A stretch of 64,000 nucleotides of DNA from Nitrososphaera sp. Lineage in GTDB: Archaea > Thermoproteota > Nitrososphaeria > Nitrososphaerales > Nitrososphaeraceae. The position numbers and the translations under genes are program-made. The DNA is taken from the NCBI RefSeq assembly GCF_013388945.1, contig NZ_JACAEH010000014.1, positions 62,001-126,000 on the forward strand. The letters run 5' to 3'. The notes beneath the pieces are model-generated. The model ran no database searches, was not told the origin of the DNA, and worked only from the letters and a program-made list of their open reading frames with translations. Numbering within the stretch: the first letter of the stretch is position 1; every line of letters begins with the position of its first letter. Shown piece after piece: positions 1 to 64,000 of this stretch.

Positions 1-2
1 AC

Positions 3-170
3 CTGCAGGACGAGAACGCCAAGAGGATGCTCGAGTCGGCATTCCCGCTGCGCCGAGTCGGCGAGCCCGACGACATCGCAGGTGCAGTATCATACCTGTG
101 CTCCGACGACGCAAAGTGGGTGACAGGCACGGTATTGATGGTGGACGGCGGCATCACGGCAAAGCAGTGA
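3..170 (+). CDS. SDR family oxidoreductase, C-terminal fragment (5' truncated by window)
   Basis: Frame 3 reads ...[39 protein letters not shown], the typical SDR C-terminus. Confidence 0.85.
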
Positions 171-184
171 CCGCCTCAATCCCT

Positions 185-223
185 TTATCATAAATATCGT
201 AATTTATGATAATATCGTAATTT
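185..223. promoter_or_regulatory. AT-rich inverted repeat (11-bp arms) plus 13-bp direct repeat upstream of a PII gene
   Basis: TTATCATAAAT-ATCGTA-ATTTATGATAA at 185-212; AATATCGTAATTT at 193-205 and 211-223. Confidence 0.5.
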
Positions 224-272
224 TAACGACTGCCAGAAACCCTTATTACTTTTGGGCTACGCTAGGTGTGGT

Positions 273-617
273 ATGAAGAGACTTGACATTATCATCCCGC
301 ACGAGCGCCTCGGGGAAGTCAACGAGATCCTCCACAACCACAAGGTCGGGGGCATGTCATTTTACGACATCAAGGGCAGGGGCAGGGCCAAAAGGGAGCC
401 CGTCTCTGTCGGGAGGGGCGTCATGCGGTACGTGCCGGAGTTTGGATTTCGCACCAAGATAGAGGTGCTCGTCGCCGACTCGCTTGTCAAGCCGATAATT
501 GACGACATCATCAAGAAGATAAGCACCGGCTCTGCGTCGGACGGCAAAGTGTTTGTCTTTGACGTGGCAGAAGCGTACGACATCGGGAGCAAGGAAAAGG
601 GCGACGCGGCGCTCTAG
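273..617 (+). CDS. P-II family nitrogen regulator
   Basis: MKRLDIIIPHERLGEVNEILHNHKVGGMSFYDIKGRG...RGVMRYVPEFGFRTKIEVLV; PII fold pattern; ATG at 273. Confidence 0.85.
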   Translation: MKRLDIIIPHERLGEVNEILHNHKVGGMSFYDIKGRGRAKREPVSVGRGVMRYVPEFGFRTKIEVLVADSLVKPIIDDIIKKISTGSASDGKVFVFDVAEAYDIGSKEKGDAAL

Positions 618-690
618 GCTCTTTTTTCTCCGCGCCCGGATTTCTGTCGGGCTTCGATAGTTTAAAGTGCGATGCGCCCAAATAGTGGGC

Positions 691-984
691 ATGGGATTGG
701 ATCCACCAACAAGGGGAGCGGTTGAACAGACGATAGACCAGGCCGTCAAGCTGGTCCCGGACACGGCCCAGATTTTCAGGGCGCCGGCGATGAAGTCGAG
801 TTTTCGTATATCAAGCGAGCAGGATTTCGTGCTTGGCGTGACTTATGGGCGCATAATGATGTCCATAACCACGTTCTGGAACCTCACCCACAAGCGCACA
901 ATGAACGGCGAGGAGGTGGACGAAATAAACAGCGCGATACTGAGGCGCCTGCCAGAGATTCACAAGGCTATCATGGCCGACTAG
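691..984 (+). CDS. conserved hypothetical protein
   Basis: 97-aa ORF, ATG at 691. Confidence 0.6.
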   Translation: MGLDPPTRGAVEQTIDQAVKLVPDTAQIFRAPAMKSSFRISSEQDFVLGVTYGRIMMSITTFWNLTHKRTMNGEEVDEINSAILRRLPEIHKAIMAD

Positions 985-1068
985 TCTGCTGCCTGGCATG
1001 TATGCCAGAAACTGCATCCGTAAAAGCTAATTAGAGGGTAAAACAGCCTCCCGGGTACCGGTCGATTA

Positions 1069-1932
1069 TTGGACAAGACCAAAGTCTTCGAGGAAGGAAG
1101 ACGCGCTGCATGGGTCTCCGTTTGGACACTGCTAGGGATAGGAATTGGAGAGATCGTCATTTCCACCACGACCGGCAGTCTGACCCTTGCTGCGGACGGC
1201 TTTGACTCGCTTGCCGACGCGCTCGTCTCGTTCATCGTCTGGCTTGGAATCGGGATGCTGCACAAGCCAAAGAGCAAAAAGTTCCCGTTCGGCTACACCA
1301 AGATAGAAAGCTTTGCCGCGTTCGTTGCGGCGGTCGTCATTATCATACTGGGCGCGTTCATAGTCTACCACGCCTACGAGCGGTTCCTCAACCCTGTCGA
1401 GGTCGTAAACCCCGAGATAACCATGCTGACGCTTGTTGGCGCGGGCGCCATCTCGCTTCACAGGGCTTTCAAGGTGAGAAAGATCGCCAAGAAATACGAC
1501 CTCATCTCGTTGAACCTTGACGCAAAGAACTCTATCAAAGACGGCACTGCGTCCTTTGTGGGCCTGAGCACGGTCCTAGCAGGATACTTTGGCATCCCGC
1601 ACATGGACTCTGTTGGCAGCATCATGATAGCAGGCTACATATTTTACATGGCGTACAGCGCGTTCAAAGAATCCACCCTTGTCCTTGTCGACGCGGTGGA
1701 AAATCCAAAGCTGCAGGAGCAGATAATCACGTACGTAAGGAAGAACTTTGGCGTCGCAGTCGAGCAGGTGCGAATAAGGCCACTAGGGCACGCGTTTTCC
1801 GCCCAGGTGCACGTGGTTCTTGAAAGCAAGATGACGCTTGACGAGGTTCATGCCTTGACCAAAAAGATCCAAGAGTCAGTCGAGAAAGAGTTTGAGACAG
1901 AAGAAACGGTTGTAATCCCCCGGCCCGCCTGA
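1069..1932 (+). CDS. cation diffusion facilitator (CDF) family transporter
   Basis: Multi-TM ORF with LAADGFDSLADALVSFIVWLGI and a C-terminal cytoplasmic domain. Confidence 0.9.
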   Translation: MDKTKVFEEGRRAAWVSVWTLLGIGIGEIVISTTTGSLTLAADGFDSLADALVSFIVWLGIGMLHKPKSKKFPFGYTKIESFAAFVAAVVIIILGAFIVYHAYERFLNPVEVVNPEITMLTLVGAGAISLHRAFKVRKIAKKYDLISLNLDAKNSIKDGTASFVGLSTVLAGYFGIPHMDSVGSIMIAGYIFYMAYSAFKESTLVLVDAVENPKLQEQIITYVRKNFGVAVEQVRIRPLGHAFSAQVHVVLESKMTLDEVHALTKKIQESVEKEFETEETVVIPRPA

Positions 1933-1994
1933 GCAACAGGTTTGCGCCAGAACTTCTCGAAAGTTTTATAATCTCGCCGGCTTTAGTATCTGCC

Positions 1995-2129
1995 ATGCAC
2001 ACAGAACACGATAAGAGGACCATGCCGGTATGCTTTACTCCCGAGCAGCTGAAGTTGGTGGAAGAGTATGCCAAGAAAAAGGGCATGCTCAACGCAAGCC
2101 AGGCAATCGAGGAGCTGGCCGGCAACTAG
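1995..2129 (+). CDS. small hypothetical protein (44 aa)
   Basis: ATG...TAG reading MHTEHDKRTMPVCFTPEQLKLVEEYAKKKGMLNASQAIEELAGN; below the ORF-track cutoff. Confidence 0.5.
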   Translation: MHTEHDKRTMPVCFTPEQLKLVEEYAKKKGMLNASQAIEELAGN

Positions 2130-2130
2130 G

Positions 2131-2475
2131 CTATAGTGCCGATTCCCCGCGCTTTTTCGTCCCCACGTCGACAACGTCGTCGATGTTGGAGACAAATATT
2201 TTGCCCTCTCCCTTGAGCCCGGAGCTGGTGCTTTCCAGTATCTTGTCTATCACCTTGTCAGCCATCGAGTCGGGCACAACCACCACTATGGTCGAGTTGA
2301 CGTTGAACTCGGGCGTGTAGGTGCTAGTTCCCCTCCCAGAGTGAACCTTCTGGCGCGGGATCTCTCCCCTTCCCTTTGACTCAAAGTAGGTGATTCCTCC
2401 CAGGTCCAGTTCCTTGAGTGCTGCAAACGCCCTTTCCAGACGCGCGCTTGGGACTACTGCTTCTATTCTCTTCAT
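2131..2475 (-). CDS. P-II family nitrogen regulator (second copy)
   Basis: MKRIEAVVPSARLERAFAALKELDLGGITYFESKGRGEIPRQKVHSGRGTSTYTPEF...; PII pattern. Confidence 0.85.
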   Translation of the reverse strand: MKRIEAVVPSARLERAFAALKELDLGGITYFESKGRGEIPRQKVHSGRGTSTYTPEFNVNSTIVVVVPDSMADKVIDKILESTSSGLKGEGKIFVSNIDDVVDVGTKKRGESAL

Positions 2476-2542
2476 AATTTGAGTACCTGCTTGCGCTATG
2501 CAGGTCTTTTATTAAAATATTGTGCACATACCGCAATAAATT

Positions 2543-3037
2543 ATGTCATATTTGTCACAATTGGAATATTTTGACCGTTTTTGCTCGCATACTTTTTGTA
2601 CCCGTCCAGCCGAAAAAGACGCGTTGGGTCTCTTTGGCAAAAAGCCACTCTTCTGCGCCGTCTGCAAGAAGGAGCTGAAGCACAAGTACAAGCCAAGCGA
2701 AGAGTGGAACATGGAAGGGTACCTGTGCAGCGACTGCCACATAGAAAAGACCAAAGAGTTTGCCATGAAAAGCCAGAGCACGGACAGGTGTGCCGTCTGC
2801 AAGGCAGACCTTGGCGACATCGCAGTCAAGCCCCGGTGGCAGTGGGAGATGGAGGCCGGGACTCTCTTGTGCCAGCCCTGCTTTAACAAAAAGGACGCCG
2901 AGTACAACAAAAAGCTGAACTTTTGCGCCGTGTGCGGGACAAAGATAGGGTTTGTGCGTTACAACCCCAAGCCTGCATGGAAGATACAGGGGCAGATGTG
3001 CCGCAAGTGCTGGGACGTGAGGAACGCCCAGAAATGA
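2543..3037 (+). CDS. multi zinc-ribbon protein
   Basis: Repeated CxxC pairs: CAVCKKE..CSDC, CAVCKAD..CQPC, CAVCGTK..CRKC. Confidence 0.65.
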   Translation: MSYLSQLEYFDRFCSHTFCTRPAEKDALGLFGKKPLFCAVCKKELKHKYKPSEEWNMEGYLCSDCHIEKTKEFAMKSQSTDRCAVCKADLGDIAVKPRWQWEMEAGTLLCQPCFNKKDAEYNKKLNFCAVCGTKIGFVRYNPKPAWKIQGQMCRKCWDVRNAQK

Positions 3038-3252
3038 TATTCAAAAAGCACGAGTGTGACAAGTGCGGCAGGAAATTCGGCAAGGTGGAGGAGCTCATGC
3101 ACCACCAGATGCTGGCCCACGAAAGCAGGCTGTATTTATGCGAAAAGTGCGGCATGGGCTTTGAGGGGATGGAGCAGATGCGCGACCACGCAAAAAAGTT
3201 CCACTCGTACAACCGGCAGGTGGACGAAAGAAAAAGGTCAGATGGCCTTTAG
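3034..3252 (+). CDS. C2H2-type zinc finger protein
   Basis: CDKCGRKFGKVEELMHHQMLAH and CEKCGMGFEGMEQMRDHAKKFH; ATGA overlap with the upstream gene. Confidence 0.75.
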   Translation: MIFKKHECDKCGRKFGKVEELMHHQMLAHESRLYLCEKCGMGFEGMEQMRDHAKKFHSYNRQVDERKRSDGL

Positions 3253-3405
3253 CTGTTTTACTATAGGCGGCCTGGCCTTGCGGAAAACTCGAAACCCGCA
3301 GATGCACTTTATCTCAGGAAGCCTCGACAGCTCTTCAACCGTGACCGGCGTTCCGCAGCGCATGCACTCGTACGTGACGTTTGCGGCGGAGGAACTTTCA
3401 GACAT
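3238..3405 (-). CDS. rpoP: DNA-directed RNA polymerase subunit P (Rpo12/RpoP)
   Basis: 55-aa ORF MSESSSAANVTYECMRCGTPVTVEELSRLPEIKCICGFRVFRKARPPIVKQLKAI; zinc ribbon plus RKARPP..K..KAI signature. Confidence 0.88.
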   Translation of the reverse strand: MSESSSAANVTYECMRCGTPVTVEELSRLPEIKCICGFRVFRKARPPIVKQLKAI

Positions 3406-3438
3406 AGGGAAAGCGTGCCCCGGCCCACATTTTAAGCT

Positions 3439-6102
3439 TTAATCGGCCAAGAATCTCGAAAGCTTGGTCTCCCTGCTTCCCCTTATGGCCGACTGCGCCG
3501 CGGCAAGTATGGCGATCGGTATCCTGTGCGACGAGGCGCTGACGTAGTCGAGGCCCATCCTTGCGCACAGCTCTATAGAGCGCGGGTCGCCGCCGTGCTC
3601 GCCGCAGATCCCGACTTCCATGTCCTTCTTGACCTTCCTTGCAGACTCGACTGTCATTGCCATCAGCCTGCCCACGCCCTTGCTGTCAAGCGTCTGGAAC
3701 GGGTTTGCGGAAATTATGCGCTTTTCAAGGTAGACCGGCAGGAACTTGCCCTCCGCGTCCTCCCTGCTGAAACTGAACGTCGCCTGAGTCAGGTCGTTTG
3801 TGCCAAAGCTCAAGAAATCTGCGACGTGCGCTATCTCGTCTGCAAGCAGGCACGCCCTCACGACTTCTATCATGCTGCCAAACATCATCTTGAGCTTGAC
3901 CTTGTGCCGGTGCTCGACCTCGCGCTTGACAGACTCGAACATGTGCCTGATGGTCGCAAGCTCGTTTACCATGCCCACCTGCGGCACCATCACCTGCGGC
4001 TCAACCCTCACGCCTTCCTTTGTCAGCTCTGCCGCAGCCTCGCATATTGCGCGGATCTGCATCTCGTAGATCTCGGGAAACGTGATGCCAACTCTTATGC
4101 CCCGGTGTCCGAGCATCGGGTTTATCTCGGACAGTTCGTGCACGCGCCTGAGCATCTTTTCGCGCTCTAGCATCCCCTTTTCCGCTTTCGGCCCGCCTTC
4201 TGACTTTAGCTCAAATATCTGCATCATCAGGTCCTCCTCTTTCGGCAAAAACTCGTGAAGCGGAGGGTCGAGCAGCCGTATGGTCACGGGCAGGCCCTGC
4301 ATCTCTTTAAATATCGACTTAAAGTCGGACCGCTGCAGGCGCTCAAGGTCTGAAAGTGCCTTCCTGCGATCCGAGTCGCTTTCAGCCATCACCATCCTGG
4401 CAAATAGCGCGCGCCTTTCGTGCTGGTTGAACATCCACTCGGTCCTGCACAGTCCTATGCCTTCGGCGCCGTACTTTCTTGCAAGCGCGGCGTTTTCCGG
4501 CGTGTCGGCGTTTGCGCGGATCTTTATGACTTTCATCTCTGACGCCCACTGGAGGATTTCCTTGAATTCCGACGAGATCTCTGCCTTTGAGGTAGGCACC
4601 TCGCCCACGTACACCCTGCCAGTCGAGCCGTCGATGGTTATTGTCTGGCCCTCTGACACCGCTACCCTGCCGTCTATGGAAAAGCGCTTGCCCTCGGGGT
4701 CTATCTCTATCGGGGTGCAGCTTGCGACGCATGGTTTTCCCATGCCCCTTGCGACCACGACAGGGTGCGAGGTCTTGCCCCCGCTGCTTGTCAGTATGCC
4801 TGCGCAGAGTCTGAACGCCGAGACGTCGTCGGGCTTTATCTCCTTCATGACAAGTATCACCCTGTTGCCGTGCCTTGCAAGCGTCTCTGCCCGCGAAGAG
4901 TCAAACACAGCCACGCCTGAAGCCGCGCCGGGCGACGCCGGGATCCCGGTGGCAATGGCCCTGTGCTTTGCGCTTTCAATCCTAGGGTAGAGCGCCTGCT
5001 CCAGTCCTTCCGGGTCTATCCTCTGCAGAGCCTCCGTCTTGCCCAGGAGCCCTTCGTGGTACATGTCAACTGATGTCTTGACGCTTGCAACAGCACTCAT
5101 TTTCGCGGTCCTTGTCTGCAGCATGTACAGTTTCCCGCGCTCTATTGTTATCTCGGTGTGCTGGCACTCTCTAAAGTGGTTCTCAAGCTTCTCGCACACC
5201 TCGGCCAGCTGCCTGTAGGCATCTGGAAGCTCTTTTTCCATCTGGTCTATGTGGCTCGGGTTTGCCTTGCCTGACACGACGTCTTCTCCCTGCGCGTTTG
5301 TCAAATAGTCGCCGTAGATCTTTTTCTCGCCGGTAACGGGATCGCGGGTAAAGACGACGCCGGTGGCACTGTCTGGCCCCATGTTGCCAAACACCATGGC
5401 GACCACCGCAACTGCCGTGCCGTTTGCCATTTCCGGCGTTATGCCGTGCTGGCGGCGGAACTCCGTCGAGCGCTTGCCGGTCCACGACATGAAAACGGCG
5501 TTGATTGCAAGCTCCAGCTGCCTGTAGGGGTCTGCCGGGAATTTCCTGCCGCCCTTTTCGCAGAGCGACTTGAAAGCGGCCGTGAGTTTTCGAAGCGACT
5601 TGTCGTCGTTCAGGTCTGTGCCTGCCATCGCCTTTTCAAACTGCCTGTCGTCTATCCCAAGAACAATCTTGCCAAACATCTGGACAAAGCGCCTGTACGA
5701 GTCCCAGGCAAACCTTGCGTCCGTGTTTTTCGCAAGCCCCTCGACGGTCTCGTCGTTCAGACCCAAATCAAGGATGGTGTCCATCATGCCCGGCATCGAG
5801 ACTGCGGCGCCTGACCGCACCGACACGAGCAGCGGGTTTTCAGCCCCGCCGAACTTCTTGCCCGTCATGACTTCAAGCTTTCTTATGGACTTGCGGACCT
5901 CGTCCATCAGCCCGTCGGGCATGTGCCTGCCGGCCTCGTAGAACTTTTCGCAGATGTCAGTTGTTATTATGAACCCCGGCGGGACAGGAAGGCCGAGCTT
6001 TGTCATCTCCGCTAGCCCCGCGCCCTTGCCGCCAAGGAGCGCCCGGTCCTTGCCGTCGGCCTCATCAAAGAAGTAGATGGGCTTTGGGATGGCGCTGCTC
6101 AA
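3439..6102 (-). CDS. ppdK: pyruvate, phosphate dikinase
   Basis: 887 aa; FFDEADGKDRALLGGKGAGLAEMTKLGLPVPPGF, GGKTSHPVVVARGMGKPCV, FGTNDLTQATF. Confidence 0.95.
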   Translation of the reverse strand: MSSAIPKPIYFFDEADGKDRALLGGKGAGLAEMTKLGLPVPPGFIITTDICEKFYEAGRHMPDGLMDEVRKSIRKLEVMTGKKFGGAENPLLVSVRSGAAVSMPGMMDTILDLGLNDETVEGLAKNTDARFAWDSYRRFVQMFGKIVLGIDDRQFEKAMAGTDLNDDKSLRKLTAAFKSLCEKGGRKFPADPYRQLELAINAVFMSWTGKRSTEFRRQHGITPEMANGTAVAVVAMVFGNMGPDSATGVVFTRDPVTGEKKIYGDYLTNAQGEDVVSGKANPSHIDQMEKELPDAYRQLAEVCEKLENHFRECQHTEITIERGKLYMLQTRTAKMSAVASVKTSVDMYHEGLLGKTEALQRIDPEGLEQALYPRIESAKHRAIATGIPASPGAASGVAVFDSSRAETLARHGNRVILVMKEIKPDDVSAFRLCAGILTSSGGKTSHPVVVARGMGKPCVASCTPIEIDPEGKRFSIDGRVAVSEGQTITIDGSTGRVYVGEVPTSKAEISSEFKEILQWASEMKVIKIRANADTPENAALARKYGAEGIGLCRTEWMFNQHERRALFARMVMAESDSDRRKALSDLERLQRSDFKSIFKEMQGLPVTIRLLDPPLHEFLPKEEDLMMQIFELKSEGGPKAEKGMLEREKMLRRVHELSEINPMLGHRGIRVGITFPEIYEMQIRAICEAAAELTKEGVRVEPQVMVPQVGMVNELATIRHMFESVKREVEHRHKVKLKMMFGSMIEVVRACLLADEIAHVADFLSFGTNDLTQATFSFSREDAEGKFLPVYLEKRIISANPFQTLDSKGVGRLMAMTVESARKVKKDMEVGICGEHGGDPRSIELCARMGLDYVSASSHRIPIAILAAAQSAIRGSRETKLSRFLAD

Positions 6103-6252
6103 TTCGGGTATTGCTCCGCCGGCGCTGGTTTAAAACGTTGTGCGCGCAAGGCCGGCGACGCGGCAGAGCAAACTTATAGTGCGGGCTACCAAAAACGTTA
6201 AAAAAGAAAATTTCTGTTTTTCGGCAAGGGCGCGTCTTGGGCGGGCTGTGAA

Positions 6253-6714
6253 ATGACCAATTCCAACAGGAACAGGGTTGCAGGAGGGCTAGGGATAGCG
6301 TCTGCGATACTGTTCATCGTGTCAGGCTACAGCGTCAACCTCGGCATATACCGCGCAGTCGAGTCGGGCATCCAGCAGAACACGTCGCAGGAGGTGTGGC
6401 AGGTCGCCGCCATCCCCATCAACATCCTTGCGCTCGTCGCGCAGCTTGGAGGATTTGCCGTGCTTGCAGGCGCGCTCTTGTTTCTCAAGAACCACATAAC
6501 AGGTGGCAAGGTACTGGTTATCATAGGGATAGGGCAGGGGATAATCACGATAATAGTTGCGCTTGTCATAGAGATGATGCAGGGCGGAATCGTGGACGCA
6601 GGCAATTATGTCCTGTGGCTTGCGACCTCTGCAACAGGCATCGGCATCGTGTTTTCAATAGTCGCAAGGAGCATCGCAAAGCCGGTCCCAAAGGACGTGA
6701 GCCAGCGCAAGTAA
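6253..6714 (+). CDS. hypothetical membrane protein (about 4 TM)
   Basis: Hydrophobic segments in the translated ORF. Confidence 0.6.
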   Translation: MTNSNRNRVAGGLGIASAILFIVSGYSVNLGIYRAVESGIQQNTSQEVWQVAAIPINILALVAQLGGFAVLAGALLFLKNHITGGKVLVIIGIGQGIITIIVALVIEMMQGGIVDAGNYVLWLATSATGIGIVFSIVARSIAKPVPKDVSQRK

Positions 6715-6741
6715 TTTATCCCGCAAAAGCGCGCCGGCTCC

Positions 6742-9300
6742 GTGGCAAACAGCTACCGGTGCCCCGCCTGCCAGTCACAGCATTCAGTTGCGGCAGACAG
6801 GATGTTTGACGGCCGGCTGATATTTCGCTGTTCCAGGTGCAAGGTATGCGCCATAGTTCCCCAGCAGCCAAGCGCCGACGAGGCGTACCTGGACTTTCTT
6901 GATAAATACGAAAGCGGAGGGGCTGCAAGCGCCGACGACCTGAGGCTCCTCATGGAGCAGGAAAAGATTGTCAGGCCAAAGAAAGAGATAGACGCGTTCT
7001 TGAAATCCGCAAAGGCAGAAGGCGATCCGCTCCTTGAAGGCATCATGCGCTCTGAACAGGATTTCATAGTAGACCTGCGCACCATGGAGGAGCCGCCGCC
7101 AGAGTACGGCTCGCCTGTAGAAGGCCTGCCGGTAGACCCTGCAATTTCGCAGGTCCTTGCAGGAAAGGGCATCGAAAAGCTGTACAAATTCCAGGAGGAC
7201 GCCGTGAAAAAGATCCTGCAAGGGCGCGACGTGGTAGTGACTGCGCCCACCGCGTCGGGCAAGACCGAGGCGTTCTGTATACCTGTTTTGGAAAAAATAG
7301 GAGAGGTGATCCTGCGCGACGGCCCTCTCCGAAAGGACAAAGGTGTGATACGTGCCATCTTTGTGTACCCTACAAAAGCGCTCTCTCGCGACCAGCTGCC
7401 AAAGATAAGGGAGCTTGCAGAGCCTCTTGGGGTAAGGGCCGCGGTGCTTGACGGCGACACGCCCGACGCAGAGCGCTCAAGGTTCCTTGAGCACCTTCCA
7501 GACATACTTGTGACAAACTTTGACGTGCTGCACTACCACATGATGCACAGGACCACGTTTTCCCGCTCGCTCCACACCGCAAGGTTCCTGATAGTCGACG
7601 AGGCGCACGTCTACACCGGCGTGTTTGGCGCAAACGTGCACCACATCATCAAGAGGCTCGAGAGGCTTGCCGGCACGATGCAGATAGTTGCAGCTTCGGC
7701 GACATTGCCAAACGCCGGCGAGTTCTGCCGGGTGCTGTTTGGCAGAAAGATGGAAGTGGTGCAGGGCAGGGGCAGGCGTGGCAGGATACACCTTGCGATA
7801 ATCTTTCCGTCGCTCAGGTCAAGGAGGTCGCTGACAATGGACCTCGTCAAGGCTTCTGCAGAGGAAAAGCACAGGACGATAGCGTTTTCCGGCTCCCACC
7901 TCGGCGCCGAGCTGACGGCGTTTTACGCGGCAAGGCAGGGCGTCAGCATCAGGGTGCACAGGGCCGGCCTCACCGCCAAGGCCCGCGCAGAGGTCGAGGC
8001 GATGTTCAAGTCAGGACAACTCTCTGCGATATCTGCGACGCCCACGCTTGAACTTGGGCTTGACATAGGCGACGTCGACGCCATAGTGTCAAACATCGTC
8101 CCGGTAAACAGGCTGGTGCAGAGAATAGGCAGGGCCGCAAGGCGCGGCCAGCAAGGCTATGCATTCCTTGCGCTTGGCAACGACCCGATAAGCCAGTACT
8201 ACAAGTCCCACCCCGACGACTATTTGTCAGACCAGGAGCACGCCTACACCGACCCCGAGAACCCGTTTGTGATGGAATACCAGGTGCTTGCGATGGCGTG
8301 CGACAGGGCGATTTCTATGGCCGAGTCAAAGCCCGTGTGGGACACGCTGCAAAAGCTGGTCTCAAAAGGCATGATAACATCTGCAAACAACAGATTCTCT
8401 GCAGACCTGAGAAGGGCGAGGGAGTACCTGAAGGAGTACAGCATCCGCGGCATCGGAAGCAGGGTCGACATCAAGCTCGCAGGCAAGATTGTAGGCGACA
8501 GGTCGCTTCCGCAGGCACTTGAAGAGCTGCACAGCAACGCCGTCTACTTCCTTGCAGGCAGGCGCTACCGCGTAAAGGAACTTCACTTTGAAAAAAACAG
8601 GCAGCCGTTTGCAGAGCTTGAAGTGCTGCCTGGCGACTACCCGTACTACACAAAGGCGCTTACTGACGAGTGGCCTTCCATAATCGAGGTCTACGAACGA
8701 AAGAAGGTCTTTGGTATAGAAGTGGCGTACTGCTCGCTAAAGATAGACAAGAAGGTGCTGGGCTACGCCAACATTGAGATAGGTCAGGAGGTCGCGCAGG
8801 GCAAGAAGGTGCTGTTTGAAAAGCCGCTTGAATTTGAGTTCATGACAAAGGGTTTTGTGTTCCGGGCGCCCCACCCGCTTGGAGAGTCGTCAAAGGCAGA
8901 CGACGAGGAGTACGTGCAGATGTCCGGCTTTCACGCGTCAGAGCACGTCGTGATTGAAGGAAGCGCGATGATAACAGGCGGCGCGTCGCAGGATCTTGGC
9001 GGCATATCGCTTGGCTCGTCGGGCCTCATTTTCGTGTACGACGGGAGCGTAGGCGGAAACGGAGCAAGCAAGGCCCTTTATGATCGCCTTGACAGGGCGT
9101 TTGGCAGGGCGCTTTCCATCCTGTCAGAGTGCCCCTGCAGAAGCGAGAGCGGCTGTCCCCGGTGCACCTACTCGTACAGGTGCGGCAACAACAACGAGTA
9201 TCTCCACAAGCCGGCGGCAATAGAAGTGATGAGAAGGATAGCCGGCGGCGAGGCAACCGAGATAGGCGAGGAGATTGCAGGCGAGCGGGCGCTAGTATAG
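6742..9300 (+). CDS. DEAD/DEAH helicase with C-terminal DUF1998-type cysteine cluster (MrfA/YprA/Hrq1-like)
   Basis: VVVTAPTASGKTEAF, VDEAH, SATLPN, QRIGRAARRGQQG, C-terminal CPCRSESGCPRCTYSYRCGNNNEYLHK. Confidence 0.85.
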   Translation: MANSYRCPACQSQHSVAADRMFDGRLIFRCSRCKVCAIVPQQPSADEAYLDFLDKYESGGAASADDLRLLMEQEKIVRPKKEIDAFLKSAKAEGDPLLEGIMRSEQDFIVDLRTMEEPPPEYGSPVEGLPVDPAISQVLAGKGIEKLYKFQEDAVKKILQGRDVVVTAPTASGKTEAFCIPVLEKIGEVILRDGPLRKDKGVIRAIFVYPTKALSRDQLPKIRELAEPLGVRAAVLDGDTPDAERSRFLEHLPDILVTNFDVLHYHMMHRTTFSRSLHTARFLIVDEAHVYTGVFGANVHHIIKRLERLAGTMQIVAASATLPNAGEFCRVLFGRKMEVVQGRGRRGRIHLAIIFPSLRSRRSLTMDLVKASAEEKHRTIAFSGSHLGAELTAFYAARQGVSIRVHRAGLTAKARAEVEAMFKSGQLSAISATPTLELGLDIGDVDAIVSNIVPVNRLVQRIGRAARRGQQGYAFLALGNDPISQYYKSHPDDYLSDQEHAYTDPENPFVMEYQVLAMACDRAISMAESKPVWDTLQKLVSKGMITSANNRFSADLRRAREYLKEYSIRGIGSRVDIKLAGKIVGDRSLPQALEELHSNAVYFLAGRRYRVKELHFEKNRQPFAELEVLPGDYPYYTKALTDEWPSIIEVYERKKVFGIEVAYCSLKIDKKVLGYANIEIGQEVAQGKKVLFEKPLEFEFMTKGFVFRAPHPLGESSKADDEEYVQMSGFHASEHVVIEGSAMITGGASQDLGGISLGSSGLIFVYDGSVGGNGASKALYDRLDRAFGRALSILSECPCRSESGCPRCTYSYRCGNNNEYLHKPAAIEVMRRIAGGEATEIGEEIAGERALV

Positions 9301-9342
9301 GTAACGTTTAAAGATAGTTCTGGGCGCAATCCATTAAGCCAC

Positions 9343-11028
9343 ATGGAAGAGGTTGCAGCGGCAGCCCCCAAGCAGGCCAAGGTAAGGTGGCACACGCTTG
9401 AGCACAAGGGCGTGGCGTTCCCGCCCGCGTACCAGCAAAGGGGCATAACGATTTCTATCAAGGGTGAAAAGCTCGCGCTGAACGCGGACCAGGAGGAGCT
9501 GGTTTATGCGTGGGCAAAGAAAAAGGACACCCACTACGTACAGGACCCAGTATTTCAGTCAAATTTTCTTTCAGACCTAAAGCCGCTTTTGCCCGACAAA
9601 TTCAGGAAGATGGAACTAAAGATTTCAGACTTTGACTTTTCCCAGGCTTTCCGGCTTGCGGACGAGGAGAAGGTGATGAAGGAGCAGGAAAAGGAGAGGC
9701 TCAAGAACCTCCCTAAGGAAGAAAAAAAGAGGCTTCGGGAGGCAAAAAAGGCCGAGCGGGAGCGCCTCAAGGCGTTCTACGGAAAGGCGGTGGTGGACGG
9801 ACAGGAGGTAGACATCGCAAACTGGCTGGTCGAGCCGCCGGGCCTGTTCATGGGCAGGGGTCAGCACCCGCTCAGGGGCAGGTGGAAGCCCCGGGTAAGG
9901 CCGCAGGATGTTACGCTGAACCTCGGCAAGGACGCGCCGGTGCCCGAAGGGGCGTGGAGGGAAATAGTCCACGACCAGACGTCTACCTGGCTTGCCACCT
10001 GGATTGAAAAGCTTACGGACAAGCGCAAGTACGTCTGGCTCCACGATTCTGCGGCAATCAGGCAGGACAACGACAGGGCAAAGTACGACAAGGCCAAAAA
10101 GCTCGCAGAGCACCTGCCCAAGGTAGAAAAGGAGATAATCAGGAGGATGAAGACGTCCGGCGACAGGGCTGCAACTGCAGCCTACCTGATCTTCAAGCTT
10201 GCCATGAGGGTGGGCGACGAGAAGGACCCCGACGAGGCAGACACCGTGGGCGCAAGCACGCTCCGGGTCGAGCACATCAGGTTCCCGCAGTCAAACGGCA
10301 GGCAGCAGATAGAGTTCAACTTTCTCGGCAAGGACAGCGTGCCCTGGCAAAAGACGCTTGACGTCGCAAGCGACGACACGCAGGCGCTGCACGACAACCT
10401 GAAAAAGTTCATGAAGGGCAAAAAGCCCGACGAGCCGATCTTCGACGACATCAACTCGCGCAAGGTAAACGCGTTCTTCCAGACTATAATGCCCGGGCTC
10501 ACCGCCAAGGTGTTCAGGACCTGCATCGCAACAAAGGTGGTGCAGCACGCGCTCGTCAACCCGCCAATAAAGGTGGACAAGAGCTCGCCAGAGCCCGACA
10601 AGATATACGTAGCAAAATCTGCAAACCTCAAGGCGGCCATCGAGTGCAACCACAAAAAAGGCGTCGACCCCAAGAACCCTGCTGCAAAAAAGGCCGCTGA
10701 AAAGTTTGAAGAGTCGGTAGCCAAGAGGAAGGAGGCCATCGCACATCTGAAAAAGGAGGTAGCTGCAAAGAACTGGAAGACAGAGACCCAGGAAAAGCGC
10801 CTGAAGGAGAGGCTTGCAAAGTTAGAGATGCAGCTGAAACTCCAGCAGGAGACGCGCGACTACAACCTCGGCACGTCGCTTCGAAACTACATCGACCCCC
10901 GCGTCATGAAGGCCTGGCTCAACTACGTCGAGCTTGACTGGACCAAAGTCTACACCGCGACTTTGCAGCGCAAGTTCAAGTGGGTCGAAGACTATTCCGA
11001 CAGGAACTATGCGCGTTTCTACCCTTGA
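9343..11028 (+). CDS. DNA topoisomerase type IB (eukaryote-like)
   Basis: VRWHTLEHKGVAFPPAYQQRG, KYVWLHDSAAIRQDNDRAKYDKAKKL, C-terminal TSLRNYIDPRVMKAWLNYVELDWTKVYTATLQRKFKW. Confidence 0.93.
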   Translation: MEEVAAAAPKQAKVRWHTLEHKGVAFPPAYQQRGITISIKGEKLALNADQEELVYAWAKKKDTHYVQDPVFQSNFLSDLKPLLPDKFRKMELKISDFDFSQAFRLADEEKVMKEQEKERLKNLPKEEKKRLREAKKAERERLKAFYGKAVVDGQEVDIANWLVEPPGLFMGRGQHPLRGRWKPRVRPQDVTLNLGKDAPVPEGAWREIVHDQTSTWLATWIEKLTDKRKYVWLHDSAAIRQDNDRAKYDKAKKLAEHLPKVEKEIIRRMKTSGDRAATAAYLIFKLAMRVGDEKDPDEADTVGASTLRVEHIRFPQSNGRQQIEFNFLGKDSVPWQKTLDVASDDTQALHDNLKKFMKGKKPDEPIFDDINSRKVNAFFQTIMPGLTAKVFRTCIATKVVQHALVNPPIKVDKSSPEPDKIYVAKSANLKAAIECNHKKGVDPKNPAAKKAAEKFEESVAKRKEAIAHLKKEVAAKNWKTETQEKRLKERLAKLEMQLKLQQETRDYNLGTSLRNYIDPRVMKAWLNYVELDWTKVYTATLQRKFKWVEDYSDRNYARFYP

Positions 11029-11077
11029 TTGTGAGAAGACTTATATCGTTACCTCTTGCTTTTTAATCCGGATAATT

Positions 11078-12526
11078 TTGGATGGCTCGTGGAATCCTTG
11101 GACACATAGCTCAAAGTTTGCCGTTCCAAGGACACTGGTTGTCATGTCGCTTGTTTTCATGCTCTTGATGACAAGGAGCGCTTATGCGCAGCAAGGGTAT
11201 ACGCCTGACTCGCTTTTCATCGTGCTTTATTCGGTTGGCGACGCGCTAATAGAATACGACATAAAAACGGATGATCCGCTTGCAGACTCTATCTCCGTGA
11301 ACATTTTCGGCAATCCAACGACAGATCCAATCGTCACCGACTTGGAAGACAAGTTCATTGCTTCCAGGACCGGCGCAAGTCCCAACGAGTTGCTGATAAC
11401 CCCGGCCGGGGCAACCGACATCAGGATAAGCTACTCCACGTCGGATCTCGTAAGTAAATCAGGGAGAGAATGGACTTTTGCCATCGACTCGCCTGTCAGC
11501 TTCTCTGTAAAGATGCCGCAGGATAGCATAGCCATCCAGTTTGGAAACGACGTACCTGACCAGCTTCAGATTGGAAGCCAGACACTCCTGACGTTCCCGG
11601 CAGGAAACCAGACTGTCACCTACATCGTAGGACTCCTTGGCACAGATGTGTCGGCAACTATTGCGATAAAAGCTGCCGAGACCTCAATAGATCAGGAGAA
11701 GAAGGACAACCCCGGCATCATTCTAGCCGGCGCCGAGGAGCTGCTTGCGAGGGCGAAAGAGGCGTACGAGGCAGAGAAGTTTATCGACGCAGAAAGGTTC
11801 GCCCGGCAGGCAAATGAGAATGTAGAGACAACTGTCGAAGACTATGCTGACGCCATAGCGGCCAGAAACGATGCCCGGTCAAAGATTCAGGCGGCAGAGT
11901 CCCAGGGCCGCGACGTTTCAGGTGCCAACGCGCTCTTTGCCCAGTCCACCCAGCAGTTTGAGGCAGGCGACTATGCCAATGCTACCAATTCTGCAGAAGA
12001 CGCAGTCAGGGCGATAGGTGGGGTGCAGCAGAACATCTGGCCGTACGGCCTGGGCGCCGCAGTCGCAGGCGGAGTAGCCGGCGCGTTTTACGTGATGAAA
12101 AGGAGGCAGGGTCCAAGGCAGCAGGCCGCGCTTGTCGACCCGGACCCTGCAACTGCATCGGAACCAATACACTGGCCGCAGCCGCCCCCTCCGGCCCCAA
12201 GCCCGCCAAGCGTGCCTGCGCAGGAGCCGGCAGCAAAACTATCAGGCATACCCGAGTCGCAGCTTGACAAGGAGCTCCTCTCAGGCATCGTCCACAGGAT
12301 AATAGAGGAGAGGCCGCACCTGCGCCAGGAAGACCGCGACGTGCTCGTGTTCCTTGCGCAGAGCGAGGGCGCGGCTTTTGAAAGCGAGGTCCGCTCGAAA
12401 TTCCAGCTTCCAAAGACGACGGTGTGGAGGCTTGTAAAGCGCCTTGAGCGCGAGGAGCTTGTCGAGATACGGAAGGCCGGCGGCCAGAACCTGATAAAGC
12501 TCAGGTTCGAGGGAAGGCAGCCCTGA
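11078..12526 (+). CDS. membrane-anchored protein: signal/TM, extracytoplasmic region, second TM, C-terminal winged HTH
   Basis: Hydrophobic N-terminus ending ..SAYAQQ; central coiled/helical region; TM IWPYGLGAAVAGGVAGAFYVMKRR; C-terminal wHTH (FESEVRSKFQLPKTTVWRLVKRLEREELVEIRK). Start uncertain. Confidence 0.7.
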   Translation: MDGSWNPWTHSSKFAVPRTLVVMSLVFMLLMTRSAYAQQGYTPDSLFIVLYSVGDALIEYDIKTDDPLADSISVNIFGNPTTDPIVTDLEDKFIASRTGASPNELLITPAGATDIRISYSTSDLVSKSGREWTFAIDSPVSFSVKMPQDSIAIQFGNDVPDQLQIGSQTLLTFPAGNQTVTYIVGLLGTDVSATIAIKAAETSIDQEKKDNPGIILAGAEELLARAKEAYEAEKFIDAERFARQANENVETTVEDYADAIAARNDARSKIQAAESQGRDVSGANALFAQSTQQFEAGDYANATNSAEDAVRAIGGVQQNIWPYGLGAAVAGGVAGAFYVMKRRQGPRQQAALVDPDPATASEPIHWPQPPPPAPSPPSVPAQEPAAKLSGIPESQLDKELLSGIVHRIIEERPHLRQEDRDVLVFLAQSEGAAFESEVRSKFQLPKTTVWRLVKRLEREELVEIRKAGGQNLIKLRFEGRQP

Positions 12527-12590
12527 TAGTATCATTTCTTTTGAAAATTTTCCACGCCACCCTTAAATAAAGCGAAAGCAAGAATTGGCT

Positions 12591-13214
12591 ATGAGCTCTG
12601 GACCCGACATATCGTCGCTCCTTGCGCGCCCGGTAGAGAACTTTATCAACATGAACATAGCCATCCTGGAAGGCGACAGGTTCGTCGACGAGGCCCTGCA
12701 AAAGATGCAGGAAAAGAACGTCAGGAGCGTGCTCGTGTCCCACCAAGGGGAGGTGGTCGGCATCCTGAGCAAGACGGACATACTTTTCAAGGTCATGTCG
12801 CAGGGCAAGAACCCCGGCAAGGTGCGCCTGCGCGAGATAATGACGAGCCCGGTGCTTGCAGTAGACCCCAAGACGACGGTGCAGGAGACGCTTGGCATGA
12901 TGGATAAGCACGTCGTGCGCCAGCTGATAGTGAGCTCGCACTCGGCGGTGCTTGGCATGGTCTACCGCGACGACATTTTTGAAAAGATACACATGGCAAG
13001 CGCGGCGACTGCAGAGACTGCAGTCACCGGAAGCCCTGCTTGCATCATAAACCCGAAGGCGATTGCGTACATCAGGGACACCACCTCTGCAAAGGTTGTC
13101 TGCCCGTATTGCGAATTGCCGTACGACAGCAAGGAAGCATTGTCAAAGCACATCGACAGGCTTCACACGGGTGCCGGCGTGCTTGAAGGCGACGTCCGGC
13201 GCACGTTTGAATAA
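12591..13214 (+). CDS. CBS-domain pair protein with C-terminal C2H2 zinc finger
   Basis: Two CBS repeats (NVRSVLVSHQGEVVGILSKTDIL; VVRQLIVSSHSAVLGMVYRDDIF) then VVCPYCELPYDSKEALSKHIDRLH. Confidence 0.85.
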   Translation: MSSGPDISSLLARPVENFINMNIAILEGDRFVDEALQKMQEKNVRSVLVSHQGEVVGILSKTDILFKVMSQGKNPGKVRLREIMTSPVLAVDPKTTVQETLGMMDKHVVRQLIVSSHSAVLGMVYRDDIFEKIHMASAATAETAVTGSPACIINPKAIAYIRDTTSAKVVCPYCELPYDSKEALSKHIDRLHTGAGVLEGDVRRTFE

Positions 13215-13266
13215 TATATATAATCTACTGCGAAATTGCAGAGTGCAATACGCTTGCTGAGCTGGT

Positions 13267-13341
13267 GCCGGGGTAGCTCAGCTTGGTTAGAGCGTACGAC
13301 TCATAATCGTAAGGTCGCGGGCTCAAATCCCGCCTCCGGCA
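13267..13341 (+). tRNA. tRNA-Met (CAT anticodon, elongator type)
   Basis: Cloverleaf: GCCGGGG/CTCCGGC acceptor, TACGA-CTCATAA-TCGTA anticodon arm, GCGGG-CTCAAAT-CCCGC T arm. Confidence 0.93.
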
Positions 13342-13392
13342 CTCTTTTCTGTCTAACGATTATATATGATGCAAAAAGCAGTCAACTCCGGT

Positions 13393-13466
13393 GCCGTCGT
13401 AGCTCAGCCTGGGAGAGCACTCCGCTGAAGACGGAGCCGCCGTGAGCTCAAATCTCACCGACGGCA
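13393..13466 (+). tRNA. tRNA-Phe (GAA)
   Basis: GCCGTCG/CGACGGC acceptor, CTCCG-CTGAAGA-CGGAG anticodon arm, GTGAG-CTCAAAT-CTCAC T arm. Confidence 0.93.
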
Positions 13467-14807
13467 CTTTTCTTTTACTAACCTTGCGACGCTTTCGATT
13501 ATCTTTTCAGACGCCGCAAGGTGGCTCTTTGGCCTGAATATGTCCGCTACTTCTTTTCTTGTCAGGTGCTTGGCAATGTTGCCGTCCTTTGACACCGCGT
13601 CTGAAAACTGCTCGCCTGACTCGAGCGCGGCAAATGCGACGCGCTGGATGTCCCGGTATGCTTCAAAGCGCGGGACGCCCTTTTTCACAAGCGCTTCGAG
13701 TACAAACTCGGCAAATATCTGCCCCCTTGTCATGTCCAAGTTTGCAGCAACGCGCTTTTCGTCCACCTTCAGCTCGGCAACGACCTTTGTCATTGCGTTG
13801 AGCATCTCGTCAAGCAGTATCGCCGCCATGGGGAGCGTGAAGCGCTCGTTTGCAGAATTTGACAGGTCGCGCTCGTGCCACAACGAGATATTGTCCATCG
13901 AGACGGATACTAGCGACTTTAGCATCTTTGCAAGCGACGACGTGCGCTCGCTCTTTATCGGGTTGCGCTTTACGGGGACTGCACTTGAGCCCATCTGGCC
14001 CTTCTTGAAAGGCTCCGCGACCTCGGCTATCTCGGTCCTCTGCAGGTTTCGTATCTCCACTGCAATCTTGTCAAGGGTCGAGCCAACAAGCGCCATCACA
14101 AACTGCATCTCGGCATAGCGCTCCCTTGGCACGACCTGCGTCGCCGCGTCCACCGGATACAGCCCAAGCGACGACGCCACCAGCCTTTCAACGTCAAGCG
14201 CCCTGTTGCCCATCAATGAACCTGTGCCGACCACGCCTCGGGTCTTGCATGCCAGAAAGCGCTTCTTGCCCTGCTCTATGCGCTCGACGTGCCGGGCCAT
14301 CTCTGCCGCCCACACCGCGAATTTCAGCCCAAAGGCGATGATGCTTGCGTGCTGGCCGTGCGTCCTGCCGACTGCCGGCAGGCTCCTGTATTTTGTGGCC
14401 TTTTGCGAAAGCAGGATTGCGATCTTGGCGACCTTTTCTTCGATTATTGAAAACGCGTCGCGCATCTGCATCGAAGTCGAAGTGTCGACGACGTCGTTGC
14501 TCGTAAGCCCGTAGTGGACCCAAGGCTTGGCGCTTGCAGACACCTGCTCGCTTAGAGCCTCGACCATCGCAGCCGTGTCGTGCTCGCTTGCCGCCTCGAG
14601 CTTTGCCACGCGGGCAAGCGTGACTTTTCCTGACCTGGCAGCTGCAGATATCTGCCGCGCGGCGCCTTCTGGTATCATGCCTATCTTTGCCTGCGCCCTT
14701 GCGGCCGCGGCCTCAAAGTCTAGTTGGTATTGCAGGCGCCTCTTGTCGCCAAAAATGTCGCGCATCTCCTTGCTACCGTAGCGTCCCGAGTCTATGGGCA
14801 GTATGGG
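13455..14807 (-). CDS. purB: adenylosuccinate lyase
   Basis: RYGSKEMRDIFGDKRRLQYQLDFEAAAARAQ, SSAVPVKRNPIKSE signature; GTG start at 14807 preferred. Confidence 0.93.
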   Translation of the reverse strand, partial: PILPIDSGRYGSKEMRDIFGDKRRLQYQLDFEAAAARAQAKIGMIPEGAARQISAAARSGKVTLARVAKLEAASEHDTAAMVEALSEQVSASAKPWVHYGLTSNDVVDTSTSMQMRDAFSIIEEKVAKIAILLSQKATKYRSLPAVGRTHGQHASIIAFGLKFAVWAAEMARHVERIEQGKKRFLACKTRGVVGTGSLMGNRALDVERLVASSLGLYPVDAATQVVPRERYAEMQFVMALVGSTLDKIAVEIRNLQRTEIAEVAEPFKKGQMGSSAVPVKRNPIKSERTSSLAKMLKSLVSVSMDNISLWHERDLSNSANERFTLPMAAILLDEMLNAMTKVVAELKVDEKRVAANLDMTRGQIFAEFVLEALVKKGVPRFEAYRDIQRVAFAALESGEQFSDAVSKDGNIAKHLTRKEVADIFRPKSHLAASEKIIESVARLVKEKCRR

Positions 14808-14890
14808 CACAGTAAAGAGGGTGGAGGTGGCGGAAATAAATCTTCCATCAGTCAAGATTTATAACGACTTCGCAGTGATTCTTTCTAGAA

Positions 14891-16354
14891 TTGAGCGAGT
14901 TTTCAACGAAGGCAGGTCTCACGATAAAAAAAGTGAGAGAGATGGAATTTCGGATAGACCCCGACGCCTCACGGGGCATGAAGGTGCCAGTCACGATTTA
15001 CGCTAACGAGTCTCTCCTCTCAAAGATGGTGACAGACAGAACCATTGACCAGGCCGCCAATGTTGCAACACTGCCGGGCGTCAGGAAACACGTCGTTGTT
15101 TTGCCGGACGGCCACGAAGGCTACGGCTTTCCCGTAGGCGGCGTGGCCGCAACTGACGTCGAGGAAGGCGTCATCAGCCCCGGTGGTGTCGGCTACGACA
15201 TCAACTGCGGCGTCAGGCTGGTGCGCACAAACCTCACTGAAAAAGACCTGCGGCCCAAGCTCAAGGACCTTGTCAACGAACTGTTCAGGTCGATACCTTC
15301 CGGCGTCGGGAGCGAGGGCGCCATCAGGCTGACCAGGTCAGAGCTTGACGAGCTTTTGGTGGAAGGCGTCAGGTGGGCTGTGGAACGCGGCTATGGCACG
15401 CAGCATGACGCAGAAGTGTGCGAGGAAAACGGCACCATGAAAGGCGCCGACCCGGCAAGCGTGTCAGACACTGCAAGAAAGCGCGGCGCGCCGCAGCTTG
15501 GGTCGCTTGGCTCTGGCAACCACTTTTTGGAAGTGCAAAAGGTGGACAGGATATACGACGAGCGCGCGGCAAAGGCGATGGGCATTGAAAAAGAAGGCCA
15601 GCTCACCGTCTTGATACACTGTGGCTCGCGCGGATTTGGGCACCAGATATGCACCGACTATTTGCGCGTTTCAGAAGCAGCACTCCGCAGGTACAACATC
15701 ACGCTTCCAGACAGGGAGCTTGCCTGCGTTCCAAACAACTCCAAGGAGGGCGAGAATTACCGGAAAGCGATGTTCTCGGCGCTCAACTTTGCCTGGGCAA
15801 ACAGGCAGATGATAACCCACTGGACGAGAAAGACGTTTGAAAAGGTGTTTGGTGGCAATCTCGAGATGGACCTCGTATACGACGTGGCGCACAACATAGC
15901 CAAGGTGGAGCGCCACAAGGTTGACGGCGGCGGCATGCGCGAAGTTGTGGTGCACCGCAAGGGCGCGACCCGGGCGTTTCCTGCAGGAATGGAGCAGGTG
16001 CCTGCAAAGTACCGTGCCCTAGGCCAGCCGGTGATAATCCCCGGCTCCATGGGGACTGCAAGCTGGATACTTTTAGGCGGCAAGAACTCGATGGAGCTGA
16101 GCTTTGGCTCGACTGCGCACGGCGCAGGCAGGACGATGTCAAGGTCTGCGGCAAAGAGGAGCTACACTGCAGAAGGCGTCAAGGGCACGCTCGAGTCAAG
16201 GGGCATATACGTAAAGGCGCTCACGCGGGAAGGCGTGGTCGAAGAGACGCCTGAAGCCTACAAGGACGTGGACGCAGTCGCAAACGTCTCTCACGAGCTT
16301 GGCATAGCCACCAAGGTCGCAAGGCTCCTGCCGATGGGAGTGATAAAGGGATGA
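14891..16354 (+). CDS. rtcB: tRNA-splicing ligase RtcB
   Basis: LPDGHEGYGFPVGGVAATD, GGVGYDINCGVRL, GSLGSGNHFLEVQ, HCGSRGFGHQ. Confidence 0.95.
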   Translation: MSEFSTKAGLTIKKVREMEFRIDPDASRGMKVPVTIYANESLLSKMVTDRTIDQAANVATLPGVRKHVVVLPDGHEGYGFPVGGVAATDVEEGVISPGGVGYDINCGVRLVRTNLTEKDLRPKLKDLVNELFRSIPSGVGSEGAIRLTRSELDELLVEGVRWAVERGYGTQHDAEVCEENGTMKGADPASVSDTARKRGAPQLGSLGSGNHFLEVQKVDRIYDERAAKAMGIEKEGQLTVLIHCGSRGFGHQICTDYLRVSEAALRRYNITLPDRELACVPNNSKEGENYRKAMFSALNFAWANRQMITHWTRKTFEKVFGGNLEMDLVYDVAHNIAKVERHKVDGGGMREVVVHRKGATRAFPAGMEQVPAKYRALGQPVIIPGSMGTASWILLGGKNSMELSFGSTAHGAGRTMSRSAAKRSYTAEGVKGTLESRGIYVKALTREGVVEETPEAYKDVDAVANVSHELGIATKVARLLPMGVIKG

Positions 16355-16737
16355 GCGAGGACAAGGACATCGAGATTATCAAGGCGCGCAAGCTGCGCGA
16401 GATGAAAGAGAGAGCCGCGGCGATGGAGCGGGCAAAAAAGGCCGAGCCGGAGAAAAAGGAAAAATCGCCCAGAGAAACCGTCATGGCGTACCTGTACGAC
16501 AGGGGCGACGAAGTGCTGAATGCGGCGTACGCGCAGTATCCTGCACAGACCGAAGCGATAGTGGCAAAAATAGCCGAGCTGATAAAGTCAGGCGAGTTGA
16601 AGGAAAGGATCTCCGGCGGCGAGCTCCTGTCGCTTTTCAGGTCTGTCGGCCTGCGGGTAAGAATCGACACGTCGATAAGGATACAGCAGGACGGCAAGCT
16701 GGTCTCGTTCTCTGAAAAGCTGAAGCAACATGAGTGA
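16351..16737 (+). CDS. DNA-binding protein, possibly PDCD5-like
   Basis: Basic helical N-terminus (KARKLREMKERAAAMERAKKAEP) and LIKSGELKERISGGELLSLF; weak family match by eye. Confidence 0.5.
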   Translation: MSEDKDIEIIKARKLREMKERAAAMERAKKAEPEKKEKSPRETVMAYLYDRGDEVLNAAYAQYPAQTEAIVAKIAELIKSGELKERISGGELLSLFRSVGLRVRIDTSIRIQQDGKLVSFSEKLKQHE

Positions 16738-17068
16738 GATTGGCACCTTCATACTGGATTTCCAGACCACGGACTTTGGGTCTGATGAAAAGATAGCAAA
16801 CGACTTTATCGCAGGCCTGCAGTCGGCGTGCCAGCTTGAAAACCAGTACGCGCTCGACCCGCCCATGGAGCGGGCAGGCTGGGCGTTTGCCAAGCTCTTT
16901 TTTGCAGGGCAGTTTGTGGAAAGGATCTACTCTGTCAACTCGTACGAGATAGACAGGTCAAAGGGAAAAAAGTTCAAGGACAAGTTCATCAACTGGCTTG
17001 CCTCGCAGCTGAAAAACAGGGGCTGCACCGCCCAGATAAAGGCGGCGCCGGAAATGAAACAGTTCTAG
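16730..17068 (+). CDS. conserved hypothetical protein
   Basis: 112-aa ORF overlapping upstream stop. Confidence 0.6.
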
Positions 17069-17472
17069 ACTCTTCTACCGCGTCTTCCGCCCGGCTTTCT
17101 CGTCGTGTCGTGCGGAATTGGTGTCACGTCGTCGATCCTGCCTATCCTGAAGCCCGCCCTTGCAAGCGCCCTGATGGCTGCCTGCGCGCCGGGGCCGGGG
17201 ATCCTCGGGCCCACTCCGCCAACAGCCCTGACGCGGATGTGGAGCGCGTTTATTCCCTTTGTCTTGGCGACTTCTGCTGCCGCCACAGCGGACTTCATGG
17301 CCGCATAAGGCGACGACTCGTACCTGTCTGCAGTGACATGGCGTCCGCCCGAGCTGAAGGAGATAGTCTCGCTCCCGCTCGTGTCGGTGATATGGACAAG
17401 CGTGTTATTGTAACTGCTAAAGATGTGGGCTACTCCCCACCTAGTCTGGGTGATCTCGTCTGCTTCAGACAT
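17065..17472 (-). CDS. rps11: 30S ribosomal protein S11
   Basis: [32 protein letters not shown]...[51 protein letters not shown]. Confidence 0.97.
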
Positions 17473-17510
17473 GCAGGCAGTATCGTCTTGCAAGAGGGTT
17501 AAAAGTGTTA

Positions 17511-18257
17511 TCAGTGTATCCTGCCGGCCTTCAGGTAGATGGGCCACGTCACCTTCATCTTGGCTGCACCGCCCCAGGCCTTCTCAAAGTCTGGGTACGT
17601 CTTTTCCACCGGGTCTGAGCCGTTTTCTTGCATGTACCTCTGGACGCTTGACCATGTGTAGAGGTAACCTGCAAGGTCGCGCAGGCTCCATTCGAGCTCT
17701 ATCTGGAAGACAGGCGCGTCTATCCGCCGGAACGGAAAAGGTATGTCCTCGTACCTGTTTTCGACGTGCCTTATCTCCTTTGGCCAGTACCTGCCTATGA
17801 CGTCCTTGTAGAACCTCTGCGTGACCGCGTCCACCTCGGGGCTTGATGAGTGCAGGCCGTACGTCCATGCGGCTATCACTCCTCCTTTCCTCGCCACCCT
17901 CCTTGCCTCTCGGTAAAAGTCGTCAAAGCGGAACCAGTGGATAGCCTGGGCCACGGTGATGAGGTCCACGCTTGCGTCATTCAGCTCGGCCTTTTCTGCG
18001 GGGAACACGGCAAAGCGCACGTTCGGGCCGGCCTGGGCATTTTCTATCTGCTTGGCACTTGCGTCGCTTGCCACCACTTTTTCAAAGTACTCTGCAAGGA
18101 TGGCCGCCGCCTGGCCGTTCCCGGTTGCGCAGTCCCAGGCAAGCTCTCTTTTTTCCACAAGACCTGCAAGAAAATCAAAAAGCGCCCTCGGGTAGGTTGG
18201 CCTTGACGCCGCGTACTCTTTTGACTGCTTTGAGAACAGGTCCTTGAAGCCGGCCAA
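17511..18257 (-). CDS. class I SAM-dependent methyltransferase
   Basis: [29 protein letters not shown] motif [14 protein letters not shown]. Confidence 0.85.
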
Positions 18258-18283
18258 CCGGCTGCATTTGCAAAACGGCCTAA

Positions 18284-19516
18284 TTAACTGGCCGTTATCC
18301 TGTATATCTTGCCGTCCAGGAAAGAGAGCACGTAGATGTTGCCATCGGGGCCCGTCTCGATGTCGGTTATCCCGCCAAACCCTGTCGCAAAGGCGGCTGC
18401 AGATATTTCGCCGGGGCTGTCGCCCACAAGGTCTGAGAGGCCGTCATGCAGCACAAGGCCGTCCCTCTGCCCGTTCAGCTCGAAGAAGTAGATGTTGCCG
18501 CTGTTGATGTCGCCCACGAAGATGTTGTTTTCGTATTTTCCGCCCAGCCTGCCTGTTTCGATGAACTCGATGTCAGTCACGCCTATAGAATCAAACCAGC
18601 TGAATTCCGGGTCGCTGTAGTGCGCGCCTTCAAAGAGCACCAGGTCGCTTTCAGTCGCATTGGACCTTGCCATGGGGCCCATCAGCCTGTGCCAGCCGCT
18701 GTTGAGGCCGGGCTCCACCAGGTTCACCTCGTCGTACTCGTCCTCGCCGTTTTCAGTCATCCACAGCCGGCCAGTCACGGGGTCAAAGTCCAGCCCAAAG
18801 CTGTTCCTTATGCCGTATGCGAAATACCGGTGGAGCCTTTCGTTTTCGCTGCCGTAAAACGGGTTGTCGTACACCCCTTCCCCGGTCTGCCTGTCCACGC
18901 GATATATTACCGACTTGTCGTCCGGCGCCCTGCCCGCCGCGTCGTTGTCAAGCATCCCCCCGCCGGCGTTGGTGTCGCCGATGACCGTGTAGAGCCGGTC
19001 GTCCGGCCCGATGACAACCTTGCCGCCGTTGTGGAATGGGCCCGGCTCGCCCGGAAGGTCCAGTATCAGCGTGCCATTGAAAAGTGCCTGTTGCCCCGGG
19101 TCGTAGTCGAACTTGTATACCCTGTTCCTCAAGATGCCTGAGGCGTCTTCGGTGAAATACAGGTACACCTCGTCGGGCTCGCCGGGAGCTACCGCAATAC
19201 CGAGCATCCCCTGCTCTGCCACGTTTTCCACGTCAACTTTCAGAACGGGCTTTTCAACAAGCGTGCCGTTTGAGACTAGCCGGACCTCGCCGTTCTTCTG
19301 GAGCACGATTAGGTTGTTCTCGTCCAGGAATCGCATGCTGGTCGGCATCTGCAGCCCCTCTGCCACAAGCTCCACCCTGAGCGCGTCGTCGCGCAGGGCA
19401 GGCGCGTTTATCTGCGCCATGGGCCTTCCCGTGTCAGGATGCGGATAGAAAGCAACTGCAAGGCCTGCAGCAGCCGCTGCTATAATGATGTAAACGGCAA
19501 GGTGTTTTTTCCGCAA
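18284..19516 (-). CDS. PQQ-dependent sugar dehydrogenase (glucose/sorbosone dehydrogenase family)
   Basis: N-terminal TM; LPTSMRFLDENNLIVLQKNGEVRLV, GGKVVIGPDDRLYTVIGD, AYGIRNSFGLDFDPVTGRLWMTENG. Confidence 0.88.
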   Translation of the reverse strand: MRKKHLAVYIIIAAAAAGLAVAFYPHPDTGRPMAQINAPALRDDALRVELVAEGLQMPTSMRFLDENNLIVLQKNGEVRLVSNGTLVEKPVLKVDVENVAEQGMLGIAVAPGEPDEVYLYFTEDASGILRNRVYKFDYDPGQQALFNGTLILDLPGEPGPFHNGGKVVIGPDDRLYTVIGDTNAGGGMLDNDAAGRAPDDKSVIYRVDRQTGEGVYDNPFYGSENERLHRYFAYGIRNSFGLDFDPVTGRLWMTENGEDEYDEVNLVEPGLNSGWHRLMGPMARSNATESDLVLFEGAHYSDPEFSWFDSIGVTDIEFIETGRLGGKYENNIFVGDINSGNIYFFELNGQRDGLVLHDGLSDLVGDSPGEISAAAFATGFGGITDIETGPDGNIYVLSFLDGKIYRITAS

Positions 19517-19580
19517 TGCCCCGCAATTACTTCATGTACTGGCATAAATGACGTACGAAGGATTCCTCTCCCTGCCGCCT

Positions 19581-19730
19581 CTATGCGTCTTCAAAATATT
19601 TCTTGATGAGCCGGTCCATGCTTTCCCTCGACTTGCTTCCAGCCATCACTTCCGGGTGCTTGTCGCTCAGGTGCTTTAGCACAAACCTAACGCTGTCGCC
19701 GCATATCTTGCAGCGCGCCTTGCCAAACAC
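19581..19730 (-). CDS. small C2H2-like zinc finger protein (49 aa)
   Basis: VFGKARCKICGDSVRFVLKHLSDKHPEVMAGSKSRESMDRLIKKYFEDA from GTG; start uncertain. Confidence 0.45.
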   Translation of the reverse strand: MFGKARCKICGDSVRFVLKHLSDKHPEVMAGSKSRESMDRLIKKYFEDA

Positions 19731-19762
19731 ATGCTGTATTCGTCGGGGCAGGTAGTAAAGCG

Positions 19763-20698
19763 TTATGCGAGGTGCTGGTAGCCGCGGTTTTCCAAAAGCG
19801 ACTTGCCGGCAAACACCCTGCCTGTCCCTTTTTTCACCGCGCCTACTTCATGCAAGACGATGCCGGCCTTTTTTGCAAGCGCCCTTGCCTTTGGAAGCGA
19901 CTTTTTCGGGATTGTCGCGACTATCTCGTATTCCTCGCCTCCATAGAACACCAGTTTTTGCAGGTCAAGTCCGTTTGCCTGCGCAAACTCGTCGACGCCT
20001 GCCGCCTTGACTTTTTCATAGTCGACGTGGATGTCAACCCTGCTCTGCGCCGCTATCTCGTACAGCGAGGTCGCAAGCCCGTCGCTAGAGTCTATCGACG
20101 ACGAAAAAAGAGGCGCTAGGACTGCAAAGTCCTGCCGCGGCCTCGGCTCTAGCACAGAGTCGACTGCCTGCTTGCGGAACTGGCCCGTCGCCCTTGCGCT
20201 GCCCATCAGGATCGCAAGGCCCGAGGCTGGGTAGCCGAAGAGGCCTGACATCACCACGATGTCGCCGGGCCCGGCGCCTGACCGCGGCGGTATGCGGTCA
20301 GCGAGACCTATCATGCTGCAGTCGATTACAAGGTCGCTTGCCTCGTTGGTGTCGCCCCCAACGATTTTCACGCCAAACTCTTGCGACGCGATCTGAAATC
20401 CCCGCGCAAGCTCCTCGACGTAGCCCCTTGTTATGCTGCGTGGAAGACCCAGCGATACCATTGCCGCCAGAGGTTTTGCGCCTTTTGCCGCAAGGTCGCT
20501 TGCGCACGCAACGACGCTTTTTCTTGCAGCCTGCCGGGGCGACATCTGCTCCGGCACGTCTGTCATCCCCACGAGCATGTCGCACTTGAAGGCAAGTGCC
20601 TTTTTACCAAGCGGGATTTCCGCAACATCATCGAGATCGGCGATTCCAAGCGCCGACGAAAAGATGCCAATGATGTCTTTCTCACTTAATCTCGTCAT
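19763..20698 (-). CDS. thiL: thiamine-monophosphate kinase
   Basis: DMLVGMTDVPEQMSPRQAARKSVVACASDLAAKGAKPLA, GGDTN, SSDGLATSLYEIA. Confidence 0.9.
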   Translation of the reverse strand: MTRLSEKDIIGIFSSALGIADLDDVAEIPLGKKALAFKCDMLVGMTDVPEQMSPRQAARKSVVACASDLAAKGAKPLAAMVSLGLPRSITRGYVEELARGFQIASQEFGVKIVGGDTNEASDLVIDCSMIGLADRIPPRSGAGPGDIVVMSGLFGYPASGLAILMGSARATGQFRKQAVDSVLEPRPRQDFAVLAPLFSSSIDSSDGLATSLYEIAAQSRVDIHVDYEKVKAAGVDEFAQANGLDLQKLVFYGGEEYEIVATIPKKSLPKARALAKKAGIVLHEVGAVKKGTGRVFAGKSLLENRGYQHLA

Positions 20699-21968
20699 AG
20701 GCGCGCTGGACCTTCTCGCTCATCTTCTTGAACAAAGATTCTGCCCTGCCTGCTTTCGACTCTACAGAGACGCGGATGGCGTGCTCGGTGTTTGACGGCC
20801 GGACGAGTGCCCACGAGTCGTCATCTATGATAGCTTTTACGCCGTCGCCCATTATCAGCTCCGCCGACTCGGCCTTTAGCATGTCGGGCAGTTTCTCTAT
20901 GACCTTTGCGTGGAGCGACGAGTCTGCCGGCACCTTTGACCTTATCTGCGAAAACTGCGACGCAAACGCAAGGCAGTCTGCGACCATCTTTTTGTCAAGC
21001 GTCGCTATCGTGCCGGCAGCCAACAGCCCGTCGCGGCACATGTTGAACTTGGGCATGATAAAGCCGGCGCTGCTGCCTTCTCCCCCAGCCTCGGCGCCGG
21101 TCTCGAGCATCTTTTTCACCACGTTTGCCTCGCCAACCTTCGAGTGCTCTATCCTGCCCCCACGATTTTTCACGTACCTGTCGATTGCGACGCTTGAATC
21201 TATGCTTGACACAAAATTTTTGACGCCCATCTCTACTGCGCGGGCTATGCACAGAAGCATCGTTGAATCGGGGCTCAGCTTCTGGCCGTCCTTGACGACT
21301 ACGAGCCTGTCACCGTCCGGGTCAAGCGCAAAGCCAAAATCAAGATTGCTTGACTTTACAAGCGAGCGCAGGTCTGCAAGCTCGTCGGCTGTGGGGTCTG
21401 GGCCCCTGGACGAAATGCCCGGGACTCCATTTATGCTGATGCACTTCATGCCAAGCTTTTTGAACAGCTGCTCGGCGTAGCCGCACGAGGCGCCGCCACC
21501 GCAGTCTATTGCCACCTTTGCGCCGCCGGCGCCGATGAGGGCTGCCACGTCGTCAACGTAGGCGGTGCCTGCATCGTGTTCGGTGCCAAAGCCGCCTGCC
21601 GCAGGCTGTGACGCAAGCATCCTGGCAAGCTCCTCTTCAAACAGCCCGCGCCCCTGCACTATGAACTTTAATCCGTTCCATTCAAGCGGATTGTGCGACG
21701 CGGTGACCATGACGCCGGCGCCATATTTCCGCGCTTCACGGAACGCCGCAGGCGTGGGCGCGACCCCGAGGTTATAGACGTTGACGCCAGCCGACATTAA
21801 AGAAGCCGATACTACCTGCGAGATTATCCTGCCAGAAGGCCGCGTGTCCCTAGCAACGATGCACTTTTCTCCCGCAACGCCGGCAAAGAGGGAGGAAAAG
21901 CGCGAGACTTCGTTGAGCGTCAGGTCCTGCCCGTATATGCCCCTGACGCCGGATATCGATACCTTCAT
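20682..21968 (-). CDS. glmM: phosphoglucosamine mutase/phosphomannomutase
   Basis: SGVRGIYG, VMVTASHNPLEWNGLKF, LDPDGDRLVVV, RPSNTEHAIRVSVES. Confidence 0.9.
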   Translation of the reverse strand: MKVSISGVRGIYGQDLTLNEVSRFSSLFAGVAGEKCIVARDTRPSGRIISQVVSASLMSAGVNVYNLGVAPTPAAFREARKYGAGVMVTASHNPLEWNGLKFIVQGRGLFEEELARMLASQPAAGGFGTEHDAGTAYVDDVAALIGAGGAKVAIDCGGGASCGYAEQLFKKLGMKCISINGVPGISSRGPDPTADELADLRSLVKSSNLDFGFALDPDGDRLVVVKDGQKLSPDSTMLLCIARAVEMGVKNFVSSIDSSVAIDRYVKNRGGRIEHSKVGEANVVKKMLETGAEAGGEGSSAGFIMPKFNMCRDGLLAAGTIATLDKKMVADCLAFASQFSQIRSKVPADSSLHAKVIEKLPDMLKAESAELIMGDGVKAIIDDDSWALVRPSNTEHAIRVSVESKAGRAESLFKKMSEKVQRAYDEIK

Positions 21969-22047
21969 CCATTTTGAAATTTTGCTCGCGGGTATTTAAC
22001 ATAGCGCGAAGGATTATAACGTCCATCTTACGAGTGAAACACGTTTT

Positions 22048-22121
22048 GCCTTAGTAGCTCAGCCTGGCAGAGCGAGGGTTTCGTAAACCCTAGGTCGTGG
22101 GTCCGAATCCCACCTAAGGCT
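22048..22121 (+). tRNA. tRNA-Thr (CGT)
   Basis: GCCTTAG/CTAAGGC acceptor, AGGGT-TTCGTAA-ACCCT anticodon arm, GTGGG-TCCGAAT-CCCAC T arm. Confidence 0.92.
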
Positions 22122-22170
22122 TGTTTCTCTCATGGTGAATCCTTATATCTTTTGGAGCCGTATAGTTTAC

Positions 22171-22264
22171 GGATAGCAGTCAAAGGAAGAAACATCGATA
22201 CGTTAACACCGCATCGGTGGACGTAAATCTTTGGATGGACGTCTGATTCCCGCGACTGCTATCC
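22171..22264 (+). ncRNA. candidate structured ncRNA
   Basis: Perfect 11-bp terminal helix GGATAGCAGTC/GACTGCTATCC, internal hairpin TACGT..CACCG-CAT-CGGTG..ACGTA, TATA-like TTATATCTTTT about 25 nt upstream, no convincing ORF. Confidence 0.5.
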
Positions 22265-22323
22265 ACCGAAACCGCTTCTGCCAGTACAGGTACCCTTAAC
22301 TTTATCGGCTGCGTAATACCAGC

Positions 22324-22470
22324 ATGGCTGACTCTCTGATGAGCTATGCCATAGTGGTTGGCATAGGGGTCTTCCTGGCGGGGGTCCTGTTTGGCACCAG
22401 GTACAACCGCGTAAGGCACGCCCACAAACAAGCGCACGGCGGGGGCATGTCGCACTCCGAAGCTGCCTGA
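22324..22470 (+). CDS. small membrane protein (48 aa)
   Basis: MADSLMSYAIVVGIGVFLAGVLFGTRYNRVRHAHKQAHGGGMSHSEAA, one TM. Confidence 0.5.
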   Translation: MADSLMSYAIVVGIGVFLAGVLFGTRYNRVRHAHKQAHGGGMSHSEAA

Positions 22471-22484
22471 GCCCGTTAACGGGC
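22471..22484. terminator. perfect 14-bp palindrome between convergent small genes; possible bidirectional terminator
   Basis: GCCCGTTAACGGGC immediately after the stop at 22470 and containing the minus-strand stop at 22476. Confidence 0.35.
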
Positions 22485-22676
22485 GGAAGGTAGCCCAGAG
22501 CCAGCCTGAGAGCTGTACGGTGCGACGACAGGCATCAGCGCCACACTTTTTTCTTGACAAAGCGGGCACGATGAAAAGCCGCATTTTGTTGCATCTAAAA
22601 TTGAAGCAGACCAGAAGCAGGATTCGCACAGCGCAAAGCTGACGGCCTGCCTTTTCTCCAGCACTAACTGGCCCAT
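22476..22676 (-). CDS. small zinc-binding hypothetical protein
   Basis: CESCFWSASILDATKCGFSSCPLC. Confidence 0.5.
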   Translation of the reverse strand: MGQLVLEKRQAVSFALCESCFWSASILDATKCGFSSCPLCQEKSVALMPVVAPYSSQAGSGLPSAR

Positions 22677-22840
22677 GGCAGCTTCACGTCTTGCGAAAAT
22701 GGCGCGTCGCGCACGTCGTGCATTATTTCATTCCAGCAGGGCGCGCAGAAATCCTCGTCTTCAACCAGGCGCTGCTCAAAAGTGAGCGACGAGTCGTCGA
22801 CGCTTTCCCCGCACAATACACATGTTCTTTCTTGTTCCAT
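22664..22840 (-). CDS. small zinc-ribbon protein
   Basis: MEQERTCVLCGESVDDSSLTFEQRLVEDEDFCAPCWNEIMHDVRD. Confidence 0.6.
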   Translation of the reverse strand: MEQERTCVLCGESVDDSSLTFEQRLVEDEDFCAPCWNEIMHDVRDAPFSQDVKLPWAS

Positions 22841-23104
22841 CCTGCACAACCCTACAAGATCCCCGGGCGCCGCGATGCCCAGTCCAGCCCCCAAATGAGG
22901 TGGGGTTCGGGGGCCGAAGCTTGGACACCGCAAGGCACACCTATCGGAGACTTGCAGGATACGAAATAACGCGCCAGAATAAATTCAGGAGGTTTACCTT
23001 GTAAACAACCGGATCGCCTGTGTACGCAGGAGATTCTAGAAGATTTTTCTAATATGTAGGATTGTACCAATAAGCACTTATAATTAGCGGGCTATCTTGC
23101 GCTG

Positions 23105-23641
23105 TTGTACCGCGCGGGTGAGGTGGCCCGTAAGACGGACGTAGTAGCTTTTAGGATACCTGCTGAAAAAATAGACCGGCTCAGAAAAGAGGCAAAGATC
23201 AAAAAGGTCAGCGTGAACGTGATGGCAAACCACATCCTGGACCTGTTCTTCGACTTCCAGCTTGCCGCCAACAACGCGGGATTCATCTCGCTCCCAAGGA
23301 AGACGATTCGCGGGATGCTGGGCGCGCTGCGCGAAGAGGAGATAGCCATCCTGGCAAGGGGTCCGCTCAAGTCTGACTTTGAGGACCTTGTCTACATGAT
23401 GGCCGGCAAGTTCACGCTCCAGTCGTTTCTGAACACCTTCCTTGCATGGGCCAGGGACTCGAATTTCCCGTACCGCGACGACTTTGAGGACGGCCAGAGG
23501 AGCATAACTATCCACCACAACATGGGCAGGAAGTGGTCGATGCTCCTGAAGGAGTTCCTTTCGCCGACGCTTGAGGGGCTTGCCTCCAGGGTCACGTTCA
23601 GCGTGCGCGAAGACGTCCTGGTCATAGACGTCCAGGAATGA
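23105..23641 (+). CDS. conserved hypothetical protein, N-terminus ribbon-helix-helix-like
   Basis: DVVAFRIPAEKIDRLRKEAKIKKVSVNVMANHILDLF. Confidence 0.6.
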   Translation: MYRAGEVARKTDVVAFRIPAEKIDRLRKEAKIKKVSVNVMANHILDLFFDFQLAANNAGFISLPRKTIRGMLGALREEEIAILARGPLKSDFEDLVYMMAGKFTLQSFLNTFLAWARDSNFPYRDDFEDGQRSITIHHNMGRKWSMLLKEFLSPTLEGLASRVTFSVREDVLVIDVQE

Positions 23642-23731
23642 GCAAAACGCGCAGCGTATTTTCTAAAATGCGACTCCTGCCTGAAAAATTGTTCCAATTT
23701 ATTTAATTATTTCCTGCATGCAAAGTATCCG

Positions 23732-24295
23732 GTGCCCAAGGAAGACGTTTCGCGCGTACCTGAAAGCGTCTACCTGAACGAGTATTTCGATTTCGATCCA
23801 AAAGCAAACAAGACGCAGGACAAGGTGTTTGGCTGCAAGGCGATTCTCACCAACGAGGAGTTCTGGGACGCGCTGCAGGACGGGCTATATGATACATTAA
23901 ACGAGGGCTGGTCTGTGATACTTTTCCAGATGGGATTAAAGTACGGCACGTCGGTTGGAGGAAAGGCCAGAGAATCGATACAGGATGTCCAGCAGGCAGT
24001 CAAGTTCTTAGAATCGTACGGGCTGATGGCCGGCTGGGGCAGGTTCAAGGCCGCCCCTTTCACGCTTGCAGCAGGCAAGCTTGCCGGCGACCTCAGGGTT
24101 ACAGTCGAGGACAACTTTTTTGCAAAGACGGGCAAGAAAAAGAAGTGGGAGACTCCCCGGTGCTTCTTTATCGCCGGCCTGCTTGCAGGCATTGCGGAGG
24201 GACTGCTTGGCGAGGGCCATGCCTGCATAGAGACAAGGTGCATGGCAAGCGGCGCCCACGCCTGCGAGTTTCTGGTGACCCGAAGGAACAGGTAA
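23732..24295 (+). CDS. V4R (4-vinyl reductase-like) domain protein
   Basis: C-terminal CFFIAGLLAGIAEGLLGEGHACIETRCMASGAHACEFLV. Confidence 0.7.
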   Translation: MPKEDVSRVPESVYLNEYFDFDPKANKTQDKVFGCKAILTNEEFWDALQDGLYDTLNEGWSVILFQMGLKYGTSVGGKARESIQDVQQAVKFLESYGLMAGWGRFKAAPFTLAAGKLAGDLRVTVEDNFFAKTGKKKKWETPRCFFIAGLLAGIAEGLLGEGHACIETRCMASGAHACEFLVTRRNR

Positions 24296-24510
24296 TGCAA
24301 CCAATTGCAGTGCATTATCGTGCAGACCTGCACCTTAAGACCCAAGCGCGCATTTGGAGCGCCATGGGATTCAGATGCCTGGAATGCGCAAGCGACCTCC
24401 GGAACAAGGTCATGGTAACAAGGCTTGGAGACATCGACGTGTGGTTCTGCGACGGCTGCAACATCTACTACGACAAGAAGGAGATAAAGGGCCTCATCTT
24501 TTGCAGGTAA
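24295..24510 (+). CDS. small zinc-ribbon protein
   Basis: FRCLECASDLRNKV...VWFCDGCNIYYDKKEIK. Confidence 0.55.
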   Translation: MQPIAVHYRADLHLKTQARIWSAMGFRCLECASDLRNKVMVTRLGDIDVWFCDGCNIYYDKKEIKGLIFCR

Positions 24511-24541
24511 GTCTAATATAGGATGCGCAGGACGTATCTGC

Positions 24542-24766
24542 GTGCAGGCTGCAAAAAGCCACGACCTCCGGGTGCTCGGGATAATGATAGGCGCCGCGCT
24601 GTTCTTTGCAGTCACGCTTCTAATCTCGTTCTTTGGAGTCATCATCATGATAAAGGAGCTTGGCATACCCGCAAGCGAGGGCCCCAACTACTTTATGCTA
24701 GGGCTCGTACCGCCTTCGATAGGGACGTTCTTTCTCTTTACAAAGGTGCTCGGCCGGTTCCTCTAG
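24542..24766 (+). CDS. small membrane protein
   Basis: Two hydrophobic segments. Confidence 0.5.
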   Translation: MQAAKSHDLRVLGIMIGAALFFAVTLLISFFGVIIMIKELGIPASEGPNYFMLGLVPPSIGTFFLFTKVLGRFL

Positions 24767-25011
24767 GGCATGAGGTCAAGGGCCATGCGGAGCTCTGCTA
24801 TCTCTTTTTCAACCACGCGCCTGTCAGACTCGTCCTGCGCGTATTTCAGCAGACGCTCGCACGCGTCAATCTCTGCCATGATGACGTCCCTCTTGCCAAG
24901 GCAAAGGGAATGGTACTGGTCTGTAAACGCGTAGGCTATCTTCTTTGAATCCTTGCACCCGCAGGTTTTTGCAACTATGATTGAGCGGACCTCGGTCTCA
25001 GCGATGTTCAT
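24763..25011 (-). CDS. hypothetical protein
   Basis: MNIAETEVRSIIVAKTCGCKDSKKIAYAFTDQYHSLCLGKRDVIMAEIDACERLLKYAQDESD. Confidence 0.55.
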   Translation of the reverse strand: MNIAETEVRSIIVAKTCGCKDSKKIAYAFTDQYHSLCLGKRDVIMAEIDACERLLKYAQDESDRRVVEKEIAELRMALDLMP

Positions 25012-25113
25012 GAAAGTGAAATGGCGCCCATAAAATAAAAAGGGCACTGAACATGGTGCAGCGATGCTTAACATCGCGCAAGTCTTTTAAAATATGGCTT
25101 TCCGGTACTTGTC

Positions 25114-25230
25114 ATGAAAGAGTCGTTCCACTGCAGGCCGTGCGACAAAGAGTTCATCGAAGAGGACTTGGCAGTGAAGCACAGGCAGACGACCGGCCAC
25201 GAAGTGATACAGCGCAGGCTGGAGAGCTAA
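25114..25230 (+). CDS. small C2H2-type zinc finger protein (38 aa)
   Basis: MKESFHCRPCDKEFIEEDLAVKHRQTTGHEVIQRRLES: C-x2-C-x12-H-x5-H. Confidence 0.55.
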   Translation: MKESFHCRPCDKEFIEEDLAVKHRQTTGHEVIQRRLES

Positions 25231-25235
25231 AAAAT

Positions 25236-25481
25236 TCAGGGAGGAAGGTCTGCAAGTTTTACCTGCGCCTTCCCTTCGCTGCTTGCTGATCTTATCGCGT
25301 CGATGCACGCTGCCTTGATGTCGTCGTAGGCCGTGACTCTCATTATCTCCTCAAGCGACGGCAGCGCCTCTACGCCCCGCGCCGACAGTCTTTTGATGGC
25401 CTCCTTCTTTTCCTGAGGGTTGCTTGACCACTTCGCTGCCTCTTTCAGTTCCCAGAGCGATTTGTCGGACAACCGGTCCAC
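25236..25481 (-). CDS. hypothetical protein (HEAT-like helical)
   Basis: 81-aa helical ORF. Confidence 0.55.
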   Translation of the reverse strand: MDRLSDKSLWELKEAAKWSSNPQEKKEAIKRLSARGVEALPSLEEIMRVTAYDDIKAACIDAIRSASSEGKAQVKLADLPP

Positions 25482-25559
25482 CTGCCTATTTATCGCGCAA
25501 CTCGTATTTACGCAAGCTGGTCAGGAAAGGTTATAGCCACGTCTCATAGCCCCACGGCT

Positions 25560-26846
25560 ATGCAGGAGTACGTCGCCCTTGCGGTGTTTGCGGCGGTGTA
25601 CGTCCTGATAATAGGCCGCAGGCGCTTTGGGGTGCCGATATGGGTCGCGATGCTCATTGGGGCAGCGCTTATGGTCGGCCTGCAGGTCACGTCAATCCAG
25701 GGCGCCTACGACGCAGTCAACCTGGAGGTGATTGCGTTTCTCTTTGGCATGTTCAGCATTGTCTCGGCGCTGGAGAGGGCCGGCGTGCTAAAGATGATAG
25801 CCATGAAGATGCTGTCGTGGGCAAGGACGCCTTCGCAGCTCCTGATGGCCTTTGTGGTCGGGATGGGTGTGCTCTCGGCTTTTCTTGTAAACGACACCAT
25901 CGCGCTTCTCGGGATACCGCTTGCAATCCACGTCGCAAAACACGCAGGAATCAAGCCTGCGGTTCTTTTGCTTGCGCTTGCGTTTGGCATAACGGTTGGG
26001 AGCGTCATGACGCCTATTGGAAACCCCCAGAACTTGCTAATAGCCATAGACAGCGGCTTTGACCTGCCGTTTCGGACGTTTCTCTTTTACCTGGCAGCCC
26101 CGACTGTTGCAAACCTCTTTGTCACCTATTTTATCTTGAAGCTGTATTTCAGAAAGGAGCTTCCGCAAAAGCTGCAGTACGCGCCTGTTGCAGCTGAAGT
26201 TGTAAGTGGCGAGAGCATCCCGGACCCGAGGCAAGCAAAAATCGCGATATACATAACGATAGCCACGCTTGCTGGCTTTTTGCTGTCAGAGCTCCTGCAT
26301 GTTTACCAGATAGCGCAATTCAGCATCAGCATAGTCGCGATGCTTGGAGCGGCCGCGCTCTACGCCCTTTCGTCAGAGCGGACGCAGCTTTTGAAACACG
26401 TGGATTATTCTGTTCTGGTGTTCTTTGCGGGCATGTTCATAGTCACGTCGTCGATGTGGCAGTCAGGCGCAATAGGGATAATCACCGGCTGGCTCCCTGA
26501 CCCAAGCCCAGCAGACGAGGCGCAGAGCCTGAGCGTCATAACCGCGGCAAGCCTCGCGCTCAGCCAGGTCCTCAGCAACGTGCCGTTTGTCTCGCTGTAC
26601 GACTTTGTGATGATTGACAGCGGCTTTGGGCAGGAGCACGTCGCGCAGTGGCTGATGCTCGCTGCAGCAAGCACTGTCGCAGGCAACCTGACTATACTTG
26701 GCGCGGCGAGCAACGTGATCGTCATCGAAGCAGCCGAAACGCGGGGCATGCGCGCGTTTTCGTTTGTCGAGTTTTCAAAGATAGGCAGCATAATCACCGT
26801 TGCAAATATCGCAATCTACTACGCGTTCATCTATTTCGTGCTCTAG
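25560..26846 (+). CDS. ArsB/NhaD/SLC13-type anion transporter
   Basis: 428 aa multi-TM; FLVNDTIALLGIPLAIHVAK, GSVMTPIGNPQNLL, LTILGAASNVIVIEAAETRG. Confidence 0.85.
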   Translation: MQEYVALAVFAAVYVLIIGRRRFGVPIWVAMLIGAALMVGLQVTSIQGAYDAVNLEVIAFLFGMFSIVSALERAGVLKMIAMKMLSWARTPSQLLMAFVVGMGVLSAFLVNDTIALLGIPLAIHVAKHAGIKPAVLLLALAFGITVGSVMTPIGNPQNLLIAIDSGFDLPFRTFLFYLAAPTVANLFVTYFILKLYFRKELPQKLQYAPVAAEVVSGESIPDPRQAKIAIYITIATLAGFLLSELLHVYQIAQFSISIVAMLGAAALYALSSERTQLLKHVDYSVLVFFAGMFIVTSSMWQSGAIGIITGWLPDPSPADEAQSLSVITAASLALSQVLSNVPFVSLYDFVMIDSGFGQEHVAQWLMLAAASTVAGNLTILGAASNVIVIEAAETRGMRAFSFVEFSKIGSIITVANIAIYYAFIYFVL

Positions 26847-26905
26847 GGCGTACGTGCGAAAATAGACTTGCCGGGGCTTTAATAGCGCAGTCACTAAAAC
26901 CCGCC

Positions 26906-27223
26906 GTGGTTCGCATAACCGTCTCGCCTGATGCTGCAAGGTACCTCATAAGGAAGATGAAGAGGCCAAACGTCATAGTCTACCGCGACATTTTCCGCGC
27001 AAAGCGCGGGTCCGTGTTCATCCTCAGGGTCAGGGCGGCAGACGGCAGGGAGCCGGGCGGGCAGTTTGAGGCAAGCGACCACGCAGGCGTGACTGTCTGG
27101 GTGGAAAGCGAGTTTCTGCGCCGGCTTGCGCCGGGCGAGGGCATTTCAATCGGCCTTGACAGGGGCCTGATAAAGAGCCTGAAGGTCGAGATGGCGTCTG
27201 AGCGAATAAGCGCGCTTGCCTAG
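26906..27223 (+). CDS. conserved hypothetical protein
   Basis: GTG-start ORF VVRITVSPDAARYLIRKMKRPNVIVYRDIFRAKRGS... Confidence 0.55.
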   Translation: MVRITVSPDAARYLIRKMKRPNVIVYRDIFRAKRGSVFILRVRAADGREPGGQFEASDHAGVTVWVESEFLRRLAPGEGISIGLDRGLIKSLKVEMASERISALA

Positions 27224-27279
27224 ATGTATTTCTGCGAACGTACAACCCGTTATGAAATATGCTGGCATGACGCGTGTAG

Positions 27280-28302
27280 ATGAAGCTCAAGACTATCATG
27301 GTGCTGGCGCTGATGGTGGTAATTTTCATGTCCTTTAGCATGCTCCAGGCCCGGGGCGAAGAGTTCCAGGGCCCGACGCTGACTGCGACTGACACCATAG
27401 CAGGTAGGTACACCGACCCTTCCTCGTTCCTTACAGTCGAGTTCCCGGACGGGTGGACTGGCATAGACTACCTCGGCTCGCCCCTCGTCTCGCCTGACGG
27501 CGTGCTTGAAGACGGGGGCATGGCAGGATGGCCCGAAGTGTCCATGATGGCAGTCGTGATGAAAAGGTCGGGGCTTGAAGGCATGATATCAGACGCTGCC
27601 GACGACGAGTCGGACTATGGTTGCAAGACGCTGTCCACCAGATACGTCACGATGCAGGGCGTCAACGCGATTGAAAACGTGAAAGAGTGCGCTTCTGACG
27701 GTAATTACGCCAAATCAAAGGTGTACATAATGCCGACGCAGTCGCAGATTGCAGTCCTTGCGTATTCCGTGACGTCTGCCGAGAAATACGAAGACTACCT
27801 TCCTGCCTTTGAGCAGTCGGTGCAGACTGCAAGGCTGGATGGAAAGCCGGTGCAGGTAGGCTCTTTTGTGTCAAGGTCGCTTGGGCTTGAGCGCACCACC
27901 TACCCGATAACGGTTGCAGGAAATCCTGTGGAAATCGCGCTTGAAAGCTCCTCTGACATAAGCGACTTTTCTTTTGACGAGGAGTCCAAGACAATCTCCT
28001 TTACTGTGGCAGGGAGCGAGGACAAAAAGGGCGTGACCATAGTTCCTGCAAGCTGGGCGCTTGAAGGCCCCTACACGGTCATGGTAGACGGCAGGCCGGC
28101 ACAAGACGTCGTCGTCATAAGCGACACCACGTCGCAGGACGAGCAGACCATCGTGAGGCTCGACTACAGCCACAGCGTGCACGAGATATCGATAACGGGG
28201 GCGGCAGTCGCGCCCGAGTTCCCGCCGTTTGTTGCAGGCCTCGCCGCGGCAGGCGCAATAGGTGCAGGCCTTGCCGCGCGAAAGGTGCTTAGGATAACCT
28301 AG
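27280..28302 (+). CDS. secreted/anchored protein with PEF-like C-terminal sorting signal
   Basis: N-terminal signal; C-terminus APEFPPFVAGLAAAGAIGAGLAARKVLRIT. Confidence 0.65.
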   Translation: MKLKTIMVLALMVVIFMSFSMLQARGEEFQGPTLTATDTIAGRYTDPSSFLTVEFPDGWTGIDYLGSPLVSPDGVLEDGGMAGWPEVSMMAVVMKRSGLEGMISDAADDESDYGCKTLSTRYVTMQGVNAIENVKECASDGNYAKSKVYIMPTQSQIAVLAYSVTSAEKYEDYLPAFEQSVQTARLDGKPVQVGSFVSRSLGLERTTYPITVAGNPVEIALESSSDISDFSFDEESKTISFTVAGSEDKKGVTIVPASWALEGPYTVMVDGRPAQDVVVISDTTSQDEQTIVRLDYSHSVHEISITGAAVAPEFPPFVAGLAAAGAIGAGLAARKVLRIT

Positions 28303-29339
28303 GGCACGAGCACTGCGCGCGCCTCTACTTCCGAGTTTTTCAGGCGCGCCAGCACCTCGTTTGCCTCTGCAAGCCTGTGCGTCTCTATGACTACTTTGAG
28401 CGAGCTTTCAGAAGCTACCTTTACCAGGTCGGCCATGTCCTGCCTTGAGCCTATCACAGTGCCCCTGACAGTCTTTTCGTCAAAGGCAGAAAAGTTGGGT
28501 ATGTTGCCCACGACGCCGACGACTACAAGCCCGCCCTTTTTGACCGACTTTATTGCCGCATCTATGGCGTTTTCAGAAGGCGCAAACACTATTGCGCTGT
28601 CCAAGAGCCCCTCTTCCTTCTTGAGCTGCTTGACAAACTGGTCCGGCGAGTCCTGATATGCGACTGCATTGTCGGCGCCAAGCTTTTTTGCAAGGTCGAG
28701 GTGCTTTTTTGCCCTCGATATCGCCACAACGCGCGAGCCTTCCATCTTCGCCAGCTGCACGGCAAGGTGCCCGACGCCTCCCACGCCGAATATGCCAACG
28801 GACCTGCCTTTTGCCGGCTCGCTTGCCTTGACTGCCTTGTACGCGGTTATCCCGGGGCAGAAAAGGGGCGCGGCGTGCGGCGAGTCGATGCTGTCAGGTA
28901 TCGGCGTCACAAAGTCTTCGCTGGCGACGATGAACTCGGCGTATCCGCCCTGCACGCTCTCGCCCGTTATCTCGGCGTCGTCGCACAGGTGTTCCTTGCC
29001 TGACTTGCAGTACCCGCACTTCAGGCACGAGCTGAAAAGCGGCTGAATCCCGACCCTGTCGCCCTGTTTTATCCTGCGGGCGCCGGCGCCGGCCTTCTTG
29101 ACCACGCCCACCACCTCGTGCCCCGGCACCACGGGAAGCACGGAAGGCGAGCCCCTGTCCTTCCAGTCGCCTTCTATCATGTGGAGGTTCGACCTGCAGA
29201 CCCCGCACGCCTCTATCTCTATGAAAAGGTCGTTCCTGTTTTTTATTTCAGGGTTTGCAAGCGTCCTCAGCTTCAGCGGCCGCGTCTCTATGGGCGCGCA
29301 CCTGTCAAGCACCATCGCCTTCATGTCACTTACTGGCAC
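28299..29339 (-). CDS. zinc-dependent alcohol dehydrogenase
   Basis: CGVCRSNLHMIEGDW, PVVPGHEVVGVV, CGYCKSGKEHLC, GVGGVGHLAVQLAK. Confidence 0.9.
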   Translation of the reverse strand: MPVSDMKAMVLDRCAPIETRPLKLRTLANPEIKNRNDLFIEIEACGVCRSNLHMIEGDWKDRGSPSVLPVVPGHEVVGVVKKAGAGARRIKQGDRVGIQPLFSSCLKCGYCKSGKEHLCDDAEITGESVQGGYAEFIVASEDFVTPIPDSIDSPHAAPLFCPGITAYKAVKASEPAKGRSVGIFGVGGVGHLAVQLAKMEGSRVVAISRAKKHLDLAKKLGADNAVAYQDSPDQFVKQLKKEEGLLDSAIVFAPSENAIDAAIKSVKKGGLVVVGVVGNIPNFSAFDEKTVRGTVIGSRQDMADLVKVASESSLKVVIETHRLAEANEVLARLKNSEVEARAVLVP

Positions 29340-29922
29340 CCTTGCCGTTTATCTTCATTCCTGCGCAGCACAGCAGGTATGCGACAAGCGTGCCGGCGTT
29401 TTCCACCTTTCTCTCTGCTATCATTTTTTCAAGCTTGCCGATGTTCACTATTTCCACGCGTATGTCCTCGGTGCCGTCGTGGTCGGTCTTGCCGTTTTTC
29501 AGGCCAGTCGCCCTGTACACGTGGACCGTCTGCCTCGACTTGCTGACCGACGGGTGGTAGTCATAGACGTGCTCTACCTTTTCTGCCCTGTAGCCGGTCT
29601 CCTCGGCAAGCTCGCGCCGCGCAGTCGCAAGCGGGCTCTCGCTTTTTTCCACGTGGCCTGCCGGGAACTCTATCATCACTTTGTCCAGCGGATACCTGTA
29701 CTGCCTTATCATGACAAGCCTCTTTTCGTCAAGGAACGGGACTACCACGACGACGTCAGACGAGCTGTAGTGCGTGTAGCGCATCTTTTTCCCCTTCGGG
29801 GTCTGCAGCTCGTCCTGGAAAAGCTCCATGTAGACCGTGTCGCCGTCCCTTGCCTCGTACACCTTTTTCCTTGAAAGGCGCTTCCAGCCCCTTGCCAACG
29901 CCTCTGCTGGCATCGGGCGCAA
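29326..29922 (-). CDS. NUDIX hydrolase (ADP-ribose pyrophosphatase-like)
   Basis: Nudix-like GHVEKSESPLATARRELAEETGYRAE. Confidence 0.85.
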   Translation of the reverse strand: MRPMPAEALARGWKRLSRKKVYEARDGDTVYMELFQDELQTPKGKKMRYTHYSSSDVVVVVPFLDEKRLVMIRQYRYPLDKVMIEFPAGHVEKSESPLATARRELAEETGYRAEKVEHVYDYHPSVSKSRQTVHVYRATGLKNGKTDHDGTEDIRVEIVNIGKLEKMIAERKVENAGTLVAYLLCCAGMKINGKGASK

Positions 29923-29994
29923 TTATAATGTTCTACTGCCAGAACAGCCCCGCAGGGGAGTTCCCCTTAAATCCGCGTCGCGCACAGAACCACC

Positions 29995-30792
29995 GTGGAA
30001 AGCCCGGACATCGAGCGCAAGCTCTCTGGCAGGACCCTGCAGGTCTACCTTTACCTCCAGCGCAAAAAGGAGCCCGCCGGCATCAGGGAGGTCCAGAGGG
30101 ACCTGGGCCTTTCAAGCCCGAGCGTGGCAGACTACCAGATAGAAAAGCTGGCCGGCATGGGGCTTGTCTCAAAGGACAGGCACGGCAGGGTCTTTGTGAC
30201 AAGGAAGGTCAGGGTGAAGGCGCTTGACTCGTACGTCAACTTTGGCAGGTTTTCAGTCCCGCGTCTTGCGTTCTACGCCTCGGTGTTTTCGGCAGTCGCA
30301 GTTCTTTACGCAGCGTTCAACATTTCGAACATGAGCATTTACGGCGTGGCTGTGCCTGCAGCGGCGGCTGCAGTCCTGTGGGTCGAAGCGTGGAGGATGT
30401 GGAGGTTCAGCCTCATAGAGAGGGCGCAAAACGCCAAGGCCGGCGAGAGACAGACCCTGCTCCACATGCTTGCGCCCGGGATAGCGGCAGTTGCCGTGTT
30501 TGTAGCGGCAGGCGGGTTCCTATCCCAGTACTCGCAGCAGTCGTCGCTTGTGCCGGCGCCTGTCGCCCCTTACGACTGGGAAGCAAGCAGGCCGACTCTT
30601 GAAGAGTCTGCAGAGATTTCCCACGAAAAGGTGGTCGCGGCGGGAAGCCCCTCTGGGATAGCCGAGCCGGTCATGACCGGCTTGCTCTTTTCTGCGGCAG
30701 TAGTCATGGGGTTTGTGGCCTACGTCGTCGCAAGGTACCGCTCTGCAGGGCGCGTTCTGGAACCAGAACAGGCGCACGACGCCGCGTCCTGA
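29995..30792 (+). CDS. membrane-associated winged-helix transcriptional regulator
   Basis: N-terminal wHTH (GIREVQRDLGLSSPSVADYQIEKLAGMGLVSKDRHGRVFVTRKV) followed by several TM segments. Confidence 0.75.
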   Translation: MESPDIERKLSGRTLQVYLYLQRKKEPAGIREVQRDLGLSSPSVADYQIEKLAGMGLVSKDRHGRVFVTRKVRVKALDSYVNFGRFSVPRLAFYASVFSAVAVLYAAFNISNMSIYGVAVPAAAAAVLWVEAWRMWRFSLIERAQNAKAGERQTLLHMLAPGIAAVAVFVAAGGFLSQYSQQSSLVPAPVAPYDWEASRPTLEESAEISHEKVVAAGSPSGIAEPVMTGLLFSAAVVMGFVAYVVARYRSAGRVLEPEQAHDAAS

Positions 30793-30829
30793 ACGCAGGA
30801 TTATCCAGAGCGCCTCCCATAGTTATTGC

Positions 30830-31207
30830 ATGGACGCAAAAAGAAAGCAGATAGCGCTGCTCGCAGCGGCCGGACTTTTCTTGGCAATCGCCGGCCCTGC
30901 GCAGCAGGCGCACGCGCAGTACGGGGTCGGAGGCAACCCGACCACCGCCCCTTCAGAGGAGCAGCTGCAAAAGTGCGACGAGTACAGCATACCTAGGGCG
31001 CAGTGCACGGAAAACGCCATCCTAGCAATCGAGAGGGTAAAGAGCGCGGAGAAGACCCAGTACGGCAACGATCCCGAGGGCTCGGGCACGTCGCTCCTTG
31101 CGACGCAGGCAGGCCAGACGTGGGTGTTCTTAGGAGTGCTGGGCGCCATATTCGGTGGAGTCGCGGCGGCGTTCTTTGTCAGGGGCAAGGGCACAAGGAC
31201 GCCCTGA
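30830..31207 (+). CDS. small secreted/membrane protein
   Basis: Signal peptide plus C-terminal TM. Confidence 0.6.
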   Translation: MDAKRKQIALLAAAGLFLAIAGPAQQAHAQYGVGGNPTTAPSEEQLQKCDEYSIPRAQCTENAILAIERVKSAEKTQYGNDPEGSGTSLLATQAGQTWVFLGVLGAIFGGVAAAFFVRGKGTRTP

Positions 31208-31257
31208 CCCTTCTTTTTTTAAAAAATTATAATAATCTGTCTCGCACAAATCCACCA

Positions 31258-32556
31258 ATGCGCGCAGGCGACATCAAGTCGGAGAGCTTTTCCGGCAAAG
31301 AAGTAACAATCCGCGGCTGGGTGCACAGGCTCCGCAAGCAAAAAGAGCGCGCGTTCATACTCTTGCGCGACGACAGGGGAGGCGTCATCCAGTGCGTGTT
31401 CCCAGCAGACAGGGTCGCAAGCCTGACCATCGAGTCGTCCATCGAGGTGACGGGCACGGTCAGCAGGGACGAGAGGGCGCCGGAAGGCGGCTACGAGATA
31501 AAAGGCGAGCAGCTGAAAGTCTACAACGTTGCAGCCGAATACCCGATAGGCGAGTACCAGAGCGACGAGCTTTTGCTCGACAAGCGCCACCTTGCGCTCA
31601 GGACGCGCAGGATGATAGCAATCGCCAAGATACGCGCGTCGGTCTTGCACTTTGGCCGGAGCTGGTTTGTAGAAAACGGCTGGATGGAAGTCACCGCGCC
31701 CACCATAGTCAAGGGCGCAGTCGAAGGAGGCTCGACCCTTTTCAAGCTGCGCTACTTTGACCAGGACGCCTACCTGTCGCAGTCGGCGCAGCTGTACCTT
31801 GAAGCGATGATATTTTCTCTGGGTCCGGTGTGGAGCCTCACGCCGTCGTTCCGGGCAGAAAAGTCAAGGACTGTCAGGCACCTTGCAGAATTTTCGCACC
31901 TTGAGGCAGAGGCACCCTGGGTGGCGCTTGAGGACATTTTGAAGGCAGAGGAGCAGCTGGTGTCCTATGTAATTCAGAGCACTGTCAAAGAGCGTGCAGA
32001 AGAGCTTGCTCTGCTAAAGCGCGACGTGTCAGAGCTGAAAAAAGTCGAGCCGCCGTTTGAGCGCCTGCCTTATGGCAGGGCTATAGAAACTCTCCGGTCA
32101 AGGGGCTTTCAGGTGACAGAAGACAGCGGCAAAAGACGCGACATCCAGTTTGGCGACGACCTGTCGATAGACTCAGAGCGCGAGCTGACAAAGGACGCCG
32201 ACAGGCCCGTGTTTGTCGTCGGATACCCAATAGCAGTCAAGCCGTTCTACGTCAAGGAAGACCCCGAGCATCCCGGTGTCGGGCTGACTGCAGACATGCT
32301 TGCCCCGAGGGGCTTTGGGGAGATAACCTCCGGCGGCCAGAGGGAAGACGACATCAATTCGATAATAAACAGGATGAGAAAAGAGGGTCTCGATCCTGCG
32401 GCGTACGAGTGGTACCTCGATCTGCGCCGGTACGGCTCGGTCCCGCACGGCGGCTTTGGGCTTGGCATCGAGCGGCTGGTGCGGTGGATAGCAAACGTCG
32501 AGGACATCAAGGACACGGTGCTGTTCCCAAGGACCATGTCACGCGTAGAGCCGTGA
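31258..32556 (+). CDS. asnS: asparaginyl-tRNA synthetase
   Basis: HLAEFSHLEAE motif 2 region; ADMLAPRGFGEITSGGQRE; WYLDLRRYGSVPHGGFGLGIERLV. Confidence 0.88.
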   Translation: MRAGDIKSESFSGKEVTIRGWVHRLRKQKERAFILLRDDRGGVIQCVFPADRVASLTIESSIEVTGTVSRDERAPEGGYEIKGEQLKVYNVAAEYPIGEYQSDELLLDKRHLALRTRRMIAIAKIRASVLHFGRSWFVENGWMEVTAPTIVKGAVEGGSTLFKLRYFDQDAYLSQSAQLYLEAMIFSLGPVWSLTPSFRAEKSRTVRHLAEFSHLEAEAPWVALEDILKAEEQLVSYVIQSTVKERAEELALLKRDVSELKKVEPPFERLPYGRAIETLRSRGFQVTEDSGKRRDIQFGDDLSIDSERELTKDADRPVFVVGYPIAVKPFYVKEDPEHPGVGLTADMLAPRGFGEITSGGQREDDINSIINRMRKEGLDPAAYEWYLDLRRYGSVPHGGFGLGIERLVRWIANVEDIKDTVLFPRTMSRVEP

Positions 32557-32575
32557 AAAAAGTAGGGCGTGAGCC

Positions 32576-33925
32576 CTACACGTGCTCGCCCAAAAAGTTG
32601 AGCGTCTTTTCCCACGCGTCTGCAGTCTCTTCAGGCGCGTGGCCGGCGTTTGACGGGTTGGCAAACGCGTGGCCCACACCTTCGTAGACATAGATCTCGT
32701 TTGGCGTGCCGTTGGCGTCAAGGGCCGCCTTGAACTGGTTCACCGACTCGACGCTAATGGCCGGGTCTTCCGACCCGAATACGCCGAGCACCGGCCAGGT
32801 TATGCTCGAGAGTTGCTGCTGGTCGGTCACAAGCGGCGTCCCGTAGTATATCACAGTCGCAGCCAGGGGACTGTCCGCGTTGAGTGCCAGCTGGAGCGAG
32901 TACCCGCCGCCAAAGCACCAGCCCAGTGATGCAATACGAGAGCCGTCCACGCTGTCAAGGGCTGCAAGGTATGCTACTGCCGCGTTGAGGTTCTCAAGCG
33001 CGACGCCGGTGTTGTTCCTCACCTCCGAGGAGAGCATTCGTGCCTCGTCCTGGCTGTCCGTGACCCTTCCGTTGTAAAGGTCTGCCGCCAAGACCACGTA
33101 CCCTTCCTTTGCCAGGTTTTCGGCCGCGCCCTTGACAAAGTCGTTGAGCCCGCGGTTTTCGTGTATCACCACCACCGCAGGGAGCTTGCCCTCGGCTTCC
33201 GCCGGCTGTACCAGGTAGCCTGACACGTTGGCGTAATAGTTCACCATCTCGGCCCGCACTTCAGAGCTTGACGTGTTGTTGCGGTGCAGCGCGCCAACGT
33301 CGATGCGCTCTATCAGCTCACGCGACGCGGACGAAAGCACGCCGTACACGGGCCCTGTGCCAAAGTGCGAGTCTATCAGCTCGGGGCCTATCTGCATCGC
33401 CATGACCGCGTTGTTGGATATGGTGACAGTCAGGGGGACGCCTGACACGGGCCCGTCCCTCATGGTCACAGTCGCGGTCCCTTCAAACGTGTGCGTCGAA
33501 GTCGCCTCGTCGACAGAAGAGCTTGCCACGTCAAAGTTGTACACGCTGTGGCTGTGCATGGCGTTGCCGTCGGGCATCACCATCACAAAGCGCGCCACCA
33601 GCTGTACGCGGGGCGGCTCTGACTCGTCGCCTGCCTGCAGGATCCTCATCACCCAGATGCCTGACTGTATCCATGCAGGGTTCCCATCTTCAAGCTGCAC
33701 GCTTGCTATCTGCCCCCGGAACACGCTTGCCGCCGGTCCCTGCACGCTGACCGTGGACGCAGATACGCGAACGTCCACCGCAGGGTTTGTCCTGATCTCG
33801 TCGGACATCTGGCCGTATGCGGGTGCACTTGCGCCCGCGGCGGCCACCAGGATTGTCGCCAAAAGTACTGCACAGGTGTAGCCTGCCAAGCGGGGAGTTG
33901 CATAACGTCTGCTAACCCACTTCAT
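32576..33925 (-). CDS. dienelactone hydrolase family protein, secreted
   Basis: Signal peptide; VVVIHENRGLNDFVKGAAENLAKEGYVVLAADLYNG, SLGWCFGGGYSLQLA, GVGHAFANPS. Confidence 0.85.
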   Translation of the reverse strand: MKWVSRRYATPRLAGYTCAVLLATILVAAAGASAPAYGQMSDEIRTNPAVDVRVSASTVSVQGPAASVFRGQIASVQLEDGNPAWIQSGIWVMRILQAGDESEPPRVQLVARFVMVMPDGNAMHSHSVYNFDVASSSVDEATSTHTFEGTATVTMRDGPVSGVPLTVTISNNAVMAMQIGPELIDSHFGTGPVYGVLSSASRELIERIDVGALHRNNTSSSEVRAEMVNYYANVSGYLVQPAEAEGKLPAVVVIHENRGLNDFVKGAAENLAKEGYVVLAADLYNGRVTDSQDEARMLSSEVRNNTGVALENLNAAVAYLAALDSVDGSRIASLGWCFGGGYSLQLALNADSPLAATVIYYGTPLVTDQQQLSSITWPVLGVFGSEDPAISVESVNQFKAALDANGTPNEIYVYEGVGHAFANPSNAGHAPEETADAWEKTLNFLGEHV

Positions 33926-34017
33926 TGATAATGAAGTGCCAACATCGAGTAAAAATATTTCCAAAAGTCATGGAGGAAGCCTCTAGAATAGAGCTCTACC
34001 CTACACAGCCGGGATGA

Positions 34018-34638
34018 ATGTATCTTGCCAACCAAGCCTTAAGTAGGCCGGCCATTGACGTACCCGACATGCCAAGAGACGCAGCGAAGGAGCGGCCGCT
34101 GGAGCGGCAGCACAAGGCCCTCCTCATAGTCGCAAGCGTCGTGATAAAGACCGTCCTCATGGTGATAGTCGCCACGCACGTCATGTGCGGGAGCGCCGAC
34201 CCGAGGGCGCTTTTTGCATGCGGCGAAAACGCAGCGTACGTGGGCGGCAGCGCGGCGGCAGTCGCGCTGATGGGCTTTATCTTTGGCCACTACATAGTCC
34301 GGCTAAAGTCGTTTGACGCCATATTTGGCAGGATGATGGGCGCAGATTTCATGGTGACTGTGATGTACTTTGCAGTCGCATTCATCGCGCCGGACCTCGT
34401 GGCTGAAAAGACCATGATCTGGCTCTTTGGCACGTGGATACTCGGGATGCTGCTTGCGCCGGTAAACAGCCAAAAGACGTTTCTGAAAAAGCTGTCGCAG
34501 TACGGCGGGACTGCGGCGCTTGGAGCGTTTTTCTCGCTCCACTTTATCCCCGAGTTTGCGCAGCTCGGGTCCGCCTACACCGCCGGCATGATGGTGTCAA
34601 GCATCCTTGCCGTGTTTGGCGGCGGGCGGACAAGCTAA
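34018..34638 (+). CDS. hypothetical membrane protein
   Basis: Multi-TM ORF; start may be ATG at 34069. Confidence 0.6.
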   Translation: MYLANQALSRPAIDVPDMPRDAAKERPLERQHKALLIVASVVIKTVLMVIVATHVMCGSADPRALFACGENAAYVGGSAAAVALMGFIFGHYIVRLKSFDAIFGRMMGADFMVTVMYFAVAFIAPDLVAEKTMIWLFGTWILGMLLAPVNSQKTFLKKLSQYGGTAALGAFFSLHFIPEFAQLGSAYTAGMMVSSILAVFGGGRTS

Positions 34639-34643
34639 AAATA

Positions 34644-35084
34644 CTAGGCGTCCGCCTTTTTGCGGACAGTCCTCTTTCTGGTCGCGGCCTTTTTCCTTGC
34701 AGCCTTCTTTTTCGGGGCTTCAAGGGCTGGCGGCGACGCAAGCGCCGGCATGCTTGGCAGCGCCGGCTCGGGCTTGGGCCTTGTGAGGTGTATCTCTATG
34801 AAAGAGACGCGCCTTGTGATCCCATCAGCGACAAACTCGCTTGTTCCTATCCTTATCGGCTGGGTCTCAAGCCCCGCCACGTCGTGCTTGACCATCTCGG
34901 CCACGTTGACCGCAGTCACTATGCTGAGGCTGCCCTTTGCCTTTATGAGGAGCTCTCCAAGCGTGCCTATCCTGAAAAGCGCGGGCGCAATGTAGTCAAG
35001 CGCGTTCTTTTTGCCTACAATGAGAACGTGTGGTGGAATGTCGGTTGTCTGTGATGGTGTTTCCTGAATTACTGAAGTCATCAT
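34644..35084 (-). CDS. Alba-family DNA/RNA-binding protein with basic C-terminal tail
   Basis: PPHVLIVGKKNALDYIAPALFRI..GELLIKAKGSLSIVTAVNVAEMVKHDV; tail APKKKAARKKAATRKRTVRKKADA. Confidence 0.75.
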   Translation of the reverse strand: MMTSVIQETPSQTTDIPPHVLIVGKKNALDYIAPALFRIGTLGELLIKAKGSLSIVTAVNVAEMVKHDVAGLETQPIRIGTSEFVADGITRRVSFIEIHLTRPKPEPALPSMPALASPPALEAPKKKAARKKAATRKRTVRKKADA

Positions 35085-35198
35085 GCCCTCGGGATTTCCC
35101 GGCGCGGTTTAGAGGCAGGGTGTCAAGAGATGTTGCTTTCTTTGTTTATTTTTCACTGCGGGCAACCGTTAAATTGGTTCTATCCCCTCTGCTGCGTG

Positions 35199-36131
35199 TT
35201 GCCTTTAAAAGAGCCGTTTGCAGAAGCCGCAAAAAAGCGTGTGCTTTTGTTCGACGGGGCGATGGGGACTGAGATCCAGAAGCTCAATCCCAAACCGGAG
35301 GATTTCCCGGACAGCAAGGACGGCTTTAACGACGGGCTGGTCCTGACAAGGCCTGAATGGATAAAGCAGATCCACAAAAGCTACCTGAAGGCCGGGGCCG
35401 ACTGCATAGAGACCAACACCTTTGGCTCAAACAAGCTAAAGCTTGACGAGTACGGATACGGCGACAGGACTGTAGAGTTTAACAGAAAGGCTGCCGAGCT
35501 TGCAAGGCAGGCCGCCGACGAGTTTGAGAACCGCTACGTGATAGGCTCTATGGGGCCGACGGGGTTCCTGCCAAGCTCAAACGATCCGGACCTCGGGCAA
35601 AAGCCGCTTGCAGAAATCCGCGAAGCCTTTGCGCTGCAGGCAGAAGGGCTGATACTTGGAGGAGTCGACGCGCTTTTGATAGAGACAAGCCAGGACATAC
35701 TTGAAGTCAAGCTTGCGATAGAGGCGTGCCATGCGGCGATGGAAAAGACCGGCAAAAAAGTCCCGATAATCGCAAACGTGACACTTGACCAGTACGGCAA
35801 GATGCTGCTTGGCACAAGTGTGCAGGCCGCATATACGACTGTGAGCGGCATGGGCATCGACTTTTTCGGGCTCAACTGCTCGACGGGACCGGCAGAGATG
35901 TCGCCTAGCGTCAGGTGGCTTGCAGAGCAGGACCTGCCGATACTTGTCATGCCAAACGCGGGCATGCCGCACAACGAGGGCGGAAAAGCGGTATACAAGA
36001 TGGAGCCGGGCGAGATTGCGGACAAGATGACAGAGTTTGTCGGCTATGAACACGTGCGCGTGGTTGGCGGCTGCTGCGGGACGACGCCGGCGCACATCGC
36101 TCAGCTGAGAAAGGTTCTGGACGGCCGCTAA
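35199..36131 (+). CDS. homocysteine S-methyltransferase (MetH N-terminal domain as a separate protein)
   Basis: LLFDGAMGTEIQKL, ADCIETNTFGSN, GLNCSTGP, VVGGCCGTTPAHI (Zn ligands). Confidence 0.9.
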   Translation: MPLKEPFAEAAKKRVLLFDGAMGTEIQKLNPKPEDFPDSKDGFNDGLVLTRPEWIKQIHKSYLKAGADCIETNTFGSNKLKLDEYGYGDRTVEFNRKAAELARQAADEFENRYVIGSMGPTGFLPSSNDPDLGQKPLAEIREAFALQAEGLILGGVDALLIETSQDILEVKLAIEACHAAMEKTGKKVPIIANVTLDQYGKMLLGTSVQAAYTTVSGMGIDFFGLNCSTGPAEMSPSVRWLAEQDLPILVMPNAGMPHNEGGKAVYKMEPGEIADKMTEFVGYEHVRVVGGCCGTTPAHIAQLRKVLDGR

Positions 36132-36179
36132 GATCACGCTTATAGCCTATGGTCACGAAATTTCATGCAAGGCGTGGTC

Positions 36180-36671
36180 ATGAAGATCCTTGTGCCCTTT
36201 GACTTTTCAGAGCCTTCCGCAAAGGCGCTGAGGCACGCTATGACCCTGTCAGGGGTCATGTCTTCTAAAAACGAGGTGATAGTGCTTCACGTCATCGAAG
36301 AATTGAGCACCCGCATGGCGCTTGAGCAGGCATTCGGGACCGGCAGGTGGAAGGAGGAGGAAGAAAGGCGCAAGAAAGAAGGAAAGGAGACAGAGCTTGG
36401 CGAGTACGAGCAGGACCTGGTAGCCCAGATGGAGAGGTATGCAAAGAGGATAGCCGAAGAGGTCGGCGCAGGGGCGCCTGCGATGCGATACCTCATCCGG
36501 GTTGGCGGCAGGCCTGCAGACAGGATTCTTGAAGTAGCTAAGGAGGAGAGCTGCGACCTTGTCGTTCTTGGCAGCGTCGGTCACAGCGGGCTTGCCAAGA
36601 TGCTAAAGATGGGAAGCGTCTCAAGGGAGGTGCTTGAAAAGTCGCCGTGCCCTGCCACGATAGTGCACTGA
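36180..36671 (+). CDS. universal stress protein (UspA family)
   Basis: MKILVPFDFSEPSAKALRHAM...VLGSVGHSGLAKMLKMGSVSREVLEKSPCPATIVH. Confidence 0.9.
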   Translation: MKILVPFDFSEPSAKALRHAMTLSGVMSSKNEVIVLHVIEELSTRMALEQAFGTGRWKEEEERRKKEGKETELGEYEQDLVAQMERYAKRIAEEVGAGAPAMRYLIRVGGRPADRILEVAKEESCDLVVLGSVGHSGLAKMLKMGSVSREVLEKSPCPATIVH

Positions 36672-36779
36672 CCCGCAAAATGCAACGCGGTTTTCCGGAG
36701 CGACTCGGAGTATCTGTCGAACTATGCGAAAGAGCGCCTATGAATAGCAAATATACCTGATTTTGCGATAAGCCTCTGT

Positions 36780-39281
36780 TTGAAGGTACCCCGGGTCAGT
36801 TCTGCGCTCAAGGCAGTGGACATCAGGCAGCAGCCTCCGCCGCTCATAATAGGCGAGCGACTGAACACGCAGGGGTCTAAAAAAGCCAAGGAGCTGGTGC
36901 TGAGCGACGACTTTGACGGGCTTGTCGACCTTGCAAGGGCGCAGGTGGAAGACGGGGCGCACTGCCTCGACGTGTGCGTAGCTACCACAGAGCGCGCAGA
37001 CGAGCTTGCGTTCATGAAAAAGCTGGTCAAGCGCCTGAGCCTCGAGATTGACGCGCCCCTTGTCATAGACTCGACTGACCCGAAGGTGATAGAGGCCGCA
37101 GTCGAGCAGATACCCGGAAGACCCATCATCAATTCCATAAACCTTGAAGGCGACGGCTCGCGGTTTTCCGCGCTTGCGCCTATCATGGCAAGGTACGGGC
37201 TTCCCGCAATCGCCATGTGCATAGGCCCAAAGGGCATGGCAAAAACGGCGCAGGAAAAAGTAGAGACTGCACAGCTGCTGTTTGACACAGGAAAAAAGTA
37301 CGGCCTTGAGCCGTGGCAGTTCATATTCGACGTGCTCACTTTCACGCTTGCCACAGGCGAGCAGGAGTTTGTCGACTCTGCGAAAAACACGCTTGAAGGC
37401 ATAAGGAAGGTCAAGGAGCGCTTTCCCGAGTCGTTTACCACGCTCGGGCTCTCAAATGTCAGCTTTGGGCTGCCGGCAGGCGCGCGCAAAGTGGTGAACT
37501 CGGTGTTCCTGTACCACGCCATCAAGGCAGGGCTTGACACCGTGATAATAAATGCCAAGGACATCATACCCTACCCGGAGATTGACGCGCAGCAGAAAAA
37601 GCTTGCAGAGGACCTGATATTCAACAGCCACCCTAACGCGCTTGCAGACCTCATCGCGTACTTTGAAGGCGAAAAGGGAAAAGTCGCAAGCGGAGCAAGC
37701 AAGCGCATCGAAGTCGACCCGACGTGGCCGGCGGAGAAGCGCTGCTACTTTCGCATCCTCAACCGCCTGAAGGACGGCATAGAAGACGACGTGGTCCAGG
37801 CAATAGCCGACAGGACTGCAGGCGGCAGGGTAACGCGCAAGGAAGGCAGGATAGTGCTTGAGGCGCCAAGGGAAGCCGCGCACCAGGCTGCAGTCAGCAC
37901 GCTCAATGAAGTCCTGCTTCCTGCGATGAAGGAAGTGGGCGACAAGTTTGGCGCAGGCGAGCTGATACTACCTTTTGTGCTAAAGTCGGCAGAGTGCATG
38001 AAGGCGGCAGTTGCAGAGCTTGAAAAATACCTGATAAAGCAGGAAGGGGTGAGCAAGGGCAAGCTCGTGCTTTGCACCGTCTACGGCGACGTGCACGACA
38101 TCGGCAAGAACCTTGTAAAGACGATTTTCACAAACAACGGCTACACCGTTTATGACCTTGGCAAGCAGGTGCCCATGCAAAAGATACTTGAAAAAATCGA
38201 CGAAGTAAAGCCGGACGCGCTGGGGCTCTCGGCGCTGCTCGTCTCGACGTCAAAGCAGATGCAGTACTTTGTAGAGCATGCAAGGCAGAACAATATCGCA
38301 ATCCCGGTGCTGTGCGGCGGGGCTGCAATCAACAGCAACTACATCAACAGGATTGCAAAAGACGGCGGGATATACGAACCCGGGGTATTTTACTGCAAGA
38401 CCGCGTTTGACGGGCTGAAGGTGATGAACGCGCTAGCGTCCAAAGAGCGCGGCCAGTTTGTCGGCCAGTGGAGGCAAAAGCTGGAAAAGTGGACGGAAAA
38501 GGAAGCCGTCGCAGACACTGCTTCAATCCCGTACAGCGGCATAAAGCCGGTCGCGCCACCGGTGCCACCCCACGTAAACAGGCAGGTGAGGCTTGACGAC
38601 TTTGACCTTCACGACGTATGGAAGTACATCAGCAAAAAGTCGCTTTTCGTGCTCCAGTGGGGGGTGAGGGGCAAGGGCGCAAGCGAGAGCGACCCGGAAA
38701 AGCTGTTCGAGGAGTGGACGCGCAGGGTGATAAAAGAGAAATTGTTTGAACCAAGGGCAGTCTATGGCTACTTCCGCTGCCACAACCTTACGATGGACAG
38801 GCCGGGGCCGGGAAGGCTCGCAGTAGACCTGCCTGACGGGCAGGCGGTGTTCGAATTCCCGCGCTCGTCAAAAGAAAAGCACCTTTGCCTTGCAGACTAT
38901 TTCGGGCAGGACGACGTCGTCGCGTTCCAGGCGGTGACTGTCGGCAATAAAGTAACGGAGATAATCGACAGGTGGAACAAAGAGGACCGTTACACCGACG
39001 CCTACTACCTGCACGGGCTTGCAGTCGAGACTGCCGAGGCGATGGCAGAGTGGGTAAACGCCAGGATAAGAAAGGAGCTCGGCATAGGCGAGAAGCGTGG
39101 TCTGCGCTACAGCTGGGGATACCCGAGCTGCCCCGACGTGATGCAGCACCAGCTTGTTTGGAAGATACTGCAGCCTGAAAAGTCTGGCATGACGCTCACA
39201 GAATCGGGCCAGATTGTCCCGGACCAGTCGACTGCCGCAATAGTGGTGCACCACCCGGACGCCGAGTACTTTACTCTGTGA
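36780..39281 (+). CDS. metH: methionine synthase, pterin-binding, cobalamin-binding and activation domains
   Basis: LIIGERLNTQGSKK (pterin), DVHDIGKNLV (B12 DxHxxG), RYSWGYPSCPDVMQHQLVWKIL (activation domain). Confidence 0.92.
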   Translation: MKVPRVSSALKAVDIRQQPPPLIIGERLNTQGSKKAKELVLSDDFDGLVDLARAQVEDGAHCLDVCVATTERADELAFMKKLVKRLSLEIDAPLVIDSTDPKVIEAAVEQIPGRPIINSINLEGDGSRFSALAPIMARYGLPAIAMCIGPKGMAKTAQEKVETAQLLFDTGKKYGLEPWQFIFDVLTFTLATGEQEFVDSAKNTLEGIRKVKERFPESFTTLGLSNVSFGLPAGARKVVNSVFLYHAIKAGLDTVIINAKDIIPYPEIDAQQKKLAEDLIFNSHPNALADLIAYFEGEKGKVASGASKRIEVDPTWPAEKRCYFRILNRLKDGIEDDVVQAIADRTAGGRVTRKEGRIVLEAPREAAHQAAVSTLNEVLLPAMKEVGDKFGAGELILPFVLKSAECMKAAVAELEKYLIKQEGVSKGKLVLCTVYGDVHDIGKNLVKTIFTNNGYTVYDLGKQVPMQKILEKIDEVKPDALGLSALLVSTSKQMQYFVEHARQNNIAIPVLCGGAAINSNYINRIAKDGGIYEPGVFYCKTAFDGLKVMNALASKERGQFVGQWRQKLEKWTEKEAVADTASIPYSGIKPVAPPVPPHVNRQVRLDDFDLHDVWKYISKKSLFVLQWGVRGKGASESDPEKLFEEWTRRVIKEKLFEPRAVYGYFRCHNLTMDRPGPGRLAVDLPDGQAVFEFPRSSKEKHLCLADYFGQDDVVAFQAVTVGNKVTEIIDRWNKEDRYTDAYYLHGLAVETAEAMAEWVNARIRKELGIGEKRGLRYSWGYPSCPDVMQHQLVWKILQPEKSGMTLTESGQIVPDQSTAAIVVHHPDAEYFTL

Positions 39282-39301
39282 GCCCGTAAGATTATATCAT
39301 T

Positions 39302-39889
39302 GTGGGCCATATTCAGGGTAAATTGCGGTTGCAGAGGGGCTACGTGCTTCTTTTGGCGGGCGGCGCCATCGTTGCGGCAGGCCTTGCTGCAAGCTTGTAC
39401 TATGTCTCCGAGTTCCTCGCAGAAATAGAAAGGACCGGCGTCCACAGCATCGCGCCCCGGGACTCTTTTGAGGTGGTGCAAGGCATCGGCGGTACGCAGG
39501 GCGCATACTTTGTCGCATTTCCAGGCTACGAGGAAAACCCGGTTGCAGCCACGATAAGGGTGACCGACCCGTCGGGCGACACGGTGGTGGAGAGGGAGAT
39601 AGACCTGCCGTTTTACAGCGAGCAGTTTGCGGCCCAGAGCGCAGGCAACTATACTCTTGCAGTGCTAAATTCTTCGTCTGACAGCGCGGTCCAGGTCTCG
39701 GCCATAATAGGCGACCCCGAGACGATTGCAGAGCTTGTAGGCACTTCTACGATAGCGTCAAGCGCTGTTGCGTCGTTCATAGTGATGGCAGGAATAGCCG
39801 TGCTGGTTGCAGGCGGCGCTTTGATAGTTCTTGACAGGCGCCGGACGCAAAAGATGAAGCAGTACGGCGACCTGAGCGACCTAAAGTGA
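39302..39889 (+). CDS. hypothetical membrane protein (N- and C-terminal TM)
   Basis: Two hydrophobic segments flanking an extracytoplasmic domain. Confidence 0.6.
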   Translation: MGHIQGKLRLQRGYVLLLAGGAIVAAGLAASLYYVSEFLAEIERTGVHSIAPRDSFEVVQGIGGTQGAYFVAFPGYEENPVAATIRVTDPSGDTVVEREIDLPFYSEQFAAQSAGNYTLAVLNSSSDSAVQVSAIIGDPETIAELVGTSTIASSAVASFIVMAGIAVLVAGGALIVLDRRRTQKMKQYGDLSDLK

Positions 39890-39894
39890 TCAAG

Positions 39895-40677
39895 ATGGCA
39901 AAGCTTGAGGCAAGGAACATCGGCAAGCACTTTACGACGGTGCAGGGAGGCCAGGTGCAGGAAGTAAGCGCAATCAAAAACATCAACCTCTCTATCGAGG
40001 ACGGCCAGTTTGTATCCATAGTGGGCCCGTCTGGCTGCGGAAAATCCACACTTCTCAACATACTTGCCGGGCTTGACAAGCCAAGCGAGGGTGAGGTCAT
40101 ACTTGACGGCAGGCCGGTGTCTGAGACCGGCCCGGACAGGATAATGGTGTTCCAGGAAAACGCGCTGTTCCCCTGGCTCAAGGTGCAGGACAACGTCGAG
40201 TTCGGGCTGATGGTAAAGGGCCTCGGCAAGGAAAAGCGCTCAGAGATTGCGATGCAGTACCTGGATATGATGCAGCTCACAAAGTTTGCAGACGCGTACA
40301 CGTATCAATTGTCGGGCGGCATGAAGCAGCGCGTCGCGATTGCGCGCTCGCTTGCAATCGATCCTGAAGTGCTCTTGATGGACGAGCCGTTTGCGTCTTT
40401 GGACAGCCAGACCCGCGACCTCTTGCTTGTCGAATTGCAACTGATCTGGGCGAGGACGAAAAAGACCATAGTGTTCATCACGCACAACATCACCGAGTCG
40501 GTGTGCCTGGGCGACAAGGTCGTCGTCTTTACAAAAAGGCCGGGCACGGTGAAAAAAGAGATACCCATCGACTACAGGAGGCCCCGGCTCCCGGAGGACG
40601 AGGGCCTGCGCCCGTTCCAGCGGCAGGTTCTCGAACAATTAAAGGGCGAGATAGCAAAAGGCGACGAGGTCAGCTGA
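39895..40677 (+). CDS. ABC transporter ATP-binding protein (nitrate/sulfonate/taurine type)
   Basis: Walker A GPSGCGKST, signature LSGGMKQRVAIARSLA, Walker B VLLMDEPFASLD. Confidence 0.92.
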   Translation: MAKLEARNIGKHFTTVQGGQVQEVSAIKNINLSIEDGQFVSIVGPSGCGKSTLLNILAGLDKPSEGEVILDGRPVSETGPDRIMVFQENALFPWLKVQDNVEFGLMVKGLGKEKRSEIAMQYLDMMQLTKFADAYTYQLSGGMKQRVAIARSLAIDPEVLLMDEPFASLDSQTRDLLLVELQLIWARTKKTIVFITHNITESVCLGDKVVVFTKRPGTVKKEIPIDYRRPRLPEDEGLRPFQRQVLEQLKGEIAKGDEVS

Positions 40678-41431
40678 GCTCTTTTAGCAGCTGAAGTCCG
40701 GCCTTGAAGCTTCCAGGCGACGTGAGGAGCACGCTTCCCGCAATCCTGCCGGCCTTTTTCACAAACTCTGCCGGTTCTTTTTCGTAGCCGGACCAGTCAA
40801 GCCCTATCATCCTCGCAGACTGGGCGTTCTTTTCGGAAGGCGCCATGATGCAGGCGGTGACTTTGATGCCGTTCTGCTTTGCAAGGTCGACGATTTCTGC
40901 AAGGTCGGAAAGCGACGATATGGACTGCGTCACAAACGCGCGCGGCCTGGCTGCAAGTTTGGCCTGTATTGCAGGCGACGACCTGTCGGTGATTTTTGCA
41001 GGAAACGACAGGTCGAGCTTCAGCTTGCGGTCAAATCCCTGATTGCGCAGCATGGAAAGTGCCTGCGACGGCTTCAAGCCCGACGCGCGGCCGTCGGTTG
41101 GCGCGTCGCCCATCAAGAGTAGCAAGCTGTCCACATCTGCCATAACAGCGTCGACTGCGGCCTGCGAGAGCGTTATCACGTTCCTGTCGCTTGTCCTGAG
41201 GCTGCACGATATTTTCAGGCCGCCTGCAGCCTTTCTGATGTGAGCAGCCGCTGCAACGCCAGAGACGCGCGGAACGCCAAGGACCGAGTCTGTGAGGTGC
41301 ACGCCGCCTGCGTGCCTTTTGAGAAGCGACGTGCGCTTTCTCAGAACCTCCATGCCCTTTTCAAGGCGCCTGTGGTCGAACCGGCCGTCATCTGCAATGC
41401 GGGGTGGGTTCAGCTCGTACGCTATCTTCAT
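40670..41431 (-). CDS. methylenetetrahydrofolate reductase-like protein
   Basis: MKIAYELNPPR...LLLLMGDAPTDG..; TIM-barrel MetF-like pattern. Confidence 0.65.
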   Translation of the reverse strand: MKIAYELNPPRIADDGRFDHRRLEKGMEVLRKRTSLLKRHAGGVHLTDSVLGVPRVSGVAAAAHIRKAAGGLKISCSLRTSDRNVITLSQAAVDAVMADVDSLLLLMGDAPTDGRASGLKPSQALSMLRNQGFDRKLKLDLSFPAKITDRSSPAIQAKLAARPRAFVTQSISSLSDLAEIVDLAKQNGIKVTACIMAPSEKNAQSARMIGLDWSGYEKEPAEFVKKAGRIAGSVLLTSPGSFKAGLQLLKELS

Positions 41432-41515
41432 CGCTTGGCATCCAAGCGTTGTCCGGCATTATTAAATGCAAAGGTAAGCCGCAACGGAATTTAACCGCCA
41501 TCTCCAAGCTCCACC

Positions 41516-42085
41516 GTGCGCAAGGACGAGCTTTTGCGGGCGCTGGAAGGCGTGCTTGAGAAAAAGACGTTTGCCGCGCAGGACGCCGCACCTGCGACGC
41601 CGGCCGCGGTCCTTGCAATAATCCATTACGGCGACAGTAAGCCGTGCGTCCTGCTTACAAAGAGGCGCGAGAACCTGAAGATGCACAGGGGCGAGATCTC
41701 GTTTCCAGGCGGCAGGTTCACACAGAGCGACCTCACGCTTATGCACACGGCTTTGCGTGAAACCGAAGAGGAGATAGGGCTTGCGTTTGGGCCCGGCGAC
41801 GTCGCCGGCGCGCTGCAGCCAGTCAGGACCATGACGTCGAACCACTTTATCGTGCCGTTTGTTACCGTGCAGGACAGGCTGCCGAAATTGCGAATCGCGC
41901 AGGACGAGGTCGCAGGGGTGCTGGACGCGCCCCTCATCGAGACGCTTGGGACGATGGAGCCTGACAGGGAGCACTTTAGGTTTTCAAAGACAGCAGTCAG
42001 GTTCAAGTTTGAAAGCAACGTCATCTGGGGCGCGACTGCGCGCATACTGAAGCAGTTGCACGAAGTACTCATCAGACCGTCGTAA
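41516..42085 (+). CDS. NUDIX hydrolase (CoA pyrophosphatase-like)
   Basis: ISFPGGRFTQSDLTLMHTALRETEEEIGL. Confidence 0.88.
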   Translation: MRKDELLRALEGVLEKKTFAAQDAAPATPAAVLAIIHYGDSKPCVLLTKRRENLKMHRGEISFPGGRFTQSDLTLMHTALRETEEEIGLAFGPGDVAGALQPVRTMTSNHFIVPFVTVQDRLPKLRIAQDEVAGVLDAPLIETLGTMEPDREHFRFSKTAVRFKFESNVIWGATARILKQLHEVLIRPS

Positions 42086-42184
42086 GGTGGTCATCGCTGC
42101 GCTCCCCTGGATAACAGGTCATCATTTGAGCGTGGAATAATCCTGCGCCCACGGTTATACGTCTTGTTCCAGCGAGAATGTCGG

Positions 42185-42976
42185 TCAGGGCGCGGCGGCA
42201 GACGAGGCCGGCCACTTTTTTCTTGCCAGGTAGATGACAAACAGGCTTGCGCCGGCAAAAACTCCGACCATCGCCTCGGTTAGTGCAAGGTCCACGACGC
42301 CTGCCTGGTAGAGCGCGGGTAGAAAGTCGACCCCCGCGTGGAATGCGATGGCTATGAGGAGGAACCGGATGCCTTTTCCTGTTGCCAGCCCGTAGAGGAC
42401 CACCATTGAAAGGGCGATGTGGACTGAAATCGCAAAAACCCTCTCCATGCCGCCCACAAGAAAGAGGTACGGGTCGGTGGCAGGCAGGCTCTGCCTTATC
42501 GCGGACGAGGCCTCTTCTGGCAGGAGCCCTTCAACTTGGGCAAACGTGCCGCTGTTTATCATCATGGCAAGGACCAGGAGCTGGGAAAACGGCAGGGCCG
42601 CTATCACTATCGACTCTGCGCCCCCGTGGCCGATGCCAAAGGCCATGCCGTCCTTCCACTGCCTCCTTGTTTTCAGGAAAAACGAGAGCGCCACGTAGCG
42701 CCCGACTTCTTCAAACACGCCGGCGGCAAGCGCGCCGTACGCCCCAAAGACAAAAGGCTGGGACCCCGGGTCTATCAGCGGCAGGACGACTGTATGTAAT
42801 GCGCCTTCAAGGCCCAGCGCAAAAGCCAGCCAGACTGCAGCTCCCGAACCTGCGACAATCAGGGCTATCCTGTGCCTCAGCCTGTAGTATGCAAGAAGCC
42901 CTATTGGCAGGCCAAACGCGATTGCAGTGGATATGGCAAGAAAGGCAATCGTCGCATCCGGTATGGCCCCTGACAC
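42185..42976 (-). CDS. YhfC-family membrane protein (putative intramembrane protease fold)
   Basis: AAGVFEEVGRYVALSFFLKTRRQWKDGMAFGIGHGGAESIV. Confidence 0.75.
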   Translation of the reverse strand: MSGAIPDATIAFLAISTAIAFGLPIGLLAYYRLRHRIALIVAGSGAAVWLAFALGLEGALHTVVLPLIDPGSQPFVFGAYGALAAGVFEEVGRYVALSFFLKTRRQWKDGMAFGIGHGGAESIVIAALPFSQLLVLAMMINSGTFAQVEGLLPEEASSAIRQSLPATDPYLFLVGGMERVFAISVHIALSMVVLYGLATGKGIRFLLIAIAFHAGVDFLPALYQAGVVDLALTEAMVGVFAGASLFVIYLARKKWPASSAAAP

Positions 42977-43027
42977 GCACAGCTATTGGCGTCTATCGTT
43001 TAAAATGCTCCCTTTTAATGGGATTAG

Positions 43028-43120
43028 CGGGCCCGGTGGGCTTCGATCCCACGACAACTAGCTTCGGAGGCATGCGCTCTTTCTCAGATTAGCACCCTAT
43101 CCTGACTAGGCGACGGGCCC
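43028..43120 (-). tRNA. tRNA-Arg (CCG) with 18-nt intron at position 29/30 (intron 43072-43089)
   Basis: After removing ATCTGAGAAAGAGCGCAT a full cloverleaf forms: GGGCCCG/CGGGCCC, CTAGC-CTCCGAA-GCTAG, GTGGG-ATCGAAG-CCCAC. Confidence 0.92.
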
Positions 43121-43215
43121 CAAGTAGGTGCTCGCATAACGGCATATATGAAAGATGGTATCGGTGTAGGCAGACTCCACAAAATTATCATACGAGAATC
43201 TTGAAGCAGGCGTGA

Positions 43216-43926
43216 TTGGCGGGGGACAGGAAATCAATTATCGCTCTTGCAGCGATGCTATTAGTCCTGCCGATCCTTCCTGTATATGCTTCCGAAAGCG
43301 AATGGAAAACAGCCTACGGCGTGGGCAGATTCCTGTATTCAGATCCACCTCGACCTGATCAGGTATTCAAAATACATGCCAGAGCCATAAACGGGGCAGT
43401 TGAAGAATTGCATGCCGGAGAAAGCTGGTTTTCAGCAAATGTGACCAGTGCTCATGACGGGATACTGGAAATCAGATACCCAAGAAACTATCCTTACACC
43501 AATGAATTCATCAATGAACCTGGGGTGCAGCCATTGCTTTTCGTCAACGGCATGGAAACATTGCCGGAGGCGACACCAGCCGAAGTAACTGATTGCTTCT
43601 TTGTTTTCTCTATACCATTCTCAGAGAGTGCCGAAATCGGGCTGGCGTGGCCGTATCTAGCAGTAGCAGAACCTCATTACGGCGATGACGTTCCGGATAG
43701 TTGTACGCCTGAGACAATAGTTAACGTGCCTACCAGAAAAGATGGCACGATCTCTCCATTGCAACAGTTCAAGGCAGGAGTAAAGGCTGAAGACGTTCTA
43801 TGCGGGGACGGCTATTTGAATAATGAATATCGACTCGTCGTGCATCCTGACGGTAAACCATTTTGCGTTACGCGATCCTCGGCTACAGAATTGATACAGC
43901 GATGGGGAGTGACGATACCTGCATGA
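43216..43926 (+). CDS. secreted protein, paralog 1
   Basis: Signal peptide; shares domain order and motifs with 43952-44650. Confidence 0.6.
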   Translation: MAGDRKSIIALAAMLLVLPILPVYASESEWKTAYGVGRFLYSDPPRPDQVFKIHARAINGAVEELHAGESWFSANVTSAHDGILEIRYPRNYPYTNEFINEPGVQPLLFVNGMETLPEATPAEVTDCFFVFSIPFSESAEIGLAWPYLAVAEPHYGDDVPDSCTPETIVNVPTRKDGTISPLQQFKAGVKAEDVLCGDGYLNNEYRLVVHPDGKPFCVTRSSATELIQRWGVTIPA

Positions 43927-43951
43927 TTTGTGAGGGCGGCTGGCGACGACT

Positions 43952-44650
43952 TTGTTGATTGGCCCCAAGTTAGTCATCGTCCATTTACTGGTGTTTACCA
44001 TGCTCACATCATTCATCTTGCCGGCATCTGCAAGTGCGTCTCAAGAATGGCAGACACATTATGCAGTCAACGGCCTTGTAAACTCGGGGCCGCCTGACCC
44101 GTATCAGATTTTCAAGGTCCACTACCGTGCAATTAACGGAACTGTCGAGCAATTTAGCATGAAGAATGTGGAATATCCTCATGATTTTCAAGCAAGCGTT
44201 ACCGGCAACGGCACACTGGAAATTATGTTTCCAAAGAACTATCCTAATGTCAATGCGGACGCTCCAGAGGCAGACATCGCCGAACCGATATTCTTATCCA
44301 ATGGTCAAGAAATCGCTGCTTCATATTTCGACTCTGACTGTTTCAGAATGTTCTCAATTCCATTTTCCGGCTCCCAGGTAATAGATATCGCCTGGCCGGA
44401 TTTCCTCACCAACGAACCCTATAGGGGATCTGATGTGCCAGAGAGCTGCATGGCGGAGACGCTTGTACAAGACGTAGTCAGGACAAAAGATGGCATTATT
44501 CCCCCGCTGCATCAGATGAAAGCCGGCGTGCGGGCAGAAGAAGTAGCATGCGGAGATGAGTTTGAGCTTGTAGCTCGCCCTGACGGCAGGCCGTACTGCG
44601 CAACTTCAACCTCTGCCGAGATATTGAAACAGAGATGGAACATTAAATGA
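43952..44650 (+). CDS. secreted protein, paralog 2
   Basis: Shared RAING-VE, FSIPFS, DVP-SC-ETxV, TKDGIIPPLHQMKAGVRAEEVACGDEFELVARPDGRPYCA. Confidence 0.6.
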   Translation: MLIGPKLVIVHLLVFTMLTSFILPASASASQEWQTHYAVNGLVNSGPPDPYQIFKVHYRAINGTVEQFSMKNVEYPHDFQASVTGNGTLEIMFPKNYPNVNADAPEADIAEPIFLSNGQEIAASYFDSDCFRMFSIPFSGSQVIDIAWPDFLTNEPYRGSDVPESCMAETLVQDVVRTKDGIIPPLHQMKAGVRAEEVACGDEFELVARPDGRPYCATSTSAEILKQRWNIK

Positions 44651-45144
44651 TGGCACCCGTACTTGCGGGCTTTTTCGCAGGCGTGCTAATTGTCGTCCTT
44701 TTCGCTTACGCTCCAAATCCGCAAGCCTCAAGGTTAATCATGCCGGCGTCAGCCGAAGAACAGGATCTTGTCCACAAGTCAAACGAACTGGACGCCGTAC
44801 AGGCTTTTCTGAAAAAATATCCGTTTGCTCAGGTGGGACTTCAGAATAGGGATGACTTTGTAGTCTATGACGACAAGGGCAACATCAATGACACCATTCC
44901 TGCACTGACAATATCCTATATCGGGTCGCCTCATACGATATTCAGCCTAGACGAGTACAAGGCAAACCTGCATCTGATCAGGTACGAGAACCCGAGTTTG
45001 TGGATTGTAACAGCATTGGACGGCAAAGTGCTTGACGTGAGATTGCGGTGCACCATATCTTATGGCGAGGGCACGGGCTTTGTCGACGTAATTCAAGGAA
45101 GCGACAGAGCCATACAATATATCGATAGAGGATTTTGTTCGTAA
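44647..45144 (+). CDS. hypothetical protein with N-terminal TM
   Basis: ATGA overlap with the previous gene. Confidence 0.55.
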   Translation: MMAPVLAGFFAGVLIVVLFAYAPNPQASRLIMPASAEEQDLVHKSNELDAVQAFLKKYPFAQVGLQNRDDFVVYDDKGNINDTIPALTISYIGSPHTIFSLDEYKANLHLIRYENPSLWIVTALDGKVLDVRLRCTISYGEGTGFVDVIQGSDRAIQYIDRGFCS

Positions 45145-45158
45145 GATTGAGGCGCGCC

Positions 45159-45311
45159 TTATTCCCTGTAAACGCCCGCTTCTTTCAGGATCTGTATGAC
45201 CACCGGGATTTCAAGGTCTACCTGCATCGCAACAAATTCCTCGGGTATCCCCGACGTGTACAGGTTCTTTACAATCTCCTTTGTGTTCTCAGATACCAAC
45301 CCCTTCTGCAT
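45159..45311 (-). CDS. small hypothetical protein (50 aa)
   Basis: MQKGLVSENTKEIVKNLYTSGIPEEFVAMQVDLEIPVVIQILKEAGVYRE. Confidence 0.5.
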   Translation of the reverse strand: MQKGLVSENTKEIVKNLYTSGIPEEFVAMQVDLEIPVVIQILKEAGVYRE

Positions 45312-45343
45312 TCCGACTCCACCTATCCGCTCCAGCCAGAATA

Positions 45344-45889
45344 TTAAGTAGTTTTGTCGCCTGACGACCTTCTGTAGGCCATCAGGTAGCCTGCGCCGCC
45401 GGCAAGCACGCCTGCCAGCAGGACCAGAATTGAGGCACCTATCGGCTCCACAAACGGGACGATGAGCCCGTGCACCTGCCCCTGATTAAAGCCGGCTCCG
45501 CCCACTGCTTCAGGCAGTGCAGCAGCTCCGCCGACATACCCTGCGTACATCATCATCCCGGCTGCTGCGGCCACCCCTGCGTTCATGAGGACAAGGTGCA
45601 GCCAGCCAAGGACCTTCGGCACCCTATTTCCAAGCGACTGGTAGAAAAGCGCCGAGACGGCGACGCCTACCACGCCGACTACTATGTATATCACAAACCC
45701 AAACGTGAACCATGTTCCAGCGCCTCCCGCCGCTATCACCCTTGACACCTCGGGCTTCATAAAAGACGTCTGCCCCAGTACCAGCACGGCAGTCAGGGCC
45801 ACTATGGCCGCGCCCTGCACTATTGCTGCAGTCATGAACCTTGCCGACCACGCGCTTGACGTTATAACCTGCGGTCTTTCCATGCGCAT
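45344..45889 (-). CDS. hypothetical membrane protein
   Basis: Multi-TM ORF. Confidence 0.6.
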   Translation of the reverse strand: MRMERPQVITSSAWSARFMTAAIVQGAAIVALTAVLVLGQTSFMKPEVSRVIAAGGAGTWFTFGFVIYIVVGVVGVAVSALFYQSLGNRVPKVLGWLHLVLMNAGVAAAAGMMMYAGYVGGAAALPEAVGGAGFNQGQVHGLIVPFVEPIGASILVLLAGVLAGGAGYLMAYRRSSGDKTT

Positions 45890-45947
45890 GAAAACCTAAG
45901 CGGCGCTAATATCGACTATGTGTACAGCGCAATGCAATGTACGCGGA

Positions 45948-46766
45948 TTATTCCTCGTCGCCTTCTTCTTCAGACTCGTCCTCTACAGGCACTTCTGCCT
46001 TTTTCTGCACCTTTCTTGCAAACACGAGATACGTCGTGTGCCCTATCATCCTCATCGACGGCCGGGTCATGCCTTCCCGCGCCTCCATCTGCCTTATCAA
46101 AAGCTCGATGCTTTCGACGTCGACAAAGCCGCTCTTTTTCAATTCAGTCGCGGTCTTTTCTATCTGGTTTGCAGTAGGGCATATCGCCACAAAAGCGCCG
46201 CTGCCTTTCAGCGCATCGTGGACGACGTCAAGCACGGTCCAAGGGTCGCCGAGGTCGACTATGGCAATGTCTGCATCCCTGACGTCGACGCCCTGGTGCG
46301 GGTCGTGGTGGTTCATTGTCACAAATTGCGCGACTCCGGCCTTCTCCAGGTTGCGCTTGGCAATCTCCATAAAGTCTGGGTTGACGTCAAAAGTGTAGAC
46401 GTGGCCCTCGGGTTTTACGATGCTTGCAAAGAAAGTCGCGGTCGCGCCGCTGCCGGTGCCAATCTCAAGGATTTTCGAGCCGTTTTTCATCCCGGTCCTG
46501 GCGGCGATAAAGCCGAGGTCTTTTGGATAAACGATCTGCGTCCTGCGCTCTGACTTCATGATAAAGTCGTGGATGGTAGGCTCTATCAGGAAAACGACCT
46601 TGCCTTCTGTCGTCCTTATCACCGACCCGTACTCCATGCCAATCGTCGCCCCCACGTCGATTATGCCAAGGTGCGTGTGCATCTTTTTGTCCGGCGTCAC
46701 TTTTGTGAGCCACTTTTTGCGCGACGTGTGGAAAAGGAGCACGTACGAGCCTTCCTCTATCTTCAC
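45948..46766 (-). CDS. trmI: tRNA (adenine-N1)-methyltransferase, TrmI type
   Basis: SERRTQIVYPKDLGFIAARTGMKNGSKILEIGTGSGATATFFASIV. Confidence 0.88.
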   Translation of the reverse strand: MKIEEGSYVLLFHTSRKKWLTKVTPDKKMHTHLGIIDVGATIGMEYGSVIRTTEGKVVFLIEPTIHDFIMKSERRTQIVYPKDLGFIAARTGMKNGSKILEIGTGSGATATFFASIVKPEGHVYTFDVNPDFMEIAKRNLEKAGVAQFVTMNHHDPHQGVDVRDADIAIVDLGDPWTVLDVVHDALKGSGAFVAICPTANQIEKTATELKKSGFVDVESIELLIRQMEAREGMTRPSMRMIGHTTYLVFARKVQKKAEVPVEDESEEEGDEE

Positions 46767-46845
46767 AGAAGGGGTAGCGAGAAGTACTGGATAAAAATCA
46801 ATCTAATGGATTCAGTCTCTAGTGCAATTTTGCACAAGGGTTAAC

Positions 46846-47130
46846 TTGCCCCGGGCGTTTTTTGAGGCGTTGTCCTGCAGGGGCCTGTGCAAGAGACACC
46901 CGCGGTTTGTGCCGACAAAAAAGATAGACTATGCCAAGGGGATGAAGGTCTGCACGATATGCGACACGGCCATTTTTGTCGGCATGCCAGACAACAAGTG
47001 CCCCTGCTGCAGAAAGAACCTGCGCACCAGGCCGCAGTACCACGGCGAAAAAGGAAGGATGACACGAGAAGCGGCAAGGCTACATCTTGTCGAGCGCAGT
47101 CACCCCAAGGAGCGACAGCGCGTTTCTTAG
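46846..47130 (+). CDS. small zinc-finger protein
   Basis: CTICDTAIFVGMPDNKCPCCRKNL; 3' end overlaps argS antisense. Confidence 0.55.
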   Translation: MPRAFFEALSCRGLCKRHPRFVPTKKIDYAKGMKVCTICDTAIFVGMPDNKCPCCRKNLRTRPQYHGEKGRMTREAARLHLVERSHPKERQRVS

Positions 47131-48972
47131 CGCTATTCCAAACGCCCTGACAAGCGCAAGCCTCGCAAGCATCTTTTCCCTGTCAGGCTCTTTTATGACC
47201 GGCACCTTTTCATAGAATAAACTGAACACGGTGGCAAGGTTGTACGAGTAGCGGGCAAGCGCCTTTGGCGACAACGATTTTGCGGCGTCTTCTACCACAA
47301 GGTCCAGCTTGGCAATCTCTTTTATCAGCGCAATTTCGGCCTCGTGGCTCAAAAGCTCGAACCTCGCTGTCGAAGGCGCCTCGACCCCGGCCTTTTCCAG
47401 TATGCGCTGCGACCGGGCATAGGCATATTGAAGATACGGCCCCGTGTCGCCTTCAAGGCTCATGGATTCTGTGATGTCAAAGGTGATTATCTTGTCCAAA
47501 TCTTGTTTGACCATGTTGTAGCGGATGGCAGAAATCGCTATTTCTTCTGCCACTGAATTGAGCTCCTCGTCTGAAAATTCGGGGTTGCGGGTCCGCACCT
47601 CTTCTTTTGCCTTTGCCTTCAGGTGGTCAAGCACGTAATCGGCGCCGACGTAGATGCCTTTCCTGCCGGACATGTGTATGAACTGCCTGTCGCCGATGTC
47701 GATGCCAAGTGCCTTGGCTGTGTTGGCAGACAATGTCACTGCCTCGTAGCCCAGGTGCTGGTAATTTGCGCTGGTTCCGATCTTGCCCAAGACCTGCGAG
47801 ATGATGCGCTGGAGGCGCGCCTGCCGCTAATCGATGATGGTCACGACCCTGTCCGCGCCGGAAAAGACGCCGGCTTTGCCCTGCGCAAGCGTAGTTGCAT
47901 GGAGCGTCGAGTCGTCCCACTGCCTCCCGTACTCGACGTAGCGGAACGGGTCGCCGACGAGCCCGAGCTTCCACGCGGCATAAGGAATGTCCTTTGCGAC
48001 GTAGGTTGCCGTGCCGTCGCTCCGCACCACCACCTTGTCCTCCTCGCCTTCTGCCTCTATCACCCAGCAGCCCCTGTTCTTGCCCTCCTCCTCGAATTTC
48101 ACGAGGCGCTCTTTTTTCAAGAGCTCAAACGCCCTCTCCCACATCTTTGAGACCACGATCTGCGACTCGAAATTCAGTATGTCATAGCGCGCCTTCAGGC
48201 GCCAGCATGTCTGCAATTGCTCGTCAAGCACGCGCTTGGTTATCTCTGCGGCAAACCTTGCAATCTCTGATTTTCCTTCCTCTATCTCCTTTAGCACAAA
48301 CTTGCGCTTTTCTGCAAGCGACGGGTCCTTTTCGTACATCTGGTTGACCTTGACGTACACGTCGTCGCCGCAGTACTGGTCGAACTTGCGGCCTTGGGGA
48401 GGCTCGGGGGAAAAACCTGCGAACTTGAAGCCTATGACGATGTCTGCCACTTGCAGCCCCGAGTCGTCGACGTAGTTGAGGACCGTGGTGTTGTGGTTTG
48501 TGGCCTTCATTATCCTGTACAGCGTGTCGCCTAAAATCACGTTTCTCATGTGGCCTACGTGGAGCGCCTTGTTGGGGTTGACGCTTGTATGCTCAATTAC
48601 CATCCGCCGGCCCTGCCCGGCGTCGATGTGGCCGTATTTTTCAGGGTCTGAAAGCACGCCTGAAAGCGTCGACGTGGAAAGGGCCGCGTGGTTTGCCGTA
48701 AAGTTGACATAGCCTGCAGGATGCGGCGCCACCGACAAGACAAGTGCGCCCGGCTTTATCAGGGGCTTTATGAACTCGATTAGCTCTGCCGCGATTTTAG
48801 CAGGCGCCTTTTTCAGCTGCTTTGAAAGCGGAAAGGCCACGTTGCAGGTGAGATCGCCAAACTCTTTTCGAGGAGGCTCTGAAACGTCAAACTGCACCGA
48901 AGGGTAGCCTGCAGCGGCAAGGCTGTCGGCGACTATCTGCCGGGTCTCTTCTACAAGCTTTCGAAAAGTCAT
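47080..48972 (-). CDS. argS: arginyl-tRNA synthetase interrupted by in-frame TAG (47827-47829)
   Basis: N-part has HTSVNPNKALHVGHMRNVILGD; C-part has MSGRKGIYVGADYVLD..TGPYLQYAYAR..C-terminal DALD-like; both parts in the same frame, joined as VVTIID-*-RQARLQRIISQVLGKIGTSANYQ. Confidence 0.9.
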
Positions 48973-49670
48973 GCCTTTACCCCCAGGTAGTTCAGCGCAA
49001 CGTGATCAATGGCCTCAATAAGGCCGACGCCTTCCTTCCCTGAAACGACGTGCGACGCCTTTGCCTTGACGTGCTCGTCGGCGTGCCCGAGCGCGATGCC
49101 GTGCCCGCACAGCTCAAACATTTTGATGTCTGTTTCGCTGTCGCCTATAGCGACTGTTTCTTCGGGCTCGGCCTTCAATATCTTCAATGCCTCTTTCAGC
49201 CCGAGCGCCTTGTCCACGCCCTTTTCGTTTATGTGAAAAGCGTACTTGCTGTCGTTCAAATACAATTGCAGCCCGTGCTCGTCGAGTATCTTTTGCCCTT
49301 CTGCGATGTCAAAGGTCCTGAGCATCACCACTTCGGTCATCCTCGGAAAGACTGGCTTTTCTTGCACGCCGTCAAGGCTCTTTTTCAAAATCTCATAGCC
49401 TTGCATGCACTTTTCTCTGCTTGCAAGTAGTTTGTGCTCCTGCGGCGCAAGGGTGATGGCGCCCCCGTTCTCGCCGACTGCAAGGCGCGTGGTCCCGCCA
49501 AACACCGCAAGCACAAACGCCTCTATCGACGACCGGCCAGTCACGTATATGACGCTGTAGCCCAGCTTGTCGAGGTATCTGAGCTTTGCCAGCGCAGACA
49601 GGCTCACCGCCCCGCCCCCGTTCTCAGTCAGGGTGCCGTCGATGTCGACTGCAAAGACCTTGATGCCCAA
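48969..49670 (-). CDS. HAD-family phosphatase (phosphoglycolate phosphatase-like)
   Basis: IKVFAVDIDGTLTENGG, VTGRS, VAIGDSETDIKMFELCGHGIALGHA; ATGA overlap with argS. Confidence 0.85.
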   Translation of the reverse strand: MGIKVFAVDIDGTLTENGGGAVSLSALAKLRYLDKLGYSVIYVTGRSSIEAFVLAVFGGTTRLAVGENGGAITLAPQEHKLLASREKCMQGYEILKKSLDGVQEKPVFPRMTEVVMLRTFDIAEGQKILDEHGLQLYLNDSKYAFHINEKGVDKALGLKEALKILKAEPEETVAIGDSETDIKMFELCGHGIALGHADEHVKAKASHVVSGKEGVGLIEAIDHVALNYLGVKA

Positions 49671-49711
49671 CCGCGAGTAAAGCTTTGGCTGAACGTTATA
49701 AGTGTAATTGG

Positions 49712-50104
49712 CTAGGCCGATATGTCCATCGCAAGCGAGCCTTTGAGCAGCTCCTTGAACCTGGCAACGTCTTCCACCGATACTTCTGGCGCCGTGGCGA
49801 CAGCCGCCGGCTTTGCCGTGACCTCTATCGCGGGCTTGACCGCAGGCTTGGGCGCGCGGGTCCTCCGGTCGGTCAGCGACTTTTGCTTTTTCACCCTTAT
49901 CTTTATCCTGAATCCCCACTGGCCCCTGCTGCTCCACCTTTCCATCTCGACCACGTCGCCGGACCCCTGCAGCCTGTCGCCCTCGGCTGTCACGACCATA
50001 AAGTCTGTCCTCTCGCCCTCCCTTATCGACGAGATCTTTTCGTAAAAGTGCTGCCAGTCAAGCGGGTTTGTTACAAGCGCCTGCACGGTCAGCAGGTCGC
50101 CCAT
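49712..50104 (-). CDS. hypothetical protein
   Basis: ORF with internal ATG at 50104 (MGDLLTVQALVTNPLDWQHFYEKISS). Confidence 0.55.
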   Translation of the reverse strand: MGDLLTVQALVTNPLDWQHFYEKISSIREGERTDFMVVTAEGDRLQGSGDVVEMERWSSRGQWGFRIKIRVKKQKSLTDRRTRAPKPAVKPAIEVTAKPAAVATAPEVSVEDVARFKELLKGSLAMDISA

Positions 50105-50288
50105 GCTGACTTCCTTGATGTAGCTTGACAAAATTTCTATGCTGCAAAACTTGGCGTACACGGCTTATCTATGGAGGGCTATGAATAAATAATTTTTGGA
50201 ACGCAGGACAGTATATCTGTAAATGTACCATTTTTACTTGAATCTATTTTGCAGATATTACACTAAAATGCGATAAAGAGTGGAAATC

Positions 50289-50795
50289 CTAGCCCAGCTG
50301 GAATTCGGCCTTGCTGCCTTCGGTTACGCCGTGCCTTTCTGAAAACCCGGCGACTGTTTCAAGCACGTACCTGGCCTCCTCTTCAGGGTTGTACGACGGG
50401 CAGTCAAGCGGCGTGCACGGCTGCAAGCTGTGCTCTATGTGCACCACGGTCTTGTCAGAGTCAAGCCAGATTATGTCGATTGGAAACTTCATGCCGTGCA
50501 TCCAGAAAGACTGTCTTGCTTCTATGTCAAATGGAAAGAGCATCGCCTCGCCCTCGTCCATGCTTTCGCGCACCCCAAGGCCCAGGCTCTTTTTCTCCGG
50601 CGTGTCTGCAATGTCTGCCAGGAGCCCTGCGCCTCCAATGTAGACAACCGTCTGGTCGTAGCCTTCAAGCCCGCCCTCCTTTGAAACTGGGACGGGGTCG
50701 CCTGACACAACAGTGTATGCTGGGTAGAACATGAGCACCACTGTCGCAATGGCGGCAGCGGCAGCCCCAAGCCCTATCGCGATTGCAAGGCGCAC
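50289..50795 (-). CDS. DUF192 family protein
   Basis: EKKSLGLGVRESMDEGEAMLFPFDIEARQSFWMHGMKFPIDIIWLDSDKTVVHIE. Confidence 0.88.
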   Translation of the reverse strand: MRLAIAIGLGAAAAAIATVVLMFYPAYTVVSGDPVPVSKEGGLEGYDQTVVYIGGAGLLADIADTPEKKSLGLGVRESMDEGEAMLFPFDIEARQSFWMHGMKFPIDIIWLDSDKTVVHIEHSLQPCTPLDCPSYNPEEEARYVLETVAGFSERHGVTEGSKAEFQLG

Positions 50796-50820
50796 AGGGC
50801 CGGATTGCAGTTTTAGGTAT

Positions 50821-52005
50821 TTATGCTATCGGACCTGAAAGGCGCAGGTGCACCAGCTGCGGGCTAGACTTGCCCTGCATTATCCTCGCGTCGTTTCCGG
50901 CCTTCCTAAAGTATGACGCAAGCACCACCGCCCAAGGCAGGACATGCTTTCCTTCCGCCTTGGAATGCAGGCTGAGGATGTTGTTGCTCCTGTCGTGTTT
51001 CAGGCCGCCGGCGCAGCTTATCTTCAGCGCAGAATCGACAAGCTCGAGCATTTCAGGCGCGCCAAGGCCTGCAAGCTTTATCCCGTACTTTTTCTCCATG
51101 ACTTCTAAAAGTCCGGTAGACGGGTCCTCGCTGTTTACCGCGTACTCTAGCATGTGCGACGCAAGGCCGTTGTCGACTGCCCGGGCAAGCTCGAGCGCCT
51201 TTGCCGCGACCGCGGGCTCGGCCTCTAGCACGTGGCGCACCTCTGTGGCTTTGCCCCACGCCTCCTCAAAGCCCTTGCTCTGCAGGCCGGCGTAGGCGTC
51301 AAGCGAGGCAAAAAGCGCTGCCTTGCCGTTGCTAGAGTCTATCGAGACTGTGTGCGCCGAGTCTATCATCATGACGTTAGAGTGTACGTCTCCCATGCGC
51401 AGCTCTATGCCGTCCGGCAGCGAGAAAAGCCCCTCGCTTCCGACGCACTGCGTTCCTGCTATGAGCCTTATGCGGGCGCCGTTGGTGGCGGCCTTTACCA
51501 GCTGGCCCCTGCACTGCGAGAGCAAGCGCAATCCCCACGCGTCAATCGTCCCTGTTATGGACGAGCGGGCGCCTGCTATGAGGCTTGCAACCTTTGAAAG
51601 CGCCGAGTCGGCGTCAAGTATGAAATACCTGCGCTCCTCCGAGCCGCGGGGGCGCTGGCCCTCGTCGCTCAGCTTTTGCAGGCGCTCGACAATCTTTTGC
51701 ATGTTTTTCACCCTGCGCTCGTGCAGGCTGACAATCTCGCCAAACGCCTCCTCGGGCGGGATGGCGCTGCAGATGAGCGGCTTTTGCTTTGACACCACAG
51801 CCAGCCTCTTTTTCTCGAGCTTTTTCACCGTCTGGTACACCTTTGTGCGCGGCAGGTTGGCATAGTATGCAAGGTCGCTTGCGGCAAGAGAGCCCCTGCC
51901 GAGCATGGTCAGGTAGGCCCTGCCCTCGTACTTTGACAGGCCGAATTCCTCGAGGCTTGACGGAAGATCATTATTTTCAATGGCGTCGGCTGGCATCTGG
52001 CGCAT
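50821..52005 (-). CDS. TrmB-family transcriptional regulator
   Basis: N-terminal LEEFGLSKYEGRAYLTMLGRGSLAASDLAYYANLPRTKVYQTVKKLEKKRL. Confidence 0.85.
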   Translation of the reverse strand: MRQMPADAIENNDLPSSLEEFGLSKYEGRAYLTMLGRGSLAASDLAYYANLPRTKVYQTVKKLEKKRLAVVSKQKPLICSAIPPEEAFGEIVSLHERRVKNMQKIVERLQKLSDEGQRPRGSEERRYFILDADSALSKVASLIAGARSSITGTIDAWGLRLLSQCRGQLVKAATNGARIRLIAGTQCVGSEGLFSLPDGIELRMGDVHSNVMMIDSAHTVSIDSSNGKAALFASLDAYAGLQSKGFEEAWGKATEVRHVLEAEPAVAAKALELARAVDNGLASHMLEYAVNSEDPSTGLLEVMEKKYGIKLAGLGAPEMLELVDSALKISCAGGLKHDRSNNILSLHSKAEGKHVLPWAVVLASYFRKAGNDARIMQGKSSPQLVHLRLSGPIA

Positions 52006-52158
52006 AGTCTTGCGGGCGGAAGGTAAAACGGATTGTCAAACATATTCGGCACAAGTTTGAAAAAATGTCAAGCTGTTACCGCCCTTCCCTGTTACCGCGG
52101 TGACAAAACTTTCCGGCACACGGGTCGTATTATCCATGTCGCACGGATGCTTGTCATC

Positions 52159-52776
52159 ATGACATCAAGATGGGTAAAGTCAGAGTCAGTTGTTAACGAC
52201 GATTCCACGCTCCCCAAACCCGGCGGGCCGCTGAGGCCGAGGCTTGAGGCCGTCCGCAAAAAGATAGAGGGCCAGGTGGCAAGGCTGGCAAGCCTGCAGG
52301 CAGGCATGAAGGAGAAGGACGCCGAGACGTTCCGCAAGCTGCTCGAGTCGATAAAGGAGAACAACGTGCAGTATTCCACGGTGCTGTCGTCTGAACTGTC
52401 GACTGCAAGGCAGGTAAGCCGCGTCGTCTCGACTGCCAAGGTGGCGCTTGAAAAGATGCAGGCAAAGCTTGCGTCTGCGTCTGACTTTGGCGACCTTGTG
52501 ATAGTCCTGAGCCCGGCGATGTCGGTTGTCAAGAACGTGCGCTCGTCGCTTGTGCCCTACGTGCCAGAGATGGAGGCAGACCTGGGCATCATTGCCGAGC
52601 TCCTGTCAGGCATCCTGGTCGACGCCGGGCAGGTGGGCGGTTACACTATCAACTTCGAGACTGCAAACGAGGAGGCGGCAAGGCTGGTCGAAGAGGCCTC
52701 CGCCACGGTAGAACAGGTAATGAAGGAGGAGTTCCCGGGAATCCCGGATCTTCCCCTCGTGCCAAAAGCTGCCTAG
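52159..52776 (+). CDS. cdvB: cell division protein CdvB (ESCRT-III/Snf7 family)
   Basis: PLRPRLEAVRKKIEGQVARLASLQAGMKEKDAETF..NELSTARQVSRVVSTAKVALEKMQ..VIVLSPAMSVVKNVRSSL; C-term IPDLPLVPK. Confidence 0.82.
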   Translation: MTSRWVKSESVVNDDSTLPKPGGPLRPRLEAVRKKIEGQVARLASLQAGMKEKDAETFRKLLESIKENNVQYSTVLSSELSTARQVSRVVSTAKVALEKMQAKLASASDFGDLVIVLSPAMSVVKNVRSSLVPYVPEMEADLGIIAELLSGILVDAGQVGGYTINFETANEEAARLVEEASATVEQVMKEEFPGIPDLPLVPKAA

Positions 52777-52886
52777 CCGGTACGTGGCTGTCCCGGCTGG
52801 GCAGCCCGGTCACCCCGGGTAGGCAAATAGCCCAACATCTTTTAACACAGCCTCTTTTCGTCGCAACCCTGCGCTAATGGTAGGCA

Positions 52887-53411
52887 TTGCTGTTCCGCAG
52901 AGACACCGCTACCCTCAGGGAAAGGGCGCAGCTTGCGCTTGCAAGCATCCAGCGCAATGCCTATGCCATGAGTGTGCTGAGGGCGAGGCTCGAGTCCAGG
53001 GTTGGAGCAAGCAATGGCGACAGCAGGCAGGAACTTGAGCGCGTCTTGGAACTTGTGAAAAACGGCGAGGTGATACTCAACGAGATGTCGGGCAAGATGG
53101 AGGCGGCAAAATACCTCGAGGAGTTCATCACGATAATCGACTCGGCTGCCGGTTCGGTTGGCGAGATACGGGACGACATTGAAAAGATGGTCCCGATTGC
53201 CGAGAGCGCACTTGCAGAGATACACGAGGCGGTTGCAAAGATATCGGGCGGCGAGTACCCCGGCGCGCCGCCTACAAGCCAGGAATTGCAAAAGCTGATA
53301 ATGGAAGAGGCCGAGAATGCGGCAAAGGCGGCGGAGGCAAAAATGCCTGTGCCCCCGGCCGCGGAGGCAGCGGCAGAACCCGAACAGGAGCGCGAAGCCG
53401 AGCCGGCGTAG
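52887..53411 (+). CDS. CdvB paralog (ESCRT-III-like)
   Basis: Helical FRRDTATLRERAQLALASIQRNAYAMSVLRARLESR...; adjacent to cdvB and cdvC. Confidence 0.7.
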   Translation: MLFRRDTATLRERAQLALASIQRNAYAMSVLRARLESRVGASNGDSRQELERVLELVKNGEVILNEMSGKMEAAKYLEEFITIIDSAAGSVGEIRDDIEKMVPIAESALAEIHEAVAKISGGEYPGAPPTSQELQKLIMEEAENAAKAAEAKMPVPPAAEAAAEPEQEREAEPA

Positions 53412-53498
53412 GGTGCAAAGTTTTTTCTTGCTTGGGCAAGATAGATTTACACCCGGGTAATTCAAACGGGGCACCAATTCCTGCTTGGACAGTAGTTT

Positions 53499-54713
53499 AT
53501 GAGTCTCGCACCCCAGGAACTTGAAAATAGCGCTAGCAAGTACGCAGCCGAGGCGATCAGGCTTGACTCCCAGGGCTCTCGCGGCATGGCAATCCAGTCG
53601 TACCAGAAGGCCATCGAGGCGCTGGTCAAGCTCGTGCAGATCTACCCGGATTACAAGCTAAACAAGGTGTACATGGAGAGGGCAAGCGCCTACCAGAACA
53701 GGATAAAGGCGCTGCAGATGTCGCACGGCCTTGAAGAGGAGAGGCCGGCACCAATCGAAAACAAGCCGCAGCCGTCAAACGGCAACGGCAAGGGCCACGC
53801 CCCGGCGCAAAAGCCGGGCAACGTCGAGACGCTCAAGGCGGACTTTGACGACCTTGTCATGAAGGACAAGCCCAAGGTCAGCTGGGACGAGGTGATAGGG
53901 CTCTAAGACGCCAAGAGGGCGATAAGGGAGTCCATAGTTTATCCAATGAAGAGGCCTGATCTGTTCCCGCTAGGCTGGCCCCGCGGGATACTGCTGTACG
54001 GCCCGCCTGGATGCGGCAAGACTCTGCTCGCAGCTGCGGCAGCAGCTGAAATCGACGGCTACTTCATCAACGTCGACGCGGCGTCGATGATGAGCAAGTG
54101 GCTCGGCGAGGCGGAGAAGAACATTTCAAAGCTGTTTGCGATGGCGCGCAAGCTCAACGAGAGCGAGGGCGTGCCCGTCCTGCTCTTCATAGACGAGATT
54201 GACTCGCTTTTGGGGACGAGGAATAGCGAGGTCGGCGGCGAGGTCAGGGTAAAGAACCAGTTCCTGACTGAGATGGACGGCATAAACGGCAAGTCAAAAG
54301 AGTCGCAGCTTTACGTTATAGGCGCTACAAACAAGCCGTGGAGCCTGGAGGCAGGTTTCCTGCGCAGGTTCCAGAAGAGGATCTACGTCACCCTGCCGGA
54401 CAACGCTTCCCGGGATAATTTGTTCAACCAGTACACGCGCCCGCTCAACACCGAGGGCAACCTGAAGATAGAGGAGCTTGCCAAGATAACCGAAGGCTAC
54501 AGCGCAAGCGACATCAAGGACATCTGCCAGTCGGTCCAGCTGCGCGTGGTCAACGAGCTGTTCGAGAGCGGCAAGGCGATGGACAGCAGCGCAAACCCGC
54601 GCGCAATAGGCACGAGCGACTTTAAGGAGATACTGAAGATCCGCAAGCCGTCTGTCAGCGTGGACATGATACGCGCCTACATGCGGTGGAGCGACCAGTT
54701 CAAGGCGCTCTAA
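53499..54713 (+). CDS. cdvC: CdvC (Vps4-like MIT-AAA ATPase) interrupted by in-frame TAA (53904-53906)
   Basis: MIT domain 53499 onward, ..[48 protein letters not shown].. in one frame; Walker A/B present. Confidence 0.9.
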
Positions 54714-54766
54714 GCCTCTCCCTTTTTTCCTAATCTTTAAATTCAAAGTCAGCTGTAGTATTTGCA

Positions 54767-54997
54767 GTGACTGCCCAAGCAGAACGACACAGATTGGAAA
54801 AAAAGGTAGATCTATTATCAAAGGCATTGCACCTTTTGCTCTTTGAAGAAAAAGAAACCATCTCAAAGAAAGAAGCTGCAGAGATAAGAGCAAGACTATC
54901 ATCTTACTTGAAAGGCAACAAAGGTGATTTTGTTGATCTGGAAGATGTCTTGAATGCTGGCAGTAAAAGTAAGCAAAAAAGCTCTAAAAGAGCTTGA
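54767..54997 (+). CDS. putative antitoxin of a RelBE/ParDE-like pair
   Basis: 76-aa helical ORF overlapping a RelE-like ORF. Confidence 0.55.
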   Translation: MTAQAERHRLEKKVDLLSKALHLLLFEEKETISKKEAAEIRARLSSYLKGNKGDFVDLEDVLNAGSKSKQKSSKRA

Positions 54998-55213
54998 TTC
55001 ACTGCCGGCGGATGCAAGAATCAAGATTCTCGATGCTTGCAGATCTATGAGTGAAGATCCTTTCTTGGGCGATGTAAAACCACTAAAGGGATTATCGGGC
55101 GTATTTAGAAAGCGTGTAGGCGGCTACAGATAGCCTTCAGCGTCAATTTCACCGAAAATGAAGTTTTGATACTGAAGGTCGGTAAAAGAGACAAGTTCTA
55201 TCAAGACTTGTAA
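54954..55213 (+). pseudogene. RelE/ParE-like toxin with frameshift at about 55130
   Basis: MLAVKVSKKALKELDSLPADARIKIL...LKGLSGVFRKRVGGYR-*; -1 frame continues IAFSVNFTENEVLILKVGKRDKFYQDL*. Confidence 0.75.
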
Positions 55214-55232
55214 GCCTTGATAGATTGTCGGT

Positions 55233-55766
55233 TTACTTTTCTTCCTTGTAGCGCTGCATCGCTTCGCTTATCTTCTTTTTCGCAGACTCTTTGTTTTCCC
55301 AGCCGGCTACCTTGACGTACTTCCCTTTTTCAAGCTCCTTGTAGTGCTCAAAAAAGTGCTTTATCTGGTCCCGGATGTGTGCAGGCACGCTGTCAATGTC
55401 TTTTACGTCTGAAAACGACGGGTCGACCTTTGCCACAGGGACTGCAACCACCTTTGCGTCCTGCCCCTCCTCGTCCTCTGTTATCAGCACGCCCACGGGG
55501 TTTGCCTTTATCACTGCCGCCGGGACTACAGGGTCGTTTCCAAGGACGAGCACGTCGACCGGGTCGCCGTCCTTTTCCTTTGTCTGCGGCACAAAGCCAT
55601 AGTTGCACGGGTAAAACATGGCGGTGAACAGCTTGCGGTCCACAAAGACCGCGCCAGATTCCTCGTCGATTTCGTACTTGATGTTGCTCCCCTTCGGGAT
55701 CTCGATAACGACGTTGATTTCTTCCGGCGGGTTCTTGCCGGCCTTGAGTGTGTCTACGAGCGCCAA
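55233..55766 (-). CDS. ppa: inorganic pyrophosphatase
   Basis: NVVIEIPKGSNIKYEIDEESGAVFVDR, YGFVPQTKEKDGDPVDVLVL. Confidence 0.97.
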   Translation of the reverse strand: MALVDTLKAGKNPPEEINVVIEIPKGSNIKYEIDEESGAVFVDRKLFTAMFYPCNYGFVPQTKEKDGDPVDVLVLGNDPVVPAAVIKANPVGVLITEDEEGQDAKVVAVPVAKVDPSFSDVKDIDSVPAHIRDQIKHFFEHYKELEKGKYVKVAGWENKESAKKKISEAMQRYKEEK

Positions 55767-55927
55767 TTTGACCGGGACTAACGCGAGCTGCTAAAGATAT
55801 AATCCTATTGGAGCGTCATGGACTCGCCGGGCTGCACAGGCGGGCACAATCCGCGCCGCATTCTTATACGCGACGGGGCTATAACAATCGTGATAAACTC
55901 TTCTTCTAGCATGGCAGAAGACGCCAA

Positions 55928-56101
55928 ATGCCAAGGCTGATGTTAAAGTGCAAGACCTGTGGCGAGGTGTTCCCGGGGCTGTATGTCCCCGACGAGAACG
56001 CCGGCAGCCTGCAGTCGGCTATGAGCGCCGACCCATTCCACACGTGTTCCCGGGGCCACAGGAACGAGTATGCGGCTGAAGACTGCATGGACTGGTCCTG
56101 A
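55928..56101 (+). CDS. small zinc-ribbon-like protein (57 aa)
   Basis: LKCKTCGEVFPGLYVPDENAGSLQSAMSADPFHTCSRGHRNEYAAEDCMDWS. Confidence 0.55.
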   Translation: MPRLMLKCKTCGEVFPGLYVPDENAGSLQSAMSADPFHTCSRGHRNEYAAEDCMDWS

Positions 56102-56106
56102 TTCTG

Positions 56107-57207
56107 ATGAACCAAAAGTCAAGGAAGGTGGTACTCGTGACGTACCCGGATAGCTTTGCGCAGGAAGAAGCGAAGAGCCTGGTCGAGTCGGCAGGCCGCC
56201 AGAGCGTCAGGGTCTTTACGCAAAAGTACCTGAACCGGTCGCAGTACGGGATGGGCCCGGGCAAGGCGGAGGAGATAAAAGAATTCCTGAAAGGGTCGGG
56301 TGCGGAACAGGTCGTAGTCGACGAGCGCCTCACGTCGAGGCAGATACATAACCTGGAAAAGCTCACAGGCGTCCAGGTAGTCGACAGGGAGCGGCTGATA
56401 CTTGACATCTTCCAATCGAGGGCCACGACGACTGAGGCCAAGCTGCAGATAGAGCTTGCAGAGGTAAAGTACGAGATGCCCCGGGTGCGCGAAAACGCAA
56501 GGATAACCTCCGGCAACGAGCGCCCCGGAAAAGGCGGCAGCGGGGAATACGTGGTCGATGTGAAGTTCCGGGAGCTGAAACGGCGCATGTCGTTTATCAA
56601 GGAAAAGCTGGACGACGCCAAGAAAAAGCGCGAGCTGTACCACCAGCAGCGCGAGAGGGACGGCATGCCGGTCATCTCCCTTGTCGGCTACACGAGCTCG
56701 GGCAAGACCACGCTGTTCAACCTGCTCACCGACGAGGACCGCGAGACCTCGAGCAGCCTGTTCACGACGCTTTCCACCACCACGCGTGCGCTCAAGGTCG
56801 GCGATACCGACGCGCTGCTCACCGACACTGTCGGATTCATCAGCAGGCTGCCGACGTACATGATAGACGCCTTCAAGTCGACGCTCGAGGAATCTCTGGC
56901 GGCCGAAGTCGTGCTTTTGTTGATAGACGCGTCGGAGGACACGCAGAGCATCAGGATAAAGTACTCGACCTGCCTGCGCGTGCTTGAAGAGTTGAAGGTT
57001 GACAGATCAAGGATGCTCGTGGTCTTTACGAAATACGACAGGGTTGGCTCAGAAGAGGCAGTATCGGATATTGCCAGGGACCTTGCGGTTCAAAACTGGA
57101 TTGCAGTCTCGTCAAAAACAGGGTACAGCATACACAAGCTGAGGGGAATTGTCAGCCAGCGGTTAGCTGAAAAGACGGCCAAAAAGGTAGTGGCAGGAAG
57201 CGGCTAG
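56107..57207 (+). CDS. hflX: GTPase HflX
   Basis: QYGMGPGKAEEI, VDERLTSRQIHNLEKLTGVQVVDRERLILDIFQSRA, VGYTSSGKTTLFNLLT, TDTVGFISRLP. Confidence 0.92.
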   Translation: MNQKSRKVVLVTYPDSFAQEEAKSLVESAGRQSVRVFTQKYLNRSQYGMGPGKAEEIKEFLKGSGAEQVVVDERLTSRQIHNLEKLTGVQVVDRERLILDIFQSRATTTEAKLQIELAEVKYEMPRVRENARITSGNERPGKGGSGEYVVDVKFRELKRRMSFIKEKLDDAKKKRELYHQQRERDGMPVISLVGYTSSGKTTLFNLLTDEDRETSSSLFTTLSTTTRALKVGDTDALLTDTVGFISRLPTYMIDAFKSTLEESLAAEVVLLLIDASEDTQSIRIKYSTCLRVLEELKVDRSRMLVVFTKYDRVGSEEAVSDIARDLAVQNWIAVSSKTGYSIHKLRGIVSQRLAEKTAKKVVAGSG

Positions 57208-57223
57208 TTCGCCGAACCACGTC

Positions 57224-57394
57224 TTACTGCCGGCATTCCTTGTTTGTCCACAGCCTGCACTTTGCGCTGTGGCGCCAGCTCCCGTTCACAAAGTGCTCAA
57301 GGTGCTTGACGCCGTCGCGGTCTGTCACGGTCCGCTCCTGGCCGTTCTTTGGCGCGCCCGAGCCAATAAGCTTGGGCGAATCTCTCTGGTACAA
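57224..57394 (-). CDS. possible small protein (56 aa)
   Basis: TTG-start ORF (M)YQRDSPKLIGSGAPKNGQERTVTDRDGVKHLEHFVNGSWRHSAKCRLWTNKECRQ. Confidence 0.35.
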   Translation of the reverse strand: MYQRDSPKLIGSGAPKNGQERTVTDRDGVKHLEHFVNGSWRHSAKCRLWTNKECRQ

Positions 57395-57395
57395 T

Positions 57396-57599
57396 TTACG
57401 CTATGCTCCCTGTTTCCTTGAGCATGACGCCAAGGCAAGGTTCGCAATATCGCTCGAGAACTGAAATGCCGTTGCCTACGTCAAAAATCGCCTCTTTTGT
57501 AGCCGGTTGATCGCAATCCCTGCACTTTTTCTGCTTGCCAGATGGCCCGGAAGACGAGGTGGCAAGGCTTCTTACTGATAAGAACCGCTTGTTCATCAT
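57396..57599 (-). CDS. small zinc-ribbon protein
   Basis: KKCRDCDQPATKEAIFDVGNGISVLERYCEPCL. Confidence 0.55.
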   Translation of the reverse strand: MMNKRFLSVRSLATSSSGPSGKQKKCRDCDQPATKEAIFDVGNGISVLERYCEPCLGVMLKETGSIA

Positions 57600-57686
57600 T
57601 ACGTAGCAGTATTGAAGCAATAAGAACGTACGGAATCGAGCCGCTAACCAAAAATTTAAACGGGCCACGGCCCCGCCTTCCCGTAG

Positions 57687-60600
57687 ATGGAGTTTAACAC
57701 GCGTTTCGACGCCAAGGCGATCGAAAACGAGGTTCGCACTTATCTCGACGGCATCGACCTGCGCGCCCTGCTTGAAAACGAGCTCGCAGACAAAGAGCTT
57801 GTAGGCTACATCGAAGGCCCGCCCACAATGAACGGCGAGCCGCACGCCGGCCACCTCAGGGGCCGAATAATCAAGGACTTGTGGTACAGATTCAACACGC
57901 TGTGCAAGAAAAAGGTGATTTTCCGCGCAGGCTGGGACACGCAGGGGCTGCCGGTTGAATTGGCTGCAGAAAAGGCGCTTGGGCTCACTGGCAGCAAGGC
58001 CGAGAACGTCGGCAAGGTCGGCATCGAGAAAATAGTCGAGACGTGCAAAAAGCTCATCCACGAAAACAACGAGAAGTGGGTCGCAGTCGATCAATTACTT
58101 GGCATGTCGTTCAACTATGAAAAGGCGTACTGGACCTACAGGGACGACTACATAGAGCGCGAGTGGCAGTTTCTGAAAAAGGCGTGGGAGACAGGCGTCC
58201 TGAAGGAGTGGTTCAGAGTCGTGGCGTACTGCCCGTCGTGCCAGACGTCGCTCTCAAACGCCGAGGTGAACCAGGGCTACGAGACAGTCGAGGACCCATC
58301 GTTTTACTACAAGGTGAAAATGACAGACGAGGACGCCTACCTGATAGTCTGGACCACCATGCCCTTTACGATAGTGACAGACGAGATGGTCGGCGTCAAC
58401 CCCAAGGCCGAGTATGCCTATGTTTGGGTGAACAAAGAAAACAGCGCCGGCGGCGAGCGCTGGCTGGTCGGTAAAGATAGACTGGAAGAGCTGATGAAAG
58501 AAGTGCGCGTCGAAGACTATAAGGTGGAAAAGGTCGTGAGCGGCAGGGACCTTGACGGCAAGCACTACGTTCATCCATTATTGCACATGATACCCGGCCT
58601 TGACGAGCTGGCAAGGTCAGGCTCGGTCCATTTCGTCGTCGCGGAGGATTTCGTCGACACCGCTACCGGCAGCGGGCTTGTTCACCTGTCGCCGGCAAAC
58701 GGCGAGGACGACTTTGAGATTGCAAACAAGCGCAAGGTGCCCATCTTTGTGCCCATCGACGACCGCGTGGTGTTCACCGAGAAGGCCGGCGCGTTTGCCG
58801 GCATGTTTGTGCGCGACGCGGACATGAAGGTGTTCGAAGCGATGAAGGCAGCCGGCGCGTCTGTCAGGATGGGGAAACTGAAACATCAGTACCCGACGTG
58901 CTGGCGCTCGCATCACAAGGTCGTGTGGCTTGCAAGGCGCGAGTACTTCTACATCATTTCAAACCTGGGCGACAGGCCGCTTGAATCGGCGCAGGCAGTC
59001 GACTATTTCTTTGAGCAGCCGAAAAACAGGTTCGTGGAGATTATCCGAGAGCAGCACCCCTGGTGCATATCCCGCGAGCGGGTCTGGGGCACGCCGCTCC
59101 CCATCTGGTCCTGCGGAAAATGCGGCCACAAAGAGCCGCTGTTCTCAAGGGCCGAGATAGTTGGCAAGGCGTCAGAGCTTCCTGACGGCCCTGACTTTGA
59201 GCTCCACAGGCCGTGGATTGACAGAATAAAGATAAAGTGCGGCAAGTGCGGCGCGGAGATGAACCGCGAGCCGTTTGTGCTTGACACCTGGCACAACTCT
59301 GGCGCCGCTCCTTACGCGTCGCTCACCGACCAGGAATACTCTGACCTTATCCCTGCCACGTTTTTGACGGAAGGAATCGACCAGACAAGGGGCTGGGCCT
59401 ATACGCTGTTGATGGAAGGCGTGATAATGGCAGGCAGGGCGCCTTTCCAGTCGTTCCTGTTCCAGGGGCACGTGCTTGACGAGAAGGGCAACAAGATGAG
59501 CAAAAGCCTTGGAAACGTGCTGGACGCGCGCAAGCTGCTTGGCGAAAATCCGGTCGACCTCATTCGATTGTATTTCATGTGGAAGTCGTCGCCCATCGAG
59601 GCTCTCAACTTCAGCCTGGACGAGATGAAGACAAGGACGTACCAGATCCTGAGCACGCTGCACAACCTCCACGTGTATTTCAGGCAGAACAGCGAGTTTG
59701 ACAGGTTCGACAGGGAAAAGCACATGCTGCAGTGGGTCATAGAAAGCAACCTGCTTGCGCCCACCGAAACGTGGCTCCTGTCAAAGATGCAGGGCCTGAT
59801 AACAGAAGTGACGGCGGCGTTTGAGCGCTGCAGGTTCCACGAAGGCGCAAAGGCCATCGACGAGTTTGTGATAAACCATTTGAGCCAGACGTACGTTCCG
59901 CTGACAAGAAACGTCATCTGGGACGACAGCGCCGAGAACCTGAACAAGCGCCTGGCGACGTACGCGGTCTTGGGCCACGTGCTCGAGAAAATTGACGTCA
60001 TGCTCCACCCGCTCTCGCCGTTTGTAAGCGACTACCTCTACCTGGCCTGCTTTGGAAGGAAAAAGAGCGTGCTCCTTGAGGCGTGGCCTGAGCGGGACGA
60101 AAAGCTGGTCGACGCAAAGGTGGAAGGCGCGTTTGACATGATAAAAGAAGTAGTATCATTGGCAAACGCGGCGCGAAACCTGGCAGGGCTGAAGAGGCGC
60201 TGGCCGATAGGCGAGGCCGCGATATGCGGGACGCACACCGAGCTGAAGCCGCTTGAAGTCGACGGCACGACAGACGCGCTGAAGAGCCAGCTGAACGCAG
60301 AAAAGTATTCGCTTGTCCAGATAAGCGGCGGCACGCAGCTTGACAAGGCCGCAAGCCTGCTTGAGAAAAAGATGCCGATAGCAGTCGAGGCGTCGCTTGT
60401 GAGAAAGGGAGTCGCGCCCAGGGTAAAGGCCGACATCAACGCGGTGGTAAAGGCGTTTGAAGGCGTAGACAGGCAGTCGCTTATTCTGGAACTGAAGGCA
60501 AACGGAAAATACTCGCTTGCGTACGACGGCAAGGCAGTCGAGCTGTCACCGGCAGACGTAGACGTAAGGTACAGGGCTTCTGAAGGCTACTCGCTTGCAG

Positions 60601-60914
60601 AGCGGGGCAACCTAGTCGTGTTCATTTCTACAAAGAGAGACGGGAGCCTTATCGCAAAGGGGCTCCTGCGCGACCTTGCGCGCAACCTGCAGCAAATGCG
60701 CAAGGAGAGGCAGTACAACCCCACGGACATTTTGTCGGCGGCGTACGTTGCAGGCCTTGAAGAAGAAGAGATATCCGCGCTTTCGGCAATGAAAGACGAG
60801 ATGACGTACCTCGTGAGGGTCAAGAAGGCTGTCCTGTCAAAGGAGCCTAACGAGGGCGTCAAGTACGGTTCTGTAGAAATAGACGGGCGCAAGTTCCAGA
60901 TCTCCGTTGAATAG
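57687..60914 (+). CDS. ileS: isoleucyl-tRNA synthetase
   Basis: GPPTMNGEPHAGHLRGRIIKD (HIGH), GWDTQGLPVE, KMSKSLGNV (KMSKS), 1075 aa. Confidence 0.96.
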   Translation: MEFNTRFDAKAIENEVRTYLDGIDLRALLENELADKELVGYIEGPPTMNGEPHAGHLRGRIIKDLWYRFNTLCKKKVIFRAGWDTQGLPVELAAEKALGLTGSKAENVGKVGIEKIVETCKKLIHENNEKWVAVDQLLGMSFNYEKAYWTYRDDYIEREWQFLKKAWETGVLKEWFRVVAYCPSCQTSLSNAEVNQGYETVEDPSFYYKVKMTDEDAYLIVWTTMPFTIVTDEMVGVNPKAEYAYVWVNKENSAGGERWLVGKDRLEELMKEVRVEDYKVEKVVSGRDLDGKHYVHPLLHMIPGLDELARSGSVHFVVAEDFVDTATGSGLVHLSPANGEDDFEIANKRKVPIFVPIDDRVVFTEKAGAFAGMFVRDADMKVFEAMKAAGASVRMGKLKHQYPTCWRSHHKVVWLARREYFYIISNLGDRPLESAQAVDYFFEQPKNRFVEIIREQHPWCISRERVWGTPLPIWSCGKCGHKEPLFSRAEIVGKASELPDGPDFELHRPWIDRIKIKCGKCGAEMNREPFVLDTWHNSGAAPYASLTDQEYSDLIPATFLTEGIDQTRGWAYTLLMEGVIMAGRAPFQSFLFQGHVLDEKGNKMSKSLGNVLDARKLLGENPVDLIRLYFMWKSSPIEALNFSLDEMKTRTYQILSTLHNLHVYFRQNSEFDRFDREKHMLQWVIESNLLAPTETWLLSKMQGLITEVTAAFERCRFHEGAKAIDEFVINHLSQTYVPLTRNVIWDDSAENLNKRLATYAVLGHVLEKIDVMLHPLSPFVSDYLYLACFGRKKSVLLEAWPERDEKLVDAKVEGAFDMIKEVVSLANAARNLAGLKRRWPIGEAAICGTHTELKPLEVDGTTDALKSQLNAEKYSLVQISGGTQLDKAASLLEKKMPIAVEASLVRKGVAPRVKADINAVVKAFEGVDRQSLILELKANGKYSLAYDGKAVELSPADVDVRYRASEGYSLAERGNLVVFISTKRDGSLIAKGLLRDLARNLQQMRKERQYNPTDILSAAYVAGLEEEEISALSAMKDEMTYLVRVKKAVLSKEPNEGVKYGSVEIDGRKFQISVE

Positions 60915-60916
60915 GT

Positions 60917-61300
60917 TCACCAGCTTTCCACTTGTAAGCCGGGCACCTTTTCAAAGTGTTTCTTGTTCTTCGTGATCAAAGTCTGATTGTTTGAAAGGGC
61001 TATGCTGGCAATCAGAAGGTCGGATTCGCCGATTGGATTTGACTTGTCGTGAAGGGCACCGGCAGACTGTGCTGCATTTCTGTCAAGCATCAGTATGAAA
61101 AAGGCGTCAAGGAGTTTGTCTACTCTGGCAAGTTCATTGCGTGTGTCCCTTGCCTTGAATGCTCCTTTGTAGAGCTCGAACGCGTTTATTATTGTGGTAT
61201 GGACGGGTTCGTCGGTTGATTCCAGTTCTTCTAGCTTGCTTCTGGCTTTGGGGTCGTTTCTCAGGTAGGCAACTAAAAAGTCGGTATCTAGACAAGCCAT
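60917..61300 (-). CDS. vapC: PIN-domain toxin VapC
   Basis: MACLDTDFLVAYLRND...INAFELYKGA...IGESDLLIASIALSNNQTLITKNKKHFEKVPGL. Confidence 0.85.
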   Translation of the reverse strand: MACLDTDFLVAYLRNDPKARSKLEELESTDEPVHTTIINAFELYKGAFKARDTRNELARVDKLLDAFFILMLDRNAAQSAGALHDKSNPIGESDLLIASIALSNNQTLITKNKKHFEKVPGLQVESW

Positions 61301-61305
61301 TTTGA

Positions 61306-61539
61306 TCAGAGTGTCACGTCACGGGTTTTGAAGCTCTTGCGGAAATCTTTGCTCGCTTCTTCAACATTGGAAGCCAATTCTGGCGAATGCAACTCATCCA
61401 TCATTTCGAGTAATCTTTTTGCGCTGCCCTTGTTACCAGTTAACCGGAGAATCACATCTGTGAATGACTCCCCCTCTTTCTTTCGAGCCTTCAGAGCGCG
61501 GTAAGCCTCTTCTTTTATTGTCAGAGACCTTGTCGGCAT
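61306..61539 (-). CDS. vapB: VapB-type antitoxin
   Basis: MPTRSLTIKEEAYRALKARKKEGESFTDVILRLTGNKGS directly upstream of vapC. Confidence 0.82.
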   Translation of the reverse strand: MPTRSLTIKEEAYRALKARKKEGESFTDVILRLTGNKGSAKRLLEMMDELHSPELASNVEEASKDFRKSFKTRDVTL

Positions 61540-61825
61540 TCTAATTATAGAATACATATACGTGTATTTAAACTTGGGAACCGGGTGTAAACCAAGGTCA
61601 AGCATAGCCCAAGTCATGGTCGGAGTTTCCAGCATAAACCAATTTTTACAAAATGGTGTGCATTTTTGCTGCCATAACGTAATATCTGCCGGTGGCAATG
61701 TGTTTGCTATCGGGGGCAGATAGCGCAACTTCTGCAGGTACTGGCAAGTAAGGGCTTTTCGCCCACGTAGTCAATGTTTTTTGCCATACTGTCTTAAATA
61801 GAAATTTTTGCTGAAGTATCTGCAA

Positions 61826-62161
61826 TTGACCAACGAACAGGTGACCCTTGACAGCTGGGTCATCGCAAGGCTGCAGGACAGGCTCAGGCGGGCCTCTATC
61901 TTGGCGACGCGCACAGGGACGCCTGTCGTTCTGTACCGCCACACGATAGAGGAGACCGACGGCGCGGCCGAAGAAGAGATTGCGACTGTCAACGAGCAGT
62001 ACGTCGTGGTCCAGGTGATGACGCACGGCGGCTACATCCCGCCAAACTTCCAGCAGCAGTTCGTGTTCACGTTTGAGCAGTTCCCGGACTACATCATGAA
62101 CCGGAGCAAGGAACTGCTGTCGATGTGCCTCGAGAGCCTCGATCAGGAAATCACGGACTGA
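61826..62161 (+). CDS. conserved hypothetical protein
   Basis: ORF 61808-62161; TTG at 61826 preferred because a TATA-like TTAAATA lies at about 61794. Confidence 0.55.
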   Translation: MTNEQVTLDSWVIARLQDRLRRASILATRTGTPVVLYRHTIEETDGAAEEEIATVNEQYVVVQVMTHGGYIPPNFQQQFVFTFEQFPDYIMNRSKELLSMCLESLDQEITD

Positions 62162-62163
62162 TC

Positions 62164-63048
62164 TTACGCAGCAATACCAGGTCGCGATCGTTCCATCTTC
62201 TGAATCTGTTCCCGGACGAGCCGGTGCGCAGTCTTTGTCGAGAACAGGAACTCCCGATTCAGAGTCGTCGTGACTGAATTTACGCCGGGAAGCTTGCCCA
62301 GGGCGCTTGTCTTGGCAGTCAGGCTTCCAAGGTCGCTCTCCCTGCAGAGCAGGTACCTCATCGGCGGTTTTTCCACTTTGTTCACGAGCACGATGTCCCC
62401 CATCAGCCTGTGCAGCTCCTTCATCTCTATCTTGCCGTCGACTGCGAGGTATGACACTATCTCGCCCGAGCCCGTGGTGGGGCCTATCCGGGGCAGGATG
62501 GAAATGATGGACGACTCGAAAAGTGCATTGAGGCGCTTTCGCACCGTCTTTGGGCTCAAGCCTGTCAATTCTATGATATTATTCAAAGGTATTGTCGGGT
62601 CGTCTATCAGCGCGTCGATTATCTGCAAGTCAAGGATTGACAGGGGGCGCAGGTCGCGCCGGCGCTCGGTAAACGCCGCCCGGGAGTGCCGGGATCCAAG
62701 GGCGCGTGTGAGGTTTTCGACTGTTCGCTTGATGTTGTCCGACCATGTCCCTATGCCCAGGCCGCCGTCAAGCCTCCAGGCCACAAACGCTACGTCAGGT
62801 AGCTCCAGGACCTTTTCCACTTCCTGGCGCGTCCGGTCGCCCTGAAAAATGACAATAAGCTGGTCGCGGTCAAAGATGCCAGGCTCTATCCGCAGCCCGT
62901 AGCCGTGGAGCACGCCCTGGTCCTTCAGCCGCTCCAGCCTCTCGCGCACCGCAGGGGCAGTCAGCGAGACGCGGCGCCCGAGCGACCTGTAGCTCTGCCT
63001 CGCATTCTGGTGTAGCGCGACCAGCAGCTGAAAGTCCTTGGAATCCAC
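62164..63048 (-). CDS. Lrp/AsnC-type transcriptional regulator (two HTH regions)
   Basis: DFQLLVALHQNARQSYRSLGRRVSLTAPAVRERLERLKDQGVLHGYGLRI and LQIIDALIDDPTIPLNNIIELTGLSPKTVRKRLNAL. Confidence 0.8.
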   Translation of the reverse strand: MDSKDFQLLVALHQNARQSYRSLGRRVSLTAPAVRERLERLKDQGVLHGYGLRIEPGIFDRDQLIVIFQGDRTRQEVEKVLELPDVAFVAWRLDGGLGIGTWSDNIKRTVENLTRALGSRHSRAAFTERRRDLRPLSILDLQIIDALIDDPTIPLNNIIELTGLSPKTVRKRLNALFESSIISILPRIGPTTGSGEIVSYLAVDGKIEMKELHRLMGDIVLVNKVEKPPMRYLLCRESDLGSLTAKTSALGKLPGVNSVTTTLNREFLFSTKTAHRLVREQIQKMERSRPGIAA

Positions 63049-63147
63049 TGAGAAATGTACACGCGCCTCGGATATAAGATTCCCTAAATCAAAAGTCAGG
63101 CCTGAGCGCAGTTAATTAAAATATCTCCGCCCTTTTTTGTTCTCTGT

Positions 63148-63423
63148 ATGGCAAAGTATGACGGCATAAAGAGTCAGGAGCTCCTTGATTTTGAGAAAAC
63201 CAAGGACGAGCTTACGCTAATCTTCAAGGACAACAGGTACCTGTTTATCAAGATCAAGAACGGCGACCTCGCTGTCGACCTGGCAGCATGCAACAGCGCA
63301 AAGGGCCAGGAGCTGCAGAGCGTCGAGGAAGGCAACGGCGAGATCACGCTTGTATTCAAAGGCTTCAAGCTGCCAGTCAAGGCCCAGAGCGGCAATCTGG
63401 AAATCGATTCCATCCCAGAGTAA
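63148..63423 (+). CDS. small hypothetical protein
   Basis: 91-aa ORF. Confidence 0.55.
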   Translation: MAKYDGIKSQELLDFEKTKDELTLIFKDNRYLFIKIKNGDLAVDLAACNSAKGQELQSVEEGNGEITLVFKGFKLPVKAQSGNLEIDSIPE

Positions 63424-63427
63424 GACG

Positions 63428-63925
63428 CTATTTTTCGATGTGTTTTTCGTACATCGTAATGGCCCACTCTTGCACTTCCGACTGCACAGAGCCGGGCCTC
63501 ATCTCGCGTATCCTGTCAATCGACGCCGCCGCGCCCATCCTCTTTGCCTTTACAAAATAGGCCGCCAGTATCACGCCTGTCCTGCCCTTTCCTGCAGCGC
63601 AGTGGACGAGGACCGGCCTTCCTGCGGCCACTTCTTTTTCAATGAACGAAATTGCGCGGTCGATGTCTTCCGGCGACGGAGCGTCAAAGTCGTCCACCGG
63701 CAGATGGAGGTAGCCCATGCCGTCGTTGACCCATTCCTGCGGGAGCGGCTCCTCTCTCACGGTGACTATGGACTTTATGCCCTGCGACACAAGCCAGTCG
63801 ACCTCCGCCTTTGTGACGGGCATCCCCGAGCCTGCAAGCATGTTTTCTTCCACCCAGCTAAAGTTGGTGGGCCTGTCAGACACCATGCCGTGCATCTTGC
63901 GGTACATGTCGCCTATGCGGGTCAA
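63428..63925 (-). CDS. dual-specificity protein phosphatase family
   Basis: CX5R motif VLVHCAAGKGRTG. Confidence 0.88.
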   Translation of the reverse strand: MTRIGDMYRKMHGMVSDRPTNFSWVEENMLAGSGMPVTKAEVDWLVSQGIKSIVTVREEPLPQEWVNDGMGYLHLPVDDFDAPSPEDIDRAISFIEKEVAAGRPVLVHCAAGKGRTGVILAAYFVKAKRMGAAASIDRIREMRPGSVQSEVQEWAITMYEKHIEK

Positions 63926-64000
63926 CAGGCGAAGATTGGATTCTGGAACTTATAACGGTTAGCAATCTAGATATGCTCCGCCCTCGCAATATCACTGTGC

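Follow-up and report, generated by a model that had tools for sequence, protein, structure and literature searches.

The stretch of DNA analysed here (the window: 64,000 nucleotides of Nitrososphaera sp.) carries one member of what is almost certainly a real, structured, promoter-driven RNA family and, very probably, one that has not been described. The family comprises structured RNAs of about 85–145 nt from ammonia-oxidizing archaea, organisms that are among the most abundant archaea of the ocean and soil and of whose regulatory RNAs, to our knowledge, very little is known. The initial annotation, made from the letters of the window, had proposed here a new non-coding RNA with a long closing helix and its own promoter; this reading is supported by the comparative evidence, and only its inner hairpin needs correcting. 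The features of the locus are as follows.

22143–22153, + strand: TATA-like box TTATATCTTTT, with its centre about 24 nt upstream of the predicted 5' end and kept in the three nearest relatives
22159–22166, + strand: CGTATAGT block between the TATA box and the 5' end, which reads CGTATAAT in three relatives of the genus
22171–22264, + strand: non-coding RNA, 94 nt, predicted mature extent from P1 to P1'
22171–22181, + strand: 5' strand of P1, GGATAGCAGTC, perfectly paired with 22254–22264
22185–22188, + strand: 5' strand of P2, GGAA, partner TTCC at 22247–22250
22189–22192, + strand: junction J2/3, GAAA, the last three A being the most conserved unpaired bases
22193–22219, + strand: P3 hairpin CATCGAT/ATCGGTG, a variable arm (arms 22193–22199 and 22213–22219, inner CG/CG, 7-nt loop)
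22220–22243, + strand: P4 hairpin with a C(NNNG)G tetraloop, C-TTTG-G in the window
22244–22246, + strand: junction J4/2, TGA in the window and TGG in most copies
22247–22250, + strand: 3' strand of P2, TTCC, partner GGAA at 22185–22188
22254–22264, + strand: 3' strand of P1, GACTGCTATCC, with no oligo-T run after the window copy
22324–22470, + strand: open reading frame of 48 aa, a small protein without a Pfam match

The overall architecture is that of a helix P1 (about 9–11 bp), which holds the RNA ends, followed by an internal loop and P2, the latter leading into a three-way junction from which P3 and P4 branch off. The closing helix, as first drawn, paired GGATAGCAGTC perfectly with GACTGCTATCC, and it stands; so does the TATA-like box TTATATCTTTT placed upstream of it, the centre of which is about 24 nt from position 22171. 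The tRNA-Thr(CGT) gene 49 nt upstream of the RNA, with its end at 22121, had been overlooked. The 94 nt fold with an energy of -38.6 kcal/mol, as compared to -20.8 ± 3.0 kcal/mol for shuffled sequences (z = -5.97; none of the 200 shuffles is as good), and the z values for the fold in three genomes are -6, -5.5 and -4.7. The inner hairpin of the initial annotation, TACGT-TAA-CACCG-CAT-CGGTG-G-ACGTA, does not survive the comparison. In the alignment of the four closest relatives, only 75% of its cells are paired; of its ten base pairs, three are disrupted in three of these sequences, and compensatory changes are absent. When forced together with P1, it yields -24.3 kcal/mol versus -37.7 kcal/mol for the conserved fold, that is, about 13 kcal/mol worse. 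A pseudoknot between YCRAAG (22180–22185) and CUUUGG (22229–22234) was also considered and rejected; it fits three copies and is broken by the loop CUAAGG of the G012 copy.

Relatives of the RNA were found at increasing distances. By blastn, two genomes of the same genus (G014 and G015, which we believe to be N. viennensis and N. evergladensis) match at 80–82% over the RNA plus promoter, and a covariance model built from these two copies and that of the window retrieved a fourth one, in G012, at 79 bits. With lengths of 94, 96, 93 and 95 nt, these four nearest copies cannot share a reading frame; the initial claim that there is no coding sequence here thus holds, no reading frame being conserved. 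The flanks of the copies vary: the window has tRNA-Thr, G014 and G015 have a tRNA-Ser about 1–1.7 kb away, the stretch compared in G012 contains no tRNA, and no protein gene is common to the window and the other genus copies in the stretches compared. What the genus copies have in common is the RNA, the TATA box, and the intervening CGTATAAT block.

A covariance model trained on the four Nitrososphaera-type copies only (R2) matched 46 of 400 genomes of the class, namely, the 4 already known from the genus and 42 that all belong to a second family (f9, presumably the Nitrosopumilaceae), with best E values in the latter ranging from 1e-14 to 0.04. A model refined from 43 copies among these matches (R3), which scores the window copy at 91.4 bits on the + strand versus 27 bits on the - strand, yields matches in 88 of 250 f9 genomes, which represent 12 of the 22 genera and have at most eight copies each; in the window's own family, it detects the RNA in 4 of 70 genomes, the same four as before. 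Among 398 genomes drawn from the phylum, matches at E ≤ 0.01 are confined to these two families. A pattern scan of named genomes gave just three chance matches, all in bacteria, and the closed P1 pattern had no match in a viral collection. About two thirds of the f9 genomes are without a detected copy, and no copy is found, even at E up to 10, in two members of the window's genus that are about 99% complete (G008 and G011, the latter believed to be N. gargensis), where the RNA is apparently lost or strongly diverged. The family is patchy and, therefore, is either not essential for the lineage or has diverged past detection.

The initial annotation had named compensatory changes in homologs as a check, and in the wider family these are abundant. 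Double changes are seen in 29 of 30 pairs, with 510 double-changed cells in total, as compared to 151 on average with shuffled partners (none of 500 shuffles reaches the observed number) and to 52–105 with partners slid by 1–3 columns; since the alignments were fitted to the structure, these pair counts favour it to some extent. In P1, the sequence of which is conserved along with the pairing, 94.8% of the cells are paired across 101 copies and eight of the nine modelled pairs are double-changed; the respective values for P2 are 87.7% and four of four. Within the four genus copies, covariation is weak (two pairs, not above shuffles) because P1 is identical in all of them. Read on the strand of the promoter, the pairs include 267 G-U cells versus 67 A-C cells, an excess that an RNA encoded on that strand should show; this check is not fully independent inasmuch as the model itself prefers G-U. 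The placement of the TATA box, the slid and shuffled pair counts, and the strand bias all speak against an artefact of model fitting. Among the unpaired bases, the AAA of J2/3 are conserved at 88, 99 and 91% (weighted), the final G of the C(NNNG)G tetraloop in P4 at 86%, and the GG of J4/2 at about 70%, whereas P3 is the variable arm, with a loop that varies in sequence and length.

That the RNA has its own promoter, as claimed at the outset for the window, is borne out across the family: in 102 of the 108 distinct copies with flanks, a TATA-like motif starts 24–32 nt before the first base of P1, as compared to a mean of 2.2 and a maximum of 8 for random places in the same loci. The promoter lies outside the covariance model, so that this count is not imposed by the model. 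A run of five T within 15 nt after P1 is present in 38 of the 108 copies versus 5.5 in the control; the window copy has no oligo-T run, and its 3' end is without definition in the sequence. In many f9 copies (for example, L053, L056 and L075), a GATCA(T/C)C block, TGATCATCTTTTTATT or TGATCACCTTTATT, directly precedes the TATA box; it may be a variant of the BRE or a regulator site common to these promoters.

The genomic context of the copies differs between lineages, as do the neighbouring genes. In genus g38, the RNA is followed by a convergent open frame, the next conserved one, whose end lies a few bases past P1; in g33, TTTTT comes after the RNA, without a convincing same-strand gene. The copies of these two genera, and indeed most copies, look like stand-alone genes. 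In g36 (probably Nitrosopumilus), ten copies lie 10–12 nt ahead of the ATG of a TFB paralogue, with TTTTTT in between in seven of the ten, and an eleventh copy (L083) is separated by 30 nt, with TTTTT, from the TFB ATG; the protein downstream of the g36 copies is TFIIB by Pfam. The searched f9 genomes contain 15–35 TFIIB repeats, which at two repeats each corresponds to roughly 8–17 genes, and the number of same-strand RNA-TFB placements expected by chance among the 108 copies is, by a rough estimate, about 0.1–0.2. The ten TFB placements probably represent one event plus descent, and the TFB link is limited to this one genus. A consistent gene downstream, as would be typical of a riboswitch or leader, is seen in g36 with TFB and not in g38, g33 or the window.

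Comparison with the known RNA classes is in line with the initial reading of the RNA as a candidate new one. In the window as a whole, cmscan finds only tRNAs, with no meaningful match for the RNA stretch even at E = 10. Rfam 15 likewise includes structured archaeal RNAs with paired ends, but none of its 4227 families is matched at the gathering score by the window copy or by homologs from many genera, and for the tested homologs a threshold as loose as E = 1 yields nothing over the RNA either. The archaeal RNase P RNA (RF00373, RNaseP_arch), a family defined by a model of 288 positions and expected once in each genome, has its gene at other places in G000, G011, G012, G014, G015, G044 and G116. 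An H/ACA guide is rejected on two counts: the 3' flanks of the four nearest copies are ACC, GCT, TTT and ATG, not the ANA box expected directly 3' of the lower stem, and the fold is a three-way junction, not a single hairpin with a guide pocket. As for a C/D guide, the C box (RUGAUGA) is absent, the CTGA of the window (22243–22246), which would correspond to a D box (CUGA), is TTGG in the relatives, and the ends form a long helix. An uncatalogued structured RNA of a planktonic archaeon has likewise been reported, namely, the 229-nt Tan1 from Candidatus Thalassoarchaea, marine group II Euryarchaeota, and the excerpted passages of that paper describe no comparable Thaumarchaeota RNA (PMC5069720). 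In the open-licence literature, we found no report of the present family, although subscription journals and preprints may hold one. We regard the family as a new class of RNA, even if its mode of action may turn out to be a conventional one.

With respect to function, the scenario that we favour, while holding it at slightly less than an even chance, is that of a trans-acting, protein-binding RNA from which an attenuator of TFB has been derived in one genus. Since many copies have oligo-T after P1 in addition to their own promoter, free RNAs are the expected product of most copies. Judging from the promoter position, transcription would start at the first base of P1, and the two ends of the free RNA would be zipped together by this helix. 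The conserved core, consisting of the AAA of J2/3, the UGG of J4/2, the P4 loop C(NNNG)G, and P1 with its conserved sequence, would then bind a partner, most likely, a protein, because the structure is conserved without a conserved loop suited to base pairing. Together with this partner, the RNA would form a small trans-acting RNP with a regulatory or scaffolding role. In g36, it would be placed at the 5' end of the mRNA of a TFB paralogue, where it would probably act in cis: transcripts ending at the T run would yield the small RNA, whereas read-through would yield TFB, so that TFB output would be coupled to the state of the RNA. This arrangement suggests that the family is part of a TFB-centred transcription circuit. 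The further proposal that the free RNA binds TFB, or the complex of RNA polymerase with TFB, and that the leader copy closes an autoregulatory loop is distinctly unlikely as it stands; if true, the family would be the archaeal counterpart of an RNA that regulates transcription globally, and ammonia-oxidizing archaea would tune promoter choice among their many TFBs by means of an RNA. The bacterial 6S RNA is a free structured RNA tied to the choice of the transcription initiation factor. It offers a functional analogy only, if the TFB link holds: 6S RNA is a long hairpin with a central bubble, whereas the RNA described here is built around a three-way junction and has no sequence or structural match to it. 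The genomic TFB link in g36 is the sole tie to a 6S-like role, the binding of polymerase or TFB being putative.

The same g36 leaders, with TTTTTT ahead of the ATG, as well as the conserved bases in the junction, would fit an orphan riboswitch or cis-acting leader, in which the junction is the aptamer for a ligand and P1 with the oligo-T forms a switchable terminator. Indeed, g36 resembles known attenuator and riboswitch leaders in having a structured 5' leader, a T run, and a start codon in succession, and in L048, L049, L062 and L158 a gene with an Lrp/AsnC domain starts 62–75 nt downstream, another placement compatible with a leader. However, the family differs from such leaders in that most copies have no gene behind them and no ligand is known for the RNA; the g38 and g33 copies lack a same-strand gene downstream, and the downstream genes vary between lineages, so that the seemingly stand-alone copies would have to control unrecognised genes. 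In the window, the gene that follows is the 48-aa open reading frame at 22324, which has relatives in 13 other searched members of the genus, up to three per genome, including the RNA-less G008 and G011, and its matches in G012, G014 and G015 are far from the RNA. A role of the RNA as a leader of this frame is, accordingly, rejected; the frame itself appears to represent an unannotated family of small proteins, probably membrane ones. Altogether, we consider a riboswitch unlikely. Much the same weight can be given to an antisense RNA that controls mRNAs by base pairing through seeds in its loops or junctions: stand-alone small RNA genes with paralogues often are of this kind, but the conserved unpaired stretches here are only 3–4 nt, with no long conserved seed, and the P3 loop varies in sequence and length.

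A housekeeping RNP, engaged in processing, modification or scaffolding and unrelated to TFB, would be in line with the compactness, the closed ends and the strongly conserved structure of the RNA; it is made improbable by the patchy distribution and by the mismatch to the candidates at hand, as RNase P has its gene elsewhere in the seven genomes named above, and H/ACA features, C/D features and Rfam matches are lacking. The conserved complementary ends with a variable middle, along with the occurrence of several copies per genome in both orientations, are reminiscent of a DNA element, such as an attC-like recombination site or the ends of a mobile element. Yet a promoter at a fixed distance on one side only, the strand bias with its excess of G-U over A-C, the single copy in most genomes, and the lack of matches in plasmid and phage records leave this explanation with very little probability. 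Finally, an open frame of 149 aa on the minus strand crosses the RNA region and could hint at a remnant of a coding sequence, but the lengths of 94, 96, 93 and 95 nt break any frame between the nearest copies, and a chance fold is hard to reconcile with the z values in three genomes, the covariation, and the promoter; the comparative data refute both versions, and their probability is practically nil. Compared with all these alternatives, the trans-acting, protein-binding RNA with a derived TFB leader remains our working scenario.

A multi-copy, uncatalogued RNA family with its own promoters and strong covariation can be annotated at once in many genomes and can be looked for by name in RNA-seq data that already exist. 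Should the TFB leader prove functional, it would represent a testable case of RNA-based control of an archaeal basal transcription factor.

In G166, a match to the fluoride riboswitch aptamer (RF01734; L053:2948–3026; 34.7 bits, barely above the cut-off) lies about 1.4 kb downstream of the RNA gene and is unrelated to it. G276 has eight matches in one genome, some of them 1.5–5 kb apart and in opposite orientations; in its paralogues L111, L120, L122 and L156, about 50 nt are inserted in P3, resulting in RNAs of 143–145 nt.
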